Program-made: the position numbers and the translations under genes
Shown: piece by piece, positions 1 through 48,818 of the stretch
How positions within the stretch are numbered: position 1 is the first letter of the stretch
How the letters are laid out: every line of letters begins with the position of its first letter
Notes under the pieces: model-generated
Seen by the model: only the letters and a program-made list of their open reading frames with translations
What the model was told of the DNA's origin: nothing
Databases searched by the model: none
DNA from: Lachnospiraceae bacterium
GTDB lineage: Bacteria > Bacillota > Clostridia > Lachnospirales > Lachnospiraceae
Direction of reading: 5' to 3'
NCBI GenBank assembly: GCA_021199475.1
Contig: JAJQHZ010000035.1
Span: 1 to 48,818, forward strand
DNA: 48,818 bases

Positions 1-3
1 TAT

Positions 4-32
4 TAGTGCTAATAAATCATAGTGCTAATAAA
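4..32. repeat. Direct repeat upstream of the response regulator
   Basis: The 13-base word TAGTGCTAATAAA occurs at 4-16 and again at 20-32, a 16-base period. The core resembles one half-site of a CIRCE operator (GAGTGCTAA), but no inverted partner is in view, so HrcA binding is not supported. It may be a regulatory site for the downstream two-component genes. The rest of the leader, to 173, holds only two tiny frames and no recognisable gene. Confidence 0.4.
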
Positions 33-173
33 GTTACTAGGGAAGTCAAGATAACACTGAATATAAATCTGCATTTTGTTATCATGAGGAAATTCATGGA
101 AAGCAGGATACGTAACCAGGTCAGGATGGGAAGGCTCTGACATGGCAGAAAACGCAAATAAGGAAGTGGGAAG

Positions 174-1034
174 ATGAGCGCATACAGGATGGTCATCGCA
201 GATGATGAAAAAATGATCCGGGACGGTCTGGCCGGTATGAAATGGGACAGGCAGCAGATTGAAGTTGTCGGTGTGGCCAGAAACGGACTGGAAGCACAGG
301 AATATATTGACGGAATGGAATTTGATATTCTGCTGACGGATATCAAAATGCCCGGAATGGGCGGAGTGGAGCTGGCAAAAAATCTGCAAAAGACGAATGC
401 TTCCGCGAAGACGATCCTGCTGAGAGGCTATGGGGAATTTTCTCTGGCGCAGGAGGCGATCGGCTGCGGCGTGTTTGACTATATTTTAAAACCCTCGACG
501 CCGGATCAGATCTTTGACAGCGTAAAAAGAGCCTGCGAGGCGATTGATCGGGAACGGCAGTCGAAGCGGTATATACGGAATCTGGAACAGAAGATAGATG
601 GTTATCAGGAGGTGCTGGGCGCCAGAGAAATGGTGGAAGATACGGGGAAATCAGCGAATATTCACGACATGCTTTCCTATATTTACGCTCACTACGCGGA
701 GAACCTTACCCTTTCCCAGCTGGCGGAGCAATTCTATTTCAGTCCGGTTTACATGAGTTCGTATATCAAACGGCATACCGGGCATACGTTTCTGGAGATC
801 CTGACTTCCGTGCGGATGTTTCACACGGCGCGGCTGCTTCGGGAGACATCGCTGAGGAACCGCGAGATAGGAATGCGTGTCGGTATCCCGGATGAGCGTT
901 ATCTGGGGCAGGTGTTTAAGAAAACATTTGGTGTGACACCCTATGAATATCGAAAGCAGGCGTCGGATCCGGTCGGAAGACCGGATGGGATGGAGACACT
1001 GGAGAGCTATATGCGAAAGAATATAAAAGTATAG
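174..1034 (+). CDS. Response regulator, AraC-type output (YesN-like)
   Basis: Cytoplasmic two-component response regulator of 286 residues. The receiver domain covers about residues 1-120: acidic pair DDE near residue 10, phospho-acceptor Asp in LLTDIKMPG, and Lys in YILKP. The C-terminal AraC double helix-turn-helix (about 165-270) ends in the typical FKKTFGVTPYEYR signature. The switch Ser/Thr, usually in LSGY of this family, is Arg here (LLRGY); one base change from a Ser codon would produce it. A GGAAGTGGGAAG ribosome site precedes the ATG. The sensor kinase starts 50 bases downstream, and the pair sits directly before a sugar ABC transporter, its probable target. The family role is solid; the sensed sugar is unknown. 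Confidence 0.92.
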   Translation: MSAYRMVIADDEKMIRDGLAGMKWDRQQIEVVGVARNGLEAQEYIDGMEFDILLTDIKMPGMGGVELAKNLQKTNASAKTILLRGYGEFSLAQEAIGCGVFDYILKPSTPDQIFDSVKRACEAIDRERQSKRYIRNLEQKIDGYQEVLGAREMVEDTGKSANIHDMLSYIYAHYAENLTLSQLAEQFYFSPVYMSSYIKRHTGHTFLEILTSVRMFHTARLLRETSLRNREIGMRVGIPDERYLGQVFKKTFGVTPYEYRKQASDPVGRPDGMETLESYMRKNIKV

Positions 1035-1083
1035 AAAGAGTGCTGAGGGAGATGCCGAAAAAGAGAACCGGGGGGTTTCCTGT

Positions 1084-3072
1084 ATGCTGAAAAAAATGAT
1101 TAAATTTCCCGGAGCCATGCTGAAACAATTGCCCGGATGGCTTCGGAAGAAGGTGCAGGGATTTAGTTTCAGTAAAAAGCTGATTTTGATCTATCTGACC
1201 GTTATTCTGGTTTCTGTCATAGGCAGTTCCCTGCTTTCCTATGTATTTTCCGCGAGAACCATGCGGGAAAAAACCTATGATTATCTGAAAAATCTGGCTT
1301 CGGTGACGATGTCCAAGGTAGAATTATCGGTTGAAAACGTGGAAAATACCGCGTTTTACATTTCAGGAAATGAACAGATGCAGAGCCTGCTTTACCGGAA
1401 TTACGATGAGGATGACCGTATTTCCAGGTATCAGCAATATGGTGATGTCTGCGATCTGCTCTCTTATTATGTTTTTCTTTCTCAGGAAATCGCTTCCATA
1501 TACATTAACGCGACAGACGGACAGAATTACAGCTACACAAAATTTAACCGGGTTCCGCCGGATGAAGAACTGTGGAATGAGGAACGGGAATGGATTTGTA
1601 CGGATGGACACATTTATCTGCGCAGGGAAATGTATCGTTTCGAGGATCAGACTCTGCTGGGGACGATGCTGATCGACGTGCAGCCGACGGTATTCTATGA
1701 TATTGTTAAAGACATTTCCTATGATGCGGGCAGCATCGTGTATATCACAGATCAGGAAGGCTGCATTGTGTCCGGTCAGAACACCGAGATGACGGGACAG
1801 GCGTTTTCCGATGTGCTTCCGGTAACAGATGGTTCCAATGAAAAGACAGAGAAAGACGGTCTGGATGGCGCCGGTACATACACCGAAGCAGGCTCTGAAA
1901 CGGGTACAGATGCCGGTGAGACGTTTGAAACAATTGTCATGGACGGGAGCAGATATGTCTTCTACACTGGCTGTGAAATCGCAAATGGATGGCGACTGGT
2001 ACTGGCGATTCCGGAATCGTATTTTCTGTCGGATATTCAGAAGCTGCAGATTTATATGACCATCCTGCTGACAGTGACCTGCCTGCTGGCTGTCGGGCTG
2101 GTTGTGGCTGCGGGAAAAGGGATTACACGGCCGATTACCAGTCTCTCCGACGCCATGAAACGCTTTGGGCAGGGAGATTTCGAAGTGAGCTGCGAAGCAA
2201 AGGGAGAGGATGAGATTGCCGTTCTGGCGAACAGCTTTAACCAGATGGTGAATGATATCCGCACGCTGATTGATGAGGCATATGAGCAGGAAATGATGCA
2301 GCAGGAGATTGAAATGAAATCTCTCCAGATGCAGATCAATCCGCATTTTCTGTACAATACTCTGGATACGATTAACTGGATCGCGCGAATGAACGGGGTG
2401 GATCAGATTGGAGATCTGACATATTCTCTCGGCAATCTGATGCGCTACTCCCTGTCCAAAAAGGATTTTGTGACGATCGATGAGGAGCTGAAGAACCTCA
2501 GGGATTATGTGGAAATACAGAATGTACGCTACGGCGACCGCATGACGGTTTCTTATGAGGCGGATCCGGAGCTGCTGGATACTTATGTGCCCAAGCTTCT
2601 GCTGCAGCCAATTCTGGAGAACGCGATCATCCACGGTGTTGAGGACAAAATCGAGCCTGCGCGGATACAGATCCGTGTGTATCATGAGGAGGATGACCTG
2701 TATATGGTGGTCGAGGACGATGGCGTTGGGATGTCACAGGAAGCGATCGAGCGCATTCTGGATTTACATCCGGGAAATTCAAGCCAGGAAAGTATTCGGA
2801 GCGACAGAGGAGGCCCGGCACAAACCAGACAGATGCTGGATCGAATACAGGGGCAGACACAGGGCCGCTTTGCCCCTGGAAAACAAACAGGTGTTCCCCG
2901 ATCACATACCTCCATTGGTGTCAATAATGTCAACTGCAGGATTCAGAAGGTCTTTGGACCGTCCTGCGGCCTGCAGATCCAGAGCCAGCTCGGATCCGGG
3001 ACGAAGGTAACGCTGCGGATGAAGATTCTGCGGAAGACACCGGAAATGCGGCTGGATTACTATGACGGATGA
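1084..3072 (+). CDS. Sensor histidine kinase (YesM-like)
   Basis: Membrane sensor kinase of 662 residues, partner of the preceding regulator. The first membrane helix is near residues 33-55, followed by an extracellular sensing region, a second helix near 322-344, and a HAMP segment. The kinase core has phospho-acceptor His near 421 in QINPHFLYN, the N box ENAIIHG near 515 and the G1 box DDGVGM near 545; the G2 region SIGVNNVN comes near 611. Two features are unusual. A Gly/Thr/Asp-rich stretch interrupts the sensing domain (about 255-285), and about 45 extra polar residues lie between the G1 and G2 boxes, where the ATP lid belongs. All key motifs survive, so it is probably active. The ligand is likely a carbohydrate, by context. 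Confidence 0.92.
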   Translation: MLKKMIKFPGAMLKQLPGWLRKKVQGFSFSKKLILIYLTVILVSVIGSSLLSYVFSARTMREKTYDYLKNLASVTMSKVELSVENVENTAFYISGNEQMQSLLYRNYDEDDRISRYQQYGDVCDLLSYYVFLSQEIASIYINATDGQNYSYTKFNRVPPDEELWNEEREWICTDGHIYLRREMYRFEDQTLLGTMLIDVQPTVFYDIVKDISYDAGSIVYITDQEGCIVSGQNTEMTGQAFSDVLPVTDGSNEKTEKDGLDGAGTYTEAGSETGTDAGETFETIVMDGSRYVFYTGCEIANGWRLVLAIPESYFLSDIQKLQIYMTILLTVTCLLAVGLVVAAGKGITRPITSLSDAMKRFGQGDFEVSCEAKGEDEIAVLANSFNQMVNDIRTLIDEAYEQEMMQQEIEMKSLQMQINPHFLYNTLDTINWIARMNGVDQIGDLTYSLGNLMRYSLSKKDFVTIDEELKNLRDYVEIQNVRYGDRMTVSYEADPELLDTYVPKLLLQPILENAIIHGVEDKIEPARIQIRVYHEEDDLYMVVEDDGVGMSQEAIERILDLHPGNSSQESIRSDRGGPAQTRQMLDRIQGQTQGRFAPGKQTGVPRSHTSIGVNNVNCRIQKVFGPSCGLQIQSQLGSGTKVTLRMKILRKTPEMRLDYYDG

Positions 3073-3162
3073 GTCTGTGTATCACACGATCGATCCTGCA
3101 GTATCTTAAAAATTTCAACATTCCTCTTAAGAATCTGTGTACACGAAGCTTTTGTTTTTTTC

Positions 3163-3168
3163 TATAAT
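3163..3168 (+). promoter_or_regulatory. Possible -10 box for the sugar-binding protein gene
   Basis: TATAAT lies about 58 bases before the binding-protein start. I see no good -35 hexamer at normal spacing, which would fit a promoter needing an activator such as the upstream AraC-type regulator (inference). A strong AAGAAGGAGG ribosome site follows just before the ATG. Confidence 0.4.
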
Positions 3169-3225
3169 CAGATCATACAAAACAACTGAACGGGTACGAA
3201 GCCCGGGCAAAAGAAGGAGGTTCTT

Positions 3226-4512
3226 ATGAAAAGAAAGGCATTAGCAATTGCACTGACGGCAGCCATGGCGATGGGACTTGTGTCATCGGTTCCGGTGATG
3301 GCGGAAGAGGAGCAGGTGACGATCAAAGTATTTTCCAATCTTCCGGACCGGACGAGCGGTCAGGGACTGATCGAGCAGACACTGTTCGATATGTATATGG
3401 AAGAAAATCCGAATGTCACGATTGAGGTCGAGGCGCTGGATGATGAGAGCTATAAGACCAAGTTCAAGGCGTACGCTTCGGGAAGCAGCATGCCGGATCT
3501 GGTAAATGTGTGGGGCCAGCCGGCGTTTATCAGTGAAGTGATAGACGCCGGACTGCTGGCGGAGCTGAACGAGGAGGATTACGCGGATTATAACTTCCTG
3601 GATGGTTCGCTGAACGGATTTTCACAGGACGGGAAGCTGTATGGCCTGGCAAGAAATACGGATGTCATGGGTTTCTACTACAATAAGGCGATCTTCGAGG
3701 AGTGCGGCGTGGAAGTACCGAAGACCTGGGATGAACTGCTTGCCGCGGTGCAGACGATCACAGATGCGGGATACATTGCCATCTCTATGGACGGCTCCGA
3801 CAAGTATCCGATCGCAATCCTGATTGAAGATATTTATCAGAAGATCGCGGGAGGCGCGGATACCTACAGCAATGCGGTGGCAGCGGTGGAATCCGGCAGC
3901 TATGATGAGAACTGGACGCAGGCGGCACAGATGGTGGTGGATCTGGTTGAAGCGGGCGGCTTCCAGACCGGATTTGAGACCACGGATTACGGCACAGCGC
4001 TGAACCTGTTTACAAATGGTCAGGCAGCCATGTATTACATGGGCAGCTGGGAAATGTCCATGGCGACCAATGAAGACATTGATGAAGAGACAAGAAACAA
4101 CATCAGCGTATTTACCATGCCGCTGGCAGACGGCGGGACCGGTACGGCGACAGAGATCTGTGCGTGGAACGGCGGCGGATATTCCGTAACGGCGAACTCG
4201 GAAGTGAAGGATGAAGCGATCGCCCTGCTGAACTACATGTTTGAGCCGGATCACTGGTCAAAGCTTGCGTGGGAGAACGGTGTATGCATGTCTGCACAGA
4301 ACTTCAGCGACTATCTGACCGGGGAAGAGACTTCTCTGCAGCTTGAATGGATCGACATCGTGAGCGGATCGACCAGCGTTTCCGGTACTCCGATCAATGA
4401 TCTGGGAACAAGTGAGTTTAAGACTGTTTGCGAGGATTCCTGTGTAGAACTGGCGATCGGCAGCCTTTCGGTGGACGAATTCTACAGCGCACTCGCGGCT
4501 CTTGCACAGTAA
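3226..4512 (+). CDS. Sugar ABC transporter substrate-binding protein
   Basis: Extracellular solute-binding protein family 1, 428 residues, which would deliver a sugar or oligosaccharide to the two permeases downstream. The N-terminus is a classical signal peptide (MKRK, hydrophobic core, VPVMA then EEE), suggesting signal peptidase I cleavage near residue 26. The mature part has the usual features: VFSNLPDRTSG, a WGQPAF segment, YGLARNTDVMGFYYNKAIFE, and an aromatic-rich C-terminal lobe. There is no lipobox cysteine, although Gram-positive binding proteins are normally lipoproteins. A terminator-like hairpin separates the gene from its permeases, which would let it be expressed in excess. No ATPase gene is nearby; a shared MsmK-type ATPase elsewhere is likely. 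Confidence 0.9.
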   Translation: MKRKALAIALTAAMAMGLVSSVPVMAEEEQVTIKVFSNLPDRTSGQGLIEQTLFDMYMEENPNVTIEVEALDDESYKTKFKAYASGSSMPDLVNVWGQPAFISEVIDAGLLAELNEEDYADYNFLDGSLNGFSQDGKLYGLARNTDVMGFYYNKAIFEECGVEVPKTWDELLAAVQTITDAGYIAISMDGSDKYPIAILIEDIYQKIAGGADTYSNAVAAVESGSYDENWTQAAQMVVDLVEAGGFQTGFETTDYGTALNLFTNGQAAMYYMGSWEMSMATNEDIDEETRNNISVFTMPLADGGTGTATEICAWNGGGYSVTANSEVKDEAIALLNYMFEPDHWSKLAWENGVCMSAQNFSDYLTGEETSLQLEWIDIVSGSTSVSGTPINDLGTSEFKTVCEDSCVELAIGSLSVDEFYSALAALAQ

Positions 4513-4615
4513 GCCGATTCTCAGAAAAGATACGGAAAGAACCGGCTGCAGAATCAAAGAAAATCGCGCGATCGGCAGGTCACCATGCGATCGGGCAGGA
4601 GGTGTGCATAAAAAA

Positions 4616-4650
4616 CAGGGGGGAGAGGTTGCTCCCTCCTGATTTTTTTT
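4616..4650 (+). terminator. Intrinsic terminator/attenuator after the binding-protein gene
   Basis: A 10-pair stem (4616-4625 with 4632-4641, one G-T pair), a six-base loop and a run of eight T. A short A run precedes it. Its place inside the transporter operon suggests partial termination that raises binding-protein over permease levels. The remaining gap to 4795 holds no gene I can support. Confidence 0.8.
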
Positions 4651-4795
4651 CAAATGTCAGCAGCGTTACGGAACAATATGCCGCCGACCCTCGGTAATCG
4701 AATGCTGGTATGCCTGTGAGCACCGGGGCGGCAGTGACATCACGGAGTTTGGGTCGTAACATCGTTTTTTATATTCCAATAGGAAGGAGGAGAAC

Positions 4796-5668
4796 ATGAA
4801 GAAACTATACAGCAACAAGCGCGTTATTTTTTCACTTGTAGCGCCGGGCTTATTTATGTTTACCGTCGCCATACTTGCACCGATTCTTCTGAGTATATAT
4901 TACAGCTTTACGAATTATTCCGGTATCGGGGATTACTGGTTTATCGGTACCGAGAATTACACGACACTGTTTCACGATTCGGTATTCTGGGGAGCCTTAA
5001 AGAATTCCCTGTTCCTGGCGATCGGATTTATCTGCATTCAGCATCCGCTTGCGATTTTTGTGGCGGTAAAACTGGATAAGCTGCAGGGAAAAGCAGAAGG
5101 TATTTTCCGCTGCATTTACTTTATCCCGAATGTCATTTCGGTAGCGGTCATTGCCTACCTGTGGAAGTTTATCTACAATCCGAATTTCGGCCTGCTGCAG
5201 AAGATCCTGGAGTTCTTCGGCTATAAGGGCACCATCAATCCGCTCGGCTCCGGGACGGCAATCTGGGCGGTGCTTGTCGTTCTGATCTGGCACGGCTTCG
5301 GCTGGGGAATGCTGATCTATTATACCGGTGTAAAAAACATTGATCCGATCCTCTATGAGGCTGCGGCGATCGACGGAGCGTCCGGGACATCGACTTTTTT
5401 CCGAGTCACGCTGCCGCTGATGAAGCCGGTCATTCAGGTGAACGTCACCATGGCGATCATCTCCGCGCTGAAACAGATGGAGACGGTATATCTGCTTACG
5501 GACGGCGGACCCGGCAATGAGACGCAGTTTATGGCGAGCTATCTGTACAAACAGGCATTCAGCTCCTACAAATACGGCTACGGAAATGCGATCAGCGTTA
5601 TTTTCATCCTGATCTGTCTGCTGGCGAACCTGATCCTGCAAAAAGTATTTCAGGAAAAAGAAGCATAG
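4796..5668 (+). CDS. Sugar ABC transporter permease (MalF/UgpA type)
   Basis: Inner-membrane permease of 290 residues with six predicted helices, the first at about 12-32. The cytoplasmic coupling loop with the binding-protein-dependent permease signature is clear: YEAAAIDGASGTSTFFRVTLPL near 187-208, contacting the shared ATPase. The start is set by AGGAAGGAGGAGAAC immediately upstream. It lies four bases before the next permease gene, so the two are co-transcribed and probably form the heterodimeric channel. Length and motif spacing are normal for the family. Substrate is inferred only from the neighbouring binding protein and regulator. Confidence 0.93.
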   Translation: MKKLYSNKRVIFSLVAPGLFMFTVAILAPILLSIYYSFTNYSGIGDYWFIGTENYTTLFHDSVFWGALKNSLFLAIGFICIQHPLAIFVAVKLDKLQGKAEGIFRCIYFIPNVISVAVIAYLWKFIYNPNFGLLQKILEFFGYKGTINPLGSGTAIWAVLVVLIWHGFGWGMLIYYTGVKNIDPILYEAAAIDGASGTSTFFRVTLPLMKPVIQVNVTMAIISALKQMETVYLLTDGGPGNETQFMASYLYKQAFSSYKYGYGNAISVIFILICLLANLILQKVFQEKEA

Positions 5669-5671
5669 GAG

Positions 5672-6526
5672 GTGTATAAAGTGAACAGTGTTTTATCGAA
5701 ACAATCCCGGACCAAAAGAAGGATCTGGATCCTTGTATTCTCGGTGATCGCGTTTGTCCAGCTGTTTCCGCTGATCTGGCTGGTCGACTTTTCTCTCTGC
5801 AAAAGCAATGAGCTCTTTACGAGCGGGATTCTGGTCTGGCCGGAGGAAATTCAGTGGAAGAACTACATACTGGCGTTCCGCGACGGCCATTTCCTGCATT
5901 ACCTCGGGAACAGCCTGCTGATCAATACTCTGGCGGTCGTTCTGGTTGTCCTTATCTCGATCATGGCCTCCTTTGCCTGTACGCGCATGCACTGGAAACT
6001 GAAGAACGTGGTAGCAGTGGTCATGGTGATGGGAATGATGATCCCGATCCACGCGACGCTGCTTCCAAACTATGTGATCTACGACCGGCTGAAACTCACC
6101 GATACGATCTGGGCGCTGCTGATTCCTTATGTCGCGTTTTCCCTGCCGCAGGGGTATTTTCTGACGTCGGGCTTTATGGCTTCCGTGCCGAAGGAACTGG
6201 AGGAGGCGGCTCTGATTGACGGCTGCGGCGTATACCGCGTCGTCTTTACGATTATCATGCCGCTGCTGCGGCCTTCCATCTCCACCGTCGTGATCATGAC
6301 CTACCTGAACAACTGGAATGAGTTTATGATGGCGACGACCTATTTAAGCAGCGACAAGTGGAAAACACTTCCGTTCTGTATTCTGGAATTTACCGGGCAG
6401 TACTCGTCCAATTATGCGGTGCAGTTTGCGGTCATGGCGCTCTCGGCGGCTCCTGCGCTGATCGTGTATATCTTCCTGAATAAGTACATCACGAAGGGCG
6501 TGGCGCTGGGGGCGGTAAAGGGCTGA
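5672..6526 (+). CDS. Sugar ABC transporter permease (MalG/UgpE type)
   Basis: Second permease, 284 residues, six predicted membrane helices. The EAA signature reads EEAALIDGCGVYRVVFTIIMPLL near 173-195, followed by the WNEFMMA segment typical of MalG-type proteins. The frame opens with GTG or ATG-like choices in a GGAGGTGTATAAA context; the first codon at 5672 (ATG) follows the previous stop almost directly, while GTG at 5681 is the alternative. Together with the preceding gene it forms the membrane channel. It is the last gene of the operon and is followed by a terminator. Confidence 0.92.
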   Translation: MYKVNSVLSKQSRTKRRIWILVFSVIAFVQLFPLIWLVDFSLCKSNELFTSGILVWPEEIQWKNYILAFRDGHFLHYLGNSLLINTLAVVLVVLISIMASFACTRMHWKLKNVVAVVMVMGMMIPIHATLLPNYVIYDRLKLTDTIWALLIPYVAFSLPQGYFLTSGFMASVPKELEEAALIDGCGVYRVVFTIIMPLLRPSISTVVIMTYLNNWNEFMMATTYLSSDKWKTLPFCILEFTGQYSSNYAVQFAVMALSAAPALIVYIFLNKYITKGVALGAVKG

Positions 6527-6672
6527 CTTTTCTCCCGCCCGGTCAGGTGCCCGAGCGAAATAAGCTGTTGTAAAAAAGGAACCTTACTGAAAAAAGGAAC
6601 TGCAATGCAGCGATCGAAAAAAGCACTGGACGAATTATAAAAAAAGAGTTAAAATCGGATAAAAATTACAGG

Positions 6673-6708
6673 AACGATGCAGCTGTACAATTCGGCTGCT
6701 TCGTTTTT
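6673..6708 (+). terminator. Intrinsic terminator of the sugar transporter operon
   Basis: Stem 6673-6683 with 6695-6705 (one T-T mismatch), then TTTTT. It sits about 150 bases after the last permease gene and before the antiporter cluster. The stretch 6527-6672 holds nothing I recognise. Confidence 0.7.
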
Positions 6709-6709
6709 G

Positions 6710-6812
6710 TGCGCAGGGCCGGGCATAGTGTCTTGCGGCTAAAGCCGCACCCGGCCCGCGCGGGCGAGTAGGAGCCGGCAGGCCGCCTCCTGCTCGATCG
6801 CAGGGCTGCGCA
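6710..6812. repeat. GC-rich multi-branched palindromic element
   Basis: An outer stem (6710-6716 with 6806-6812) encloses two hairpins. The first pairs GGGCCGGG at 6716-6723 with 6750-6757 and contains an inner six-pair hairpin (6734-6739 with 6744-6749). The second pairs 6765-6774 with 6787-6796, one G-T wobble. The result is a cloverleaf-like fold with no coding content. It probably belongs to a dispersed intergenic repeat family; a structured leader of the antiporter operon is the alternative. Confidence 0.6.
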
Positions 6813-6846
6813 GGGAGAAAAAATATCCTGAAAGGGGAGAAAATCA

Positions 6847-7314
6847 GTGTATCTGTTATATTTTTTGCTGTGGATGATTTATTTTGGCTCGATTACGTTG
6901 GAAAGCGTCGTGTTCGGGGTGGTCATTGCCGCTGCAATTTTTGCGTTTACCTGTAAATTCATGGGACACAGCATCCAGAAGGAACTAAATATTTACAGGC
7001 GGCTGCCGGGCATGATCCACTATGTGTATGTGCTGGTGTGCGAAATCGTGAAGGCGAACCTGGCGGTGATCCATATGATTTTGTCGGAAGAGGAAGAACT
7101 GAAGCCGACGCTGGTGAGCTTTCACTCGGATCTGCAGACGCCGACCGGCCGGGCGTTTATGGCAAATGCGATCACACTGACGCCGGGAACGATCACGGTT
7201 TCGCTGGAGAATCAGGAGTATGTGGTCCACTGCCTGGATGAAGAGCTGGCGGAGGGGATGGACACGTCCGTGTTCGCACAGATGATCGGAGAGCTGGAAG
7301 GTGCGCAATCCTGA
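6847..7314 (+). CDS. mrpE: Antiporter subunit E (MrpE/MnhE, MbhA-like)
   Basis: Small membrane subunit of a multi-subunit Na+/H+ antiporter, 155 residues. It begins with two closely spaced helices (LLYFLLWMIYFGSITLE and VVFGVVIAAAIFAF) and ends with the family motif: LTPGTITVSLENQEYVVHCLD. The start is GTG, supported by AAAGGGGAG seven bases upstream. First gene of a nine-gene cluster whose order matches the membrane module of archaeal Mbh hydrogenase, in which this subunit is MbhA. It likely helps assemble or stabilise the cation-translocating core. Confidence 0.9.
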   Translation: MYLLYFLLWMIYFGSITLESVVFGVVIAAAIFAFTCKFMGHSIQKELNIYRRLPGMIHYVYVLVCEIVKANLAVIHMILSEEEELKPTLVSFHSDLQTPTGRAFMANAITLTPGTITVSLENQEYVVHCLDEELAEGMDTSVFAQMIGELEGAQS

Positions 7315-7468
7315 AAACTGAATTTGAATCGAACGCGGAAATGGTTTTGAGACGAAATGAAAATTGTCGGTTGAGGGATGAAAACGGATCGCGGGGCTGT
7401 TTCGGATTACGAATGGTTTGGCTTTACAGAAAGTGCAGATAGAAAGTGTAGAAAGGAGACGATTGGAT

Positions 7469-7969
7469 ATGGGAGAGGGCGTACCTGGACTTGCCGCGGC
7501 TTATGAAGGATTGTTTACGGCGGCGCTGATTTTTCTGGCGATTCTGCTCGTTTTGTGCCTGATCCGCGCGATCATCGGACCGCGGGTGGCGGACCGGCTG
7601 GTCGCGGTGAATATGATGGGAACGATGGTAATGGTCATTATCGCAATCCTGACGCTGATGCTGCAGGAGGGCTATCTGGCGGATATCTGTCTGATCTATG
7701 CGATGATCAGCTTTCTTGCGGTGGTTGTGCTCACGAAGGTATATATGGGTGTGTACCTCGCACGGAAGGAGCACCGGGAGGCTGAGGCGTCCACGATGCT
7801 TCAGGCTGATAATTCGGCGAGGGAATCGGACCGCGTATCTTATATAGATATGAGAAAGAACGCGGATCGAAACGCTGAAAAGAACGCAGATGAAAACGCA
7901 GCCATAAATGTTGGCAGAGACGCAGATGGAAATGCGGACAGAAAGGAGAGAACAGATGGCGGGATTTGA
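7469..7969 (+). CDS. mrpF: Antiporter subunit F (MrpF/MnhF, MbhB-like)
   Basis: Membrane subunit with three helices; the family core spans about residues 12-95, including IRAIIGPRVADRLVAVNMMG and a third helix ending LTKVYMG. The ATG chosen follows AAAGGAG at good spacing; an upstream TTG would add 17 residues lacking family similarity. The protein is 166 residues, well beyond the usual 85-100. The extra C-terminal tail is polar and built from degenerate NAD/NAE repeats, with matching repeats in the DNA. The tail overlaps the start of the next gene by 14 bases, so the reading frames are coupled. Confidence 0.88.
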   Translation: MGEGVPGLAAAYEGLFTAALIFLAILLVLCLIRAIIGPRVADRLVAVNMMGTMVMVIIAILTLMLQEGYLADICLIYAMISFLAVVVLTKVYMGVYLARKEHREAEASTMLQADNSARESDRVSYIDMRKNADRNAEKNADENAAINVGRDADGNADRKERTDGGI

Positions 7970-8447
7970 ATGGATTCGGTTTCTTATTGGCGCGGTTCTC
8001 CTTCTTCTGGGACTTGGCATTTTCGCGGTGGAGATGATTGGCGTATTCCGGTTTCAGTATGTCCTGAACCGGATGCATGCGGCGGCGATGGGCGATACGC
8101 TCGGGATCGGGTTTTCTCTGGTTGGCCTGATTGTAATGAATGGGGCGAACCTGACTTCGCTGAAGCTGTTTTTGGTGGTCTGCTTTCTGTGGTTCTCTTC
8201 ACCGACCTCTTCGCATCTGATCGCGCGTCTGGAGGTGACGACGGACACGGAGAAGGAGAAGCACTATCGTGAGGTGCCTCTGAAGGAATTGGAAGCGGAA
8301 TTGCAGGAACGAAGAAGTAAACAGACTCTGGAGGAACTCAGAGCTGCAGAGGAGTTCGGGCCAGAAGAGAATCCGGAACCTGTGACCGGCAGGATGAAAG
8401 CTGCATCTGAAACGGATGCATCCAAAATGAAAATACAGGAGGCGTGA
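7956..8447 (+). CDS. mrpG: Antiporter subunit G (MrpG/MnhG, MbhC-like)
   Basis: Membrane subunit with three helices over roughly the first 90 residues; the segment FRFQYVLNRMHAAAMGDTLG is the family signature. The ATG preceded by GAAAGGAGAGAACAG is the best start; an earlier in-frame ATG would lie inside the repeat tail of the previous gene. Total length is 163 residues, longer than the usual 100-120, because of a charged, Glu-rich C-terminal tail. It overlaps the upstream gene by 14 bases and the downstream start lies two bases after its stop, indicating tight translational coupling. Confidence 0.88.
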   Translation: MAGFEWIRFLIGAVLLLLGLGIFAVEMIGVFRFQYVLNRMHAAAMGDTLGIGFSLVGLIVMNGANLTSLKLFLVVCFLWFSSPTSSHLIARLEVTTDTEKEKHYREVPLKELEAELQERRSKQTLEELRAAEEFGPEENPEPVTGRMKAASETDASKMKIQEA

Positions 8448-8449
8448 CG

Positions 8450-8776
8450 ATGCAGTTTTTTACATGTATTTTGCTGGGCTTTCTGGTGGTCTGCGCGATT
8501 TCGGTCAGCCTCTCGAAAAGCCTGCTGAATTCAATTTTGATTTATATGTCCTACAGCCTTGTGATGTCGATCATCTGGATCGTACTGGAATCGCCGGATC
8601 TGGCGATTACAGAGGCAGCGGTCGGCGCGGGCGTGACGAGTATTCTGTTTTTCCTTACGCTGAAAAAAATCCGTGCGATCGTGGATGAGAATAAGGATGA
8701 GAAGGACGGCGGAATGTCGGACGCCGTGCGCAGGGAGATGGAGGAGGAGTCGAAGGGAGGCGAGGAGAATGAGTAG
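8450..8776 (+). CDS. DUF4040/MbhD-like antiporter subunit
   Basis: Small membrane protein of 108 residues with three helices. The segment ESPDLAITEAAVGAGVTSILF is the hallmark of the DUF4040 domain, which in bacterial MrpA forms part of the C-terminal region and in archaeal Mbh is a separate subunit, MbhD. ATG at this position follows AGGAGG by seven bases; the GTG six bases earlier overlaps the previous stop and is less likely. The tail is charged. The gene overlaps the next by eight bases. Role: part of the ion-conducting bridge between E/F/G/B/C subunits and the large antiporter subunits. Confidence 0.85.
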   Translation: MQFFTCILLGFLVVCAISVSLSKSLLNSILIYMSYSLVMSIIWIVLESPDLAITEAAVGAGVTSILFFLTLKKIRAIVDENKDEKDGGMSDAVRREMEEESKGGEENE

Positions 8777-9734
8777 AAAGCGATCGCAGGAGGAATATCA
8801 GAAAACACTGTCCGGGCGGCTTCATTCGTGGCTGTACGGTACACAGGATTCGTTCCTTGACCGGGTCGAGATGAAGCCGCAGACGCCGTTAGAGGAGGAT
8901 CCGGAGAAACGCCGCGCTTATAATGAAGAAAAACAGGCGCGTGTGACGAGATGGGTCTACGATAATAGGCGGAACCGGGATGTGCGTGTGTTTCGGACTC
9001 TTTATCGGCTCGGTGCGGCGCTGTTCTGCGTGTTTTTGCTGCTGACCCTGCTGACGGCGGTGTCGTGGCTGCCGACCGAGGGCGTGGAAGACCGGCCGGT
9101 GAACAACGAGGTCTCTGCGCGGTACATAGAAAATGGTCTGCAGGAGACCGGAGCGGTTAATATTGTGACGGGCATGATTCTGGATTATCGTGCGTTTGAT
9201 ACGCTGGGCGAGTCGCATGTGCTGTTCGCCGCGACGATGACGGTCCTGATTCTGCTGCGGCTGGACCGCGATAAGGATAAGAAGCAGCAGCACGCGGACG
9301 ACCGCGTCTATGAGCCGAAGAACGATGTGATTCTTCAGACAGCCGCGAAGATTCTGGTGCCGCCGATTTTTATTTTTGGTATTTACGTCATTCTCTGCGG
9401 ACATCTGGGGCCGGGCGGCGGATTTTCCGGCGGCGCGGTGATTGGCGCGGGTCTGATTCTGTATGTGAATGCGTTTGGGTTCGAGAAGACGGAACGCTTC
9501 TTCACGGCGAAGACCTATAAGGTTTCGAGCTTTTGCGCGCTGGCCTGCTATTCTCTTTCCAAGTGCTATTCGTTTTATACCGGAGCGAATGGGATTGAGA
9601 GTGTGATTCCGCTGGGGACGCCGGGCGCGATTTTGAGCAGCGGCCTGATCTTTGTCCTGAATATCTGCGTCGGTATCGTGGTAGCCGGTACGATGTATAC
9701 GTTCTATGCGATGTTCCGGAAGGGAGGCTATTAA
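8769..9734 (+). CDS. MbhE-like and MrpB domain fusion protein
   Basis: 321 residues combining two normally separate units. The first (about residues 80-165) resembles MbhE or the end of MrpA: one helix, then NIVTGMILDYRAFDTLGE and a helix ending TVLILL. The second (about 190-320) is MrpB/MnhB: LVPPIFIFGIYVILCGHLGPGGGFSGG, with four helices. A charged N-terminal segment of about 75 residues precedes them, including YNEEKQARVTRWVYDNRRNR. The ATG lies inside the previous gene after GGCGAGGAG. In archaeal Mbh these are MbhE and MbhF; here they form one polypeptide, without any sign of a frameshift. Confidence 0.85.
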   Translation: MSRKRSQEEYQKTLSGRLHSWLYGTQDSFLDRVEMKPQTPLEEDPEKRRAYNEEKQARVTRWVYDNRRNRDVRVFRTLYRLGAALFCVFLLLTLLTAVSWLPTEGVEDRPVNNEVSARYIENGLQETGAVNIVTGMILDYRAFDTLGESHVLFAATMTVLILLRLDRDKDKKQQHADDRVYEPKNDVILQTAAKILVPPIFIFGIYVILCGHLGPGGGFSGGAVIGAGLILYVNAFGFEKTERFFTAKTYKVSSFCALACYSLSKCYSFYTGANGIESVIPLGTPGAILSSGLIFVLNICVGIVVAGTMYTFYAMFRKGGY

Positions 9735-9903
9735 AGATGAAGCTTTTGGGGCCTGCCGGAAGGCACGATTCGTTGATAATTGGAAATTCAAAGGAGAAAG
9801 TGCCGGAGAATGTTTTGGTTCGGAAGGGAGGCTATTGATGATGAATTGTTTATTGGCCTGCCCGATGGCGATTTGTTTCGGAAAGGGGATGCTGAATTAT
9901 GAA
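9716..9903 (+). repeat. Three degenerate copies of a ribosome-site/start segment
   Basis: The junction TTCCGGAAGGGAGGCTAT followed by ATGAA recurs: at 9714-9741 (end of the MrpB fusion), at 9819-9845, and in weaker form at 9877-9903, where it provides the true mrpC start. Between copies lie two tiny frames (33 and 28 codons), the first ending in the same RKGGY as the upstream protein. This looks like local duplication of a translation start region. I do not claim that the small frames are genes. Confidence 0.5.
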
Positions 9904-10276
9904 TCTTTCCAATCTGTTAAATAATTATGAGGAAGCGGTTGCGATGCTGCTGTTTGTGATTGGATTTTCCAATCTGCTTCTGCAGCCGAACCTGATCAAG
10001 AAAATCATTGGCATGAACATTATGGATACGGCCGTCTATCTGTTTCTTGCGCTTAAGGGCTATATTGACGGGCACAAGGCGCCGATTGTGGTGGACGGGG
10101 TGCAGAGCACGGACGCGTATATCAACCCGATTCCGAGCGGACTGGTGCTGACCGGCATCGTCGTTTCCGTCTCCGTCTCGGCTCTGATGCTGTCGCTGAC
10201 CATCCGCCTGTACCGCCGGTACCACACGCTGAATCTTGACGAGATTTCCACGCAGCTGAAAAAGGAGGATTTGTGA
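9899..10276 (+). CDS. mrpC: Antiporter subunit C (MrpC/MnhC, NuoK-like)
   Basis: Membrane subunit of 125 residues with three helices, homologous to NuoK of complex I. The segments LLLQPNLIKKIIGMNIMDTAVYLFLA and the loop DAYINPIPSGLVLTGIVVSVSVSALML are typical of MrpC. GAAAGGGGATGCTGAATT precedes the ATG. Its stop overlaps the next start in TGATG. In the complex it lies next to the B subunit and contributes to the central proton or sodium path. Confidence 0.92.
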   Translation: MNLSNLLNNYEEAVAMLLFVIGFSNLLLQPNLIKKIIGMNIMDTAVYLFLALKGYIDGHKAPIVVDGVQSTDAYINPIPSGLVLTGIVVSVSVSALMLSLTIRLYRRYHTLNLDEISTQLKKEDL

Positions 10277-11781
10277 TGGCTTTTGTTCAGAATTTTCCTT
10301 TTCTGACCATTATTCTGGCGCTGTTTTCCGGCCCTTTATGTTCCGTCCTGAAAAGCAAGGCGGCAAAGTGGGTCAATACGATTGTTCTTACGCTGATTCT
10401 TCTGATGTCCTGCGCGGTGCTTGTCTTCACCCTGCAGACCGGGGAGGCCTATGTTTATCAGATGGGGCATTTCTCCGCGCCGTGGGGCAATGAGATCCGG
10501 GTCGGCGTGCTTGAGGCATTCATGGCTGTGTTTTTCTGCATCGTCATGCTGCTGTGCATGCTTGGCGGAAGGCGGGAGCTCGCCGAAGAGGTGGAGGAGA
10601 CGAAGCAGAATCTCTATTACGTGATGGTCGGCCTGCTTCTGTCATCGCTGCTCGCACTGATTTATACGAATGACCTGTTCACGGCTTACGTGTTTGTGGA
10701 GATTAATACGATTTCGGCCTGCGGACTGATTATGATCCGCCAGAGCGGCCGTGCGATCGAGGCGGCGACGCGGTATATGATCATGAGCCTCCTGGGCTCC
10801 GGTCTGCTGCTGATGGGCATCTGTTATCTGTACGATCTGACCGGACATCTGCTGATGAGCAACATCAAGGAGCAGGTGGCGGTTCTGGCGGCGACCGGCG
10901 AGTATCACATTCCGCTGCTGATTTCTATCACACTGATGGTGGTCGGCCTCGCGATCAAAAGTGCGCTGTTTCCGTTCCACTCCTGGGTGCCGGACGCCTA
11001 CGGCTACTCGACGCTCTCGTCGGCCGCGATTTTATCCTCCCTTGTCTCCAAGGGATATATCTTTCTCGTCGTGAAGATTTTCTATCGCGTGATTGGATTT
11101 GATGTGATCCGCGAGAGCAAGGTCATCAATGTGCTGTTTGTGTTTGGCGTGCTGGGGATGATTTTCGGGTCAGTCAATGCGATCCGGGAAAACAACATCC
11201 GCCGGATGATCGCCTGGTCCTCAGTGGCGCAGATTGGCTACATTTATATGGGCTTCGGACTGGGAACGACGGCGGGAATCATCGCCAGCCTGTTTCATAT
11301 CCTGAGCCATTCAGCAACAAAATCCATGCTGTTCGTCTCGGCCTCGGGGCTGACGGATGTCTCGAACCACGATACGGATTTCTTCGGGCTGACCGGCGCC
11401 GGATACCGGAACAAAATCGCGGGCGTCGCGTTTTCCGCTGGATCACTTTCGATGGTCGGCATTCCGCTGTTTTCCGGCTTTATCTCAAAGGTGCTGTTCG
11501 CGTCGGCGGCCTATGAGACCTCGGGCAAGCTGATTCCGGCGATGATTGCGCTGGCATTGAGTACGCTGCTGAACGCGATCTATTTTATGAAGACCGTCAT
11601 CCGCATTTATACGCCGTCGCATCGCGCAGGCATTGTGACGGATACGCGGGTGATCACGATTAAGGAGCAGCCGCAGAAGGCATTGATTCTGGTGCTGTTT
11701 GTCGCGCTGAATATCGGCCTGGGCCTGGGGTCGCAGCCGATTGTGAATATGCTGACACAGGGGCTGGAGATGTTTGGGTGA
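10276..11781 (+). CDS. Large antiporter subunit 1 (MrpD/NuoN-like, MbhH position)
   Basis: Proton-antiporter membrane domain (Proton_antipo_M), 501 residues, about 14 helices. Functional residues are present: Glu in helix 5 (YVFVEINTIS), Lys in helix 7 (GLAIKSALFPFHSWVPDAY) and the helix 12 segment VGIPLFSGFISKVLF, whose late Lys takes part in proton transfer. AAAGGAGG lies seven bases before the ATG; an overlapping GTG one codon earlier is the alternative. By position it equals MrpD or MbhH. It is the first of four related large subunits in a row, presumably each able to move an ion. Confidence 0.9.
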   Translation: MAFVQNFPFLTIILALFSGPLCSVLKSKAAKWVNTIVLTLILLMSCAVLVFTLQTGEAYVYQMGHFSAPWGNEIRVGVLEAFMAVFFCIVMLLCMLGGRRELAEEVEETKQNLYYVMVGLLLSSLLALIYTNDLFTAYVFVEINTISACGLIMIRQSGRAIEAATRYMIMSLLGSGLLLMGICYLYDLTGHLLMSNIKEQVAVLAATGEYHIPLLISITLMVVGLAIKSALFPFHSWVPDAYGYSTLSSAAILSSLVSKGYIFLVVKIFYRVIGFDVIRESKVINVLFVFGVLGMIFGSVNAIRENNIRRMIAWSSVAQIGYIYMGFGLGTTAGIIASLFHILSHSATKSMLFVSASGLTDVSNHDTDFFGLTGAGYRNKIAGVAFSAGSLSMVGIPLFSGFISKVLFASAAYETSGKLIPAMIALALSTLLNAIYFMKTVIRIYTPSHRAGIVTDTRVITIKEQPQKALILVLFVALNIGLGLGSQPIVNMLTQGLEMFG

Positions 11782-11836
11782 TGGGCGTTTGCGGTCTGCA
11801 GATGGAGCGTTTGTATACATAGATGGGAGGACAAAA

Positions 11837-13489
11837 ATGGGCATTTGGATTTTGATTCCGGTGTTTCTGCCGGTAATTGTGGGCGTGCTTTATCTTATGC
11901 CTTTCAAAAAGGATGAGTTTGGCGACGGCGACAAGGAGAGCCTTGACAGGCTGCACAGGCTGACTGCAGTGGTGATGGTGGTCAGTGCCGCGTTGGCGCT
12001 TCTGGCGGCCTGGAGCGGCGAGAACAGCTACACCTGGTTTGAGCTGATGGAGGGGATACCGATTTATTTCCAGATTGACGGGATCAGCCGGTTATTTGTG
12101 ACGGTCTTCAGCATTGCCTGGGTGCTGGTCTGCTTTTATTCATTTACTTATATGGGGCATGAGGGAAACGAGCGGCGGTTCTTCGGATTTTACCTGATTG
12201 TCTATGGTGTGTTGGTGGCGCTCTGCTTTGCGGGGAATCTGGTCACGCTCTATCTGTTCTATGAGCTGATGACGCTGACCTCGATGCCGATGGTGCTGCA
12301 TTCCGGATCACGCGAGTCGATCATGGCGGCACTGAAATATCTGTTTTATTCGATGTGCGGCGCATATCTCGGACTGTTTGCGATTTTCTTCTTATACAAA
12401 TACTGTGATTCGATCACGTTTACGGCCGGTGGTACCCTGAACCTCGCGCTCGCGCAGGGGCATACGGGAATCCTGCTGGCGGCGGTGATGGCTGCGCTGA
12501 TCGGCTTCGGCGCGAAGGCCGGTATGTTCCCGCTGCACGCGTGGCTGCCCACGGCGCATCCGGTCGCGCCCGCGCCTGCTTCGGCGGTGCTCTCTGGTAT
12601 CATTGCAAAGGCCGGTGTGCTGTCGATCATCCGCGTGATGTTCTACATCGTGGGCGCGGATTTCATCCGGGGTACCTGGGTGCAGACCGCCTGGATGACC
12701 CTTTCTCTGCTCACGGTATTCATGGGCTCGATGCTCGCGTTCCGGGAAAAGGTATTCAAAAAACGGCTGGCGTATTCAACAGTCAGTCAGGTTTCGTATA
12801 TTCTGTTTGGCCTTTCGGTGCTCTCACCGACCGGGATGGAGGGCGCTCTGCTGCACGTGGTGTTTCACGCGTTTATCAAGTGTGCGCTGTTCCTGACTGC
12901 TGGTATCTTTATTTTCCAGGCGGGCTATTCCCGGGTCGATCAGCTGGAGGGCATCGGCAAAAAGATGCCGAAGACGCTCTGGTGCTTCACATTTGCGTCG
13001 CTGGCGCTGGTCGGCATTCCGCCCGCGAGCGGGTTCATCAGCAAATGGTATCTGGCGCAGGGCGCGCTGGAAGCAGAAATCGGCGTGTTCCGCTGGGTCG
13101 GCCCGGCCATCCTGCTGTTAAGTGCGCTGCTGACCGCGGGGTATCTGCTCTCAATCGTGACAAACGGGTTCTTCCCGAAGGTAAAGGATGCCGTTCACGG
13201 GGCTGTCGTCGCGAAAGCCTCGTCTGCGTCAGATGTGGTGCAGGAATCGGCTGCGGCAGTGGCTGTCGGCGCGGGTCATGGAATGGATATGACAAAGGCT
13301 GCTGATGCGGTGCAGGAATCGGCTTCGGATGGAGCGGACGCCCATCATGCATCCGGAGGAGAGATCACAGAGGCGCCTCTCGGCATGCTGATTCCGCTTG
13401 CGATTTTCGCAGCACTGTCGATTCTGCTCGGCGTTTTCCCGAACCCGCTGATCCAATTTGTGAGCGGGATTGCGGCGACGGTGCTTTAA
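11837..13489 (+). CDS. Large antiporter subunit 2 (NuoM/MrpA-N-like)
   Basis: Proton-antiporter membrane domain, 550 residues. It has Glu in FYELMTLTSMPMVL, Lys in GFGAKAGMFPLHAWLPTAHPVAPAP, and a helix-12 motif VGIPPASGFISKWYLAQG. The ATG follows ATGGGAGGACAAAA; upstream in-frame codons lie in the spacer and lack family similarity. Between the last two helices is a polar insertion of about 60 residues with an internal duplication (ASDVVQESAAA and AADAVQESASD) rich in Ala, Ser and Asp. The insertion should face a loop and need not impair transport. The LHAWLPTAHPVAPAPAS stretch is most like MrpA and NuoL. Confidence 0.9.
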   Translation: MGIWILIPVFLPVIVGVLYLMPFKKDEFGDGDKESLDRLHRLTAVVMVVSAALALLAAWSGENSYTWFELMEGIPIYFQIDGISRLFVTVFSIAWVLVCFYSFTYMGHEGNERRFFGFYLIVYGVLVALCFAGNLVTLYLFYELMTLTSMPMVLHSGSRESIMAALKYLFYSMCGAYLGLFAIFFLYKYCDSITFTAGGTLNLALAQGHTGILLAAVMAALIGFGAKAGMFPLHAWLPTAHPVAPAPASAVLSGIIAKAGVLSIIRVMFYIVGADFIRGTWVQTAWMTLSLLTVFMGSMLAFREKVFKKRLAYSTVSQVSYILFGLSVLSPTGMEGALLHVVFHAFIKCALFLTAGIFIFQAGYSRVDQLEGIGKKMPKTLWCFTFASLALVGIPPASGFISKWYLAQGALEAEIGVFRWVGPAILLLSALLTAGYLLSIVTNGFFPKVKDAVHGAVVAKASSASDVVQESAAAVAVGAGHGMDMTKAADAVQESASDGADAHHASGGEITEAPLGMLIPLAIFAALSILLGVFPNPLIQFVSGIAATVL

Positions 13490-13647
13490 GAGAATGACTG
13501 CGACGGAGGACCGTTTGAGAGTCTGGTTTGGGTTACGAATATCAGCCATGCCTGAGGCAGAGTACGCAGCGCAGGTGTGGAAGGTAACGGCTGTAACTGT
13601 GTAGGTACTGAACAGTTACTAACGACTATGGAAAGGAGAAGAACGGG
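13490..13647 (+). other. Spacer between antiporter subunits 2 and 3
   Basis: 158 bases without a gene, promoter or hairpin I can support. It ends with GAAAGGAGAAG, the ribosome site of the next subunit. Spacers of over 100 bases between the last three subunits contrast with overlapping frames in the first half of the operon. Confidence 0.5.
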
Positions 13648-15147
13648 ATGAGTTCCATTTTTCTGGCCGTTGTGGTTCTGTTTCCGATTGTGGGCGGCGC
13701 TCTGATTCCGCTGCTCCCGTTTCGCAGCAGAGCGCAGATGATGGTTTATACAGAGGGTGTCGTATTGCTGAATTCCATCCTTGCGATTGCACTCTTGCTG
13801 AATCGCCCGGCGGGAGAGTTTGTGCTGCTTCGGTTTACAAGCAATCTGACATTAAGCTTCCGGATAGACGGACTGGGAACCGTGTTTGCCGGATTGATCT
13901 CAGTGCTGTGGCCGCTTGCGACGCTGTATGCGTTTGAATATATGAAGCATGAGGAGCATGAGAAATTTTTCTTCATGTTTTATACGATTACCTTTGGCAT
14001 CACGATGGGAATCGCGCTTGCAGAGGACATCGTGACCATGTATTGTTTCTATGAAATGCTTACGCTCGTGACGCTGCCGCTGGTGATCCATACGCTGACA
14101 CGCGAGGCAGTCCTGGCCGGCCGCACGTATCTGTATTATTCTCTCGGAGGCGCGGCGTTTGCATTTATCGGTGTGATTTTTATCCTGATTTACGGCACTT
14201 CGCCGGAATTTGTGGCGGGCGGTGTGCTGGATCTGGCGAAAATCGGCGACCGGACGAATCTGCTTTTGCTCATTTATGTGCTGTGCTTTTTTGGCTTTAG
14301 TGTGAAGGCGGCGATGTTCCCCTTCTCGGGCTGGCTGCCAAAAGCCGGGGTGGCGCCGACTCCGGTCACCGCGCTGCTGCATGCGGTGGCGGTCGTAAAG
14401 GCGGGCGCATTTGCAACCATGCGCATCACATACTACAGCTTCGGAACCGAGTTTCTGCGCGGCACCTGGGCACAGACTGCGGTGCTGATTCCGATCATTA
14501 TTACGATTGTATATGGCTGCAGCCGGGCGCTCAAGGAGACGCATTTGAAGCGCCGCCTGGCCTGGTCTACGGTAAGCAACCTGTCCTACATCCTGTTTGG
14601 CACGGCGCTGATGACGCCGCTCGGGCTGGTCGGGGCGCTCTGCCACATGATCTGCCACGCAGTCATCAAAATCTGTTCGTTCTTCTGCGCCGGTGCTGTC
14701 ATCTGCCAGAGCGGCAGGGAATACATCCACCAGCTGGATGGCCTGGGAAAGAAAATGCCGAAAACCTTCGTAATTTTCACCATCTCCGGGCTGGCGCTGA
14801 TGGGCGTGCCGGGACTGGCCGGGTTCATCAGCAAATGGAACCTGGTGAAGGCTGCGCTTGACAGTACGCATCCGCTGGCCGTCGTCGGGGTGGCTGCGCT
14901 GATGATCTCCGCGCTTCTCACCGCAATCTATATGCTGACCATCAGTGTGCGGGCGTTCGTTCTGAATGCTCCCTCGGAGACGAAAAACACAGCGGAGCAT
15001 AAGATCGTACCATATGAGGAGGTCCGTGATCCGGGCTGGATGATGCTGCTGCCGCTTGTGTTGTTTATCGCAGCGATGGTGGTGATCGGATTACATCCGG
15101 AACCGCTGATTGACGCGTTTACGCAGATTGCTTCCGCTCTGAGCTGA
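13648..15147 (+). CDS. Large antiporter subunit 3 (NuoM/MrpD-like)
   Basis: Proton-antiporter membrane domain, 499 residues, about 14 helices. Key motifs: Glu in FYEMLTLVTLPLVIH, Lys in GFSVKAAMFPFSGWLPKAGVAPTPVTAL, and the helix-12 segment MGVPGLAGFISKWNLVKAAL. Compared with subunits 2 and 4 the helix-7 region reads PFSGWLPKA instead of PLHxWLPxAHP, so it is a distinct paralogue rather than a recent duplicate. Supported by AAAGGAGAAGAACGGG upstream. Charge-carrying residues are retained, so it should be functional as an ion-translocating unit. Confidence 0.9.
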   Translation: MSSIFLAVVVLFPIVGGALIPLLPFRSRAQMMVYTEGVVLLNSILAIALLLNRPAGEFVLLRFTSNLTLSFRIDGLGTVFAGLISVLWPLATLYAFEYMKHEEHEKFFFMFYTITFGITMGIALAEDIVTMYCFYEMLTLVTLPLVIHTLTREAVLAGRTYLYYSLGGAAFAFIGVIFILIYGTSPEFVAGGVLDLAKIGDRTNLLLLIYVLCFFGFSVKAAMFPFSGWLPKAGVAPTPVTALLHAVAVVKAGAFATMRITYYSFGTEFLRGTWAQTAVLIPIIITIVYGCSRALKETHLKRRLAWSTVSNLSYILFGTALMTPLGLVGALCHMICHAVIKICSFFCAGAVICQSGREYIHQLDGLGKKMPKTFVIFTISGLALMGVPGLAGFISKWNLVKAALDSTHPLAVVGVAALMISALLTAIYMLTISVRAFVLNAPSETKNTAEHKIVPYEEVRDPGWMMLLPLVLFIAAMVVIGLHPEPLIDAFTQIASALS

Positions 15148-15282
15148 CAAATGTCAGTAGCGTTTGATGTGCGGTGACAGCAATCGTTTACGCCTGCGCA
15201 GCGTGTGGGATAAGCTTCCTGGCTGTGCGGGGGATTGTATAAGAATGAGTTCGTTTGATTCAGGGTATGGAGGAAGAAAACG

Positions 15283-17790
15283 ATGAAAGCAAATTTGATT
15301 TTGGCTGTGCTGGTTTTTTACCCGATAATCGGAGGACTGGCCGCCTGGGCACTGCGTAGCCTTGCCCCACGCGAAGCGTCTTCCAATGGGCAAGGCAATC
15401 TGCCGCCGAGCGAAGCGAGGGGGCGTTACCGCAGCAGCCTAGCCCCACGCGAAGCGTCTTCCAATGGGCAAGGCAGCCTGCAGCCGAGCGATAAAACAAT
15501 ACATTCCGCCGGGCAGTCCTTTCTTCCGACCGGAAGCGCGGCTGTGACGGATTTCGTGGCAATCACGGAATTTATCATGATGCTGGTTTTGTTCATCAGC
15601 AGTGCAGGGAAAGCCGAAAGCGGCTCTGTGATGTCATTGACTGTGCCCGGAATCTGCGGGCTCGGGCTGCACTTTACTCTGGACGGCTTCCGGCTGATTT
15701 ACGGGCTGATTGCCGGTCTGATGTGGATGATGACGGCGCTGCTGTGTCCGCAGTATTTTTCCTCGCATACGCAGCCCCGCCCCACGCGGAGCGAAGCCCG
15801 CGTCTTTCAAAGGGCGGGGCAAGATGCCGCCGAGCGAAGCGAGGGGGCGCTGCCGCAGCCGTCCCAGCATTCTCATCCGGCTCCGGACCGTTTCTATGTA
15901 TTTTTTCTGCTGACGCTCGGCGCGACGATGGGTGTCTTTCTGTCGGCGGATCTGTATACGACCTTTATCTTTTTCGAGATGATGTCCTTTACCTCCTATG
16001 TCTGGGTGGCGCATGAGGAAAACAATGCGGCGCTCCGGGCGGCGGACACGTACCTGACGGTGGCGGTGCTGGGCGGACTGGTGATGCTGATGGGCATTTT
16101 CGGCGTTTACCATGAGCTGGGCACGCTGACGATTTCGGAGCTTTCAGCCGCGGCGGCTGCCTATGAGAACAAGCCGGTGCTGTATGCGCTTGGCTGCTGT
16201 ATGTTCGTCGGCTTCGGCGCGAAGGCGGGCGCATTCCCGCTGCATATCTGGCTGCCGAAGGCGCACCCGGTGGCACCTGCCCCGGCGTCGGCGCTGCTTT
16301 CCGGTATCCTGACCAAGACGGGTATTTTTGGTATACTTGCCATCACGAGCGGCCTGTTTCTGTATGATAAAAACTGGGGCTCTCTGGTGCTGATAATCGG
16401 CGCAGCGACCATGTTTGGCGGCGCCTTGCTTGCAGTATTTTCGATTGACCTGAAGCGCACTCTTGCGTGCTCCTCGATGTCACAGATCGGGTTTATCCTG
16501 ATTGGCGTGGGGATGCAGTGCATGCTGGGGGAGGAAAATGCTCTGGCGGTGCACGGTACGCTGCTGCATATGATGAACCATTCGATGATTAAGCTGGTGC
16601 TGTTCATGGCGGCCGGTGTGATTTATATGAACCTGCACGCGCTCGACCTGAACGTGATTCGCGGGTTTGGCCGGAAAAAGCCTCTGCTGAAGGTCATTTT
16701 CCTGATCGGTGCGCTCGCCATCGGCGGAATCCCGATGTTTGGCGGCTACATCAGCAAAACCCTGCTTCACGAGAGTATTCTGGAGTATGGCGGCGGCTGG
16801 ATTTTCCGCGCGCTGGAATATCTGTTCCTGTTCAGCGGCGGATTGACGGTGGCATATATGACAAAGCTGTTTGTCGCTATTTTCGTCGAGAAAAACGCAG
16901 ACGACGCTTTGCAGAAAAAATATGATGCCATGAAGCACTATATGAACCCGATGAGCACATTTGCGCTCTCCGGCAGTGCACTGGTTCTTCTCATCTGGGG
17001 ACTGTTTCCGCACGGAATCATGGATCGGGCGGCCGAGCTCGGGCAGTCCTTTATGGGGCTGGAGGAATTCGGCCACGTGGTCAGCTATTTCAGCTGGAAA
17101 AATCTCTCCGGCGGCCTGATTTCCATCAGCATCGGTGTGATTGTCTATGTCTTCTTCATCCGAACCGTTCTGATGCGAGAGGAAGCACCGCTTCGCGGAA
17201 GTGCCGCGGTGAAACGCTCCGGACGCAGCAGCAAAGCGAAAGCATCCGGCCGGGGCAAAAAGGCGAAAGCAGGGACGGGCGGACGCAGTGCAGCCGCTGT
17301 GCGGCAGTACATCAACGCCTGGCCTTCCTGGCTGGATCTGGAAAACCTCATTTATCGTCCGCTGCTTCTGAAGCTTCTGCCGTTTGTATTTGGTGCGGCC
17401 TGCTCCGTGCTGGATAAATTGACGGACACGCTTGTGCGTATTTTAATTCCGGTGGGGCATGTACTGGCCCGTATCTTTGACAGCCTGGTCGATTTCTTTG
17501 TCGTGGGCCTGCGCAAGTCCGTTTATAAGGACTCGCCGATTCCCCATGAGCGTGTGGAAGGCACCTGGCTGACGGAGACGGCTGGTAAGCTTCTGAATGC
17601 GGTTCAGAAGCTGGCGAACCGCACTTGGAGACGGAGCAATCCTTCCGCGGTGGACTATCGGCGGGAGCTGGCGCTGCGCCATGACGTTTCAAGAGAGAGC
17701 AACACGGTCATCGGGCGGAGCCTGTCCTACGGGCTGCTGCTTGTGATCATCGGATTCTGTTTGACACTGGTGTATATTTTGTGGTGGTAG
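15283..17790 (+). CDS. Large antiporter subunit 4 with repeat-derived insertions
   Basis: Proton-antiporter membrane domain, 835 residues, much longer than the usual 500-ish. The core keeps Glu in TFIFFEMMSFTSYVW, Lys in GFGAKAGAFPLHIWLPKAHPVAPAP and IGGIPMFGGYISKTLLHES. Three extra segments are visible. About 50 residues (25-76), with a near-exact internal duplication, sit after the first helix. About 35 residues (165-200) follow PQYFSS. A Lys/Gly/Ser-rich stretch lies near 640-680. The first two come from dispersed GC-rich DNA repeats. The C-terminal 150 residues include hydrophobic and amphipathic segments and a last helix, recalling the lateral helix of NuoL (inference). GGAGGAAGAAAACG precedes the ATG. 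Confidence 0.88.
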   Translation: MKANLILAVLVFYPIIGGLAAWALRSLAPREASSNGQGNLPPSEARGRYRSSLAPREASSNGQGSLQPSDKTIHSAGQSFLPTGSAAVTDFVAITEFIMMLVLFISSAGKAESGSVMSLTVPGICGLGLHFTLDGFRLIYGLIAGLMWMMTALLCPQYFSSHTQPRPTRSEARVFQRAGQDAAERSEGALPQPSQHSHPAPDRFYVFFLLTLGATMGVFLSADLYTTFIFFEMMSFTSYVWVAHEENNAALRAADTYLTVAVLGGLVMLMGIFGVYHELGTLTISELSAAAAAYENKPVLYALGCCMFVGFGAKAGAFPLHIWLPKAHPVAPAPASALLSGILTKTGIFGILAITSGLFLYDKNWGSLVLIIGAATMFGGALLAVFSIDLKRTLACSSMSQIGFILIGVGMQCMLGEENALAVHGTLLHMMNHSMIKLVLFMAAGVIYMNLHALDLNVIRGFGRKKPLLKVIFLIGALAIGGIPMFGGYISKTLLHESILEYGGGWIFRALEYLFLFSGGLTVAYMTKLFVAIFVEKNADDALQKKYDAMKHYMNPMSTFALSGSALVLLIWGLFPHGIMDRAAELGQSFMGLEEFGHVVSYFSWKNLSGGLISISIGVIVYVFFIRTVLMREEAPLRGSAAVKRSGRSSKAKASGRGKKAKAGTGGRSAAAVRQYINAWPSWLDLENLIYRPLLLKLLPFVFGAACSVLDKLTDTLVRILIPVGHVLARIFDSLVDFFVVGLRKSVYKDSPIPHERVEGTWLTETAGKLLNAVQKLANRTWRRSNPSAVDYRRELALRHDVSRESNTVIGRSLSYGLLLVIIGFCLTLVYILWW
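15358..15495 (+). repeat. Palindromic repeat pair inserted inside the antiporter gene
   Basis: A 40-base unit at 15358-15397 recurs at 15436-15475 with a single mismatch (78-base period, 26 codons). Each unit folds as a hairpin (GCCTTGCC arm with GGGCAAGGC arm) and contains CGCGAAGCG. The 25-base core TGCCGCCGAGCGAAGCGAGG plus GGGCG lies at 15401-15425. Translation stays open, adding SLAPREASSNGQG twice between the first two membrane helices. Confidence 0.85.
15774..15860 (+). repeat. Second palindromic repeat insertion in the antiporter gene
   Basis: A nine-pair hairpin (15774-15782 with 15812-15820) encloses CGGAGCGAAGCCCGCG, followed by the 25-base core at 15825-15849, identical to the core at 15401-15425. 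Here the core is read as DAAERSEGA, whereas upstream it is read as LPPSEARG, a different frame. The element is therefore recognisable as DNA, not as a protein motif. Confidence 0.85.
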
Positions 17791-17818
17791 GGTGGTATTT
17801 CCTGAGGGAGGACAGAGA

Positions 17819-20125
17819 ATGGAATGGCAGCTGCTGAATGAATATGTGCTGGGCGATATGGTCGCCCGCTATTATCTGGAGCCGGAGAGCGGCAAGGTGG
17901 GATTTTATCTGCTGCCGGAGGCGTTCCGGAACCGCGCGTTTGCGAAAAAAGGGGTGCAGATGGAAGCGTTGGTGCAGCTGAAGCTGACAGGCGATATTTT
18001 TGGCGGCTCGTATGGCGTTGGGATGACGATGAGAAACAGCCAGACGATCCGGGAGCTGCGCTATTGCCCGGAGACGGGAGGAGCGCAGTGCTGTGAGGAG
18101 AACGATGGTGAAATCGTGATCCATACTCCGCTGCAGGCGCAGGTGCCTGCCTCTGGCGCATTGTCTGGCCACAGCTATCGTGTTATTCATCGTCTGCGCT
18201 GGAGGAAGGGCACGCCCTATGTGAAGATTTTCTGCACGTTTGAGAACGGGCCGGAGAAGGCAGTGATCCTGGAGATGTTTGAAAGCTTTTCGCTCGGCGG
18301 TCTCTCCCCGTATGTGGAGGGCAGCGGTTCGCAGAAGCTGTATCTGCATCGGATCCGGAGTGCGTGGAGCCAGGAGGGCGTTCACGAGGTGCTGCCGGCG
18401 GAGGATCTGTTGCTGGAGCCCGCGTGGCCGCCGTCGCCCCATTCGGTCCGCTGTGAGCGGTTCGGACAGGTCGGCTCTCTGCCGGTCAACCGATTCTTTC
18501 CGTTTGCGGCAGTCGAGGATCGGGAAAATAAGATTTTCTGGGGCGCACTGGTGGCGCATCCGGCGTCCTGGCAGATGGAATTTTACCGAAAGGACGACGG
18601 ACTTTCCTTAAGCGGCGGCATGGCGGACCGGGATTTCGGCCAGTGGATGAAAACCATTGCGCCGGGCGAATCGTTCACGACGCCGGAAGCGATTGTGACG
18701 GTGGCCGTGACGGATTCCTTTGATGAGGCGACCGGGCGGCTGACCAGCGAGGAACTGGAGAGCTTTTATCAGGGGCCGGCCTGTGAGCGGGAGCTGCCGA
18801 TTGTGTTCAACGAATACTGCACGACCTGGGGCTGTCCGTCGCATGAGAACATTACGGGGATTTTAAATCAGATTAAGGACAAGGGCTTCTCCTATTTTGT
18901 CATTGACTGCGGATGGTATAAGGAAGATGGCGTGCCGTGGGACATCAGCATGGGAGATTACAATGTTTCAAAGTCCCTGTTCCCGGAGGGGCTGGAGAAG
19001 ACGGTGGACGCGATCCGTGAAGCCGGGATGAAGCCCGGCATCTGGTTCGAAATTGAAAATGTCGGGAATGCGTCAAGAGCGTACCAGATGGAGGAGCATC
19101 TGCTTCACCGGGACGGCGCGGTGCTGACGACGGATGCGCGCAGATTCTGGGATATGTGTGATCCGTGGGTGCAGGAGTATCTTTCGGAAAAGGTGATCGG
19201 TACGCTGAAAGCCTATGGATTCGAATACATGAAAATTGACTGCAACGAGACCATCGGTCCCGGCTGTGACGGGGCGGAATCCTTAGGAGAGGGTCTGCGG
19301 CGGAATCAGGAGGCCTCGAAGGCATTTCTGGAAAAGGTGAAACAGGAGATTCCGGGAATCATTCTGGAAAACTGTGCCTCGGGCGGCCATCGCCTGGAGC
19401 CGGGCTGGATGGATCAGATGAGCATGGCCTCATTTTCTGACGCGCATGAGTGTGTGGAGATTCCGATCATTGCGGCGCATCTTCACCGCGTCATCCACCC
19501 GGTCAAGAGCCAAATCTGGGCGGTCATCCGCACGGATGACTCACTCAAACGGATCGCCTGGTCCATGATCAATACTTTCCTTGGAAGAATGTGCCTTTCC
19601 GGGGATGTGACAGAGCTTTCCCGCGCGCAGTGGCAGGTGATCGATAATGGAATTGCTTTCTATAAAAAGCTGGTGCCGGTCATCCGCAGCGGCCAGTCTT
19701 ATCTGTACGGCCCGCATCAGCGAAGCTTCCGCCATCCGGAAGGCTGGCAGGCTCTGGTGCGCGTGGGCGGGACAGAAAGAGAATTCGTTGATCTGTCAAC
19801 AAAAGGGTCAGCGGATACGGAAACAGCAGGGAAGAAAACACCGGTATGCGGTGGATCCCTGCCGGATGGAAACGGTCAGAGAGACGGGGCGAGAAGTGCG
19901 TATGTAGTGCTTCATACCTTCGAGGGTGAATTACCGGAGCAGATCCGCTTCCGGCTGCCTGATGGCTGTCCGCAGCAGATTCGCGAGGTGTACTCGGATA
20001 CACAGGTAAGCGTTGCGGCCGGGGAAAATGATCCGGAGAACGTGCCGGAGATGGAAATCAGCAAGGGTGAATTCATCTGGCGGCCCAAAGAAAACCTCAA
20101 GGCTGTGGCGGTGCGGCTTTCATGA
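17819..20125 (+). CDS. Alpha-galactosidase, glycoside hydrolase family 36
   Basis: Retaining alpha-galactosidase of 768 residues with no signal peptide, so cytoplasmic; it would release galactose from melibiose- or raffinose-type sugars. The N-terminal beta-rich domain (about 1-310) is followed by the TIM barrel. FVIDCGWYKED lies near 360. The nucleophile Asp is near 474 in YMKIDCNE and the acid/base Asp near 541 in SFSDAHE, about 67 residues apart as in the family. The ATG follows GAGGGAGGACAGAGA; an upstream GTG is possible but has no ribosome site. About 29 bases of its 3' end overlap the convergent next gene. Near the C-terminus a polar, low-similarity insertion (STKGSADTETAGKK and onward) interrupts the beta domain. 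Confidence 0.88.
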   Translation: MEWQLLNEYVLGDMVARYYLEPESGKVGFYLLPEAFRNRAFAKKGVQMEALVQLKLTGDIFGGSYGVGMTMRNSQTIRELRYCPETGGAQCCEENDGEIVIHTPLQAQVPASGALSGHSYRVIHRLRWRKGTPYVKIFCTFENGPEKAVILEMFESFSLGGLSPYVEGSGSQKLYLHRIRSAWSQEGVHEVLPAEDLLLEPAWPPSPHSVRCERFGQVGSLPVNRFFPFAAVEDRENKIFWGALVAHPASWQMEFYRKDDGLSLSGGMADRDFGQWMKTIAPGESFTTPEAIVTVAVTDSFDEATGRLTSEELESFYQGPACERELPIVFNEYCTTWGCPSHENITGILNQIKDKGFSYFVIDCGWYKEDGVPWDISMGDYNVSKSLFPEGLEKTVDAIREAGMKPGIWFEIENVGNASRAYQMEEHLLHRDGAVLTTDARRFWDMCDPWVQEYLSEKVIGTLKAYGFEYMKIDCNETIGPGCDGAESLGEGLRRNQEASKAFLEKVKQEIPGIILENCASGGHRLEPGWMDQMSMASFSDAHECVEIPIIAAHLHRVIHPVKSQIWAVIRTDDSLKRIAWSMINTFLGRMCLSGDVTELSRAQWQVIDNGIAFYKKLVPVIRSGQSYLYGPHQRSFRHPEGWQALVRVGGTEREFVDLSTKGSADTETAGKKTPVCGGSLPDGNGQRDGARSAYVVLHTFEGELPEQIRFRLPDGCPQQIREVYSDTQVSVAAGENDPENVPEMEISKGEFIWRPKENLKAVAVRLS

Positions 20126-22652
20126 TATGTCCGTACTTGCGCGTTTTCTTCTTTTCGTACAGCCTCTGGTCTGCGCGGATCAGTGCATCCTTCAGCGAGA
20201 TATCATCGTCTGGCAGGATTGTGTATGCGCCGGCTGAGACAGTCAGAAGATATGGTTTCTCACTGGTCTGATTGTAATGATCAAATTTTTCATAAAGCGT
20301 GGCGAGGAGCTCTTGTTCAGGCTCCGAGCTGCGCTGATTTTTTTTGCTTTCTGCATTCCGCGGGCATTTCGTGCATTCTGCGCTGCAAGGATCTTTTTTT
20401 TGTTCTTTATATTGTGGTGTTTCTGCCGCACTGTCCAAATGCGGTACGGGACATTCACCCGACTTTTGCTTCACGTCGTCCAAAACGGAGTGTAGAGCAT
20501 TGCTGTCATTGACGGCGCGTTCTGCTGCCAGGCTTGTATAAAGGGGCGCTTCCAAAAAATCTGCATCGTGAACCTCAATCAGGCAGGTGAATTCATCCCC
20601 GCCGATGCGTCCGGCGATGCCGCGCCCATCGGTAAAGTCTTTCAGAATCCGGGCAATCTGCCGGAGGGAGGAATCGCCCTCTTTGTGTCCAAACCGGTCG
20701 TTCACGATTTTCAGATTGTCCATATCAATATAAAGGGCGACCAGGGGACGTCCAGATGTCCGCACGGTGTTCAGGCGCTCCTCTGCCTGCATATAGAAGC
20801 CCCGCATATTGAGGATGCCGGTGAGCGGATCGGATTTGGACATCGCATCCAGCTCGATGTTATGATCCTTCAGTGTTTCCAGACTGCCCTCGAGCTTCGC
20901 CTGAATTTTTTCATTGGCCTGCAGCAAGGAAATCATCTTGATGGCGGAGCTGAGCTGGTTTACCAGAAATTCGCCGTTCACATACAGCGCAGGCGTCATG
21001 TCGCAGATCAGGATGCCATACACGATTTTCCCGAAAAAGAGCGGGAGCAGAACCTGAGCGTGCTCATCGCCACAGGCCGGTTTTGTGTACCGGAAGACCT
21101 CCTCGAGTGTCTGCGATGGGTGAGCCGGAGGATTTTCCTGTACAGCGCCGCCAAGAAGCTCGGCCTTTAATTCGAGCATTCCAGGCGTCTCAAAAGGATC
21201 CGAAGCCGGATGGACGACAGGAACCGGCAGCAGATACAGCCATGCATTTTTGATCCCCAGCCAGCCAAGGTTGTGCAGAAGCGAGCGGGAACTCTCGTCC
21301 GTACCCTGCTCGAATTGCAGAATATTCTGTACGAAAAGCTTCATATCATAATTGTTCTGATTCTCATTTTCGATGACCGTGGCGGAATGCTGGTTCATGG
21401 CGCGAATCATTCTCCGGTAAAGCATGGAGAATGCATTTCGCAGCTCGAACCGGCAGGTATCGTCTTTTTGCAAATCCAGAAGTGCGTGGTAAAATTGTTC
21501 AAAAACCGTCATCAGACCGTCAATATCGGCAGCTCCGATGATGTCCGGCTTCAGAAACTGATCGGCAGCAGCTCCGATATCTGCCGATGAGACAGAATTA
21601 TCCCCTTTGCGCATAAAATAAGCGGCTAAATAATCGAACATACGGATATAGGAGAGCCGCACTTCTTCCAGACGAAGCTGTTTTTCCTCATGATAATAGT
21701 GGTAAAAAATATCATGAAAGCTGTCCTCAAGCGTATTTAAAATCTGCTCACAGCTTTTTCGGCCGTTATTCGTCTGCATAATGGAATCGCGCAGAACAAA
21801 GCGAGTCGGAATCGAAGCATCCCAAATCGGGCGGTGATGATACAGCTCCAGAACAGCACAAACGGAGGCGGCGCCGAGCCGGGTAGGATCCGCAAGTACC
21901 GAGGAGAGCGGCGGTGATGCCTTTGCGCCCGCAGACGAATCATCAAAGCCGAGAATGGAGATATCCCGGCCGGGACGAATGCTCCGATGCTCCAGCTCCT
22001 TATACAGGCCGAGCGCAATGTCATCATTGACACAGAAGATAGCATCCAGATCCGGGTTTGCGTCCAGAAATTCCCGGTAAACCTCCTGATTGTTTTTTGT
22101 AAGCTCGCCTTCCATATATCTTTGCTTTGGACAGTCAAGCCCGTTTTCCGCCAGAACCCGCGAAAATATAGTATGCCGTTCTACCGCGTCGGAATTATTG
22201 TCGTGACCGCCGATCATCCCAATCTTTCGACAGCCGCAGGTACGAATCAGGTATTCCAGCCCCTCACGGATGCCGGCTTCATTGTCGAACGAGACGTCAA
22301 TATAGCCGTCCATTTTCGAGGCAATCAGGACACTCGGAATCCCGGCAAAGCTTTCAAGCAGCTGTCTGATCCGATCCGGTGTGGCAAAGCAGCCAATGCA
22401 GTCGGCGGCAATGATCAGCGCGTCGACGGCCCCCTGTCGGATATAGGAAAAAACGGTGCTGTATTGATATTCATACATCAGCTCCCGGTTCGTTGAGAGA
22501 TCACGGTCCAGATATTTGCCCGGGAAAATCAGGACGTTCACATTTTGCTCAGAGGCTTCGGCCATAATGCCGTTGCAGATATGTCGTGTAAATTCATCCA
22601 GAATCCCGCTGACCAGTACACCGATGGTCAGGCTTTTACTTTTACAGCTCAT
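20097..22652 (-). CDS. LacI-type sensor fused to GGDEF diguanylate cyclase
   Basis: Predicted soluble signalling enzyme, 851 residues, no signal peptide or membrane helix. Residues about 8-290 form a periplasmic-binding-like sensor as in LacI regulators (LTIGVLVSGILDEF, FCVNDDIALGL, ILGFDDS), but the DNA-binding helix-turn-helix is missing. A helical part and a GAF-like part follow (about 300-600), then a GGDEF domain with intact GGDEF near 684, DMDNLKIVNDRFGHKEGD before it and VSAGAY near the end. An RxxD inhibitory site is absent. About 90 residues with a Cys cluster (PCSAECTKCP) are inserted within the catalytic domain. It likely makes c-di-GMP in response to a sugar. TAAGGAGGATCGCC precedes the start. 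Confidence 0.85.
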   Translation of the reverse strand: MSCKSKSLTIGVLVSGILDEFTRHICNGIMAEASEQNVNVLIFPGKYLDRDLSTNRELMYEYQYSTVFSYIRQGAVDALIIAADCIGCFATPDRIRQLLESFAGIPSVLIASKMDGYIDVSFDNEAGIREGLEYLIRTCGCRKIGMIGGHDNNSDAVERHTIFSRVLAENGLDCPKQRYMEGELTKNNQEVYREFLDANPDLDAIFCVNDDIALGLYKELEHRSIRPGRDISILGFDDSSAGAKASPPLSSVLADPTRLGAASVCAVLELYHHRPIWDASIPTRFVLRDSIMQTNNGRKSCEQILNTLEDSFHDIFYHYYHEEKQLRLEEVRLSYIRMFDYLAAYFMRKGDNSVSSADIGAAADQFLKPDIIGAADIDGLMTVFEQFYHALLDLQKDDTCRFELRNAFSMLYRRMIRAMNQHSATVIENENQNNYDMKLFVQNILQFEQGTDESSRSLLHNLGWLGIKNAWLYLLPVPVVHPASDPFETPGMLELKAELLGGAVQENPPAHPSQTLEEVFRYTKPACGDEHAQVLLPLFFGKIVYGILICDMTPALYVNGEFLVNQLSSAIKMISLLQANEKIQAKLEGSLETLKDHNIELDAMSKSDPLTGILNMRGFYMQAEERLNTVRTSGRPLVALYIDMDNLKIVNDRFGHKEGDSSLRQIARILKDFTDGRGIAGRIGGDEFTCLIEVHDADFLEAPLYTSLAAERAVNDSNALHSVLDDVKQKSGECPVPHLDSAAETPQYKEQKKDPCSAECTKCPRNAESKKNQRSSEPEQELLATLYEKFDHYNQTSEKPYLLTVSAGAYTILPDDDISLKDALIRADQRLYEKKKTRKYGHIMKAAPPQP

Positions 22653-22820
22653 GGCGATCCTCCTTACTCTGATTTTGTATAGGAATATTGCCGGATAATT
22701 TCATGAAACAGGAAATTCCGGGGGTCTTTGTCTACTCTCGCCGAGCGAGAACGGACGGGTGTTACAGTTAGAAGTATTATAGCACAGAAATGAAGGTAAA
22801 AAAAGGTGTAATAAAAAAAG
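22653..22820. other. Divergent intergenic region
   Basis: Contains a short palindrome, CTCGCCGAGCGAG (22737-22749), related to the scattered GCGAAGC family, and on the minus strand TATAAT (22770-22775 as ATTATA), a possible -10 box for the sensor-cyclase gene without a clear -35. No gene is seen. Confidence 0.4.
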
Positions 22821-22849
22821 TTGTCGTGATTCGCTTTCAGTGTTATGAT
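22821..22849 (+). promoter_or_regulatory. Probable sigma-A promoter for tatD
   Basis: TTGTCG, a 17-base spacer, then TATGAT. It lies downstream of all in-frame starts before 22850, which argues against the long N-terminal extension of the tatD frame. Confidence 0.6.
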
Positions 22850-22867
22850 AGGAGGCAGCACGGATTT

Positions 22868-22971
22868 GCCGCGCGAAAGCAGTCGGACGAAAATGCCGGA
22901 AAAAGTGAGAGAAAAAGTGAGATTAGCCGCGCAAAAGCCGAACGGAAATGCCGGAAAATAGAAGTGAGGGA
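22868..22971 (+). repeat. Imperfect tandem repeat in the tatD leader
   Basis: GCCGCGCGAAAGC...GAAAATGCCGGAAAA (from 22869) is repeated as GCCGCGCAAAAGC...GAAATGCCGGAAAA (from 22928), a period of about 59 bases with several differences. Both copies carry the CCGCGCGAAAG motif like other dispersed repeats. They separate the promoter from the gene start. Confidence 0.55.
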
Positions 22972-22978
22972 TCTGACC

Positions 22979-23746
22979 ATGATTTTTGATACACACGCGC
23001 ATTATAATGATGAAGCCTTTGATGAGGACCGGGATGAGCTTCTGGCAGGAATGCCTGCCGCGGGGATTGGCGGGATCGTGAATATGGGCGCTTCCCTGCG
23101 CGATGTCTGGGAGAGCCAGCAGCTGGCCGCGGACTATCCGTTTCTCTATGCGGCGGTCGGCGTGCATCCGGATCATGTGGGAGATTTGAACGAGGAAATG
23201 ATGAGCCGTCTGAAGGAGCTCTGTGCCAGGGAAAAAACGGTGGCGGTCGGGGAGATCGGACTGGATTATTATTGGGATAAGGAAAATCACGAGACACAGA
23301 AGGCCTGGTTTGTGCGGCAGCTGCAGCTGGCAAAGGAGACCGGCCTGCCGGTCAATATCCATAGCAGAGATGCGGCGCAGGATACCTTCGATATCATGAA
23401 AACCGAGCACGCAGGGACAACGGGCGGGATCATCCACTGCTTTTCCTCATCCGCGCAGATGGCTCTGGAATATGTCAGGCTGGGCTATTACATCGGCGTT
23501 GGCGGTGTCGTCACCTTTAAAAACGCGCGGGTCATGAAGGAGGTCGTCGCGGCAGTGCCGCTTGAGCGGATCGTGACGGAGACGGACTGTCCGTATCTGG
23601 CGCCTGCGCCGCACCGGGGGAAACGCAATTCTTCCCGGTATCTGCCGCTGGTCATCGATACGATTGCGCAGATCAAAGGACGGACACCGCAGGAGGTCGA
23701 AGAGGCTACGTACGGGAATGCACGGAAGGTGTATCGACTCTTATAA
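22979..23746 (+). CDS. tatD: TatD-family metal-dependent deoxyribonuclease
   Basis: Cytoplasmic metal-dependent hydrolase of 255 residues. Metal and catalytic motifs occur in family order: DTHAHYND at the start, EIGLDYYW, NIHSRDA, HCFSS, and TETDCPYLAP near 205. The start is chosen because family members open with IFDTHAH and because the promoter lies downstream of earlier starts; the ribosome site, GTGAGG, is modest. The same neighbourhood, tatD then rsmA, is common in Firmicutes, though rnmV, which is usually between them, is absent. Acts in DNA repair or degradation; exact substrates vary by species. Confidence 0.92.
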   Translation: MIFDTHAHYNDEAFDEDRDELLAGMPAAGIGGIVNMGASLRDVWESQQLAADYPFLYAAVGVHPDHVGDLNEEMMSRLKELCAREKTVAVGEIGLDYYWDKENHETQKAWFVRQLQLAKETGLPVNIHSRDAAQDTFDIMKTEHAGTTGGIIHCFSSSAQMALEYVRLGYYIGVGGVVTFKNARVMKEVVAAVPLERIVTETDCPYLAPAPHRGKRNSSRYLPLVIDTIAQIKGRTPQEVEEATYGNARKVYRLL

Positions 23747-23890
23747 ATGATGGGAGAGACATAGGGTTATACTTGTGGCATCAACCATGTAGTAAATAGT
23801 GCAAGGTGTTGTACTCCGCACCGGGTGTGAAATCGTTAGTGCAGACCCTTTGCGTGCATCATTTATCATAAAAAGCGGCACACCCTATTT
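23743..23890 (+). ncRNA. Candidate structured RNA between tatD and rsmA
   Basis: Several exact complementary segments suggest a folded RNA or leader: ATAAATGATG at 23743-23752 (covering the tatD stop) with CATCATTTAT at 23857-23866, ATAGGGT at 23761-23767 with ACCCTAT at 23882-23888, and GCAAGG at 23801-23806 with CCTTTGC at 23847-23853. The first two cross, so they form a pseudoknot or exclude each other. No promoter or T-rich terminator is clear. I cannot match it to a known riboswitch. The region from 23891 to the rsmA start is AT-rich with a CCTGGGT direct repeat. Confidence 0.35.
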
Positions 23891-23967
23891 ACGCGATGCA
23901 GTTTGCAGCCTGGGTTAATAACCTGGGTGTCATTTAATAAAATTAAAATTCAGGAGATCCGTATTTT

Positions 23968-24828
23968 ATGGAAAAGCTTGCGAACCCGCAGAAAACGATT
24001 GAGATCATACAGAAGAATCATTTTAATTTCCAGAAGCGCTTTGGACAGAACTTCCTGATCGATGCGCATGTGCTGGAGAAGATTATGGCGGCGGCGGAGA
24101 TTACGAAGGACGATTTTGTACTGGAGATTGGACCGGGCATCGGCACGATGACGCAGTACCTGGCGGAGTCGGCGCGGGAGGTGACTGCGGTCGAGATTGA
24201 CCGGAGCCTCATTCCGATTCTGGAGGAAACACTTGCGTCTTATGAGAATGTGACGATTATCAATCAGGACATTATGAAGCTGGATATTGCGGCGCTTGTG
24301 CGGGAGAAAAACGGCGGCCATCCGATCAAGGTGGTCGGGAATCTGCCCTACTACATCACCACGCCGATTGTTATGGGGCTGCTGGAACGTGCCGTGCCGC
24401 TTCAAAGCATCACGGTTATGGTTCAAAAGGAAGTGGCTCTGCGGATGCAGGCCGGTCCTGGCACCAAGGATTATGGTGCCCTTTCTCTGGCCGTTCAGTA
24501 TTACGCGGAGCCATACCTGGCTGCGAACGTCCCGCCGAATTGCTTCATTCCGCGTCCGGGCGTTGGCAGCGCCGTCATCCGCCTGACGCGCCGACAGGCG
24601 CCGCCGGTGCAGGTCAAAGACGAAAAGAGAATGTTTACCCTGATCCGCGCGTCCTTTGCCCAGCGCCGGAAGACACTGGTGAACGGATTGAAAAACGCAG
24701 CCGAGCTGGATTTTTCCAGGGAGCAGATCACGCAGGCGCTGACGGACCTCGGCCTTTCCGAAACGGTGAGAGGCGAGACCCTGACGCTGGAGCAGTTTGC
24801 CGCGCTCGCGGATGCGCTGGGTGAATGA
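23968..24828 (+). CDS. rsmA: 16S rRNA dimethyladenosine transferase RsmA (KsgA)
   Basis: Methylates two adjacent adenines near the 3' end of 16S rRNA during small-subunit assembly, using S-adenosylmethionine; 286 residues, normal length. Motifs: KRFGQNFLID at the N-terminus, the SAM-binding LEIGPGIGTMTQYL near 52, acidic VEID, and catalytic NLPYYITTP near 127. The C-terminal helical domain is complete. CAGGAGATCCGTATTTT precedes the ATG. It lies 220 bases after tatD across an unusual intergenic stretch. Loss of this enzyme is known to give kasugamycin resistance. Confidence 0.96.
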   Translation: MEKLANPQKTIEIIQKNHFNFQKRFGQNFLIDAHVLEKIMAAAEITKDDFVLEIGPGIGTMTQYLAESAREVTAVEIDRSLIPILEETLASYENVTIINQDIMKLDIAALVREKNGGHPIKVVGNLPYYITTPIVMGLLERAVPLQSITVMVQKEVALRMQAGPGTKDYGALSLAVQYYAEPYLAANVPPNCFIPRPGVGSAVIRLTRRQAPPVQVKDEKRMFTLIRASFAQRRKTLVNGLKNAAELDFSREQITQALTDLGLSETVRGETLTLEQFAALADALGE

Positions 24829-24923
24829 TTGTAAACGATGCAGGACATGAAGAGGAAGCCGCGTCAATAGAAGGTGTGCTGAAAGTGCAAGACGCGGCTT
24901 GCATTGTAAATGATGCAGGACAT
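24828..24923 (+). repeat. Direct repeats flanking a hairpin between rsmA and asnA
   Basis: The 21-base word at 24828-24848 (ATTGTAAACGATGCAGGACAT) recurs at 24903-24923 with one change. Between them is a perfect ten-pair stem, 24856-24865 with 24891-24900, and a 25-base loop. The first copy begins in the rsmA stop codon. No T run follows, so it is not an ordinary terminator. It may be a regulatory leader of asnA or a small repeat insertion. Confidence 0.65.
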
Positions 24924-24942
24924 ATAAAGGAGGATTTTTTAA

Positions 24943-25950
24943 ATGAGTCATGTTATCATTCCGAAGGATTACCACTCTTGCCTCAATTGCTATGAAACGC
25001 AGGAGGCGATTGGTCTGATTAAAAATCTGATGCAGAGCAAGCTCTGTATGGCGTTGAAGCTGAAACGGGTGACGGCCCCGCTGTTTGTGGATCCTGCTTC
25101 GGGCCTGAACGACGATCTGAATGGAGTCGAGCGGCCGGTCACGTTTGGGATTCCGGATGCCGGAGTCGATGTTCAGGTCGTCCATTCTCTGGCAAAATGG
25201 AAGCGAATGGCGCTTTACCGCTATGATTTTCATGTGGGGAACGGTCTGCTCTGTGACATGAACGCCATCCGGCGGGACGAGGAGCTGGACAATCTTCACT
25301 CTGCTTATGTCGATCAGTGGGACTGGGAGAAAATCATCACTGCTGATGAGCGGAATTTTGATTATCTGAAAATGACAGTGAAGCGTATCGTAGAATCCAT
25401 CTGCAATACGCTGGACGAGGTGAAATACCGCTATGAGCTGCTGGATACAGAGCTCTGCCGTGATATTTCCTTTATTACCTCGCAGGAGCTGGAGGACCGC
25501 TATCCGGATCTGACGCCGAAGGAACGGGAAAATGCTTATGCCAGAGAGAAAAAGACCATCTTTATCATGCAGATCGGCGGCCTTTTGAAATCCGGCCAGC
25601 GCCACGACGGCCGCGCGCCGGACTATGACGACTGGAAGCTGAATGGCGATCTGATTTTCTGGCACGAGCCACTGCAGTGTGCCCTTGAGGTTTCTTCCAT
25701 GGGCATCCGCGTTGATTCAAAATCGCTCGATGAACAGCTCACTCTGGTCGGCTGTGACGACAGAAGAGCGCTGCCCTTCCACAAAATGCTGCTTAACGGA
25801 GAACTCCCGCTGACCATCGGCGGAGGTATCGGGCAGTCCCGCATCTGTATGCTGCTGCTGAAAAAGGCGCATGTCGGCGAGGTTCAGGCCGGGATCTGGG
25901 ATGCCGAAACGCAGCACGCCTGCCGGGAAGCAGGAATTATGATTCTGTAA
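24943..25950 (+). CDS. asnA: Aspartate-ammonia ligase (AsnA)
   Basis: Ammonia-dependent asparagine synthetase: aspartate, ammonia and ATP give asparagine, AMP and pyrophosphate. 335 residues, normal for AsnA, with a class II aminoacyl-tRNA-synthetase-like fold. Recognisable segments are LKRVTAPLFVDPASGLNDDLNGVERPV, VVHSLAKWKR, SAYVDQWDWEKI and the C-terminal GGGIGQSRICMLLL ATP-binding motif. AAAGGAGGATTTTTTAA precedes the ATG. The upstream direct repeat/hairpin could control it. It is followed by a hairpin separating it from convergent genes. Confidence 0.96.
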   Translation: MSHVIIPKDYHSCLNCYETQEAIGLIKNLMQSKLCMALKLKRVTAPLFVDPASGLNDDLNGVERPVTFGIPDAGVDVQVVHSLAKWKRMALYRYDFHVGNGLLCDMNAIRRDEELDNLHSAYVDQWDWEKIITADERNFDYLKMTVKRIVESICNTLDEVKYRYELLDTELCRDISFITSQELEDRYPDLTPKERENAYAREKKTIFIMQIGGLLKSGQRHDGRAPDYDDWKLNGDLIFWHEPLQCALEVSSMGIRVDSKSLDEQLTLVGCDDRRALPFHKMLLNGELPLTIGGGIGQSRICMLLLKKAHVGEVQAGIWDAETQHACREAGIMIL

Positions 25951-25984
25951 TCGACAGTATAAAAAACGATCAGACAGCATAGCA

Positions 25985-26038
25985 ACAGCCTGTATTGCGG
26001 GTCCGTGCATACGCACAAGGGCTTATGATACAGGCTGT
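25985..26038. terminator. Terminator-like hairpin after asnA
   Basis: A perfect 11-pair stem (25985-25995 with 26028-26038) with a 32-base loop, then CTTTGCATTTGG. The T tract is weak. It lies between convergent genes. Confidence 0.5.
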
Positions 26039-26100
26039 CTTTGCATTTGGTTTGTTCGGTTATACAATGAGACGCTGCTTGTGGCGGGCAACCTTTCGTT

Positions 26101-28455
26101 TTATTCTATCGTCAGCACCTGCGTTTTCTCAAAAGCGTTGTTCATGTCGAAGCTGATGACGAAGGTGCTCCCTACGAGGTAAAGCGTATCATTGATGTAC
26201 AGGCCGCGCATGGAGGAGCTTTCGGCTTCTCCTGCGAGCTGATCCGTGTAGAAGTCATAGATCATTTCCTGGACGAAGCCATCCTCCTCGCTATAGGAAA
26301 AGAGGAGATAGCGGTTGTCGCAGTAGAATCCGATGAGATTTTTGTCGGCATCAACCAGAATGGATTTGTAGTTTTCCAGGGAGTCGCACCAGGTGACGCC
26401 ATCGATTACATATTTTGCAGCCTCGGTCACATTTGATGGGTCGGAGATGTCAAACATGGACAGCTTCAGACCGGTCGTATTGCCGGTGGATTCATCGGCC
26501 TCATAGCCGAGTCCGAGCAGCAGTCCATCGCCGTAAAAATGCAGGTAGGACGAAAACCCGCTGATCTTCAGCTCACCGAGGATCTGCGGATTCTCCGGGT
26601 CGGAGAGGTCGACGGAAAACAGCGGGTCCGTCTGGCGGAAGGTGACGAAGTACCCGGTCTCTCCGAGAAAACGCGCGGAGCGGACGGTCTCGTCCTCCGC
26701 GAGGTTCGAAAGGACGCTCAGCTGGCTCATGGATGCGTCCAGAATGTAAAGCGCGTTGTGTTCGGTCCAGTCCGTGACGCTGGCGGTCGGCGAAAGGTCG
26801 TCGCCATAGTAAGTGGTGACGAGCCGCAGATTCCCGTCATATTCGCTCATCGAAAAGGAATCGTTCAGGTAGCCGGTCACAGAACCCGCCGCCACCCCGG
26901 TGATGGTGCCATTTTCATAATGAAATTTGGTGATTTCTGAGACCGTATTGGAATGTTCGTAATTTTCATTGACAATGTAAATATTTTCCTCACTCACATA
27001 GAAATTATCCGCACCGGAGACCAGAATCTTATTGTCCAGAAATTCGGACGGATTTGTGATGTCCACAGAGCTGATGATCAGGCACTCCGTATTGGACATC
27101 GTTTCCGGCAGGTAGTAGTCGGCCGCTTCCGCCTTCGCTCCGTTTAGAAGCGGAGAGAGTTCACTGTCGTCCAGCGAATCCCCGATCGACGGATACCAGA
27201 TCGAAAACAGATAAATCGCATTGCCGACCTTGCGGGAATCGCTGTAGAAGCCCTCCTGCGTCACCTTGCCGGTGAGCACCGGATGGCTCCGGTCGGAGAC
27301 ATCATAGGTATAGAGAACCGTGAGGGTGACGGACTTCGTCTCATAGCTGCCATCCTCGTTTTCCGTGAGAGAAGTCGTGTATTCCCGCGTAATCACGCAT
27401 AAAGTATCTCCGTCCAGATACAGCTCCTTCGCAATCGGGTTCTCCGCGCCCTCGAGCGTCGTCTGGCTGACTAAGGCAAGCTTGCCATCCATGTCGTCCG
27501 TGCCAGCCGCATCATACGTGCCGTCTGTGCCAGCCGCATCATCTGTACTGTCTGTGTTATCTGAGCCATCCACGCTTACAATCAGGAATTCTCCGTCCGT
27601 GCGCAGAATATATAGCCAGGAACCATCCGTCTTTACAATGTCCCCCTCGTCCACCCCGGCGACCTGCGTGTTCGTGGTGGAATACTCTGCTTCCTCCTCA
27701 CTGGAAGAGGCAGAACTGTCTGAGGATCCGGAATAGTTAGCCGAGACGGAGGAATCCGAAGAAGCGGTATCTGCACTGTCCGCGCCCATTTCATAGGCAA
27801 CCTCGCCATCGTATTCCGCTGTGCCGCCCGAATCTTCAATGGTCATGATTCCGCCGAGTGCACGCGCGACATTGTTCGATGCATTCGCTGCGGCAAGTGC
27901 CTCGTAGATTTCCTCATAGCTGGAGGCGTAGGTGAAAGGGTCCTCGGAGACTGTGGATGCTGCGTATGAACTGGCATTGGAATCATTCGTACTGCCGCTG
28001 ATCGAATCGGAATCATTGGAATCGTCCGACGTAGTATTGATATCATTGTCTGCTCTAACATCATCGCTGTCCGCGTTAACTTCATCACTGTCTGAGGAAA
28101 CTTCAACATTGTCGATGGTAATTTCGGCGGACTCTATGCTGCCCGAGTCGCTTTCATTTCTGGAAATGCGTCCCCCCAGACCAATCGCAACGAAGGCGAG
28201 CACAAAAACTGCCGCCGCACTGGCGGCAAAGCGGGCTGCGAAACGTGCTTTTTTGCTTCGGCCTGCAGCCTTGCGTGTCTGTCTGTCTTTGTCCTTTTTA
28301 ATTTCACGGTCGAATTCGATGGTGTTCTCGTCTTGCTCGGGGACAGACTTCATATTTTTCAGCTTCTTCTCCATCTCCTCCGGAGATAACGAATCCGGGG
28401 GCGTGATATTCTGAGCGCTATCCTTTATTTTTTGTAAAAAATCTTTTTCGTTCAT
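26101..28455 (-). CDS. Membrane-anchored beta-propeller protein, possible anti-sigma
   Basis: 784 residues. A cytoplasmic N-terminal part of about 75 residues (MNEKDFLQKIKDSAQNI...SLSPEEMEKKLKNM) precedes one membrane helix at about 77-95. A long Ser/Asp/Asn-rich linker follows (about 100-250), then a large extracellular domain resembling the secreted beta-propeller family (Beta_propel), starting near TNTQVAGVDEGDIVKTDGSWLYIL. The gene begins 38 bases after an ECF sigma-factor gene on the same strand. The N-terminus is therefore a plausible anti-sigma module and the propeller a surface sensor (inference from context). A second low-complexity run near TDSTDDAAGTDGTYDAAGTD contains a short internal repeat. 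Confidence 0.78.
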   Translation of the reverse strand: MNEKDFLQKIKDSAQNITPPDSLSPEEMEKKLKNMKSVPEQDENTIEFDREIKKDKDRQTRKAAGRSKKARFAARFAASAAAVFVLAFVAIGLGGRISRNESDSGSIESAEITIDNVEVSSDSDEVNADSDDVRADNDINTTSDDSNDSDSISGSTNDSNASSYAASTVSEDPFTYASSYEEIYEALAAANASNNVARALGGIMTIEDSGGTAEYDGEVAYEMGADSADTASSDSSVSANYSGSSDSSASSSEEEAEYSTTNTQVAGVDEGDIVKTDGSWLYILRTDGEFLIVSVDGSDNTDSTDDAAGTDGTYDAAGTDDMDGKLALVSQTTLEGAENPIAKELYLDGDTLCVITREYTTSLTENEDGSYETKSVTLTVLYTYDVSDRSHPVLTGKVTQEGFYSDSRKVGNAIYLFSIWYPSIGDSLDDSELSPLLNGAKAEAADYYLPETMSNTECLIISSVDITNPSEFLDNKILVSGADNFYVSEENIYIVNENYEHSNTVSEITKFHYENGTITGVAAGSVTGYLNDSFSMSEYDGNLRLVTTYYGDDLSPTASVTDWTEHNALYILDASMSQLSVLSNLAEDETVRSARFLGETGYFVTFRQTDPLFSVDLSDPENPQILGELKISGFSSYLHFYGDGLLLGLGYEADESTGNTTGLKLSMFDISDPSNVTEAAKYVIDGVTWCDSLENYKSILVDADKNLIGFYCDNRYLLFSYSEEDGFVQEMIYDFYTDQLAGEAESSSMRGLYINDTLYLVGSTFVISFDMNNAFEKTQVLTIE

Positions 28456-28493
28456 AGAAAGGTTCCTTTCGTTCTAGATACACTAGCTTGTCC

Positions 28494-28991
28494 TTATTCA
28501 ACCATACCCTGCATTTTTTTCAGCGCGCGGCTCTGCCGTGAGCGAACGGTATTCGGATTCATGTCAAGGGCATTCCCAATCTCCTGACTGGAGTACCCCG
28601 CGAAAATGCTCATCGATAAAATCAGGCGGTCGTCCGGCGGAAGCGAAGAAAATGCCTGCCGGACATCAATTTGTGCATCAAGGTCACCATCGGGCATTGG
28701 AATATCTTCACTCAGTTCCGCATTCGGTTCACCATACATCTTTAGCCGCCGGGCGCACTTTGCCGTGAGAATCCGGAACATCCAGGATTTGAATGCGTCG
28801 GCATTTCGCAGTGTGCGAATCTGCGCGAACGCATCGGTCACCGCATCGCTGACGGCATCCTCCGCATCGTGCGTATTCCGCAGCGTGTAAAGAGCGAAGC
28901 GGTACAGATCCTGATAGAATTGTTTATAAAGCAGGGCAAAAGCATGTACATCTCCTTTTTGCGCCTGGCCGACAAGTGTTGCTGCTATCAT
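28494..28991 (-). CDS. ECF-family RNA polymerase sigma factor
   Basis: 165 residues with sigma region 2 (LLYKQFYQDLYRFALYTLRN...DAEDAVSDAVTDAF, then FKSWMFRILT) and region 4 (LPPDDRLILSMSIFAGYSSQEIGNALDMNPNTVRSRQSRALKKM). The chosen ATG has AAAGGA six bases upstream; an earlier in-frame ATG would add 22 residues and is also possible. It directs polymerase to a stress or envelope regulon. The next gene, with a cytoplasmic N-terminus and an outer propeller domain, likely controls it. No conventional promoter was seen upstream, which would suit autoregulation. Confidence 0.9.
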   Translation of the reverse strand: MIAATLVGQAQKGDVHAFALLYKQFYQDLYRFALYTLRNTHDAEDAVSDAVTDAFAQIRTLRNADAFKSWMFRILTAKCARRLKMYGEPNAELSEDIPMPDGDLDAQIDVRQAFSSLPPDDRLILSMSIFAGYSSQEIGNALDMNPNTVRSRQSRALKKMQGMVE

Positions 28992-29216
28992 ACGTTTTCC
29001 TTTCTGGCTTCCCATCTTCCTATGGTGAAATATGCTGCCCTCCGTTTGCTTATTCATTTTTGCATATTCATTTTTGTAGATGAACGGATAACGGATTGTG
29101 ACTGCTCTTGTGGATGAAAACCGGTTTCATTTATATAGTGTAAAAGAAATGAGAATCTGTTGCAATCGATTTTCATTTAAAAAGAAAGATTGGTGAAAAT
29201 TTACTCAGAAAAACGG
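28992..29216. other. Divergent region between the sigma factor and lon
   Basis: Contains the sigma-factor ribosome site (minus strand) and AT-rich sequence. The alternative upstream starts of the sigma gene lie here. No further gene is seen. Confidence 0.4.
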
Positions 29217-29244
29217 TTGACATTCTGGGATAATGAATTATAAT
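29217..29244 (+). promoter_or_regulatory. Sigma-A promoter of lon
   Basis: Perfect TTGACA and TATAAT hexamers with a 16-base spacer. The predicted start of transcription falls at about 29251, at the edge of the CIRCE operator. Confidence 0.9.
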
Positions 29245-29253
29245 ATGGTTTTA

Positions 29254-29280
29254 TCAGCACTCAACAAAAACGAGTGCTAA
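29254..29280 (+). promoter_or_regulatory. CIRCE operator (HrcA-binding site)
   Basis: TCAGCACTC, nine bases, GAGTGCTAA: the CIRCE consensus (TTAGCACTC-N9-GAGTGCTAA) with one mismatch. It lies immediately downstream of the lon promoter, so HrcA should repress lon until heat or protein stress. Confidence 0.92.
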
Positions 29281-29296
29281 TAAAAGGCGGACAATA

Positions 29297-29455
29297 TGAG
29301 GGGAGCCGCGCAATGGAGAATCGGTGCCGTTCTCGATTTGCTGCGCAAATCGGAACATTCTTCGCGATTGTATATCCCGTGCGAAGCGCGGGATGCCTCC
29401 CCGGCGAGGGGCGCGGCCTACGTCCGTACTCGCAAAGCGAGTACGGACAATATAC
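29297..29455 (+). repeat. Palindromic repeats in the lon 5' leader
   Basis: GC-rich modules fill the leader: GATTTGCTGCGCAAATC (29335-29351), ATCCCGTGCGAAGCGCGGGAT (about 29375-29395) and an exact 11-pair hairpin near 29423-29449 with a CAAAG loop (GTCCGTACTCG arm). The modules match the dispersed GCGAAGC-type palindromes elsewhere in the window. They lengthen the leader to about 220 bases. Confidence 0.7.
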
Positions 29456-29471
29456 GAAAGAGAGGGGTCAT

Positions 29472-31763
29472 ATGATTACAGTACCTTATTATAATATAGT
29501 GATTATCCCCGGAATCTATCTGTATTTTCAAAATAATTATTTTCAGAAGATTGCGCAGAGGGATGCGGTTGCGGGGGAGAAGGTCGTCTTTCTGATGCTG
29601 AAGGAGGATAAGACCCGCGAGGAGATGCGCGCGGAGGATTTTTATCCGATCGGGATCACCGGTAAGATCGAAGCGGTTGACAAGGAAGGCAATGTAAAGG
29701 TGGTGACCGGAAACCGCGTCAACATTGAGACAATCGATGTGACGGAGGAGACGATTGAACTGTCACTGACGGAGCGTCCGGATGTGGAGGATCTTACCCC
29801 ACAGGAGGAGAAGACACATTTTGAGAATGCGAAGATGGCGTTTGTCCAGCATCTGCAGAAGACGCAGTACGGGCTGATTGCACGCAATTATGTGCAGCAA
29901 TGGGATTCGCTGGGGGAGATGACGGCGACGCTGTCATTTCTGCTGGAAATTTCCAATGAGGAGAAATATAAGATCCTGGCCGCGGATACGATTTCGGAGC
30001 GCACAGAGCGTATGGAGAAGGCCATCTGTGAGTATGTAGAGATTGAAAAGGTCAAGAAGGAGGCCGCGGACGCGCAGGAGTCTTCGAATGAGCAGATTTA
30101 CCGGGAACAGGCGATTAAAAAGCAAATTGAGTTTTTACAGAATCAGCTGGATGAAATGCATCCGGAGAATATCTCGGATGTGAGACGGTTTGAGCAGAAA
30201 CTTGAGAAGGCCGGCATGAATGAGACGGCGCTCGCCGAGGCGAAAAAGGTTCTGAACCGCATGAAGCAGGAGGGGCAGAACAGCCATGAGTACGGGATGC
30301 TGTACGATTATCTGGATTTTGTGACGTCCCTTTCCTGGAAGAAGGAGCCGATGCCGCCGGTTGATCTGGAGCAGGCAGAGAAAATTCTGGATGAGGATCA
30401 TTTTGGCCTGAAAAAGGTAAAGAAGCGGATCATCCAGCAGCTTGCGGTGATGACGCTGAACCGGAAGCAGGCGGGCTCCATCCTGCTTTTTGTCGGGGCG
30501 CCCGGTACCGGAAAGACGAGTATCGGACAGAGCATCGCCCGTGCGCTTGGCAGAAGCTATGTGCGCGTCAGTCTGGGCGGGATTCGCGACGAGGCGGAGA
30601 TCCGCGGGCATCGGCGCACCTACATTGGCGCAATGCCGGGGCGGATTATGGAAGGAATCAAACGGAGCGGCGCGTCGAATCCGGTCATGGTGCTGGACGA
30701 GGTGGATAAGCTGGTCCGCGATTATGGCGGGGATCCGTCGAGCGCGCTGCTCGAGGTGCTCGACCCGGAGCAGAACAACACGTTTACCGATCACTATATG
30801 AACGTGCCGTATGACCTGTCCGATGTGCTGTTTGTCTGCACGGCAAATACGACGGACAGTATCCCGGAGCCGCTTTTGAACCGCATGGAAGTCATTCAAT
30901 TTCCGGGGTATACGGCTTCGGATAAATTCCAGATCGCGAAGCGCCATCTGCTGCCGAAGGCGAAGGAGAGCATGGGCATCAAGTCGCAGAACCTGCGCAT
31001 CTCGGATGCCGCGCTGCGCGCGATTATTTCCGATTATACGATGGAGGCCGGGGTGCGCGGACTGAAAAAACAACTTGATACGCTCTGCCGCGTGGCGGCC
31101 GTGCAGCTGGTAAAGGGCGAGAAAAAAAGCGTCTCCGTCACGCCGAAACGGCTGCGGGAATTTCTGGATCAGCGGCCGATTCCTCACGACCGCAAGCTGG
31201 AGGAAAAACAGCCCGGCGTGGTGACCGGACTTGCCTGGACGCAGGGCGGCGGCGACATTTTATATATTGAAGCATTGTTTACAAAGGGAAGCGGCGAGAT
31301 GATCGTGACCGGGCAGCTGGGCGATGTCATGAAGGAATCGGTGCAGATCGCGGTCAGCTTGGTGAAGAGCCTGTATCCGGACAAGGCAGAGCTGTTTGAG
31401 AAAAATGACCTGCACATCCATGTCCCGGAGGGCTCTGTTCCCAAGGATGGCCCGTCGGCCGGAATTACGCTGACGACCGCGATCGCGTCCCTCGTGAGCG
31501 GCAATGCCGTCTCACCGGAAATCGCGATGACCGGCGAGGTCTCCCTGCGCGGCTACGTCATGCCGATCGGCGGCCTGCCGGAAAAACTGATGGCGGCCCA
31601 GCGGGCGGGCATCACGACGGTCTTTATCCCGAAGGAAAATCAGGACGACCTCGACGACGTGGCCGAAGAAGTGAAGGAGGCGCTGACCATCATCCCGGTG
31701 CACAAGGTGACGGATGTACTGGAGCAGACGGGGGTACGAGTATCTGCAGAACTTAAAGCATGA
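29472..31763 (+). CDS. lon: ATP-dependent protease Lon
   Basis: Cytoplasmic ATP-dependent serine protease for damaged and regulatory proteins, 763 residues. A divergent N-terminal LON domain (MITVPYYNIVIIPGIYL...) leads into a coiled-coil region, the AAA+ module with Walker A GAPGTGKTS near 343 and Walker B MVLDEVDKL, and the protease domain with catalytic Ser near 662 in PKDGPSAG and Lys near 705 in EKLMAAQ, the usual spacing. The ATG follows GAGAGGGGTCAT; the open frame reaches further upstream but only through repeat DNA and the CIRCE site. Control by HrcA is indicated by the operator. Confidence 0.95.
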   Translation: MITVPYYNIVIIPGIYLYFQNNYFQKIAQRDAVAGEKVVFLMLKEDKTREEMRAEDFYPIGITGKIEAVDKEGNVKVVTGNRVNIETIDVTEETIELSLTERPDVEDLTPQEEKTHFENAKMAFVQHLQKTQYGLIARNYVQQWDSLGEMTATLSFLLEISNEEKYKILAADTISERTERMEKAICEYVEIEKVKKEAADAQESSNEQIYREQAIKKQIEFLQNQLDEMHPENISDVRRFEQKLEKAGMNETALAEAKKVLNRMKQEGQNSHEYGMLYDYLDFVTSLSWKKEPMPPVDLEQAEKILDEDHFGLKKVKKRIIQQLAVMTLNRKQAGSILLFVGAPGTGKTSIGQSIARALGRSYVRVSLGGIRDEAEIRGHRRTYIGAMPGRIMEGIKRSGASNPVMVLDEVDKLVRDYGGDPSSALLEVLDPEQNNTFTDHYMNVPYDLSDVLFVCTANTTDSIPEPLLNRMEVIQFPGYTASDKFQIAKRHLLPKAKESMGIKSQNLRISDAALRAIISDYTMEAGVRGLKKQLDTLCRVAAVQLVKGEKKSVSVTPKRLREFLDQRPIPHDRKLEEKQPGVVTGLAWTQGGGDILYIEALFTKGSGEMIVTGQLGDVMKESVQIAVSLVKSLYPDKAELFEKNDLHIHVPEGSVPKDGPSAGITLTTAIASLVSGNAVSPEIAMTGEVSLRGYVMPIGGLPEKLMAAQRAGITTVFIPKENQDDLDDVAEEVKEALTIIPVHKVTDVLEQTGVRVSAELKA

Positions 31764-31834
31764 TATACCTCCCAATAATGGCGGTCTGCATCCACGATTT
31801 GTAAATGAAACAAGGACCTATATCGCACGATGAA

Positions 31835-31865
31835 AAAATCCTCGACGGGGTGCGCCGAGGATTTT
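31835..31865. terminator. Bidirectional terminator between lon and cobO
   Basis: A perfect ten-pair stem, AAAATCCTCG at 31835-31844 with 31856-31865, flanked by A and T runs on the two strands. It can end both lon and the convergent cobO transcript. The remaining spacer holds no gene. Confidence 0.8.
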
Positions 31866-31964
31866 ATGATCATGTACCATTTCATGCGATAGGCGGTGCA
31901 TGATGGGCAGATAATTCCGTGACAGTTCCTTGCCTTGGGATGAGAACGTGCCATTGAGTGCCTG

Positions 31965-32519
31965 TCAGCTCTCAATTCCCTTGCGCGCATGCACACCCTT
32001 GTCAAACGGATGGCGGATTTTTCTGATTTCCGAGACATAGTCCGCGCACTCGATGAGCGCTTCACTCGGCCCCTGGCCGGAGAGGATGATTTCGAGATGC
32101 GCGGGCTTTTTTTGCAGAAAATCGAGCAGCAGCGCCTCGTCAAGAAGTCCGGCGCGGATGGTATAGATGACCTCATCCAGAAACAGTACGTCATACTGTT
32201 CGTCCGCCGCTTTTTGCGTGACCGCGCGCAGCTGATTTTCATAATAGGTCTTTCGTTCTGCTTTTTCTTCGGGGGTCATCTGAAAGCTGAATTTTTCCTG
32301 CGGCAGCCCGTCCACAATCGTGATATTCTCCGAGAGAGCCAGTACATTTCTTTCACTTGTGGAATTGTCCTTCATAAACTGATAGATCAGGACGCGCAGT
32401 CCGTATCCGGCCGCGCGGGCACACAGCCCCATGCCTGTCGTAGTCTTTCCCTTGCCATCGCCGCAGTAGATGTGGACGAGGCCAAGAGAGTTTTCATTTC
32501 TGAATATGTTTTCCGTCAT
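31965..32519 (-). CDS. cobO: Cob(I)yrinic acid a,c-diamide adenosyltransferase (CobO/BtuR)
   Basis: Transfers an adenosyl group from ATP to reduced corrinoid, forming coenzyme B12-type cofactors; 184 residues. The P-loop HIYCGDGKGKTTTGMGL, the QFMKDNSTSE segment, VLFLDEVIYTI and LSGQGPSEALIECADYVSEI are typical. Two ATGs lie six bases apart; the inner one has better spacing from AAAGGA. No other B12 biosynthesis gene is nearby, so it may act in corrinoid salvage. Confidence 0.93.
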   Translation of the reverse strand: MTENIFRNENSLGLVHIYCGDGKGKTTTGMGLCARAAGYGLRVLIYQFMKDNSTSERNVLALSENITIVDGLPQEKFSFQMTPEEKAERKTYYENQLRAVTQKAADEQYDVLFLDEVIYTIRAGLLDEALLLDFLQKKPAHLEIILSGQGPSEALIECADYVSEIRKIRHPFDKGVHARKGIES

Positions 32520-32773
32520 GACCATTTTCCTTTCTTATACAGAAATCAGATAAATTTTTATGTTTTATACCTGCTATGCGACAGTAATAACCATATTATG
32601 TCATGATTTTATATGTACTTTGCCAGTTTTGCTGATCGAGCGAAGAAGAAATATCTGGCATAGCCAGGGACAAATGCATTCCAGACTGGCGAAGCCAGAA
32701 AGCACGTGCCGGGCGAGAATCCGTTGAGAATTGCCTGCCGTCTTCTTCAGAGCGGACGAAGCGGAACAGGATT
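32520..32773. repeat. Spacer with dispersed palindromes between cobO and mscS
   Basis: Includes the short hairpins CTGGCATAGCCAG (32657-32669) and CTGGCGAAGCCAG (32686-32698), plus GAGCGAAG and GGACGAAGCGG motifs. These resemble the scattered GCGAAGC-loop repeats. AT-rich sequence next to cobO could hold its promoter. No gene is seen. Confidence 0.5.
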
Positions 32774-33610
32774 TCAGCTCGCATCCCGGCTGACATGCAC
32801 ATCCATCTGTGGGTAGGGGATGTGCAGACCCGCGCGGTCAAATTCAATCTTGATGCGCTCGTTCATCTGCCAGAGCACCGGGTAATATTTTTCGGTCGGC
32901 ACCCAGCAGCGCAGACCGAGCACGACGCCGCTGTCCGCCAGCTCCGAGACGAAGACGAGAGTCTCTTCTTCATGGAGCACATCCGGATTTTCCAGAATCA
33001 GCCGGTTAAGCACTGCTTTGGCGGTCTCCAGATCGTCCTCATAGGAGATGCTCGCTTTGACCTCCAGCTTGCGGCGGTCCGCAGCCGTCACATTAACAAT
33101 GACATTTTCCGCGAGTGTCCCGTTCGGGACGATGACCCGCCGCGTGTCAGTCGTCAGGAGCGTGGTATACATAATATCAATTTTCTGTACCGTGCCCTCT
33201 TTTTCCTGCGTGATAATGTAATCGCCGACATGGAAGGGCTGGAACACCAGAATGATGAATCCCCCTGCCAGATTGGACAGACCGCCCTGAAACGCCAGCC
33301 CAATGGCGACGCCGGCAGATGCCACCAGAGCGGCCACCGAGGTCTCCGTCACACCGAACTGCATGCCGATCCAGAGAACCAGTACGCAGTAAAGAAGAAT
33401 CCGCAGCATGGAACAGGAAAATGTGATCGCGCCCTCCTGCATTTTCGAGCGGTGCAGCATGTTCCGGAACGCATTCATCACCCAGGAGATCACTTTCCGC
33501 CCGATCAGCCAGACGAGAATGCACAGCAGAACCTTTAGCAAAAAAGTGACAGCAACGGGGCCGGCTCCGCCTAGGTAGTCCTGTATATCATAAAGCCAGT
33601 TTTGTATCAT
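32774..33610 (-). CDS. mscS: Small-conductance mechanosensitive channel (MscS family)
   Basis: Membrane channel opened by tension during osmotic downshock, 278 residues. Three N-terminal helices (about 20-40, 64-84, 90-125) end in the pore helix with its Gly/Ala pattern, VASAGVAIGLAFQGGLSNLAGGFIILVF. The cytoplasmic beta domain (about 130-275) includes FHVGDYI, a hallmark, and VPNGTL. AGAAAGG lies ten bases before the ATG. Length and order are standard for MscS. It stands alone between repeat-containing spacers. Confidence 0.94.
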   Translation of the reverse strand: MIQNWLYDIQDYLGGAGPVAVTFLLKVLLCILVWLIGRKVISWVMNAFRNMLHRSKMQEGAITFSCSMLRILLYCVLVLWIGMQFGVTETSVAALVASAGVAIGLAFQGGLSNLAGGFIILVFQPFHVGDYIITQEKEGTVQKIDIMYTTLLTTDTRRVIVPNGTLAENVIVNVTAADRRKLEVKASISYEDDLETAKAVLNRLILENPDVLHEEETLVFVSELADSGVVLGLRCWVPTEKYYPVLWQMNERIKIEFDRAGLHIPYPQMDVHVSRDAS

Positions 33611-33719
33611 AAAATCATGCCTTTCTTGTATGGGTAAAGACTAAAAAAGTTGTCACCAGTCTGTCTATGCTTTCGTACCAGGCTGTTTTTCTCTATCACG
33701 CTTAATGGATTAGTAGCTT

Positions 33720-34334
33720 CTAAGCCAGCCCAAACTGTTTTTTTAGCTTTTGAAGTTCAGCTTCTGCTTTACGTGCATTTGCCTCTGCTTTTTCAGCGCG
33801 TTGCCGTTCGCGTTCAGTGTTTTCGCGTTCCTCCGCGCGGCCTTCTTCGCGGCCTTCTGCTCGTCCGTCCTCTACCAGTAATTGTCCAAGATATGTCATT
33901 TTGATCTCTCCTTTTATCTGTAATAATTCTGTGTTTGTCAGAAACTTAGTAGCCATAGCGTAAACAGCAGCTTCGATTTTCTCAATATCTGGCCGTGACA
34001 CGTTATCCGCTTTTACAGTGATTTCGAACGCGGCACGGAAGCGTTTCTGTTGGGAACTTTTTCCGCCGAAGAGTGGAAGCAGCGGCAGTGTGGCCAGATC
34101 ACCGCGCGTGACAGGTTCGCCGCTGCTAATCTTTGCCCGCAGATCTGCCAGTTCGGAGAAAAACTCCATCATGACCTTCATCACTCCATCCTCAATCTGG
34201 CTTACAGTATCGGTTCCGCCTTTTGTCTGGACTGCAACGCTATTAGATTTTTTGTCTTTGCGTTTTTTGACATTGCTTTTTTTCACGGAAGGGTGCTTAT
34301 GGCTTCTTGCGAATGATTTCGTATTTGTTGACAT
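33720..34334 (-). pseudogene. Rpn/PD-(D/E)XK transposase-like C-terminal remnant
   Basis: 204-residue frame. The middle and end (LATLPLLPLFGG, AVYAMATKFLTNTELLQIKGEIKMTYLGQ, then Gly/Glu/Arg-rich GRAEGREEGRAEERE and a coiled coil) resemble the C-terminal half of Rpn-family recombination-promoting nucleases. The N-terminal nuclease domain is missing and replaced by about 40 Lys/Ser/Asn-rich residues. A better-placed ATG four bases upstream, after AAGAGGTAAA, opens a different frame (MNVNKYEIIRKKP) that stops at once. This suggests a truncated, frame-disrupted gene, though an expressed short protein cannot be ruled out. Confidence 0.5.
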
Positions 34335-34605
34335 TCATTTTACCTCTTTTCTTTCGAAATTACTACCTGTTTTGAAATTTTTTATAATGTTTCTGTAACT
34401 TTTTCAGCAGAACTTTCCCAATCGGTATAGCGACAGAATGGGAGGGATTGCTTTTGGGTGATGTACTTTGGAATCTGAGGGTAGATTTCAGATAATGTTA
34501 TCTTTCGTAAGAAATGAGAGTGATGCAAAAATGTCACGAGAATAATATCATATAACACAAAATAAAGCAACACAAATATTATTAAGAAATAATAAAAATC
34601 GCTAC
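34335..34605. other. AT-rich intergenic region
   Basis: No credible gene. It would contain the promoter of the minus-strand Rpn-like frame; I cannot point to a clear one. No inverted repeat with terminator features was seen. Confidence 0.4.
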
Positions 34606-34634
34606 TTGTTTTACGAATCGCCCTATGGTATTCT
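34606..34634 (+). promoter_or_regulatory. Probable promoter of the TPR lipoprotein gene
   Basis: TTGTTT, 17 bases, TATTCT in AT-rich sequence about 165 bases before the gene. A GCCCGCGAAGCGGAC motif (34738-34752), one of the dispersed repeats, lies in the leader. Confidence 0.55.
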
Positions 34635-34800
34635 TAATGCAGTTTTGAATTTTTAATCCGAATGACTTAGGAAGAAAATAAAGGTAAGAGGGTTTCTGGT
34701 CGGAAGGTGTATTTTATCGGCTTTTATATTTAGCGGTGCCCGCGAAGCGGACATGGAAGTGTAGATGAAATGCCTGATTTTTTCAAGAGGAGACAGACAG

Positions 34801-35985
34801 ATGAAGGGTAAAAATAAAATACAGGCCCGTGTTTACGAGACATATCTGTGCAAAGACAATGATTCGATTTATAACGGAAATAGAAGACAGCACTGTGTTA
34901 ATTGTAAGCCGGTATTTAATTGTGCAGCTGCCATTCGCGGCATCGGCTGCGCAGTGTTGTTAATGATTTCCGTGTTTGCGGGCGGCTGCGCGATGGGCGG
35001 TGCGACCGGGGAAAACACGGTGGCGGGGCTTGCTGCGCTCGAAGAAGGAAGCTATCAGGAGGCGCAGCAGCTGTTTGAGGATGCGATCGACGCAGGAGAA
35101 CAGCTGATGCTGGCGTACCGGGGACTCGGTCTGGCTTACATGGGCCTGGGAGAGTATGAAAATGCGATCGATGCGTTTGAGGAAGCACTTGCGAATGCTC
35201 CGTCGCGCGCGCCGTCAAATACGGAAGACATCCGATTGTATCTTGCCACGGCGCAGTACCGGATGGAGGATTATGAGGATGTAATGATTACCTGCACGGA
35301 TATTCTGAATGATTCGGATGAAGGAAATGCGGATGCGTATTTTCTTCGCGGGGCCAGCTATCTGGAGGAAGGACAGACCGATGCTGCTGCGTCTGATTTT
35401 GATGCTGCGACGGCACTGGAGTCGGAGGATTATGACCTGTATCTGAATATCTATCAGTGCTATGAGAAAGCAAACCTTTCTGCTGTCGGCGTGACCTATC
35501 TGACGGCCGCGCAGAGTCTGAAGGGCGACGATACGGAATATTATTATAATCAGGGGAGAATTTATTATTATCTGGAGGAGTATGAGCAGGCGCAGCAGAT
35601 GCTGATCTCACCGGTCGAGGAAAAATACGAACCGGCGATGTATCTGATCGGCAAGGTTTACCTTGCGTTGGAGGACTATACGCACGCGCTGGACATTTAC
35701 CAGCAGATTCAGGAAGAGTTTGGAGAGAGCCAGGAGTGCTACAATGGCCTTGCGATGTGTGCAATTCAGAAGGAGGACTATGACACGGCCCTTGCCTATA
35801 TTTCACTGGGACTTGCGCTTGACGGAACAGACGGCAGGCAGGAGCTTTTGTTTAATGAGATTGTCGCCTACGAAGGGAAGCTGGATTTTGCGACGGCTGC
35901 CGGGAAAGCAGAAACCTATGTGGAAAGCTATCCGACGGATGAGGCGGGACAGAAGGAATGGGCGTTTTTGCAGACGAGAGAGTGA
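34801..35985 (+). CDS. TPR-repeat lipoprotein
   Basis: 394 residues, predicted to be exported and lipid-anchored. A membrane segment near 46-60 ends in a lipobox VFAGGC with the Cys near 63, so the preceding n-region is unusually long (about 45 residues) and holds a C-x2-C motif (HCVNCKPVFNC). The rest is a series of tetratricopeptide repeats, for example LMLAYRGLGLAYMGLGEYENAIDAFEEAL, YYNQGRIYYYLEEYEQAQQML and AMYLIGKVYLALEDYTHALDIY, which usually bind proteins. The ATG follows AAGAGGAGACAGACAG; an upstream start would add 12 residues. The partner is unknown. Confidence 0.82.
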   Translation: MKGKNKIQARVYETYLCKDNDSIYNGNRRQHCVNCKPVFNCAAAIRGIGCAVLLMISVFAGGCAMGGATGENTVAGLAALEEGSYQEAQQLFEDAIDAGEQLMLAYRGLGLAYMGLGEYENAIDAFEEALANAPSRAPSNTEDIRLYLATAQYRMEDYEDVMITCTDILNDSDEGNADAYFLRGASYLEEGQTDAAASDFDAATALESEDYDLYLNIYQCYEKANLSAVGVTYLTAAQSLKGDDTEYYYNQGRIYYYLEEYEQAQQMLISPVEEKYEPAMYLIGKVYLALEDYTHALDIYQQIQEEFGESQECYNGLAMCAIQKEDYDTALAYISLGLALDGTDGRQELLFNEIVAYEGKLDFATAAGKAETYVESYPTDEAGQKEWAFLQTRE

Positions 35986-36313
35986 TGGACGATGTTGTAT
36001 ATAATGGAGAGCTATGCTATTGGAAGAGTGCGTTGTGTACAAAGGGGTGTGGCTACCGTCTGGCATCACGGAGCAATATTGTGCATAAAATGAGGAGTGC
36101 CCCCGGTATCTGGCATACCGGAGGCTATTATGAAAAAATTTATCGATATATGCAATAGGTATCTTAACTGAACGCTCAGCTATCTGTATATCTGACTTTT
36201 ATCTGATTTCCTTGAAGCTGATGTTACTTTACCATGAAAGTGTGAACAAAATATGAACGAAAAGTGAAAATATAGTTAAATTGACATAAAATCATTTTAA
36301 AATAAAAAAACTG
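35986..36313 (+). other. Intergenic region before the nucleoside operon
   Basis: A seven-pair hairpin, CCGGTAT with ATACCGG (36103-36121), lacks a T run. A 66-codon frame runs over this stretch but shows no domain or ribosome site. The right part is AT-rich promoter sequence, including a TTGACA (36281-36286). Confidence 0.4.
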
Positions 36314-36343
36314 TTGTCGGATATGCACAGATAGTGTTAAACT
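36314..36343 (+). promoter_or_regulatory. Probable promoter of the deoD operon
   Basis: TTGTCG, an 18-base spacer and TAAACT, about 70 bases before deoD. TTGACA at 36281-36286 lacks a matching -10 at normal distance. Confidence 0.5.
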
Positions 36344-36412
36344 ATATGGGTAAAATTGTTGGTAATTTTTTAGAAAATATCTAACTGTAAAAAACTAAAG
36401 GAGGTTTTTATT

Positions 36413-37120
36413 ATGAGTCAGACACCTACCCCGCACATTGCGGCGTTACCGGGAGATTTTGCGAGGACAGTATTGATGCCGGGCGATCCGCTGCGCGCAA
36501 AGCACATTGCGGAGACATTTCTGGAGGAAGCGGTTCTTGTCAATAATGTCCGCGGCGTAAACGGTTATACGGGTACGTATCAGGGGAAAAAGGTATCCGT
36601 GATGGCGAGCGGCATGGGAATGCCGTCGATTGGCATTTATTCGTATGAATTGTTCCACTTTTATGATGTGGAAAATATTATTCGCATCGGCACAGCCGGG
36701 GCGCTACAGCCGGATCTGGCGATCCGGGATCTCGTGCTCGGCATGGGCGCGTGCACAGATTCGAATTACGCGGCGCAGTATGAGCTGCCGGGGACGTTTG
36801 CGCCGATCGCGTCCTTCGAGCTTTTAAAGAATGCGGTGGCGGCCGCTGAGAAGATGGGACTTCGTTACCGGGTCGGCAATCTGGTGTCGGCGGATGTCTT
36901 TTACAATGACCGCCCGACGACGGAGAAATGGCAGAAGATGGGCGCGCTCGCGGTTGAGATGGAGGCGGCGGCGCTTTATATGAATGCGGCCCGCGCCGGG
37001 AAAAACGCGCTGGCGATCTGCACGGTTTCGGACAGCATGGTGACCGGCGAGGTGACCACCTCCGAGGAGCGTCAGACGAGCTTTAATGATATGGTGAAGG
37101 TTGCAATGGAGATTGCATAA
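36413..37120 (+). CDS. deoD: Purine nucleoside phosphorylase DeoD
   Basis: Splits purine nucleosides with phosphate into base and (deoxy)ribose-1-phosphate; 235 residues, normal for the hexameric trimer-of-dimers type. Motifs: MPGDPLRAKHIAE, SGMGMPSIGIYSYELF, RIGTAGAL, VEMEAAALY and CTVSDSM with the catalytic Asp near 204. AAAGGAGGTTTTTATT precedes the ATG. First gene of a four-gene set (deoD, deoB, cdd, pdp) that turns nucleosides into bases and pentose-5-phosphates. Confidence 0.96.
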   Translation: MSQTPTPHIAALPGDFARTVLMPGDPLRAKHIAETFLEEAVLVNNVRGVNGYTGTYQGKKVSVMASGMGMPSIGIYSYELFHFYDVENIIRIGTAGALQPDLAIRDLVLGMGACTDSNYAAQYELPGTFAPIASFELLKNAVAAAEKMGLRYRVGNLVSADVFYNDRPTTEKWQKMGALAVEMEAAALYMNAARAGKNALAICTVSDSMVTGEVTTSEERQTSFNDMVKVAMEIA

Positions 37121-37239
37121 TAAATATTATATTTTGCCGCCTGATTCACTGCGTTTGACAGCGCGGCAGCAACGGCAGGAATGTTTGCCCCGGTTTGTCC
37201 GGGAAGACAGGGTATATTTTTCCGGGGAGGAAGCTTTGG

Positions 37240-38427
37240 ATGGATGTAAAACGGGTATTTCTTATTGTTCTCGACAGCTTTGGCATCGGCTATGAGCCGG
37301 ATGCGGATCTGTTCGGGGATGTTGGAGCCAATACGTTGGCTTCGATCGTAAAATCGGACCGCTATGACACACCGAATCTGGAGCGGTTTGGCATGTTTAA
37401 TATTGACGGAGTCACCTGCCGTCCCGGCGTGGAAGCTCCGATTGCTGCATATGGGCGGCTGCGGGAGCGTTCCATGGGAAAGGATACGACGATCGGGCAC
37501 TGGGAGATTGCGGGTATGATTTCACCGGAGCCGATGCCGGTGTATCCGGACGGCTTTCCGGAGGAGGTGCTGGCTCCGTTCCGGGAGCAGACGGGGCGCG
37601 GGGTTCTCTGCAACCGGCCGTACTCCGGCACGGACGTGATCCGCGACTATGGCGAAGAGCACAGGAAGACCGGCGATCTGATTGTCTATACATCGGCGGA
37701 CAGCGTGTTTCAGATTGCAGCGCACGAGGAGGTAGTGCCGCTGGAGGAGCTGTACGACTGCTGCCGCAAGGCACGGGCCATTCTGCAGGGAAAGCATGGC
37801 GTGGGCCGGGTCATTGCGCGCCCGTTTGTGGGAGACTCGGCAGCGAACTTTACGAGGACGAGGAACCGGCATGATTTTTCTCTGATTCCGCCGAAGCGCA
37901 CGATGCTGGTGAGTTTGATGGAGCACGGCTTTGACACATACGGCGTTGGCAAGATCAATGATATTTTTGCCGGACAGGGCATCGCGCATACGACTCCGAT
38001 CTCAGACAATGAGGACGGAATGAACAAAACACTCTCGTTGATGGATCAGGACTTTACCGGGCTCTGCTTCGTGAACCTGGTGGATTTTGATATGCTTTAC
38101 GGACATCGGAATGACGTCGATGGCTATGCGGCTGCGGCGACGCTTTTTGACCGGCAGCTGGCAGAAATGATGGAAAAGCTGCGGGACGATGATGTGGTGC
38201 TGATTACTGCAGATCACGGCTGCGATCCCGGATTTCCGGGGACGGATCATTCCCGTGAGTATGTGCCAATGCTTTTGTACGGAAAACGTGTAAAGCCGGG
38301 TGTTTCCATCGGTACGAGGAGCAGCTTCGCGGACATCGCCGCGACGGTGCTGGAGATGTTTGGCATATCAGAGAGCCTCGACGGAACGAGCTTCTGGGGC
38401 GAAGTGAAAGGAACAGGAGAGAAATAA
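37240..38427 (+). CDS. deoB: Phosphopentomutase DeoB
   Basis: Converts (deoxy)ribose-1-phosphate to the 5-phosphate, linking nucleoside phosphorolysis to central metabolism; 395 residues, standard. It is an alkaline-phosphatase-superfamily enzyme binding two Mn ions: LDSFGIGYEPDAD at the start, GKDTTIGHWEIAG with the active Thr, NLVDFDMLYGHRND and ITADHGCDPGFPGTDHSREYVP. ATG after GGGGAGGAAGCTTTGG is preferred over an earlier in-frame start. Its stop overlaps the cdd start in TAATG. Confidence 0.96.
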   Translation: MDVKRVFLIVLDSFGIGYEPDADLFGDVGANTLASIVKSDRYDTPNLERFGMFNIDGVTCRPGVEAPIAAYGRLRERSMGKDTTIGHWEIAGMISPEPMPVYPDGFPEEVLAPFREQTGRGVLCNRPYSGTDVIRDYGEEHRKTGDLIVYTSADSVFQIAAHEEVVPLEELYDCCRKARAILQGKHGVGRVIARPFVGDSAANFTRTRNRHDFSLIPPKRTMLVSLMEHGFDTYGVGKINDIFAGQGIAHTTPISDNEDGMNKTLSLMDQDFTGLCFVNLVDFDMLYGHRNDVDGYAAAATLFDRQLAEMMEKLRDDDVVLITADHGCDPGFPGTDHSREYVPMLLYGKRVKPGVSIGTRSSFADIAATVLEMFGISESLDGTSFWGEVKGTGEK

Positions 38428-38846
38428 TGCAGGATCGGGAACTTATTGAACAGGCATACCGGGCGCGGCAGCGCGCGTATGTCCCCTACTCTCATTTTTC
38501 GGTTGGAGCGGCGCTCGAGACAGAGGATGGGGAAATTTTTCTGGGATGTAATATTGAAAATGCGTCCTATACACCGACCGTCTGTGCGGAACGCACGGCT
38601 TTTTTTAAGGCGATTTCGGAGGGCCGCCGTCAGTTTCGGCAGATCGCGATTGTTGGCGGATATGCCGGGGAAACAGAGAATACGACAGAGAATTTTTGCC
38701 CGCCGTGCGGGGTCTGCCGCCAGGTGATGGCGGAATTCTGTGACCCGGAAACGTTTCGCGTAGTGCTCGCGAAAAGTCCGGAGGAATACCGGGTCTATAC
38801 GCTGAACGAGCTGCTGCCGCTGAACTTTGGGCCGAAGGATCTGTAA
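38427..38846 (+). CDS. cdd: Cytidine deaminase
   Basis: Zinc enzyme that deaminates cytidine and deoxycytidine to uridine forms, feeding the pyrimidine phosphorylase downstream. 139 residues, typical of the tetrameric form. Zinc and catalytic motifs are TVCAERTAFFKA (CAE with the catalytic Glu) and PPCGVCRQVM with two further Cys. FSVGAALETEDGEIFLGCNIENASY is the conserved substrate-binding region. Translation is coupled to deoB through a one-base overlap. Confidence 0.96.
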   Translation: MQDRELIEQAYRARQRAYVPYSHFSVGAALETEDGEIFLGCNIENASYTPTVCAERTAFFKAISEGRRQFRQIAIVGGYAGETENTTENFCPPCGVCRQVMAEFCDPETFRVVLAKSPEEYRVYTLNELLPLNFGPKDL

Positions 38847-38915
38847 CACAGTTCGGCATACTGTTTGGGATAGTACGAAAAAAACAGATGATATTGAAAG
38901 GGGGGAATCCCGGAT

Positions 38916-40232
38916 ATGAGAATGGTGGATATTATAATGAAGAAACGCGGCGGCGAGGCTCTTCTGGAGGAGGAGATCCGCTGGATGATCGGGGAATATA
39001 CCAGAGGGGAGATTCCGGATTACCAGATGTCCGCGTTTTTGATGGCGGTTTATTTTCAGGGGATGACGGATGAGGAGACTGCAATCCTTACAGACGCAAT
39101 GGCCGGCTCCGGTGAGCGGCTGGATCTGTCGCAACTTCCGGGCGTGAAGGTGGATAAGCATTCAACCGGAGGCGTCGGAGACAAGACGACGATGGTGGTC
39201 GCACCGATCGCGGCGGCATGCGGCTGTACGGTGGCAAAGATGTCCGGGCGCGGGCTCGGGCATACCGGCGGAACGGTGGATAAGCTGGAGTCCATTCCCG
39301 GCACGCGCGCAGATCTTTCGAAGGAGGAATTTCTGGAGGTGGTCGCCCGTACAGGAATTGCAGTGACCGGGCAGTCCGGGAATCTCGCACCGGCTGATAA
39401 AAAGCTTTATGCATTGCGTGACGTGACTGCGACGGTGGACAGCGTTCCGCTGATTGCGGCTTCCATCATGAGTAAAAAGCTGGCTGCCGGAAGTGACTGC
39501 ATTGTGCTGGATGTGAAGACGGGAAGCGGCGCGTTCATGAAGACGGTCGAGGATTCTGTCTCTCTGGCGGAAAAGATGGTAGCGATCGGCGTACACAGCG
39601 GGAAAAAGATTGCGGCTCTGATTACTGATATGGACGTGCCGCTGGGATATCAGATTGGAAACACGCTGGAAGTAGAAGAAGCCGTGCGCACGCTTTCCGG
39701 GGAGGGTCCCCGCGACCTGACGGATGTGTGCCTGGCGCTGGCTTCGCAGCTGCTGCATCTGGCGGGGCACGGAGAAATCGATTTCTGCAGGCAGGAGGCG
39801 CAGGAGGCGATCCGCTCCGGCGCGGCATTGAAAAAGCTGGCGGATATGATCGAAGCGCAGGGCGGCGATCCGGACTATATTTATCATCCGGAAAAGCTGG
39901 GCAGAGCGCCGTTTACGGCAGAGCTTGCGGCAGAGAAAAGCGGGTATATTGAAAGAATGGATGCCCTCGATATCGGGGTCGCTGCGTCTCTTTTGGGTGC
40001 CGGCCGCGAGACGAAGGACAGCGCGATTGACCCGCTTGCAGGAATTATTTTAAGCAAAAAAACAGGAGACGCGGTGAAAAAAGGTGAGACGATTGCTACG
40101 CTTCTGACTTCCGATGAGAGCAGGCTGGAAGCGGCGAAAAAGAAGCTGGCCGAGGCAGTCATCATTGGTGCAGCGGCTCCCAGAAAGCATCCATTGATTT
40201 ACGCCCGGGTGACGGAGCAGGGCATAGAGTGA
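38916..40232 (+). CDS. pdp: Pyrimidine-nucleoside phosphorylase
   Basis: Phosphorolysis of uridine, deoxyuridine and thymidine to base and sugar-1-phosphate; 438 residues. Signature KMSGRGLGHTGGTVDKLESIPG near 108-129, phosphate-binding KHSTGGVGDKTT near 81, and DVKTGSGAFM near 199 are clear. Start MRMVDIIMKKR follows AAAGGGGGGAATCCCGGAT. It completes the salvage set with deoD, deoB and cdd and is likely in the same transcript, 69 bases after cdd. A thymidine-specific DeoA is the alternative; length favours Pdp. Confidence 0.94.
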   Translation: MRMVDIIMKKRGGEALLEEEIRWMIGEYTRGEIPDYQMSAFLMAVYFQGMTDEETAILTDAMAGSGERLDLSQLPGVKVDKHSTGGVGDKTTMVVAPIAAACGCTVAKMSGRGLGHTGGTVDKLESIPGTRADLSKEEFLEVVARTGIAVTGQSGNLAPADKKLYALRDVTATVDSVPLIAASIMSKKLAAGSDCIVLDVKTGSGAFMKTVEDSVSLAEKMVAIGVHSGKKIAALITDMDVPLGYQIGNTLEVEEAVRTLSGEGPRDLTDVCLALASQLLHLAGHGEIDFCRQEAQEAIRSGAALKKLADMIEAQGGDPDYIYHPEKLGRAPFTAELAAEKSGYIERMDALDIGVAASLLGAGRETKDSAIDPLAGIILSKKTGDAVKKGETIATLLTSDESRLEAAKKKLAEAVIIGAAAPRKHPLIYARVTEQGIE

Positions 40233-40362
40233 GGATATTATTCCCGCGAAGCAACGAGCTCAAGCAGCCGGAGTTGTAACAGCTCAGGACAGCGGAGCGT
40301 AGACCTGTGGCCTGCTGTTCTGTGAATAGTTAACATTATTTTAATCATGAAGAGGAAAAGAA
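40233..40362 (+). repeat. Spacer with dispersed repeat before ppaC
   Basis: Contains CCCGCGAAGCAACGAG and GACAGCGGAGCGTAGACCTGTGGCCTGCTGTTCTG, which can fold as an imperfect hairpin (ACAGC arm near 40289 with GCTGT arm near 40314). It resembles the GCGAAGC-type family, though degraded. No gene is seen. Confidence 0.4.
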
Positions 40363-42060
40363 ATGGGAATGGACGAAACGAATCAGGATACCGCTAAGCT
40401 GCGCAAGCGGACAGTCTGCGTCGTGGGGCATAAGAATCCGGATACGGATTCCATCTGCTCAGCGATTGCTTATTCGTATCTGAAAAATCAGCTGGGAGAG
40501 CCATACAATTATGTCGCCGCGCGGGCGGGGCTGGTCAGCGCGGAGACGCAGTTTGTGCTGGAGCATTTTCACGCGAAGGCGCCGGTTCTGCTGGAGAATA
40601 TCGGCACTCGTGTCAAGGACATGGAAATTCGCAAGGTTGAGGGGGTGCGCAGCAATATCTCTTTGAAACGCGCATGGACGCTGATGCAGGAGCAGAATAT
40701 TTTTACCCTTCCGATTACGAATTCAAAGAACAAGCTGAAGGGCCTGATTACCATCAACGATATCGCGAAGTCTTATATGGAGGAATACGAGAGTTCGATC
40801 GTTTCCACCGCGAAAACGCCGTACCGGAACATTCTGGAGACGCTTGAGGCAGAAATGATTGTCGGGAATCCGGACGGAGTCTTTGACAAGGGGAAGGTCG
40901 TGATTGCGGCGGCAAATCCGGATGTGATGGAAAATTACATCGAGGAGCATGACATGGTAATCCTGGGCAACCGCTATGAAGGACAGCTTTGTGCGATTGA
41001 GATGCAGGCAGGGTGTATTGTTGTGTGCCTTGGAGCACCGGTTTCGCGCACCATTCAGAGTCTGGCGAGAGAGCGCGGCTGCACGATTATCGTGACCCCG
41101 CTCGACACCTATGCGGTGGCGCGCCTGATTAACCAGAGTATGCCGGTGGATTTTTTTATGCGGAAGGAGCCGAATCTTCTGACCTTCCACCTTTCTGATT
41201 ACACCGAATCCATCCGCGATACGATGTCGAAAAAGCGTTATCGGGATTTCCCGATTCTTGACAAGGGCGGCTATTACGTGGGGATGATCTCCAGACGGAA
41301 CCTGCTGGGTGTGCGCAAGCGCGGGCTGATCCTGGTCGATCACAACGAGGTTTCCCAGGCAGTGGACAATGTTCTGGACGCGGAAATTATGGAAATCATT
41401 GATCATCACCGGCTCGGTTCTCTGGAGACCATCAATCCGGTCTATTTCCGCAATCAGCCGGTCGGGTGCACGAGCACCATCATTTACTCGATGTTCCGGG
41501 AGCGGTGCATTGAGATCCCGAAGGACATCGCTGGTCTGATGTGCAGCGCGATTATCTCGGATACTTTGATTTTCCGCTCTCCGACCTGTACGCCGATGGA
41601 TGTCGAGGCTGCGCAGGCGCTGGCGGCCATCGCCGGCATTGCGTGTGAGCCGTTCGCAAAGAAAATGTTTGCCGCCGGCAGTGATCTGTCGACAAAGACG
41701 CCGGAGGAAATCTGCTATCAGGACTTTAAAAAATTTGAATTCGGGGATATGAACGTCGGTGTCGGGCAGATTACCTCGATGAGCGCAGAGGAGCTGCAGG
41801 ACATTAAGCAGAGAATCACACCGTTTGTAGAAAATCTGGTCACCAGCAAGGAGCTGGATATGGTCTGCTTCATGCTGACCAATATTATGGAGGAAGGTAC
41901 GGATCTGCTCTGCTACGGAAGAAATGATGTGGATATCATTGAAGCTTCGTTCCATGAAAAGCTGGAGAACGGCAGTGTTTATCTGAAAAGTGTTGTTTCC
42001 CGCAAAAAGCAGCTGGTGCCGTCTCTGATGACCGGAATCAGTCAGGTGACGGGTGGCTGA
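40363..42060 (+). CDS. ppaC: Mn-dependent family II pyrophosphatase with CBS and DRTGG domains
   Basis: Hydrolyses pyrophosphate; 565 residues. The DHH domain is split by a regulatory insert: VVGHKNPDTDSICSAIAYSYL at the N-terminus (metal site), then two CBS motifs (about 70-130 and 250-320, the latter with DFPILDKGGYYVGMISRRNLLG) around a DRTGG domain, then LVDHNE, IIDHHRLG and GCTSTIIY. The DHHA2 domain completes it with RKKQLVP near the end. Members of this type are regulated by adenine nucleotides through the CBS domains. AAGAGGAAAAGAA precedes ATG. A tandem repeat overlaps its stop codon. Confidence 0.94.
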   Translation: MGMDETNQDTAKLRKRTVCVVGHKNPDTDSICSAIAYSYLKNQLGEPYNYVAARAGLVSAETQFVLEHFHAKAPVLLENIGTRVKDMEIRKVEGVRSNISLKRAWTLMQEQNIFTLPITNSKNKLKGLITINDIAKSYMEEYESSIVSTAKTPYRNILETLEAEMIVGNPDGVFDKGKVVIAAANPDVMENYIEEHDMVILGNRYEGQLCAIEMQAGCIVVCLGAPVSRTIQSLARERGCTIIVTPLDTYAVARLINQSMPVDFFMRKEPNLLTFHLSDYTESIRDTMSKKRYRDFPILDKGGYYVGMISRRNLLGVRKRGLILVDHNEVSQAVDNVLDAEIMEIIDHHRLGSLETINPVYFRNQPVGCTSTIIYSMFRERCIEIPKDIAGLMCSAIISDTLIFRSPTCTPMDVEAAQALAAIAGIACEPFAKKMFAAGSDLSTKTPEEICYQDFKKFEFGDMNVGVGQITSMSAEELQDIKQRITPFVENLVTSKELDMVCFMLTNIMEEGTDLLCYGRNDVDIIEASFHEKLENGSVYLKSVVSRKKQLVPSLMTGISQVTGG

Positions 42061-42170
42061 GCGGCCGACAGGAGCCAGATGACCAGGTGGCTGAGCGGCC
42101 GACAGGAGCCAGATGACCGGGGGCTGAGCGGTCAACCAGGAGCCAGGGGATCGGAGGCTGGGTGACCAGT
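42046..42170 (+). repeat. Tandem repeat covering the ppaC stop codon
   Basis: A unit of about 36 bases, GGTGGCTGAGCGGCCGACAG then GAGCCAGATGACC, occurs at about 42053-42086, again at 42089-42121, and a third time in degraded form to about 42156. The first copy contains the ppaC stop (TGA in GGTGGCTGA), so the repeat expanded from the gene end. Confidence 0.8.
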
Positions 42171-42238
42171 CGGGATACGATGCCGGACGAAACCGTGTAG
42201 AATCAGAACACAGAAAAATGGATGAGAGGGGACATGCA

Positions 42239-42814
42239 ATGAGCAGACAGACCTGGAAACCCGGCAATATGCTTTATCCGCTGCCCGCCGTGATGGTGAG
42301 CTGTGCGCGCCCGGATGAGCGCCCGAATATCATAACGGTCGCGTGGGCCGGTACCATCTGTTCGAACCCGGCGATGCTTTCTATTTCTGTAAAGCCGGAG
42401 CGGTATTCCTACGATATCATCCGCAGCACGGGTGAATTTGTAGTCAATCTTACCACGAAAAAACTGGCCCGGGCGACAGACTACTGCGGTGTCCGGTCCG
42501 GCCGCGATGTGGACAAATTCCGGGAAATGCATCTGACCGCTATCCCCGCATCGTTTGTGTCCGCTCCGCTGATTGAGGAAAGCCCGGTGAATATTGAGTG
42601 CCGGGTTAAACAGATATTGGAGCTTGGGTCGCATCACATGTTTGTGTCGGAAGTACTGGGAGTGGATGTCGATGACCGCTATCTGGATGAAAAAGGAAAG
42701 CTTCACCTGAATGACTCGAAGCTTATGGTCTATTCCCATGGCTCTTATTTTTCCCTTGGAGAGCCCCTCGGAAGCTTCGGCTTCAGCGTCCGGAAGAAAC
42801 CGGCCGGCCGGTAA
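42239..42814 (+). CDS. Flavin reductase-like, FMN-binding split barrel protein
   Basis: 191 residues with the flavin-reductase/flavoredoxin fold: NMLYPLPAVMVSCARPDERPNIITVAWAGTICSNPAMLSISVKP binds FMN, then TGEFVVNLTTKKLARATDYCGVRSGRDVDKF. Members reduce flavin with NAD(P)H or act in electron transfer. ATG after GAGAGGGGACATGCA is preferred; a start seven codons earlier exists. It stands between ppaC and murA with no clear operon partner; the physiological substrate is unknown. Confidence 0.88.
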   Translation: MSRQTWKPGNMLYPLPAVMVSCARPDERPNIITVAWAGTICSNPAMLSISVKPERYSYDIIRSTGEFVVNLTTKKLARATDYCGVRSGRDVDKFREMHLTAIPASFVSAPLIEESPVNIECRVKQILELGSHHMFVSEVLGVDVDDRYLDEKGKLHLNDSKLMVYSHGSYFSLGEPLGSFGFSVRKKPAGR

Positions 42815-42875
42815 TTTTCTTTCGAATGTATGTTTGGTTCATTATGACGAAATCGTTTTAAATTGTGAATTTTTG

Positions 42876-42903
42876 TTTACAATTCAATGAAATGTGGTAT
42901 ACT
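42876..42903 (+). promoter_or_regulatory. Probable promoter upstream of murA
   Basis: TTTACA, 16-base spacer, TATACT. The predicted start lies about 340 bases before murA. Confidence 0.65.
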
Positions 42904-42909
42904 GGTTCT

Positions 42910-43251
42910 TGTGCATTAAAAAGCAGGAATAAAAGTTTACAGTGTTTACCGGCGTTCTGTACGGTTTCCGGGAGGGGAGAACCTGGATTTTCACTATGCC
43001 GGTCTGGTTTTACTGTAGACGATGCGGGTTACCGGTATATGTCCGTATTGGCGAAATGATTTTTCATTGCGTGGCTTGTACGCTGTGTCCGTATTCGCGA
43101 AGTGGATATGGATCTTCCAGGAAGAAATCTGGCGGTAAGCCCGAACTGTATCTGTGTCTGGTCAGGCTGTGGCCGATCCGCGGGGTTCAGCGGTCGGGGC
43201 GGCAGGGCGTAATGCGCCGGGGAGAGTATGGATAAATAGCAGAGGTGTTCT
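42910..43251 (+). repeat. Long murA leader with dispersed repeats
   Basis: About 340 bases. It holds ATGTCCGTATTGGCGAAATG (43038-43057) and TGTCCGTATTCGCGAAGTGGATATGGA (43086-43112), close relatives of the repeat at 48742-48768. A 97-codon frame crosses it, Cys-rich and without family similarity, probably spurious. The end has a weak ribosome site (AGAGGTGTTCT) for murA. Confidence 0.5.
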
Positions 43252-44544
43252 ATGGAACAGTATATTATCAGAGGAGGTATTCCACTGGTAGGTGAGGTGG
43301 AAATCTCCGGAGCGAAAAACGCGGCGCTCGGTATTCTTGCTGCGGCGATTATGACGGACGATACCGTGCTGATTGACAATCTGCCGGACGTCAGGGATAT
43401 CAATGTTCTTCTGGAAGCAATGGAGAGCATTGGCGTGCATGTGGACCGGATCACCCGCCATGCAGTCATGATGAACAGCAAGGATATTGGTGATGTCAGC
43501 GTTGATTATGAATATATTAAGAAAATCCGTGCGTCCTATTATCTGATTGGGGCGCTGCTTGGCAAATATAAAAAAGCGGAGGTGCCGCTTCCGGGCGGAT
43601 GCAACATCGGCAGCAGGCCAATCGACCTTCATATCAAAGGCTTTAAGGCTCTGGGTGCGAAGGTGACGATTCGGAACGGTTTCATTATCGCGAACGCGGA
43701 GCATCTGCATGGAAGCCATATTTATCTGGACACGGTTTCCGTCGGTGCAACCATCAATATTATGATGGCGGCTTCTCTGGCGGAAGGCTATACGATTATT
43801 GAAAACTGTGCGCGTGAGCCTCATGTGGTGGATGTGGCGAATTTCCTGAACAGTATGGGCGCGAATATCCGCGGCGCGGGCACAGACGTCATCCGTATCC
43901 GCGGGGTGGAGAGCCTTCACCGGACAGAGTATTCCATCATTCCGGACCAGATAGAGGCCGGTACCTTTATGTTTGCGGCTGCGGCGACCAAGGGCGATGT
44001 GATGGTGAAGAATGTGATCCCGAAGCATCTGGAGGCGACGACGGCGAAGCTTCTGGAGATTGACTGTGAGGTGGAGGAGTTTGACAATGCGGTTCGTGTT
44101 GTGGCTTCCAAACGCCCAAGCAGCACCAATGTCAAGACGCTCCCGTATCCGGGGTACCCGACGGATATGCAGCCTCAGATCAGCGTGACTCTTGCGATGG
44201 CGCGCGGCACCAGCATTGTGACCGAGAGCATTTTTGAGAATCGTTTTAAATATATGGATGAATTGACCCGTATGGGCGCCGATGTGCGCGTGGAAGGCAA
44301 TACGGCAATCATCACGGGGGTGGACACTCTGACCGGAGCGCGTGTCTCGGCGCCGGATCTTAGGGCAGGCGCGGCGCTTGTCATCGCCGGACTGGCGGCA
44401 GAGGGCATCACGACGATCGATGATATTATGTATATCCAGCGCGGATATGAACGGTTTGATGAGAAGCTTCGGAGCCTCGGGGCCGAGATTGAAAAGGTCA
44501 ACAGTGAGAAGGAAGCGATGAAGTTCCGCCTGCGGACGGGCTGA
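43252..44544 (+). CDS. murA: UDP-N-acetylglucosamine 1-carboxyvinyltransferase
   Basis: First committed step of peptidoglycan synthesis: transfers enolpyruvate from PEP to UDP-GlcNAc. 430 residues. SGAKNAAL holds the Lys-Asn pair near 23; the active-site Cys near 117 is in PLPGGCNIGSRPIDLH, so fosfomycin would be expected to react. PDQIEAGTFMFAAAATKGDV and PGYPTDMQPQ are conserved. Firmicutes often carry two copies (MurA and MurZ); this one cannot be assigned to a type by eye. A terminator follows within 40 bases. Confidence 0.95.
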   Translation: MEQYIIRGGIPLVGEVEISGAKNAALGILAAAIMTDDTVLIDNLPDVRDINVLLEAMESIGVHVDRITRHAVMMNSKDIGDVSVDYEYIKKIRASYYLIGALLGKYKKAEVPLPGGCNIGSRPIDLHIKGFKALGAKVTIRNGFIIANAEHLHGSHIYLDTVSVGATINIMMAASLAEGYTIIENCAREPHVVDVANFLNSMGANIRGAGTDVIRIRGVESLHRTEYSIIPDQIEAGTFMFAAAATKGDVMVKNVIPKHLEATTAKLLEIDCEVEEFDNAVRVVASKRPSSTNVKTLPYPGYPTDMQPQISVTLAMARGTSIVTESIFENRFKYMDELTRMGADVRVEGNTAIITGVDTLTGARVSAPDLRAGAALVIAGLAAEGITTIDDIMYIQRGYERFDEKLRSLGAEIEKVNSEKEAMKFRLRTG

Positions 44545-44580
44545 TACACTGATGTGCATGGATTGAATCAATGGAATCAG

Positions 44581-44613
44581 AGAACATCTGTTAAGAGCAG
44601 GTGTTCTTTTTTT
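44581..44613 (+). terminator. Intrinsic terminator of murA
   Basis: Stem AGAACATCTG at 44581-44590 with CAGGTGTTCT at 44598-44607 (one G-T pair), a seven-base loop and a T run to 44613. Confidence 0.88.
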
Positions 44614-44780
44614 GCGCGAAGCGTAGGATGCCCTGAAGATTGGGAGCATAATCCGGCGAGGGAATATCCCGTGCGAAGAGTAGGAGGCCCACACCCCGCA
44701 ATCAGAGATCGGGGATATAACCCGGCGAGGGAATATCCCATGCGAAGCGTGGGATGCCTCCCGGCGAGGGAGAAACGTGT
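44614..44780 (+). repeat. Cluster of dispersed palindromic repeats
   Basis: Three related modules: GCGCGAAGCGTAGGATGCC (44614-44632), AATATCCCGTGCGAAGAGTAGG (from about 44662) and AATATCCCATGCGAAGCGTGGG (from about 44732), each near CCGGCGAGGGA. Fragments are near-identical to the lon leader repeat (ATCCCGTGCGAAGCGCGGGAT). They separate murA from the candidate RNA gene. Nothing coding is seen. Confidence 0.65.
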
Positions 44781-44861
44781 GTTGTCGGTGTACAGCGGCC
44801 GTGCGGCGGGCATGAGATGCAAGATGCATGAATTGTCTGGAAAATATATACTTTTCGTAAA

Positions 44862-44957
44862 AATAAGACAAAAATAAAGAAGAAAAACAATTCGAATAAA
44901 AATAATTAAATAAATTTTCAAAAAAGTGTTGACAAATCAAAAAAGCTGTGATATAGT
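44862..44957 (+). promoter_or_regulatory. Strong sigma-A promoter with A/T-rich upstream element
   Basis: TTGACA at 44929-44934, a 17-base spacer, TATAGT at 44952-44957, one base from consensus. About 65 bases immediately upstream are almost entirely A and T in short tracts, like the UP element of stable-RNA promoters. No ribosome site or gene follows. This is among the strongest promoters in the window. Confidence 0.88.
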
Positions 44958-45670
44958 ACAACCATCAACAAAACACATTGTTGTTCCTATAGATCAAAAC
45001 CCTATAGACGATGACATGGCAAAGGAGAGGAGGTCGATTCCAGTGGACACAGTCTCACATATATTAGCAGAACACAGATGTGGCGGGATGCATGTTTCCT
45101 GTGAAAAAGACCTCAGTCAGAACTGATTCAAGAGCTATCGTAAGAGAACGATGAATGGAGAGAAAAAAGAATCGGCTGGCTGAGCACATGAATCCCATGA
45201 AGAAAAAGCGAACTCGCAGGTTCGCCAATCGTATACAACCGTATACAAAGAGAAAAATAAATAGACGAATGTGAAAGTAGAATGCGGGAAATGCAGAAAT
45301 GCAGAAATGAAATAGAGTGCATAGATAAGGGCAGAAGTAAAACGTAAAAAAATGTGGAGTGGAAAGTGGCCTGTGCTGCCAAGGTTCAGTATAAGTCATT
45401 CATAGATAATCCGGAGGAACGGATTTGATTCACAAAAGAGATTCAGACGAGAAATGAGTCCACGTTTTAGAAAAATCTGCACAGCACAAAGGACAGGTTT
45501 TGATAGAAACCGACAGGTATTCGTATACCACTTAAAGAAGTGATGATGATACGAAAAAAACCGCATTCGTAATGGGAGAGAATCTGCAGGAAATCTGTAA
45601 AAAGATTTTGCAGGAAGATTCTATAAGAAGATAAAATGTTTCATAATGAAACAACATAAGAGAAAGCACC

Positions 45671-45744
45671 ATTCAGAGGAAAAAGAATGAAGCGGTGCAG
45701 TAAGATATCACATTCGCAGTGAGATTCAGAGAAAAAAGAATGAA
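45671..45744 (+). repeat. Internal direct repeat of the candidate RNA
   Basis: A 21-base purine-rich word starting ATTCAGAGGAAAAAGAATG at 45671-45691 recurs at 45724-45744 with one difference. A short tandem, ATGCAGAA twice, also lies at 45291-45306. Confidence 0.75.
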
Positions 45745-45890
45745 TTCACAAATCAAAAACAGCCACATGATTTATAAAAGAAGTCATTCGTGTAAAGAAA
45801 CGATCGATTGATTTTATAAATAAACAGGAAGAACTCTCTCCATAGATAAATAATATATAATAAAAAGAAATGAATTTAATTTCTAAATAG

Positions 45891-45920
45891 AAAAAGGAGG
45901 ACTGGAACGTCCTCCTTTTT
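45891..45920. terminator. Strong bidirectional terminator
   Basis: Eleven perfect pairs, AAAAAGGAGGA at 45891-45901 with 45910-45920, one further C-G pair and a six-base loop. The T run at the end serves the plus-strand RNA; the A run serves the convergent gene, whose stop codon begins ten bases on. Confidence 0.92.
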
Positions 45921-45929
45921 GCAGCGCTT

Positions 45930-48686
45930 TCAGTGCTTTTTGACCATGGACATCTCGTGTTCCAGCATGATCGGGTAGATCCTCTCACAGTTGTTGTTGT
46001 CGGAGAAAGCGAAAAAGTCATCCGCGCGCCGACGGTACTCGTCGGGCATCCGGCAGTCGTTTTTCATATACTCGCAGAGCACGTCGATCAGCTCGTCGTT
46101 TGTATGGCAGATTTCTCCGAATCCCATTGTATCGTAAAAGAAGGTGCCTTCCTCATAGTGCTGCGGGATGTCATGATGGTGAAGATAAACGACCGGCTTC
46201 CGCATATAGGCAAAGTCAAACTGTACGCCGGAAAAATCGGTTACCATCAGAGCGGCTTCGCAGAACAGCTTTTCGTAGCTCATATCGCCGATCGACGGGA
46301 TAATCTCGACCCGGTCATTTCTGGTAAAGTCTTTCACCTGCGGACTGATGAGCGGGTGCAGCACATATTGGATGCGGTATCCGTATCGGGACGCGGCATC
46401 GAGAAGCCTTGGGTCATTGATCAGGCCGTTGTAAACACGGTAGTAGCTGGTTGATTTAAAGTGCGGGTTATATTTGCGCGCATTCGACTCTCCATGCTCA
46501 GCGGGTAGTACGGAATTCATACGCCAGGTCGGAGAGAGAAGCAGGATTTTCTGCGCGCGGCTTTTCAACCCGTCATAGCGCGGGACGCCAGTCAGCTTCA
46601 GCGCATCATAGCCGACGTAATCGTAGGCCGGCTTTGAAAGATTTTCAATCTCATATTTTGAGGCACAGAAATAGAGCTTTGTATTGTCTCTCAGGCGCTG
46701 CTGCGCAATCGCTATTTTCTGAACCGACATTCCGTGCTGTACACAGGCGGTATCAAAATGAATTCCGCCGCGGATCGCACGCGAAGTATCGGCGCTGTAG
46801 CTGTTAAACGCAAAAACCGTCGAATTGGAAGCAATCACCATGTCCGCGTTGAGAAAAATCAGGCGGTGGCGGATGCTTCCGCGCCGCAGCGGATGGTAGC
46901 CCTCTTTTTGCAGGCGGGCATAATCTGCGGAGGACGAATCAAGGAGGTAGTATTTTCGTATTCCGTCCTTCTGTGCGGCGGCGTATTTGTAGATATATTC
47001 CGAAGAATCGCCGCCCTTATAGATTTTGTCCATAAACAGCCAGATGCGCTGTCTGGAAAACCACGGCTGCAGGAGGAAATTGACGATTTTCAGAGGAAGA
47101 TATTTGCGGCCGATTTTCTTTTTGACCATCTCTGCCCAGAGGGCAGTCTCTTCCCGGAGTACGCGGGACCTGGAGGAGGGGCAGATATGAATCCGTCTGC
47201 CATCCTGCAGGGCCAGATAGTTTCCGAAACGCCAGTAGCCATGGTCCAGATTGTCTGCAAAGCGGCTGAAGCTGGACATAAAAGCCAGATCCATCGTATA
47301 TTCCGGGAGCGCCGTATTATTTGAGCCGGATGCCTCGGGCACATTCCTGCCTCCATTGCCTGTTTCGGAGCCGGATGTCTTCACTGCCTGTCCGGATAAA
47401 CCGGCAGGAACGGCTCCCTGGCCGACTTTTCGAATCTGGAAGCAGAGGATCCGTTCGGCAGATGAAGAACGGTTCGATGGATCACGATTGTCATCGATGG
47501 GAATCGAAATATGAAACGTTTTTGCACGGAAAAAGGAGGTTCCGAAATATTTTGTCAGCGAATATCGGTGGTTGTAGACCGGATGATAGCAGGCGGAATC
47601 GAACCGGGCAAAGATCTCGATGCTGCCCTCCGGAAAAAAATCCTCATAGGAACCGTCGATTTCCAGACATCCGTTTCGATAATCAATCTGGCGAATATGG
47701 ATCTGCACATCGTCCAGAGTGGCAAACACAATCCCGTCGCAGGTGAGCGCAATGGTATTGTCGGTATATTCCGGCTGCGGATACCACGACCAGTCCTTCC
47801 GTTTCATGCGCAGCAGAAGCAGCTGCAGGGACGGCGGAGCATAGGACGTCTGTACACTGCGGTCAAGAATGGCTTCGATGCTGACGTACTGGAGCACCTC
47901 CGAGAGAAGCTCCGTGTAGGAAACGACCGCTTCAGGCTCGATCACATGCCGGTTGCGGTTGTCAACGTTTGCCTGAAAACGGGAGGAAATCATATACAGT
48001 GCCAGATGCTGAAGCATGAGCGGAACCTGACCCTGCTCTTTTTTCGCCCTCGAAAGGACAGGAAGCAGGAAGTCTTCCATTGACGTATAGTACCACTCTC
48101 TGGTGAGCGGGCGGACATCATACTGAGGGGTGGCCTCACAGGGAAGAACGTAGTCGATTTCGCAGGAACCCGCATAGGTAAAGCGCGGGTTGCGGGCAAG
48201 AAGAGACAGTAAAATCATTTTTTCCCGCTCAAAGGATTCCGGTGTTTCCTGTACCGCCTGTACAAGCGGCTGTGTCTGAAAAAGGAGCCCATGAAGGACG
48301 GCAGGGAATATGACCGGATTCTTGCCGGCATCCAGCTGAAGGGTCTTTTTTTGCGGCAGCAGGGAAAAGGCTTCTACGAGCCGATGATAGTCCTGAAAGA
48401 TCTGAGACGGCATAATAAAAACGCTGTCCCGGGAATCGGCTGCTGCAAGAAGCTCCTGAAGAAGGGACTTTGAAAACCGGTCCCCAACATCGAGGAAAAT
48501 CGTATATGTGCCTCTGGCCTCTGAAATCCTTGCCAGCGTCTGTGCACGCGGATTATACGGGTCCGATTCGGAAACCGGAATGACCTGAATGCGGTCAGAG
48601 CTGATGGACTGCGCAGGGAACTCCGGCACCGGGTCGTCAGACTCATGCAGTGCGTAGAATATAGTGACATCATACGGATGATTCAT
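45930..48686 (-). CDS. CDP-glycerol glycerophosphotransferase-like protein (TagF family)
   Basis: 918 residues, probably a membrane-associated polymerase of glycerol-phosphate-containing wall or surface polymers. The C-terminal half (about 530-915) matches the family: ACVQHGMSVQKIAIAQQRLRDN, LLLSPTWRMN, YVLHPLISPQVKDF and VTDFSGVQFDFAYMRKPVVYL. The N-terminal 250 residues look like a reduced GT-A glycosyltransferase (ARISEARGTYTIFLDVGDRFS in place of the usual DxD region), maybe non-catalytic. A Gly/Ser-rich insert (about 455-490) lies before the catalytic part. The chosen ATG has AAAGGA about ten bases upstream; an in-frame start 32 codons earlier runs through repeat DNA. The exact donor is unknown. 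Confidence 0.85.
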   Translation of the reverse strand: MNHPYDVTIFYALHESDDPVPEFPAQSISSDRIQVIPVSESDPYNPRAQTLARISEARGTYTIFLDVGDRFSKSLLQELLAAADSRDSVFIMPSQIFQDYHRLVEAFSLLPQKKTLQLDAGKNPVIFPAVLHGLLFQTQPLVQAVQETPESFEREKMILLSLLARNPRFTYAGSCEIDYVLPCEATPQYDVRPLTREWYYTSMEDFLLPVLSRAKKEQGQVPLMLQHLALYMISSRFQANVDNRNRHVIEPEAVVSYTELLSEVLQYVSIEAILDRSVQTSYAPPSLQLLLLRMKRKDWSWYPQPEYTDNTIALTCDGIVFATLDDVQIHIRQIDYRNGCLEIDGSYEDFFPEGSIEIFARFDSACYHPVYNHRYSLTKYFGTSFFRAKTFHISIPIDDNRDPSNRSSSAERILCFQIRKVGQGAVPAGLSGQAVKTSGSETGNGGRNVPEASGSNNTALPEYTMDLAFMSSFSRFADNLDHGYWRFGNYLALQDGRRIHICPSSRSRVLREETALWAEMVKKKIGRKYLPLKIVNFLLQPWFSRQRIWLFMDKIYKGGDSSEYIYKYAAAQKDGIRKYYLLDSSSADYARLQKEGYHPLRRGSIRHRLIFLNADMVIASNSTVFAFNSYSADTSRAIRGGIHFDTACVQHGMSVQKIAIAQQRLRDNTKLYFCASKYEIENLSKPAYDYVGYDALKLTGVPRYDGLKSRAQKILLLSPTWRMNSVLPAEHGESNARKYNPHFKSTSYYRVYNGLINDPRLLDAASRYGYRIQYVLHPLISPQVKDFTRNDRVEIIPSIGDMSYEKLFCEAALMVTDFSGVQFDFAYMRKPVVYLHHHDIPQHYEEGTFFYDTMGFGEICHTNDELIDVLCEYMKNDCRMPDEYRRRADDFFAFSDNNNCERIYPIMLEHEMSMVKKH

Positions 48687-48720
48687 ACAACAGGAATCCT
48701 TTCTTTCAATAGATATAAAG

Positions 48721-48818
48721 ATTGCGCGGCTTCCATTACAGGTCCGTATTCGCGAAGCGGATATGGACGAAGGCCGCGCCAAATCGCGAAGCGATTTTTA
48801 AATTGCGCGGCTTCCATT
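48721..48818. repeat. Repeat element with flanking 17-base direct repeats
   Basis: ATTGCGCGGCTTCCATT at 48721-48737 recurs exactly at 48802-48818. Between them are hairpins with CGAAG loops: 48742-48768 (11 pairs with two G-T) and AAATCGCGAAGCGATTT at 48781-48797. The element continues to the window edge. It lies upstream of the minus-strand transferase gene and belongs to the GCGAAGC-type family. Confidence 0.75.

Follow-up and report, generated by a model that had tools for sequence, protein, structure and literature searches.

A large structured RNA with a small reading frame in its 5' domain, from an apparently undescribed family of the Lachnospiraceae

The locus and its transcription signals

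The window, i.e., the whole stretch of 48,818 nucleotides that was analysed, is one contig (C7) of a 3.8-Mb draft assembly of a Lachnospiraceae bacterium in 165 contigs. The RNA locus lies between a plus-strand gene at 43252-44544, which we take to be murA from a reading of its protein rather than from a family search, and a convergent minus-strand reading frame at 45930-48782, the product of which is CDP-glycerol glycerophosphotransferase-like (Pfam Glyphos_transf match). The features of the locus, all on the plus strand, are as follows; A1 denotes the alignment from the genus of the window, and 'cells paired' the share of alignment cells in a helix that can pair.

44929..44957, plus strand: sigma-A-type promoter (TTGACA, 17-nt spacer, TG-extended TATAGT), below an A/T-rich stretch
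44966..44983, plus strand: 5'-end hairpin CAACAA...UUGUUG, a perfect 6-pair stem; helix 1 of A1, 100% of cells paired
45029..45035, plus strand: Shine-Dalgarno sequence GGAGGUC; GGAGG is found in 65 of 75 family members
45030-45035 with 45109..45114, plus strand: helix C, 5' strand in the Shine-Dalgarno sequence, 3' strand GACCUC in codons 23-24 of the ORF; from a permutation test
45043..45126, plus strand: conserved small ORF MDTVSHILAEHRCGGMHVSCEKDLSQN, GTG start, 27 codons plus TGA; from frame conservation
45086..45095 with 45186..45195, plus strand: long-range helix 4 of A1, 5' strand inside the ORF; 9 pairs, 4 changed on both sides, 98.2% of cells paired, 32 sequences
45112..45119 with 45177-45184, plus strand: helix 6 of A1; 7 pairs, 5 changed on both sides, 99.6% of cells paired
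45137..45152, plus strand: hairpin AUCGU...ACGAU; helix 8 of A1, 94.5% of cells paired
45155..45163 with 45835..45843, plus strand: long-range helix B, AUGGAGAGA with UCUCUCCAU, a perfect 9-nt complement
45208..45225, plus strand: hairpin GCGAAC-UCGCAG-GUUCGC, from the hairpin scan
45440..45460, plus strand: hairpin bearing the recurrent 9-nt loop GACGAGAAA (45446-45454); loop in 47 of 102 members
45770..45821, plus strand: 3' conserved domain, stem AUUUAUAAAA/UUUUAUAAAU enclosing CGUGUAAAGAAACG; the loop motif is present in 61 of 102 members and in none on the complement
45891..45920, plus strand: intrinsic terminator AAAAAGGAGGACTGGAACGTCCTCCTTTTT, 12 perfect pairs, ending in a U-run

A preliminary description of this DNA had claimed a near-consensus sigma-A promoter and about 955 transcribed bases ending in a 12-pair terminator, and both claims were indeed borne out by the sequence. 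The promoter boxes (TTGACA at 44929-44934 and TATAGT at 44952-44957) agree with the consensus at 11 of 12 positions, and the promoter ranks first of the 11 promoter-like sites in 43000-48818, where shuffled sequences gave 6.3 sites (sd 2.5); we infer a transcription start near 44964. Both a TTGACA and a TGnTAnnnT box were found in 31 of 34 homologous loci, and a promoter-like site lies upstream of 61 of 72 members of the wider family, compared to 6 of 72 on the complement. At the other end, all 12 pairs of the terminator at 45891-45920 are perfect, and a terminator-like site, taken as the first one detected, occurs in 25 of the 34 close homologous loci. The RNA lengths predicted among the homologous loci range from 453 to 1226 nt, and thus the window copy would be a long version of a shorter core. 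By eye, the phrase ccggcgagggaatatccc was seen twice between murA and the RNA, at 44653 and 44722, and is perhaps a small intergenic repeat.

Distribution of the family and its relation to catalogued RNAs

By blastn, the RNA was found in 41 of 98 related genomes, these being 41 of the 47 genomes of the genus (its own included) and none of the 51 outside it. Six genus genomes, which are drafts, had no copy by either blastn or the covariance model R1, and one of the 41 (G010) gave a blastn match in the 3' part only and no match to R1. Conservation is highest over the first 263 nt and the last 200 nt, and the middle is variable. The impression of a genus-restricted RNA, gained from blastn alone, was overturned by covariance models, which matched in many genera. 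R1, a model of the 5' domain built from 32 sequences, matched nine of 397 Lachnospiraceae genomes; two of these belong to the genus and six to other genera, and the ninth match (L118) was judged false when its sequence was read. For R2, 12 distant members were used (11 from nine other genera, plus L046, a named contig), none of them in the R1 alignment; this model recovers the window RNA at 57.7 bits (E ~1e-12) and matches 90 of the 397 genomes and 77 of 334 genera, the weakest of these matches (E ~1e-4 and above, some spanning 55-115 nt) being possibly due to chance. For the family counts, R2 matches of ~48 bits or more were aligned (77 matches, 75 distinct sequences), and weaker ones were dropped.

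The specificity of R2 was seen in 677 kb of murA-flanking loci together with the window, in which it found only the window and one marginal site. Among 196 genomes sampled from the order, family genomes included, four matched, all of them Lachnospiraceae, and a class sample of 147 genomes also gave four, two in the Lachnospiraceae and two outside (L234, L235), the latter at E ~1e-3 and left uncounted. A tight DNA pattern matched ten of the 397 genomes; one of these matches, L159, reads as an ordinary gene start. Five genomes have two R2 matches, namely G166 (L204, L208), G053, G197, G274, and G333; the second matches in G053 and G274 are weak, and neither copy in G166 has an intact ORF frame. 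A short form was also observed at L150:1300-1600 (reverse strand), with the same Shine-Dalgarno sequence and start hairpin, a 10-codon ORF, and a terminator-like hairpin directly after it, without the long structured 3' part.

The RNA loci have murA, tagF-like, TPR, and other housekeeping-type genes as neighbours, and most of these loci look chromosomal. In a viral collection, a search with an exact 21-base pattern of the family hit a single contig, at the edge of a provirus. This contig (L237:1-1860) starts at the start codon of the small ORF, and on its other strand, just 3' of the RNA end, the ORF at 715-1860 encodes a phage integrase (Pfam PF00589, 29.8 bits); the 3' end of the RNA may be used as an integration site.

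The Rfam search that had been proposed as a check was run, and no Rfam family matches the RNA, either in the window or in the loci of relatives. Rfam 15 (4227 models) includes the models of GOLLD, ROOL, OLE, RNAIII, and tmRNA. At gathering thresholds, the window gave only two matches, neither at the RNA; at E up to 10, the RNA region gave 15, none near its threshold and all chance-like. On the loci of 12 relatives, at E up to 1, there were five matches, the best at 35.1 bits where 88 are needed, with no family recurring at the RNA, and on 20 further loci there were none. The two matches elsewhere in the window are to the GA-cis RNA (RF02987; 53.2 and 45 bits, gathering threshold 34.7), at 15355-15434 and 15770-15858 of the plus strand; they lie inside a long plus-strand ORF (15283-17790), an odd place for an RNA motif. 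ARAGORN found no tmRNA gene and no tRNA in the window. Literature searches returned no description of the RNA or its peptide in the source excerpts, and parts of the family may appear in the tables of PMC8040213 (3161 candidate RNAs) and PMC11109978. By the searches named, the RNA is a member of a conserved, apparently undescribed, Lachnospiraceae-wide RNA family.

The small reading frame and the fold

The preliminary description had seen no credible gene in the transcribed bases, which was corrected by the finding of the conserved 27-codon ORF at 45043-45126 with its Shine-Dalgarno sequence. A conserved protein frame across the region had been named as an argument against the claim, and the frame is indeed conserved, but over 84 nt only. 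The ORF sits in the best-conserved part of the RNA, and an alignment of 33 close relatives shows an invariant TGA, no stop within the frame, and gaps of 3 or 6 nt only. In the wider family, the ORF was parsed by regular expression in 68 of 75 members, five of the others being close relatives without the QY element and two being unparsable; L176 and L181 were misparsed, and both were in frame by eye. Start and QY element are in frame in 66 of the 68 (the corrected L181 included), 24-36 nt apart, through some 18 length changes on the tree. The start codons, all at one position, are ATG in 32, TTG in 31, and GTG in 5 members. Between start and QY, stops make up 5 of 519 codons in frame, compared to 48 of 454 and 27 of 453 in the other frames, and the frame is open through QY in 62 of the 68. 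The ORF is not intact in eight of the 75 members (L178, L204, L208, L215, L216, L219, L223, and L224), of which seven keep 9-10 of the 10 pairs of helix A, described below; L215 does not.

Evidence for the peptide itself was sought by an RNAcode-like count in the genus, in which synonymous codon pairs were not enriched in frame (43/508, compared to 40/328 and 36/354 in the other frames) and the in-frame BLOSUM sum was no better than that of the other frames. Over all 26 codons, the changes at codon positions 1, 2, and 3 numbered 69, 62, and 80; a third-position excess (10, 13, and 29) was found only in codons selected as conserved. Pfam and NCBIfam gave no family for the peptides tried. Since the residues conserved family-wide (MD, QY, SG, SL/DL) coincide with RNA elements, and the codon count gave no signal, these results support an open, probably translated frame more than a conserved peptide.

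The covariation in homologues that had been proposed as a check is present, in helix A, in the genus helices, and in helix C. In helix A, the ORF segment UUCAAUAUG pairs with CAUAUUGAA well 3' of the ORF; over the 75 distinct sequences, 94.9% of cells are paired and nine of the ten pairs have changed on both sides. The alignment was fitted to the model, but a MAFFT alignment of 12 sequences agrees with it. When the partners were slid against each other, the two-helix structure fell from 90.0% to 23-46% paired. The window copy has only five of the ten pairs at the aligned place, so that helix A is not formed there; its genus has its own helices instead (45086-45095/45186-45195 and 45112-45119/45177-45184), and in our reading the genus helix corresponds to helix A of the family. 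The genus structure holds 11 double-changed pairs, compared to 3.8 in shuffles, as counted on the same alignment (A1) from which it was predicted.

Helix C takes the form GAGGUC/GACCUC in the window, and GGAGGCUUA/UAAGCCUU and AGGAGGUUAUU/GAAUAGCCUUU in other members. The duplex energy of the 74 members with their own partners was -9.2, compared to -8.1 (sd 0.19) with permuted ones, a value reached in 0 of 20000 permutations. GACCUC at 45109-45114 overlaps the 5' strand of the 45112-45119 helix, and therefore the two helices would compete. Helix B is represented across the family by AAUCGGAG/CUCCGAUU and by the compensated forms AAUCAGAG/CUCUGAUU, AAUCGAAG/CUUCGAUU, and AAUUGGAG/CUCCAAUU. A permutation test on broad segments failed for this helix (5748 of 20000), and a narrower 8-mer test, run after the broad one on sites picked by consensus, gave 1 of 20000; in the window, helix B stands on the 9-nt complement, a pair that the automatic 8-mer test of the family did not pick. 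We read the order of the helices as making them cross, so that pseudoknots would form.

The window RNA as a whole is predicted to fold with a minimum free energy of -246.8, compared to -180.9 (sd 7.5) in shuffles (z = -8.8; 0 of 60 shuffles as low), while six other 961-nt pieces of the same contig, serving as controls with 20 shuffles each, gave z from +0.7 to -4.3. The complement, too, has a stable predicted fold (z = -5.8), because perfect hairpins are symmetric. Taken by parts, the variable middle gives the strongest signal (z = -6.4), and the 5' part on its own gives a weak one (z = -1.7). Perfect hairpins with a stem of at least 5 and a loop of 3-8 number 12 in 44964-45924, compared to 4.35 (sd 1.87) in 100 dinucleotide shuffles, and those with a stem of at least 6 number 8, compared to 1.16 (sd 0.92). 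The earlier figure of at least ten exact hairpins within about 550 bases is slightly high by this count, as the densest 550 bases hold nine (stem of at least 5, loop 3-8). Helix 1 of A1 is nearly invariant, and for this reason the 5'-end hairpin offers no covariation. The GACGAGAAA loop was found 0 times on the complement; the stems beneath it, of 2 to 13 pairs, are paired but differ widely in sequence between genera, and its place also varies, being upstream of the Shine-Dalgarno sequence in some genera and mid-RNA in others. The loop motif of the 3' domain is G[UA]G[UA][AG]AAGAAAC.

Interpretation and comparison with known systems

The locus had been described as a candidate giant noncoding RNA, possibly of a new class, and much of this holds: the RNA is large, ornate, independently promoted, conserved, and covarying, and has no Rfam match. 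'Noncoding', however, is probably wrong in view of the frame-conserved ORF, and the RNA, with a small ORF woven into its fold, is probably not purely noncoding. Judged from the sequence, the locus has what defines the large ornate RNAs, namely an RNA gene that is long and independent and whose structure covaries extensively, and also what defines dual-function RNAs, a conserved small ORF within a structured RNA, seen here in the conservation of frame, start, and stop. We tentatively favor, at a probability of a little under one half (roughly 0.47), a dual-function and possibly translation-gated large RNA of a new family, in which translation of the ORF would serve as a switch or yield a second product.

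In such a mechanism, the locus would yield an independent RNA of about 955 nt, the 5' domain of which encloses the micro-ORF, and the Shine-Dalgarno sequence could be sequestered by pairing, in helix C, with the 3' part of the ORF itself. A long-range helix would join the middle of the ORF, as its 5' strand, to sequence past the stop codon, and between the strands of that helix would lie the 5' strand of the still longer helix B, reaching the 3' end of the RNA. A ribosome crossing the presumably translated ORF would have to melt these helices; translation may thereby remodel the RNA, or the fold may limit translation. The weaving of the ORF into the fold points to a mutual influence of translation and RNA folding. 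Action in trans might be expected of the folded RNA, through pairing or by serving as a scaffold that binds proteins, a guess made because its promoter and terminator are independent. The RNA part is probably primary relative to the ORF, since the RNA persists where the ORF is broken. A more specific and rather unlikely version holds that the ORF is maintained because it is translated and not because of the peptide, ribosomes opening and closing the fold of a large RNA machine in which the ORF is one strand of a pseudoknot; if true, the RNA would inform the cell of its translation status, which would be a new class of mechanism.

The codon count without a coding signal and the missing helix A of the window copy weigh against the dual-function reading and toward an RNA of the GOLLD/ROOL/OLE kind with a purely structural or scaffold role, in which the ORF would be incidental, the conserved codons would be RNA elements, and ribosomes would hardly matter. 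Such an RNA would naturally have the strong fold observed (z = -8.8) and conserved residues that coincide with RNA elements, and could tolerate a broken ORF, as in the eight members mentioned above, seven with helix A retained. It does not account for a start codon at one position, a frame kept through many length changes with few in-frame stops, or the GGAGG of 65 of the 75 members, and we regard it as doubtful, while taking it seriously. By another explanation, the RNA is RNAIII-like: its peptide would have a function of its own, and C-rich (anti-SD) segments of the RNA, the terminator arm GUCCUCCUUUU for example, would serve to repress mRNAs in trans. The anatomy is alike, with an internal small peptide gene, many stem-loops, and long-distance helices, as given in the excerpt of PMC3861533, and of the 25 terminators detected among the 34 close loci, 20 were seen by eye to have GGAG in the 5' arm; CTCC, however, is in none of the 45 terminators found in members from other genera, so that the C-rich arm is no family feature, and this explanation appears improbable.

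It is also conceivable that the RNA is a cis-acting leader or attenuator for a downstream gene, with the ORF as leader peptide, the gene being that of a TPR protein in many genera. Among the 46 genomes having both an R2 match and a TPR-protein match among the matches listed, the TPR gene lies on the same strand within 2 kb downstream in 22 and within 6 kb in five, but is unlinked in 19, the window's own genome among them. The next gene in the window is convergent (45930-48782, minus strand), and the RNA ends at a terminator, which in L114, L119, and L143 was seen by eye to be followed by a TTGACA promoter before the TPR gene. Thus, no consistent position upstream of one regulated gene was found, and a cis-acting role is quite improbable. 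The remaining explanation, a type I toxin mRNA, i.e., a structured message for a toxic peptide with its Shine-Dalgarno sequence sequestered, draws on the sequestration and long-range pairing that are typical of such mRNAs; the peptides here, however, are short and look hydrophilic by inspection, several having only 15-16 residues, and we consider a toxin very improbable.

To our knowledge, few families of bacterial RNAs of this size have been described, several of them without an assigned function. The present family is spread over the 77 of 334 sampled Lachnospiraceae genera given above, and an ORF serving at the same time as one strand of conserved long-range helices offers a testable link from translation to the folding of a large RNA. 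All dual-function sRNAs known to us are smaller than the window RNA.

By Rfam and the other comparisons made, the RNA is of a new family that is analogous to RNAIII, GOLLD, ROOL, and OLE and a member of none. Its nearest analogue in anatomy, by the available excerpt, is RNAIII of Staphylococcus aureus, a 514-nt regulatory RNA that forms 14 stem-loops and three long-distance helices and has a small peptide gene inside it (PMC3861533). It differs from RNAIII in lacking an Rfam match, in its bacteria and its locus, and in being nearly twice as long, and its peptide was not seen to resemble haemolysin. In size and ornateness, the nearest analogues are GOLLD and ROOL, very large ornate bacterial RNAs with no function assigned in the excerpt of PMC12286853. 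Both are encoded by phages or prophages, often close to tRNA islands, whereas the window has no tRNA and the loci of the present family have housekeeping-type neighbours, with a single viral contig matched by the exact 21-base pattern; it also differs from GOLLD and ROOL in having no Rfam match and in carrying an ORF. OLE works in a ribonucleoprotein complex, and we know of no ORF embedded in it. It is a large structured RNA of ~600 nt from extremophilic or anaerobic Gram-positive bacteria, as given in the excerpt of PMC9723947, and its model likewise gave no Rfam match to the RNA described here. Finally, VcdRP is an sRNA with a small protein of 29 amino acids (excerpt of PMC8672173); the present RNA is like it in carrying a small ORF and unlike it in that the ORF forms a strand of covarying long-range helices.
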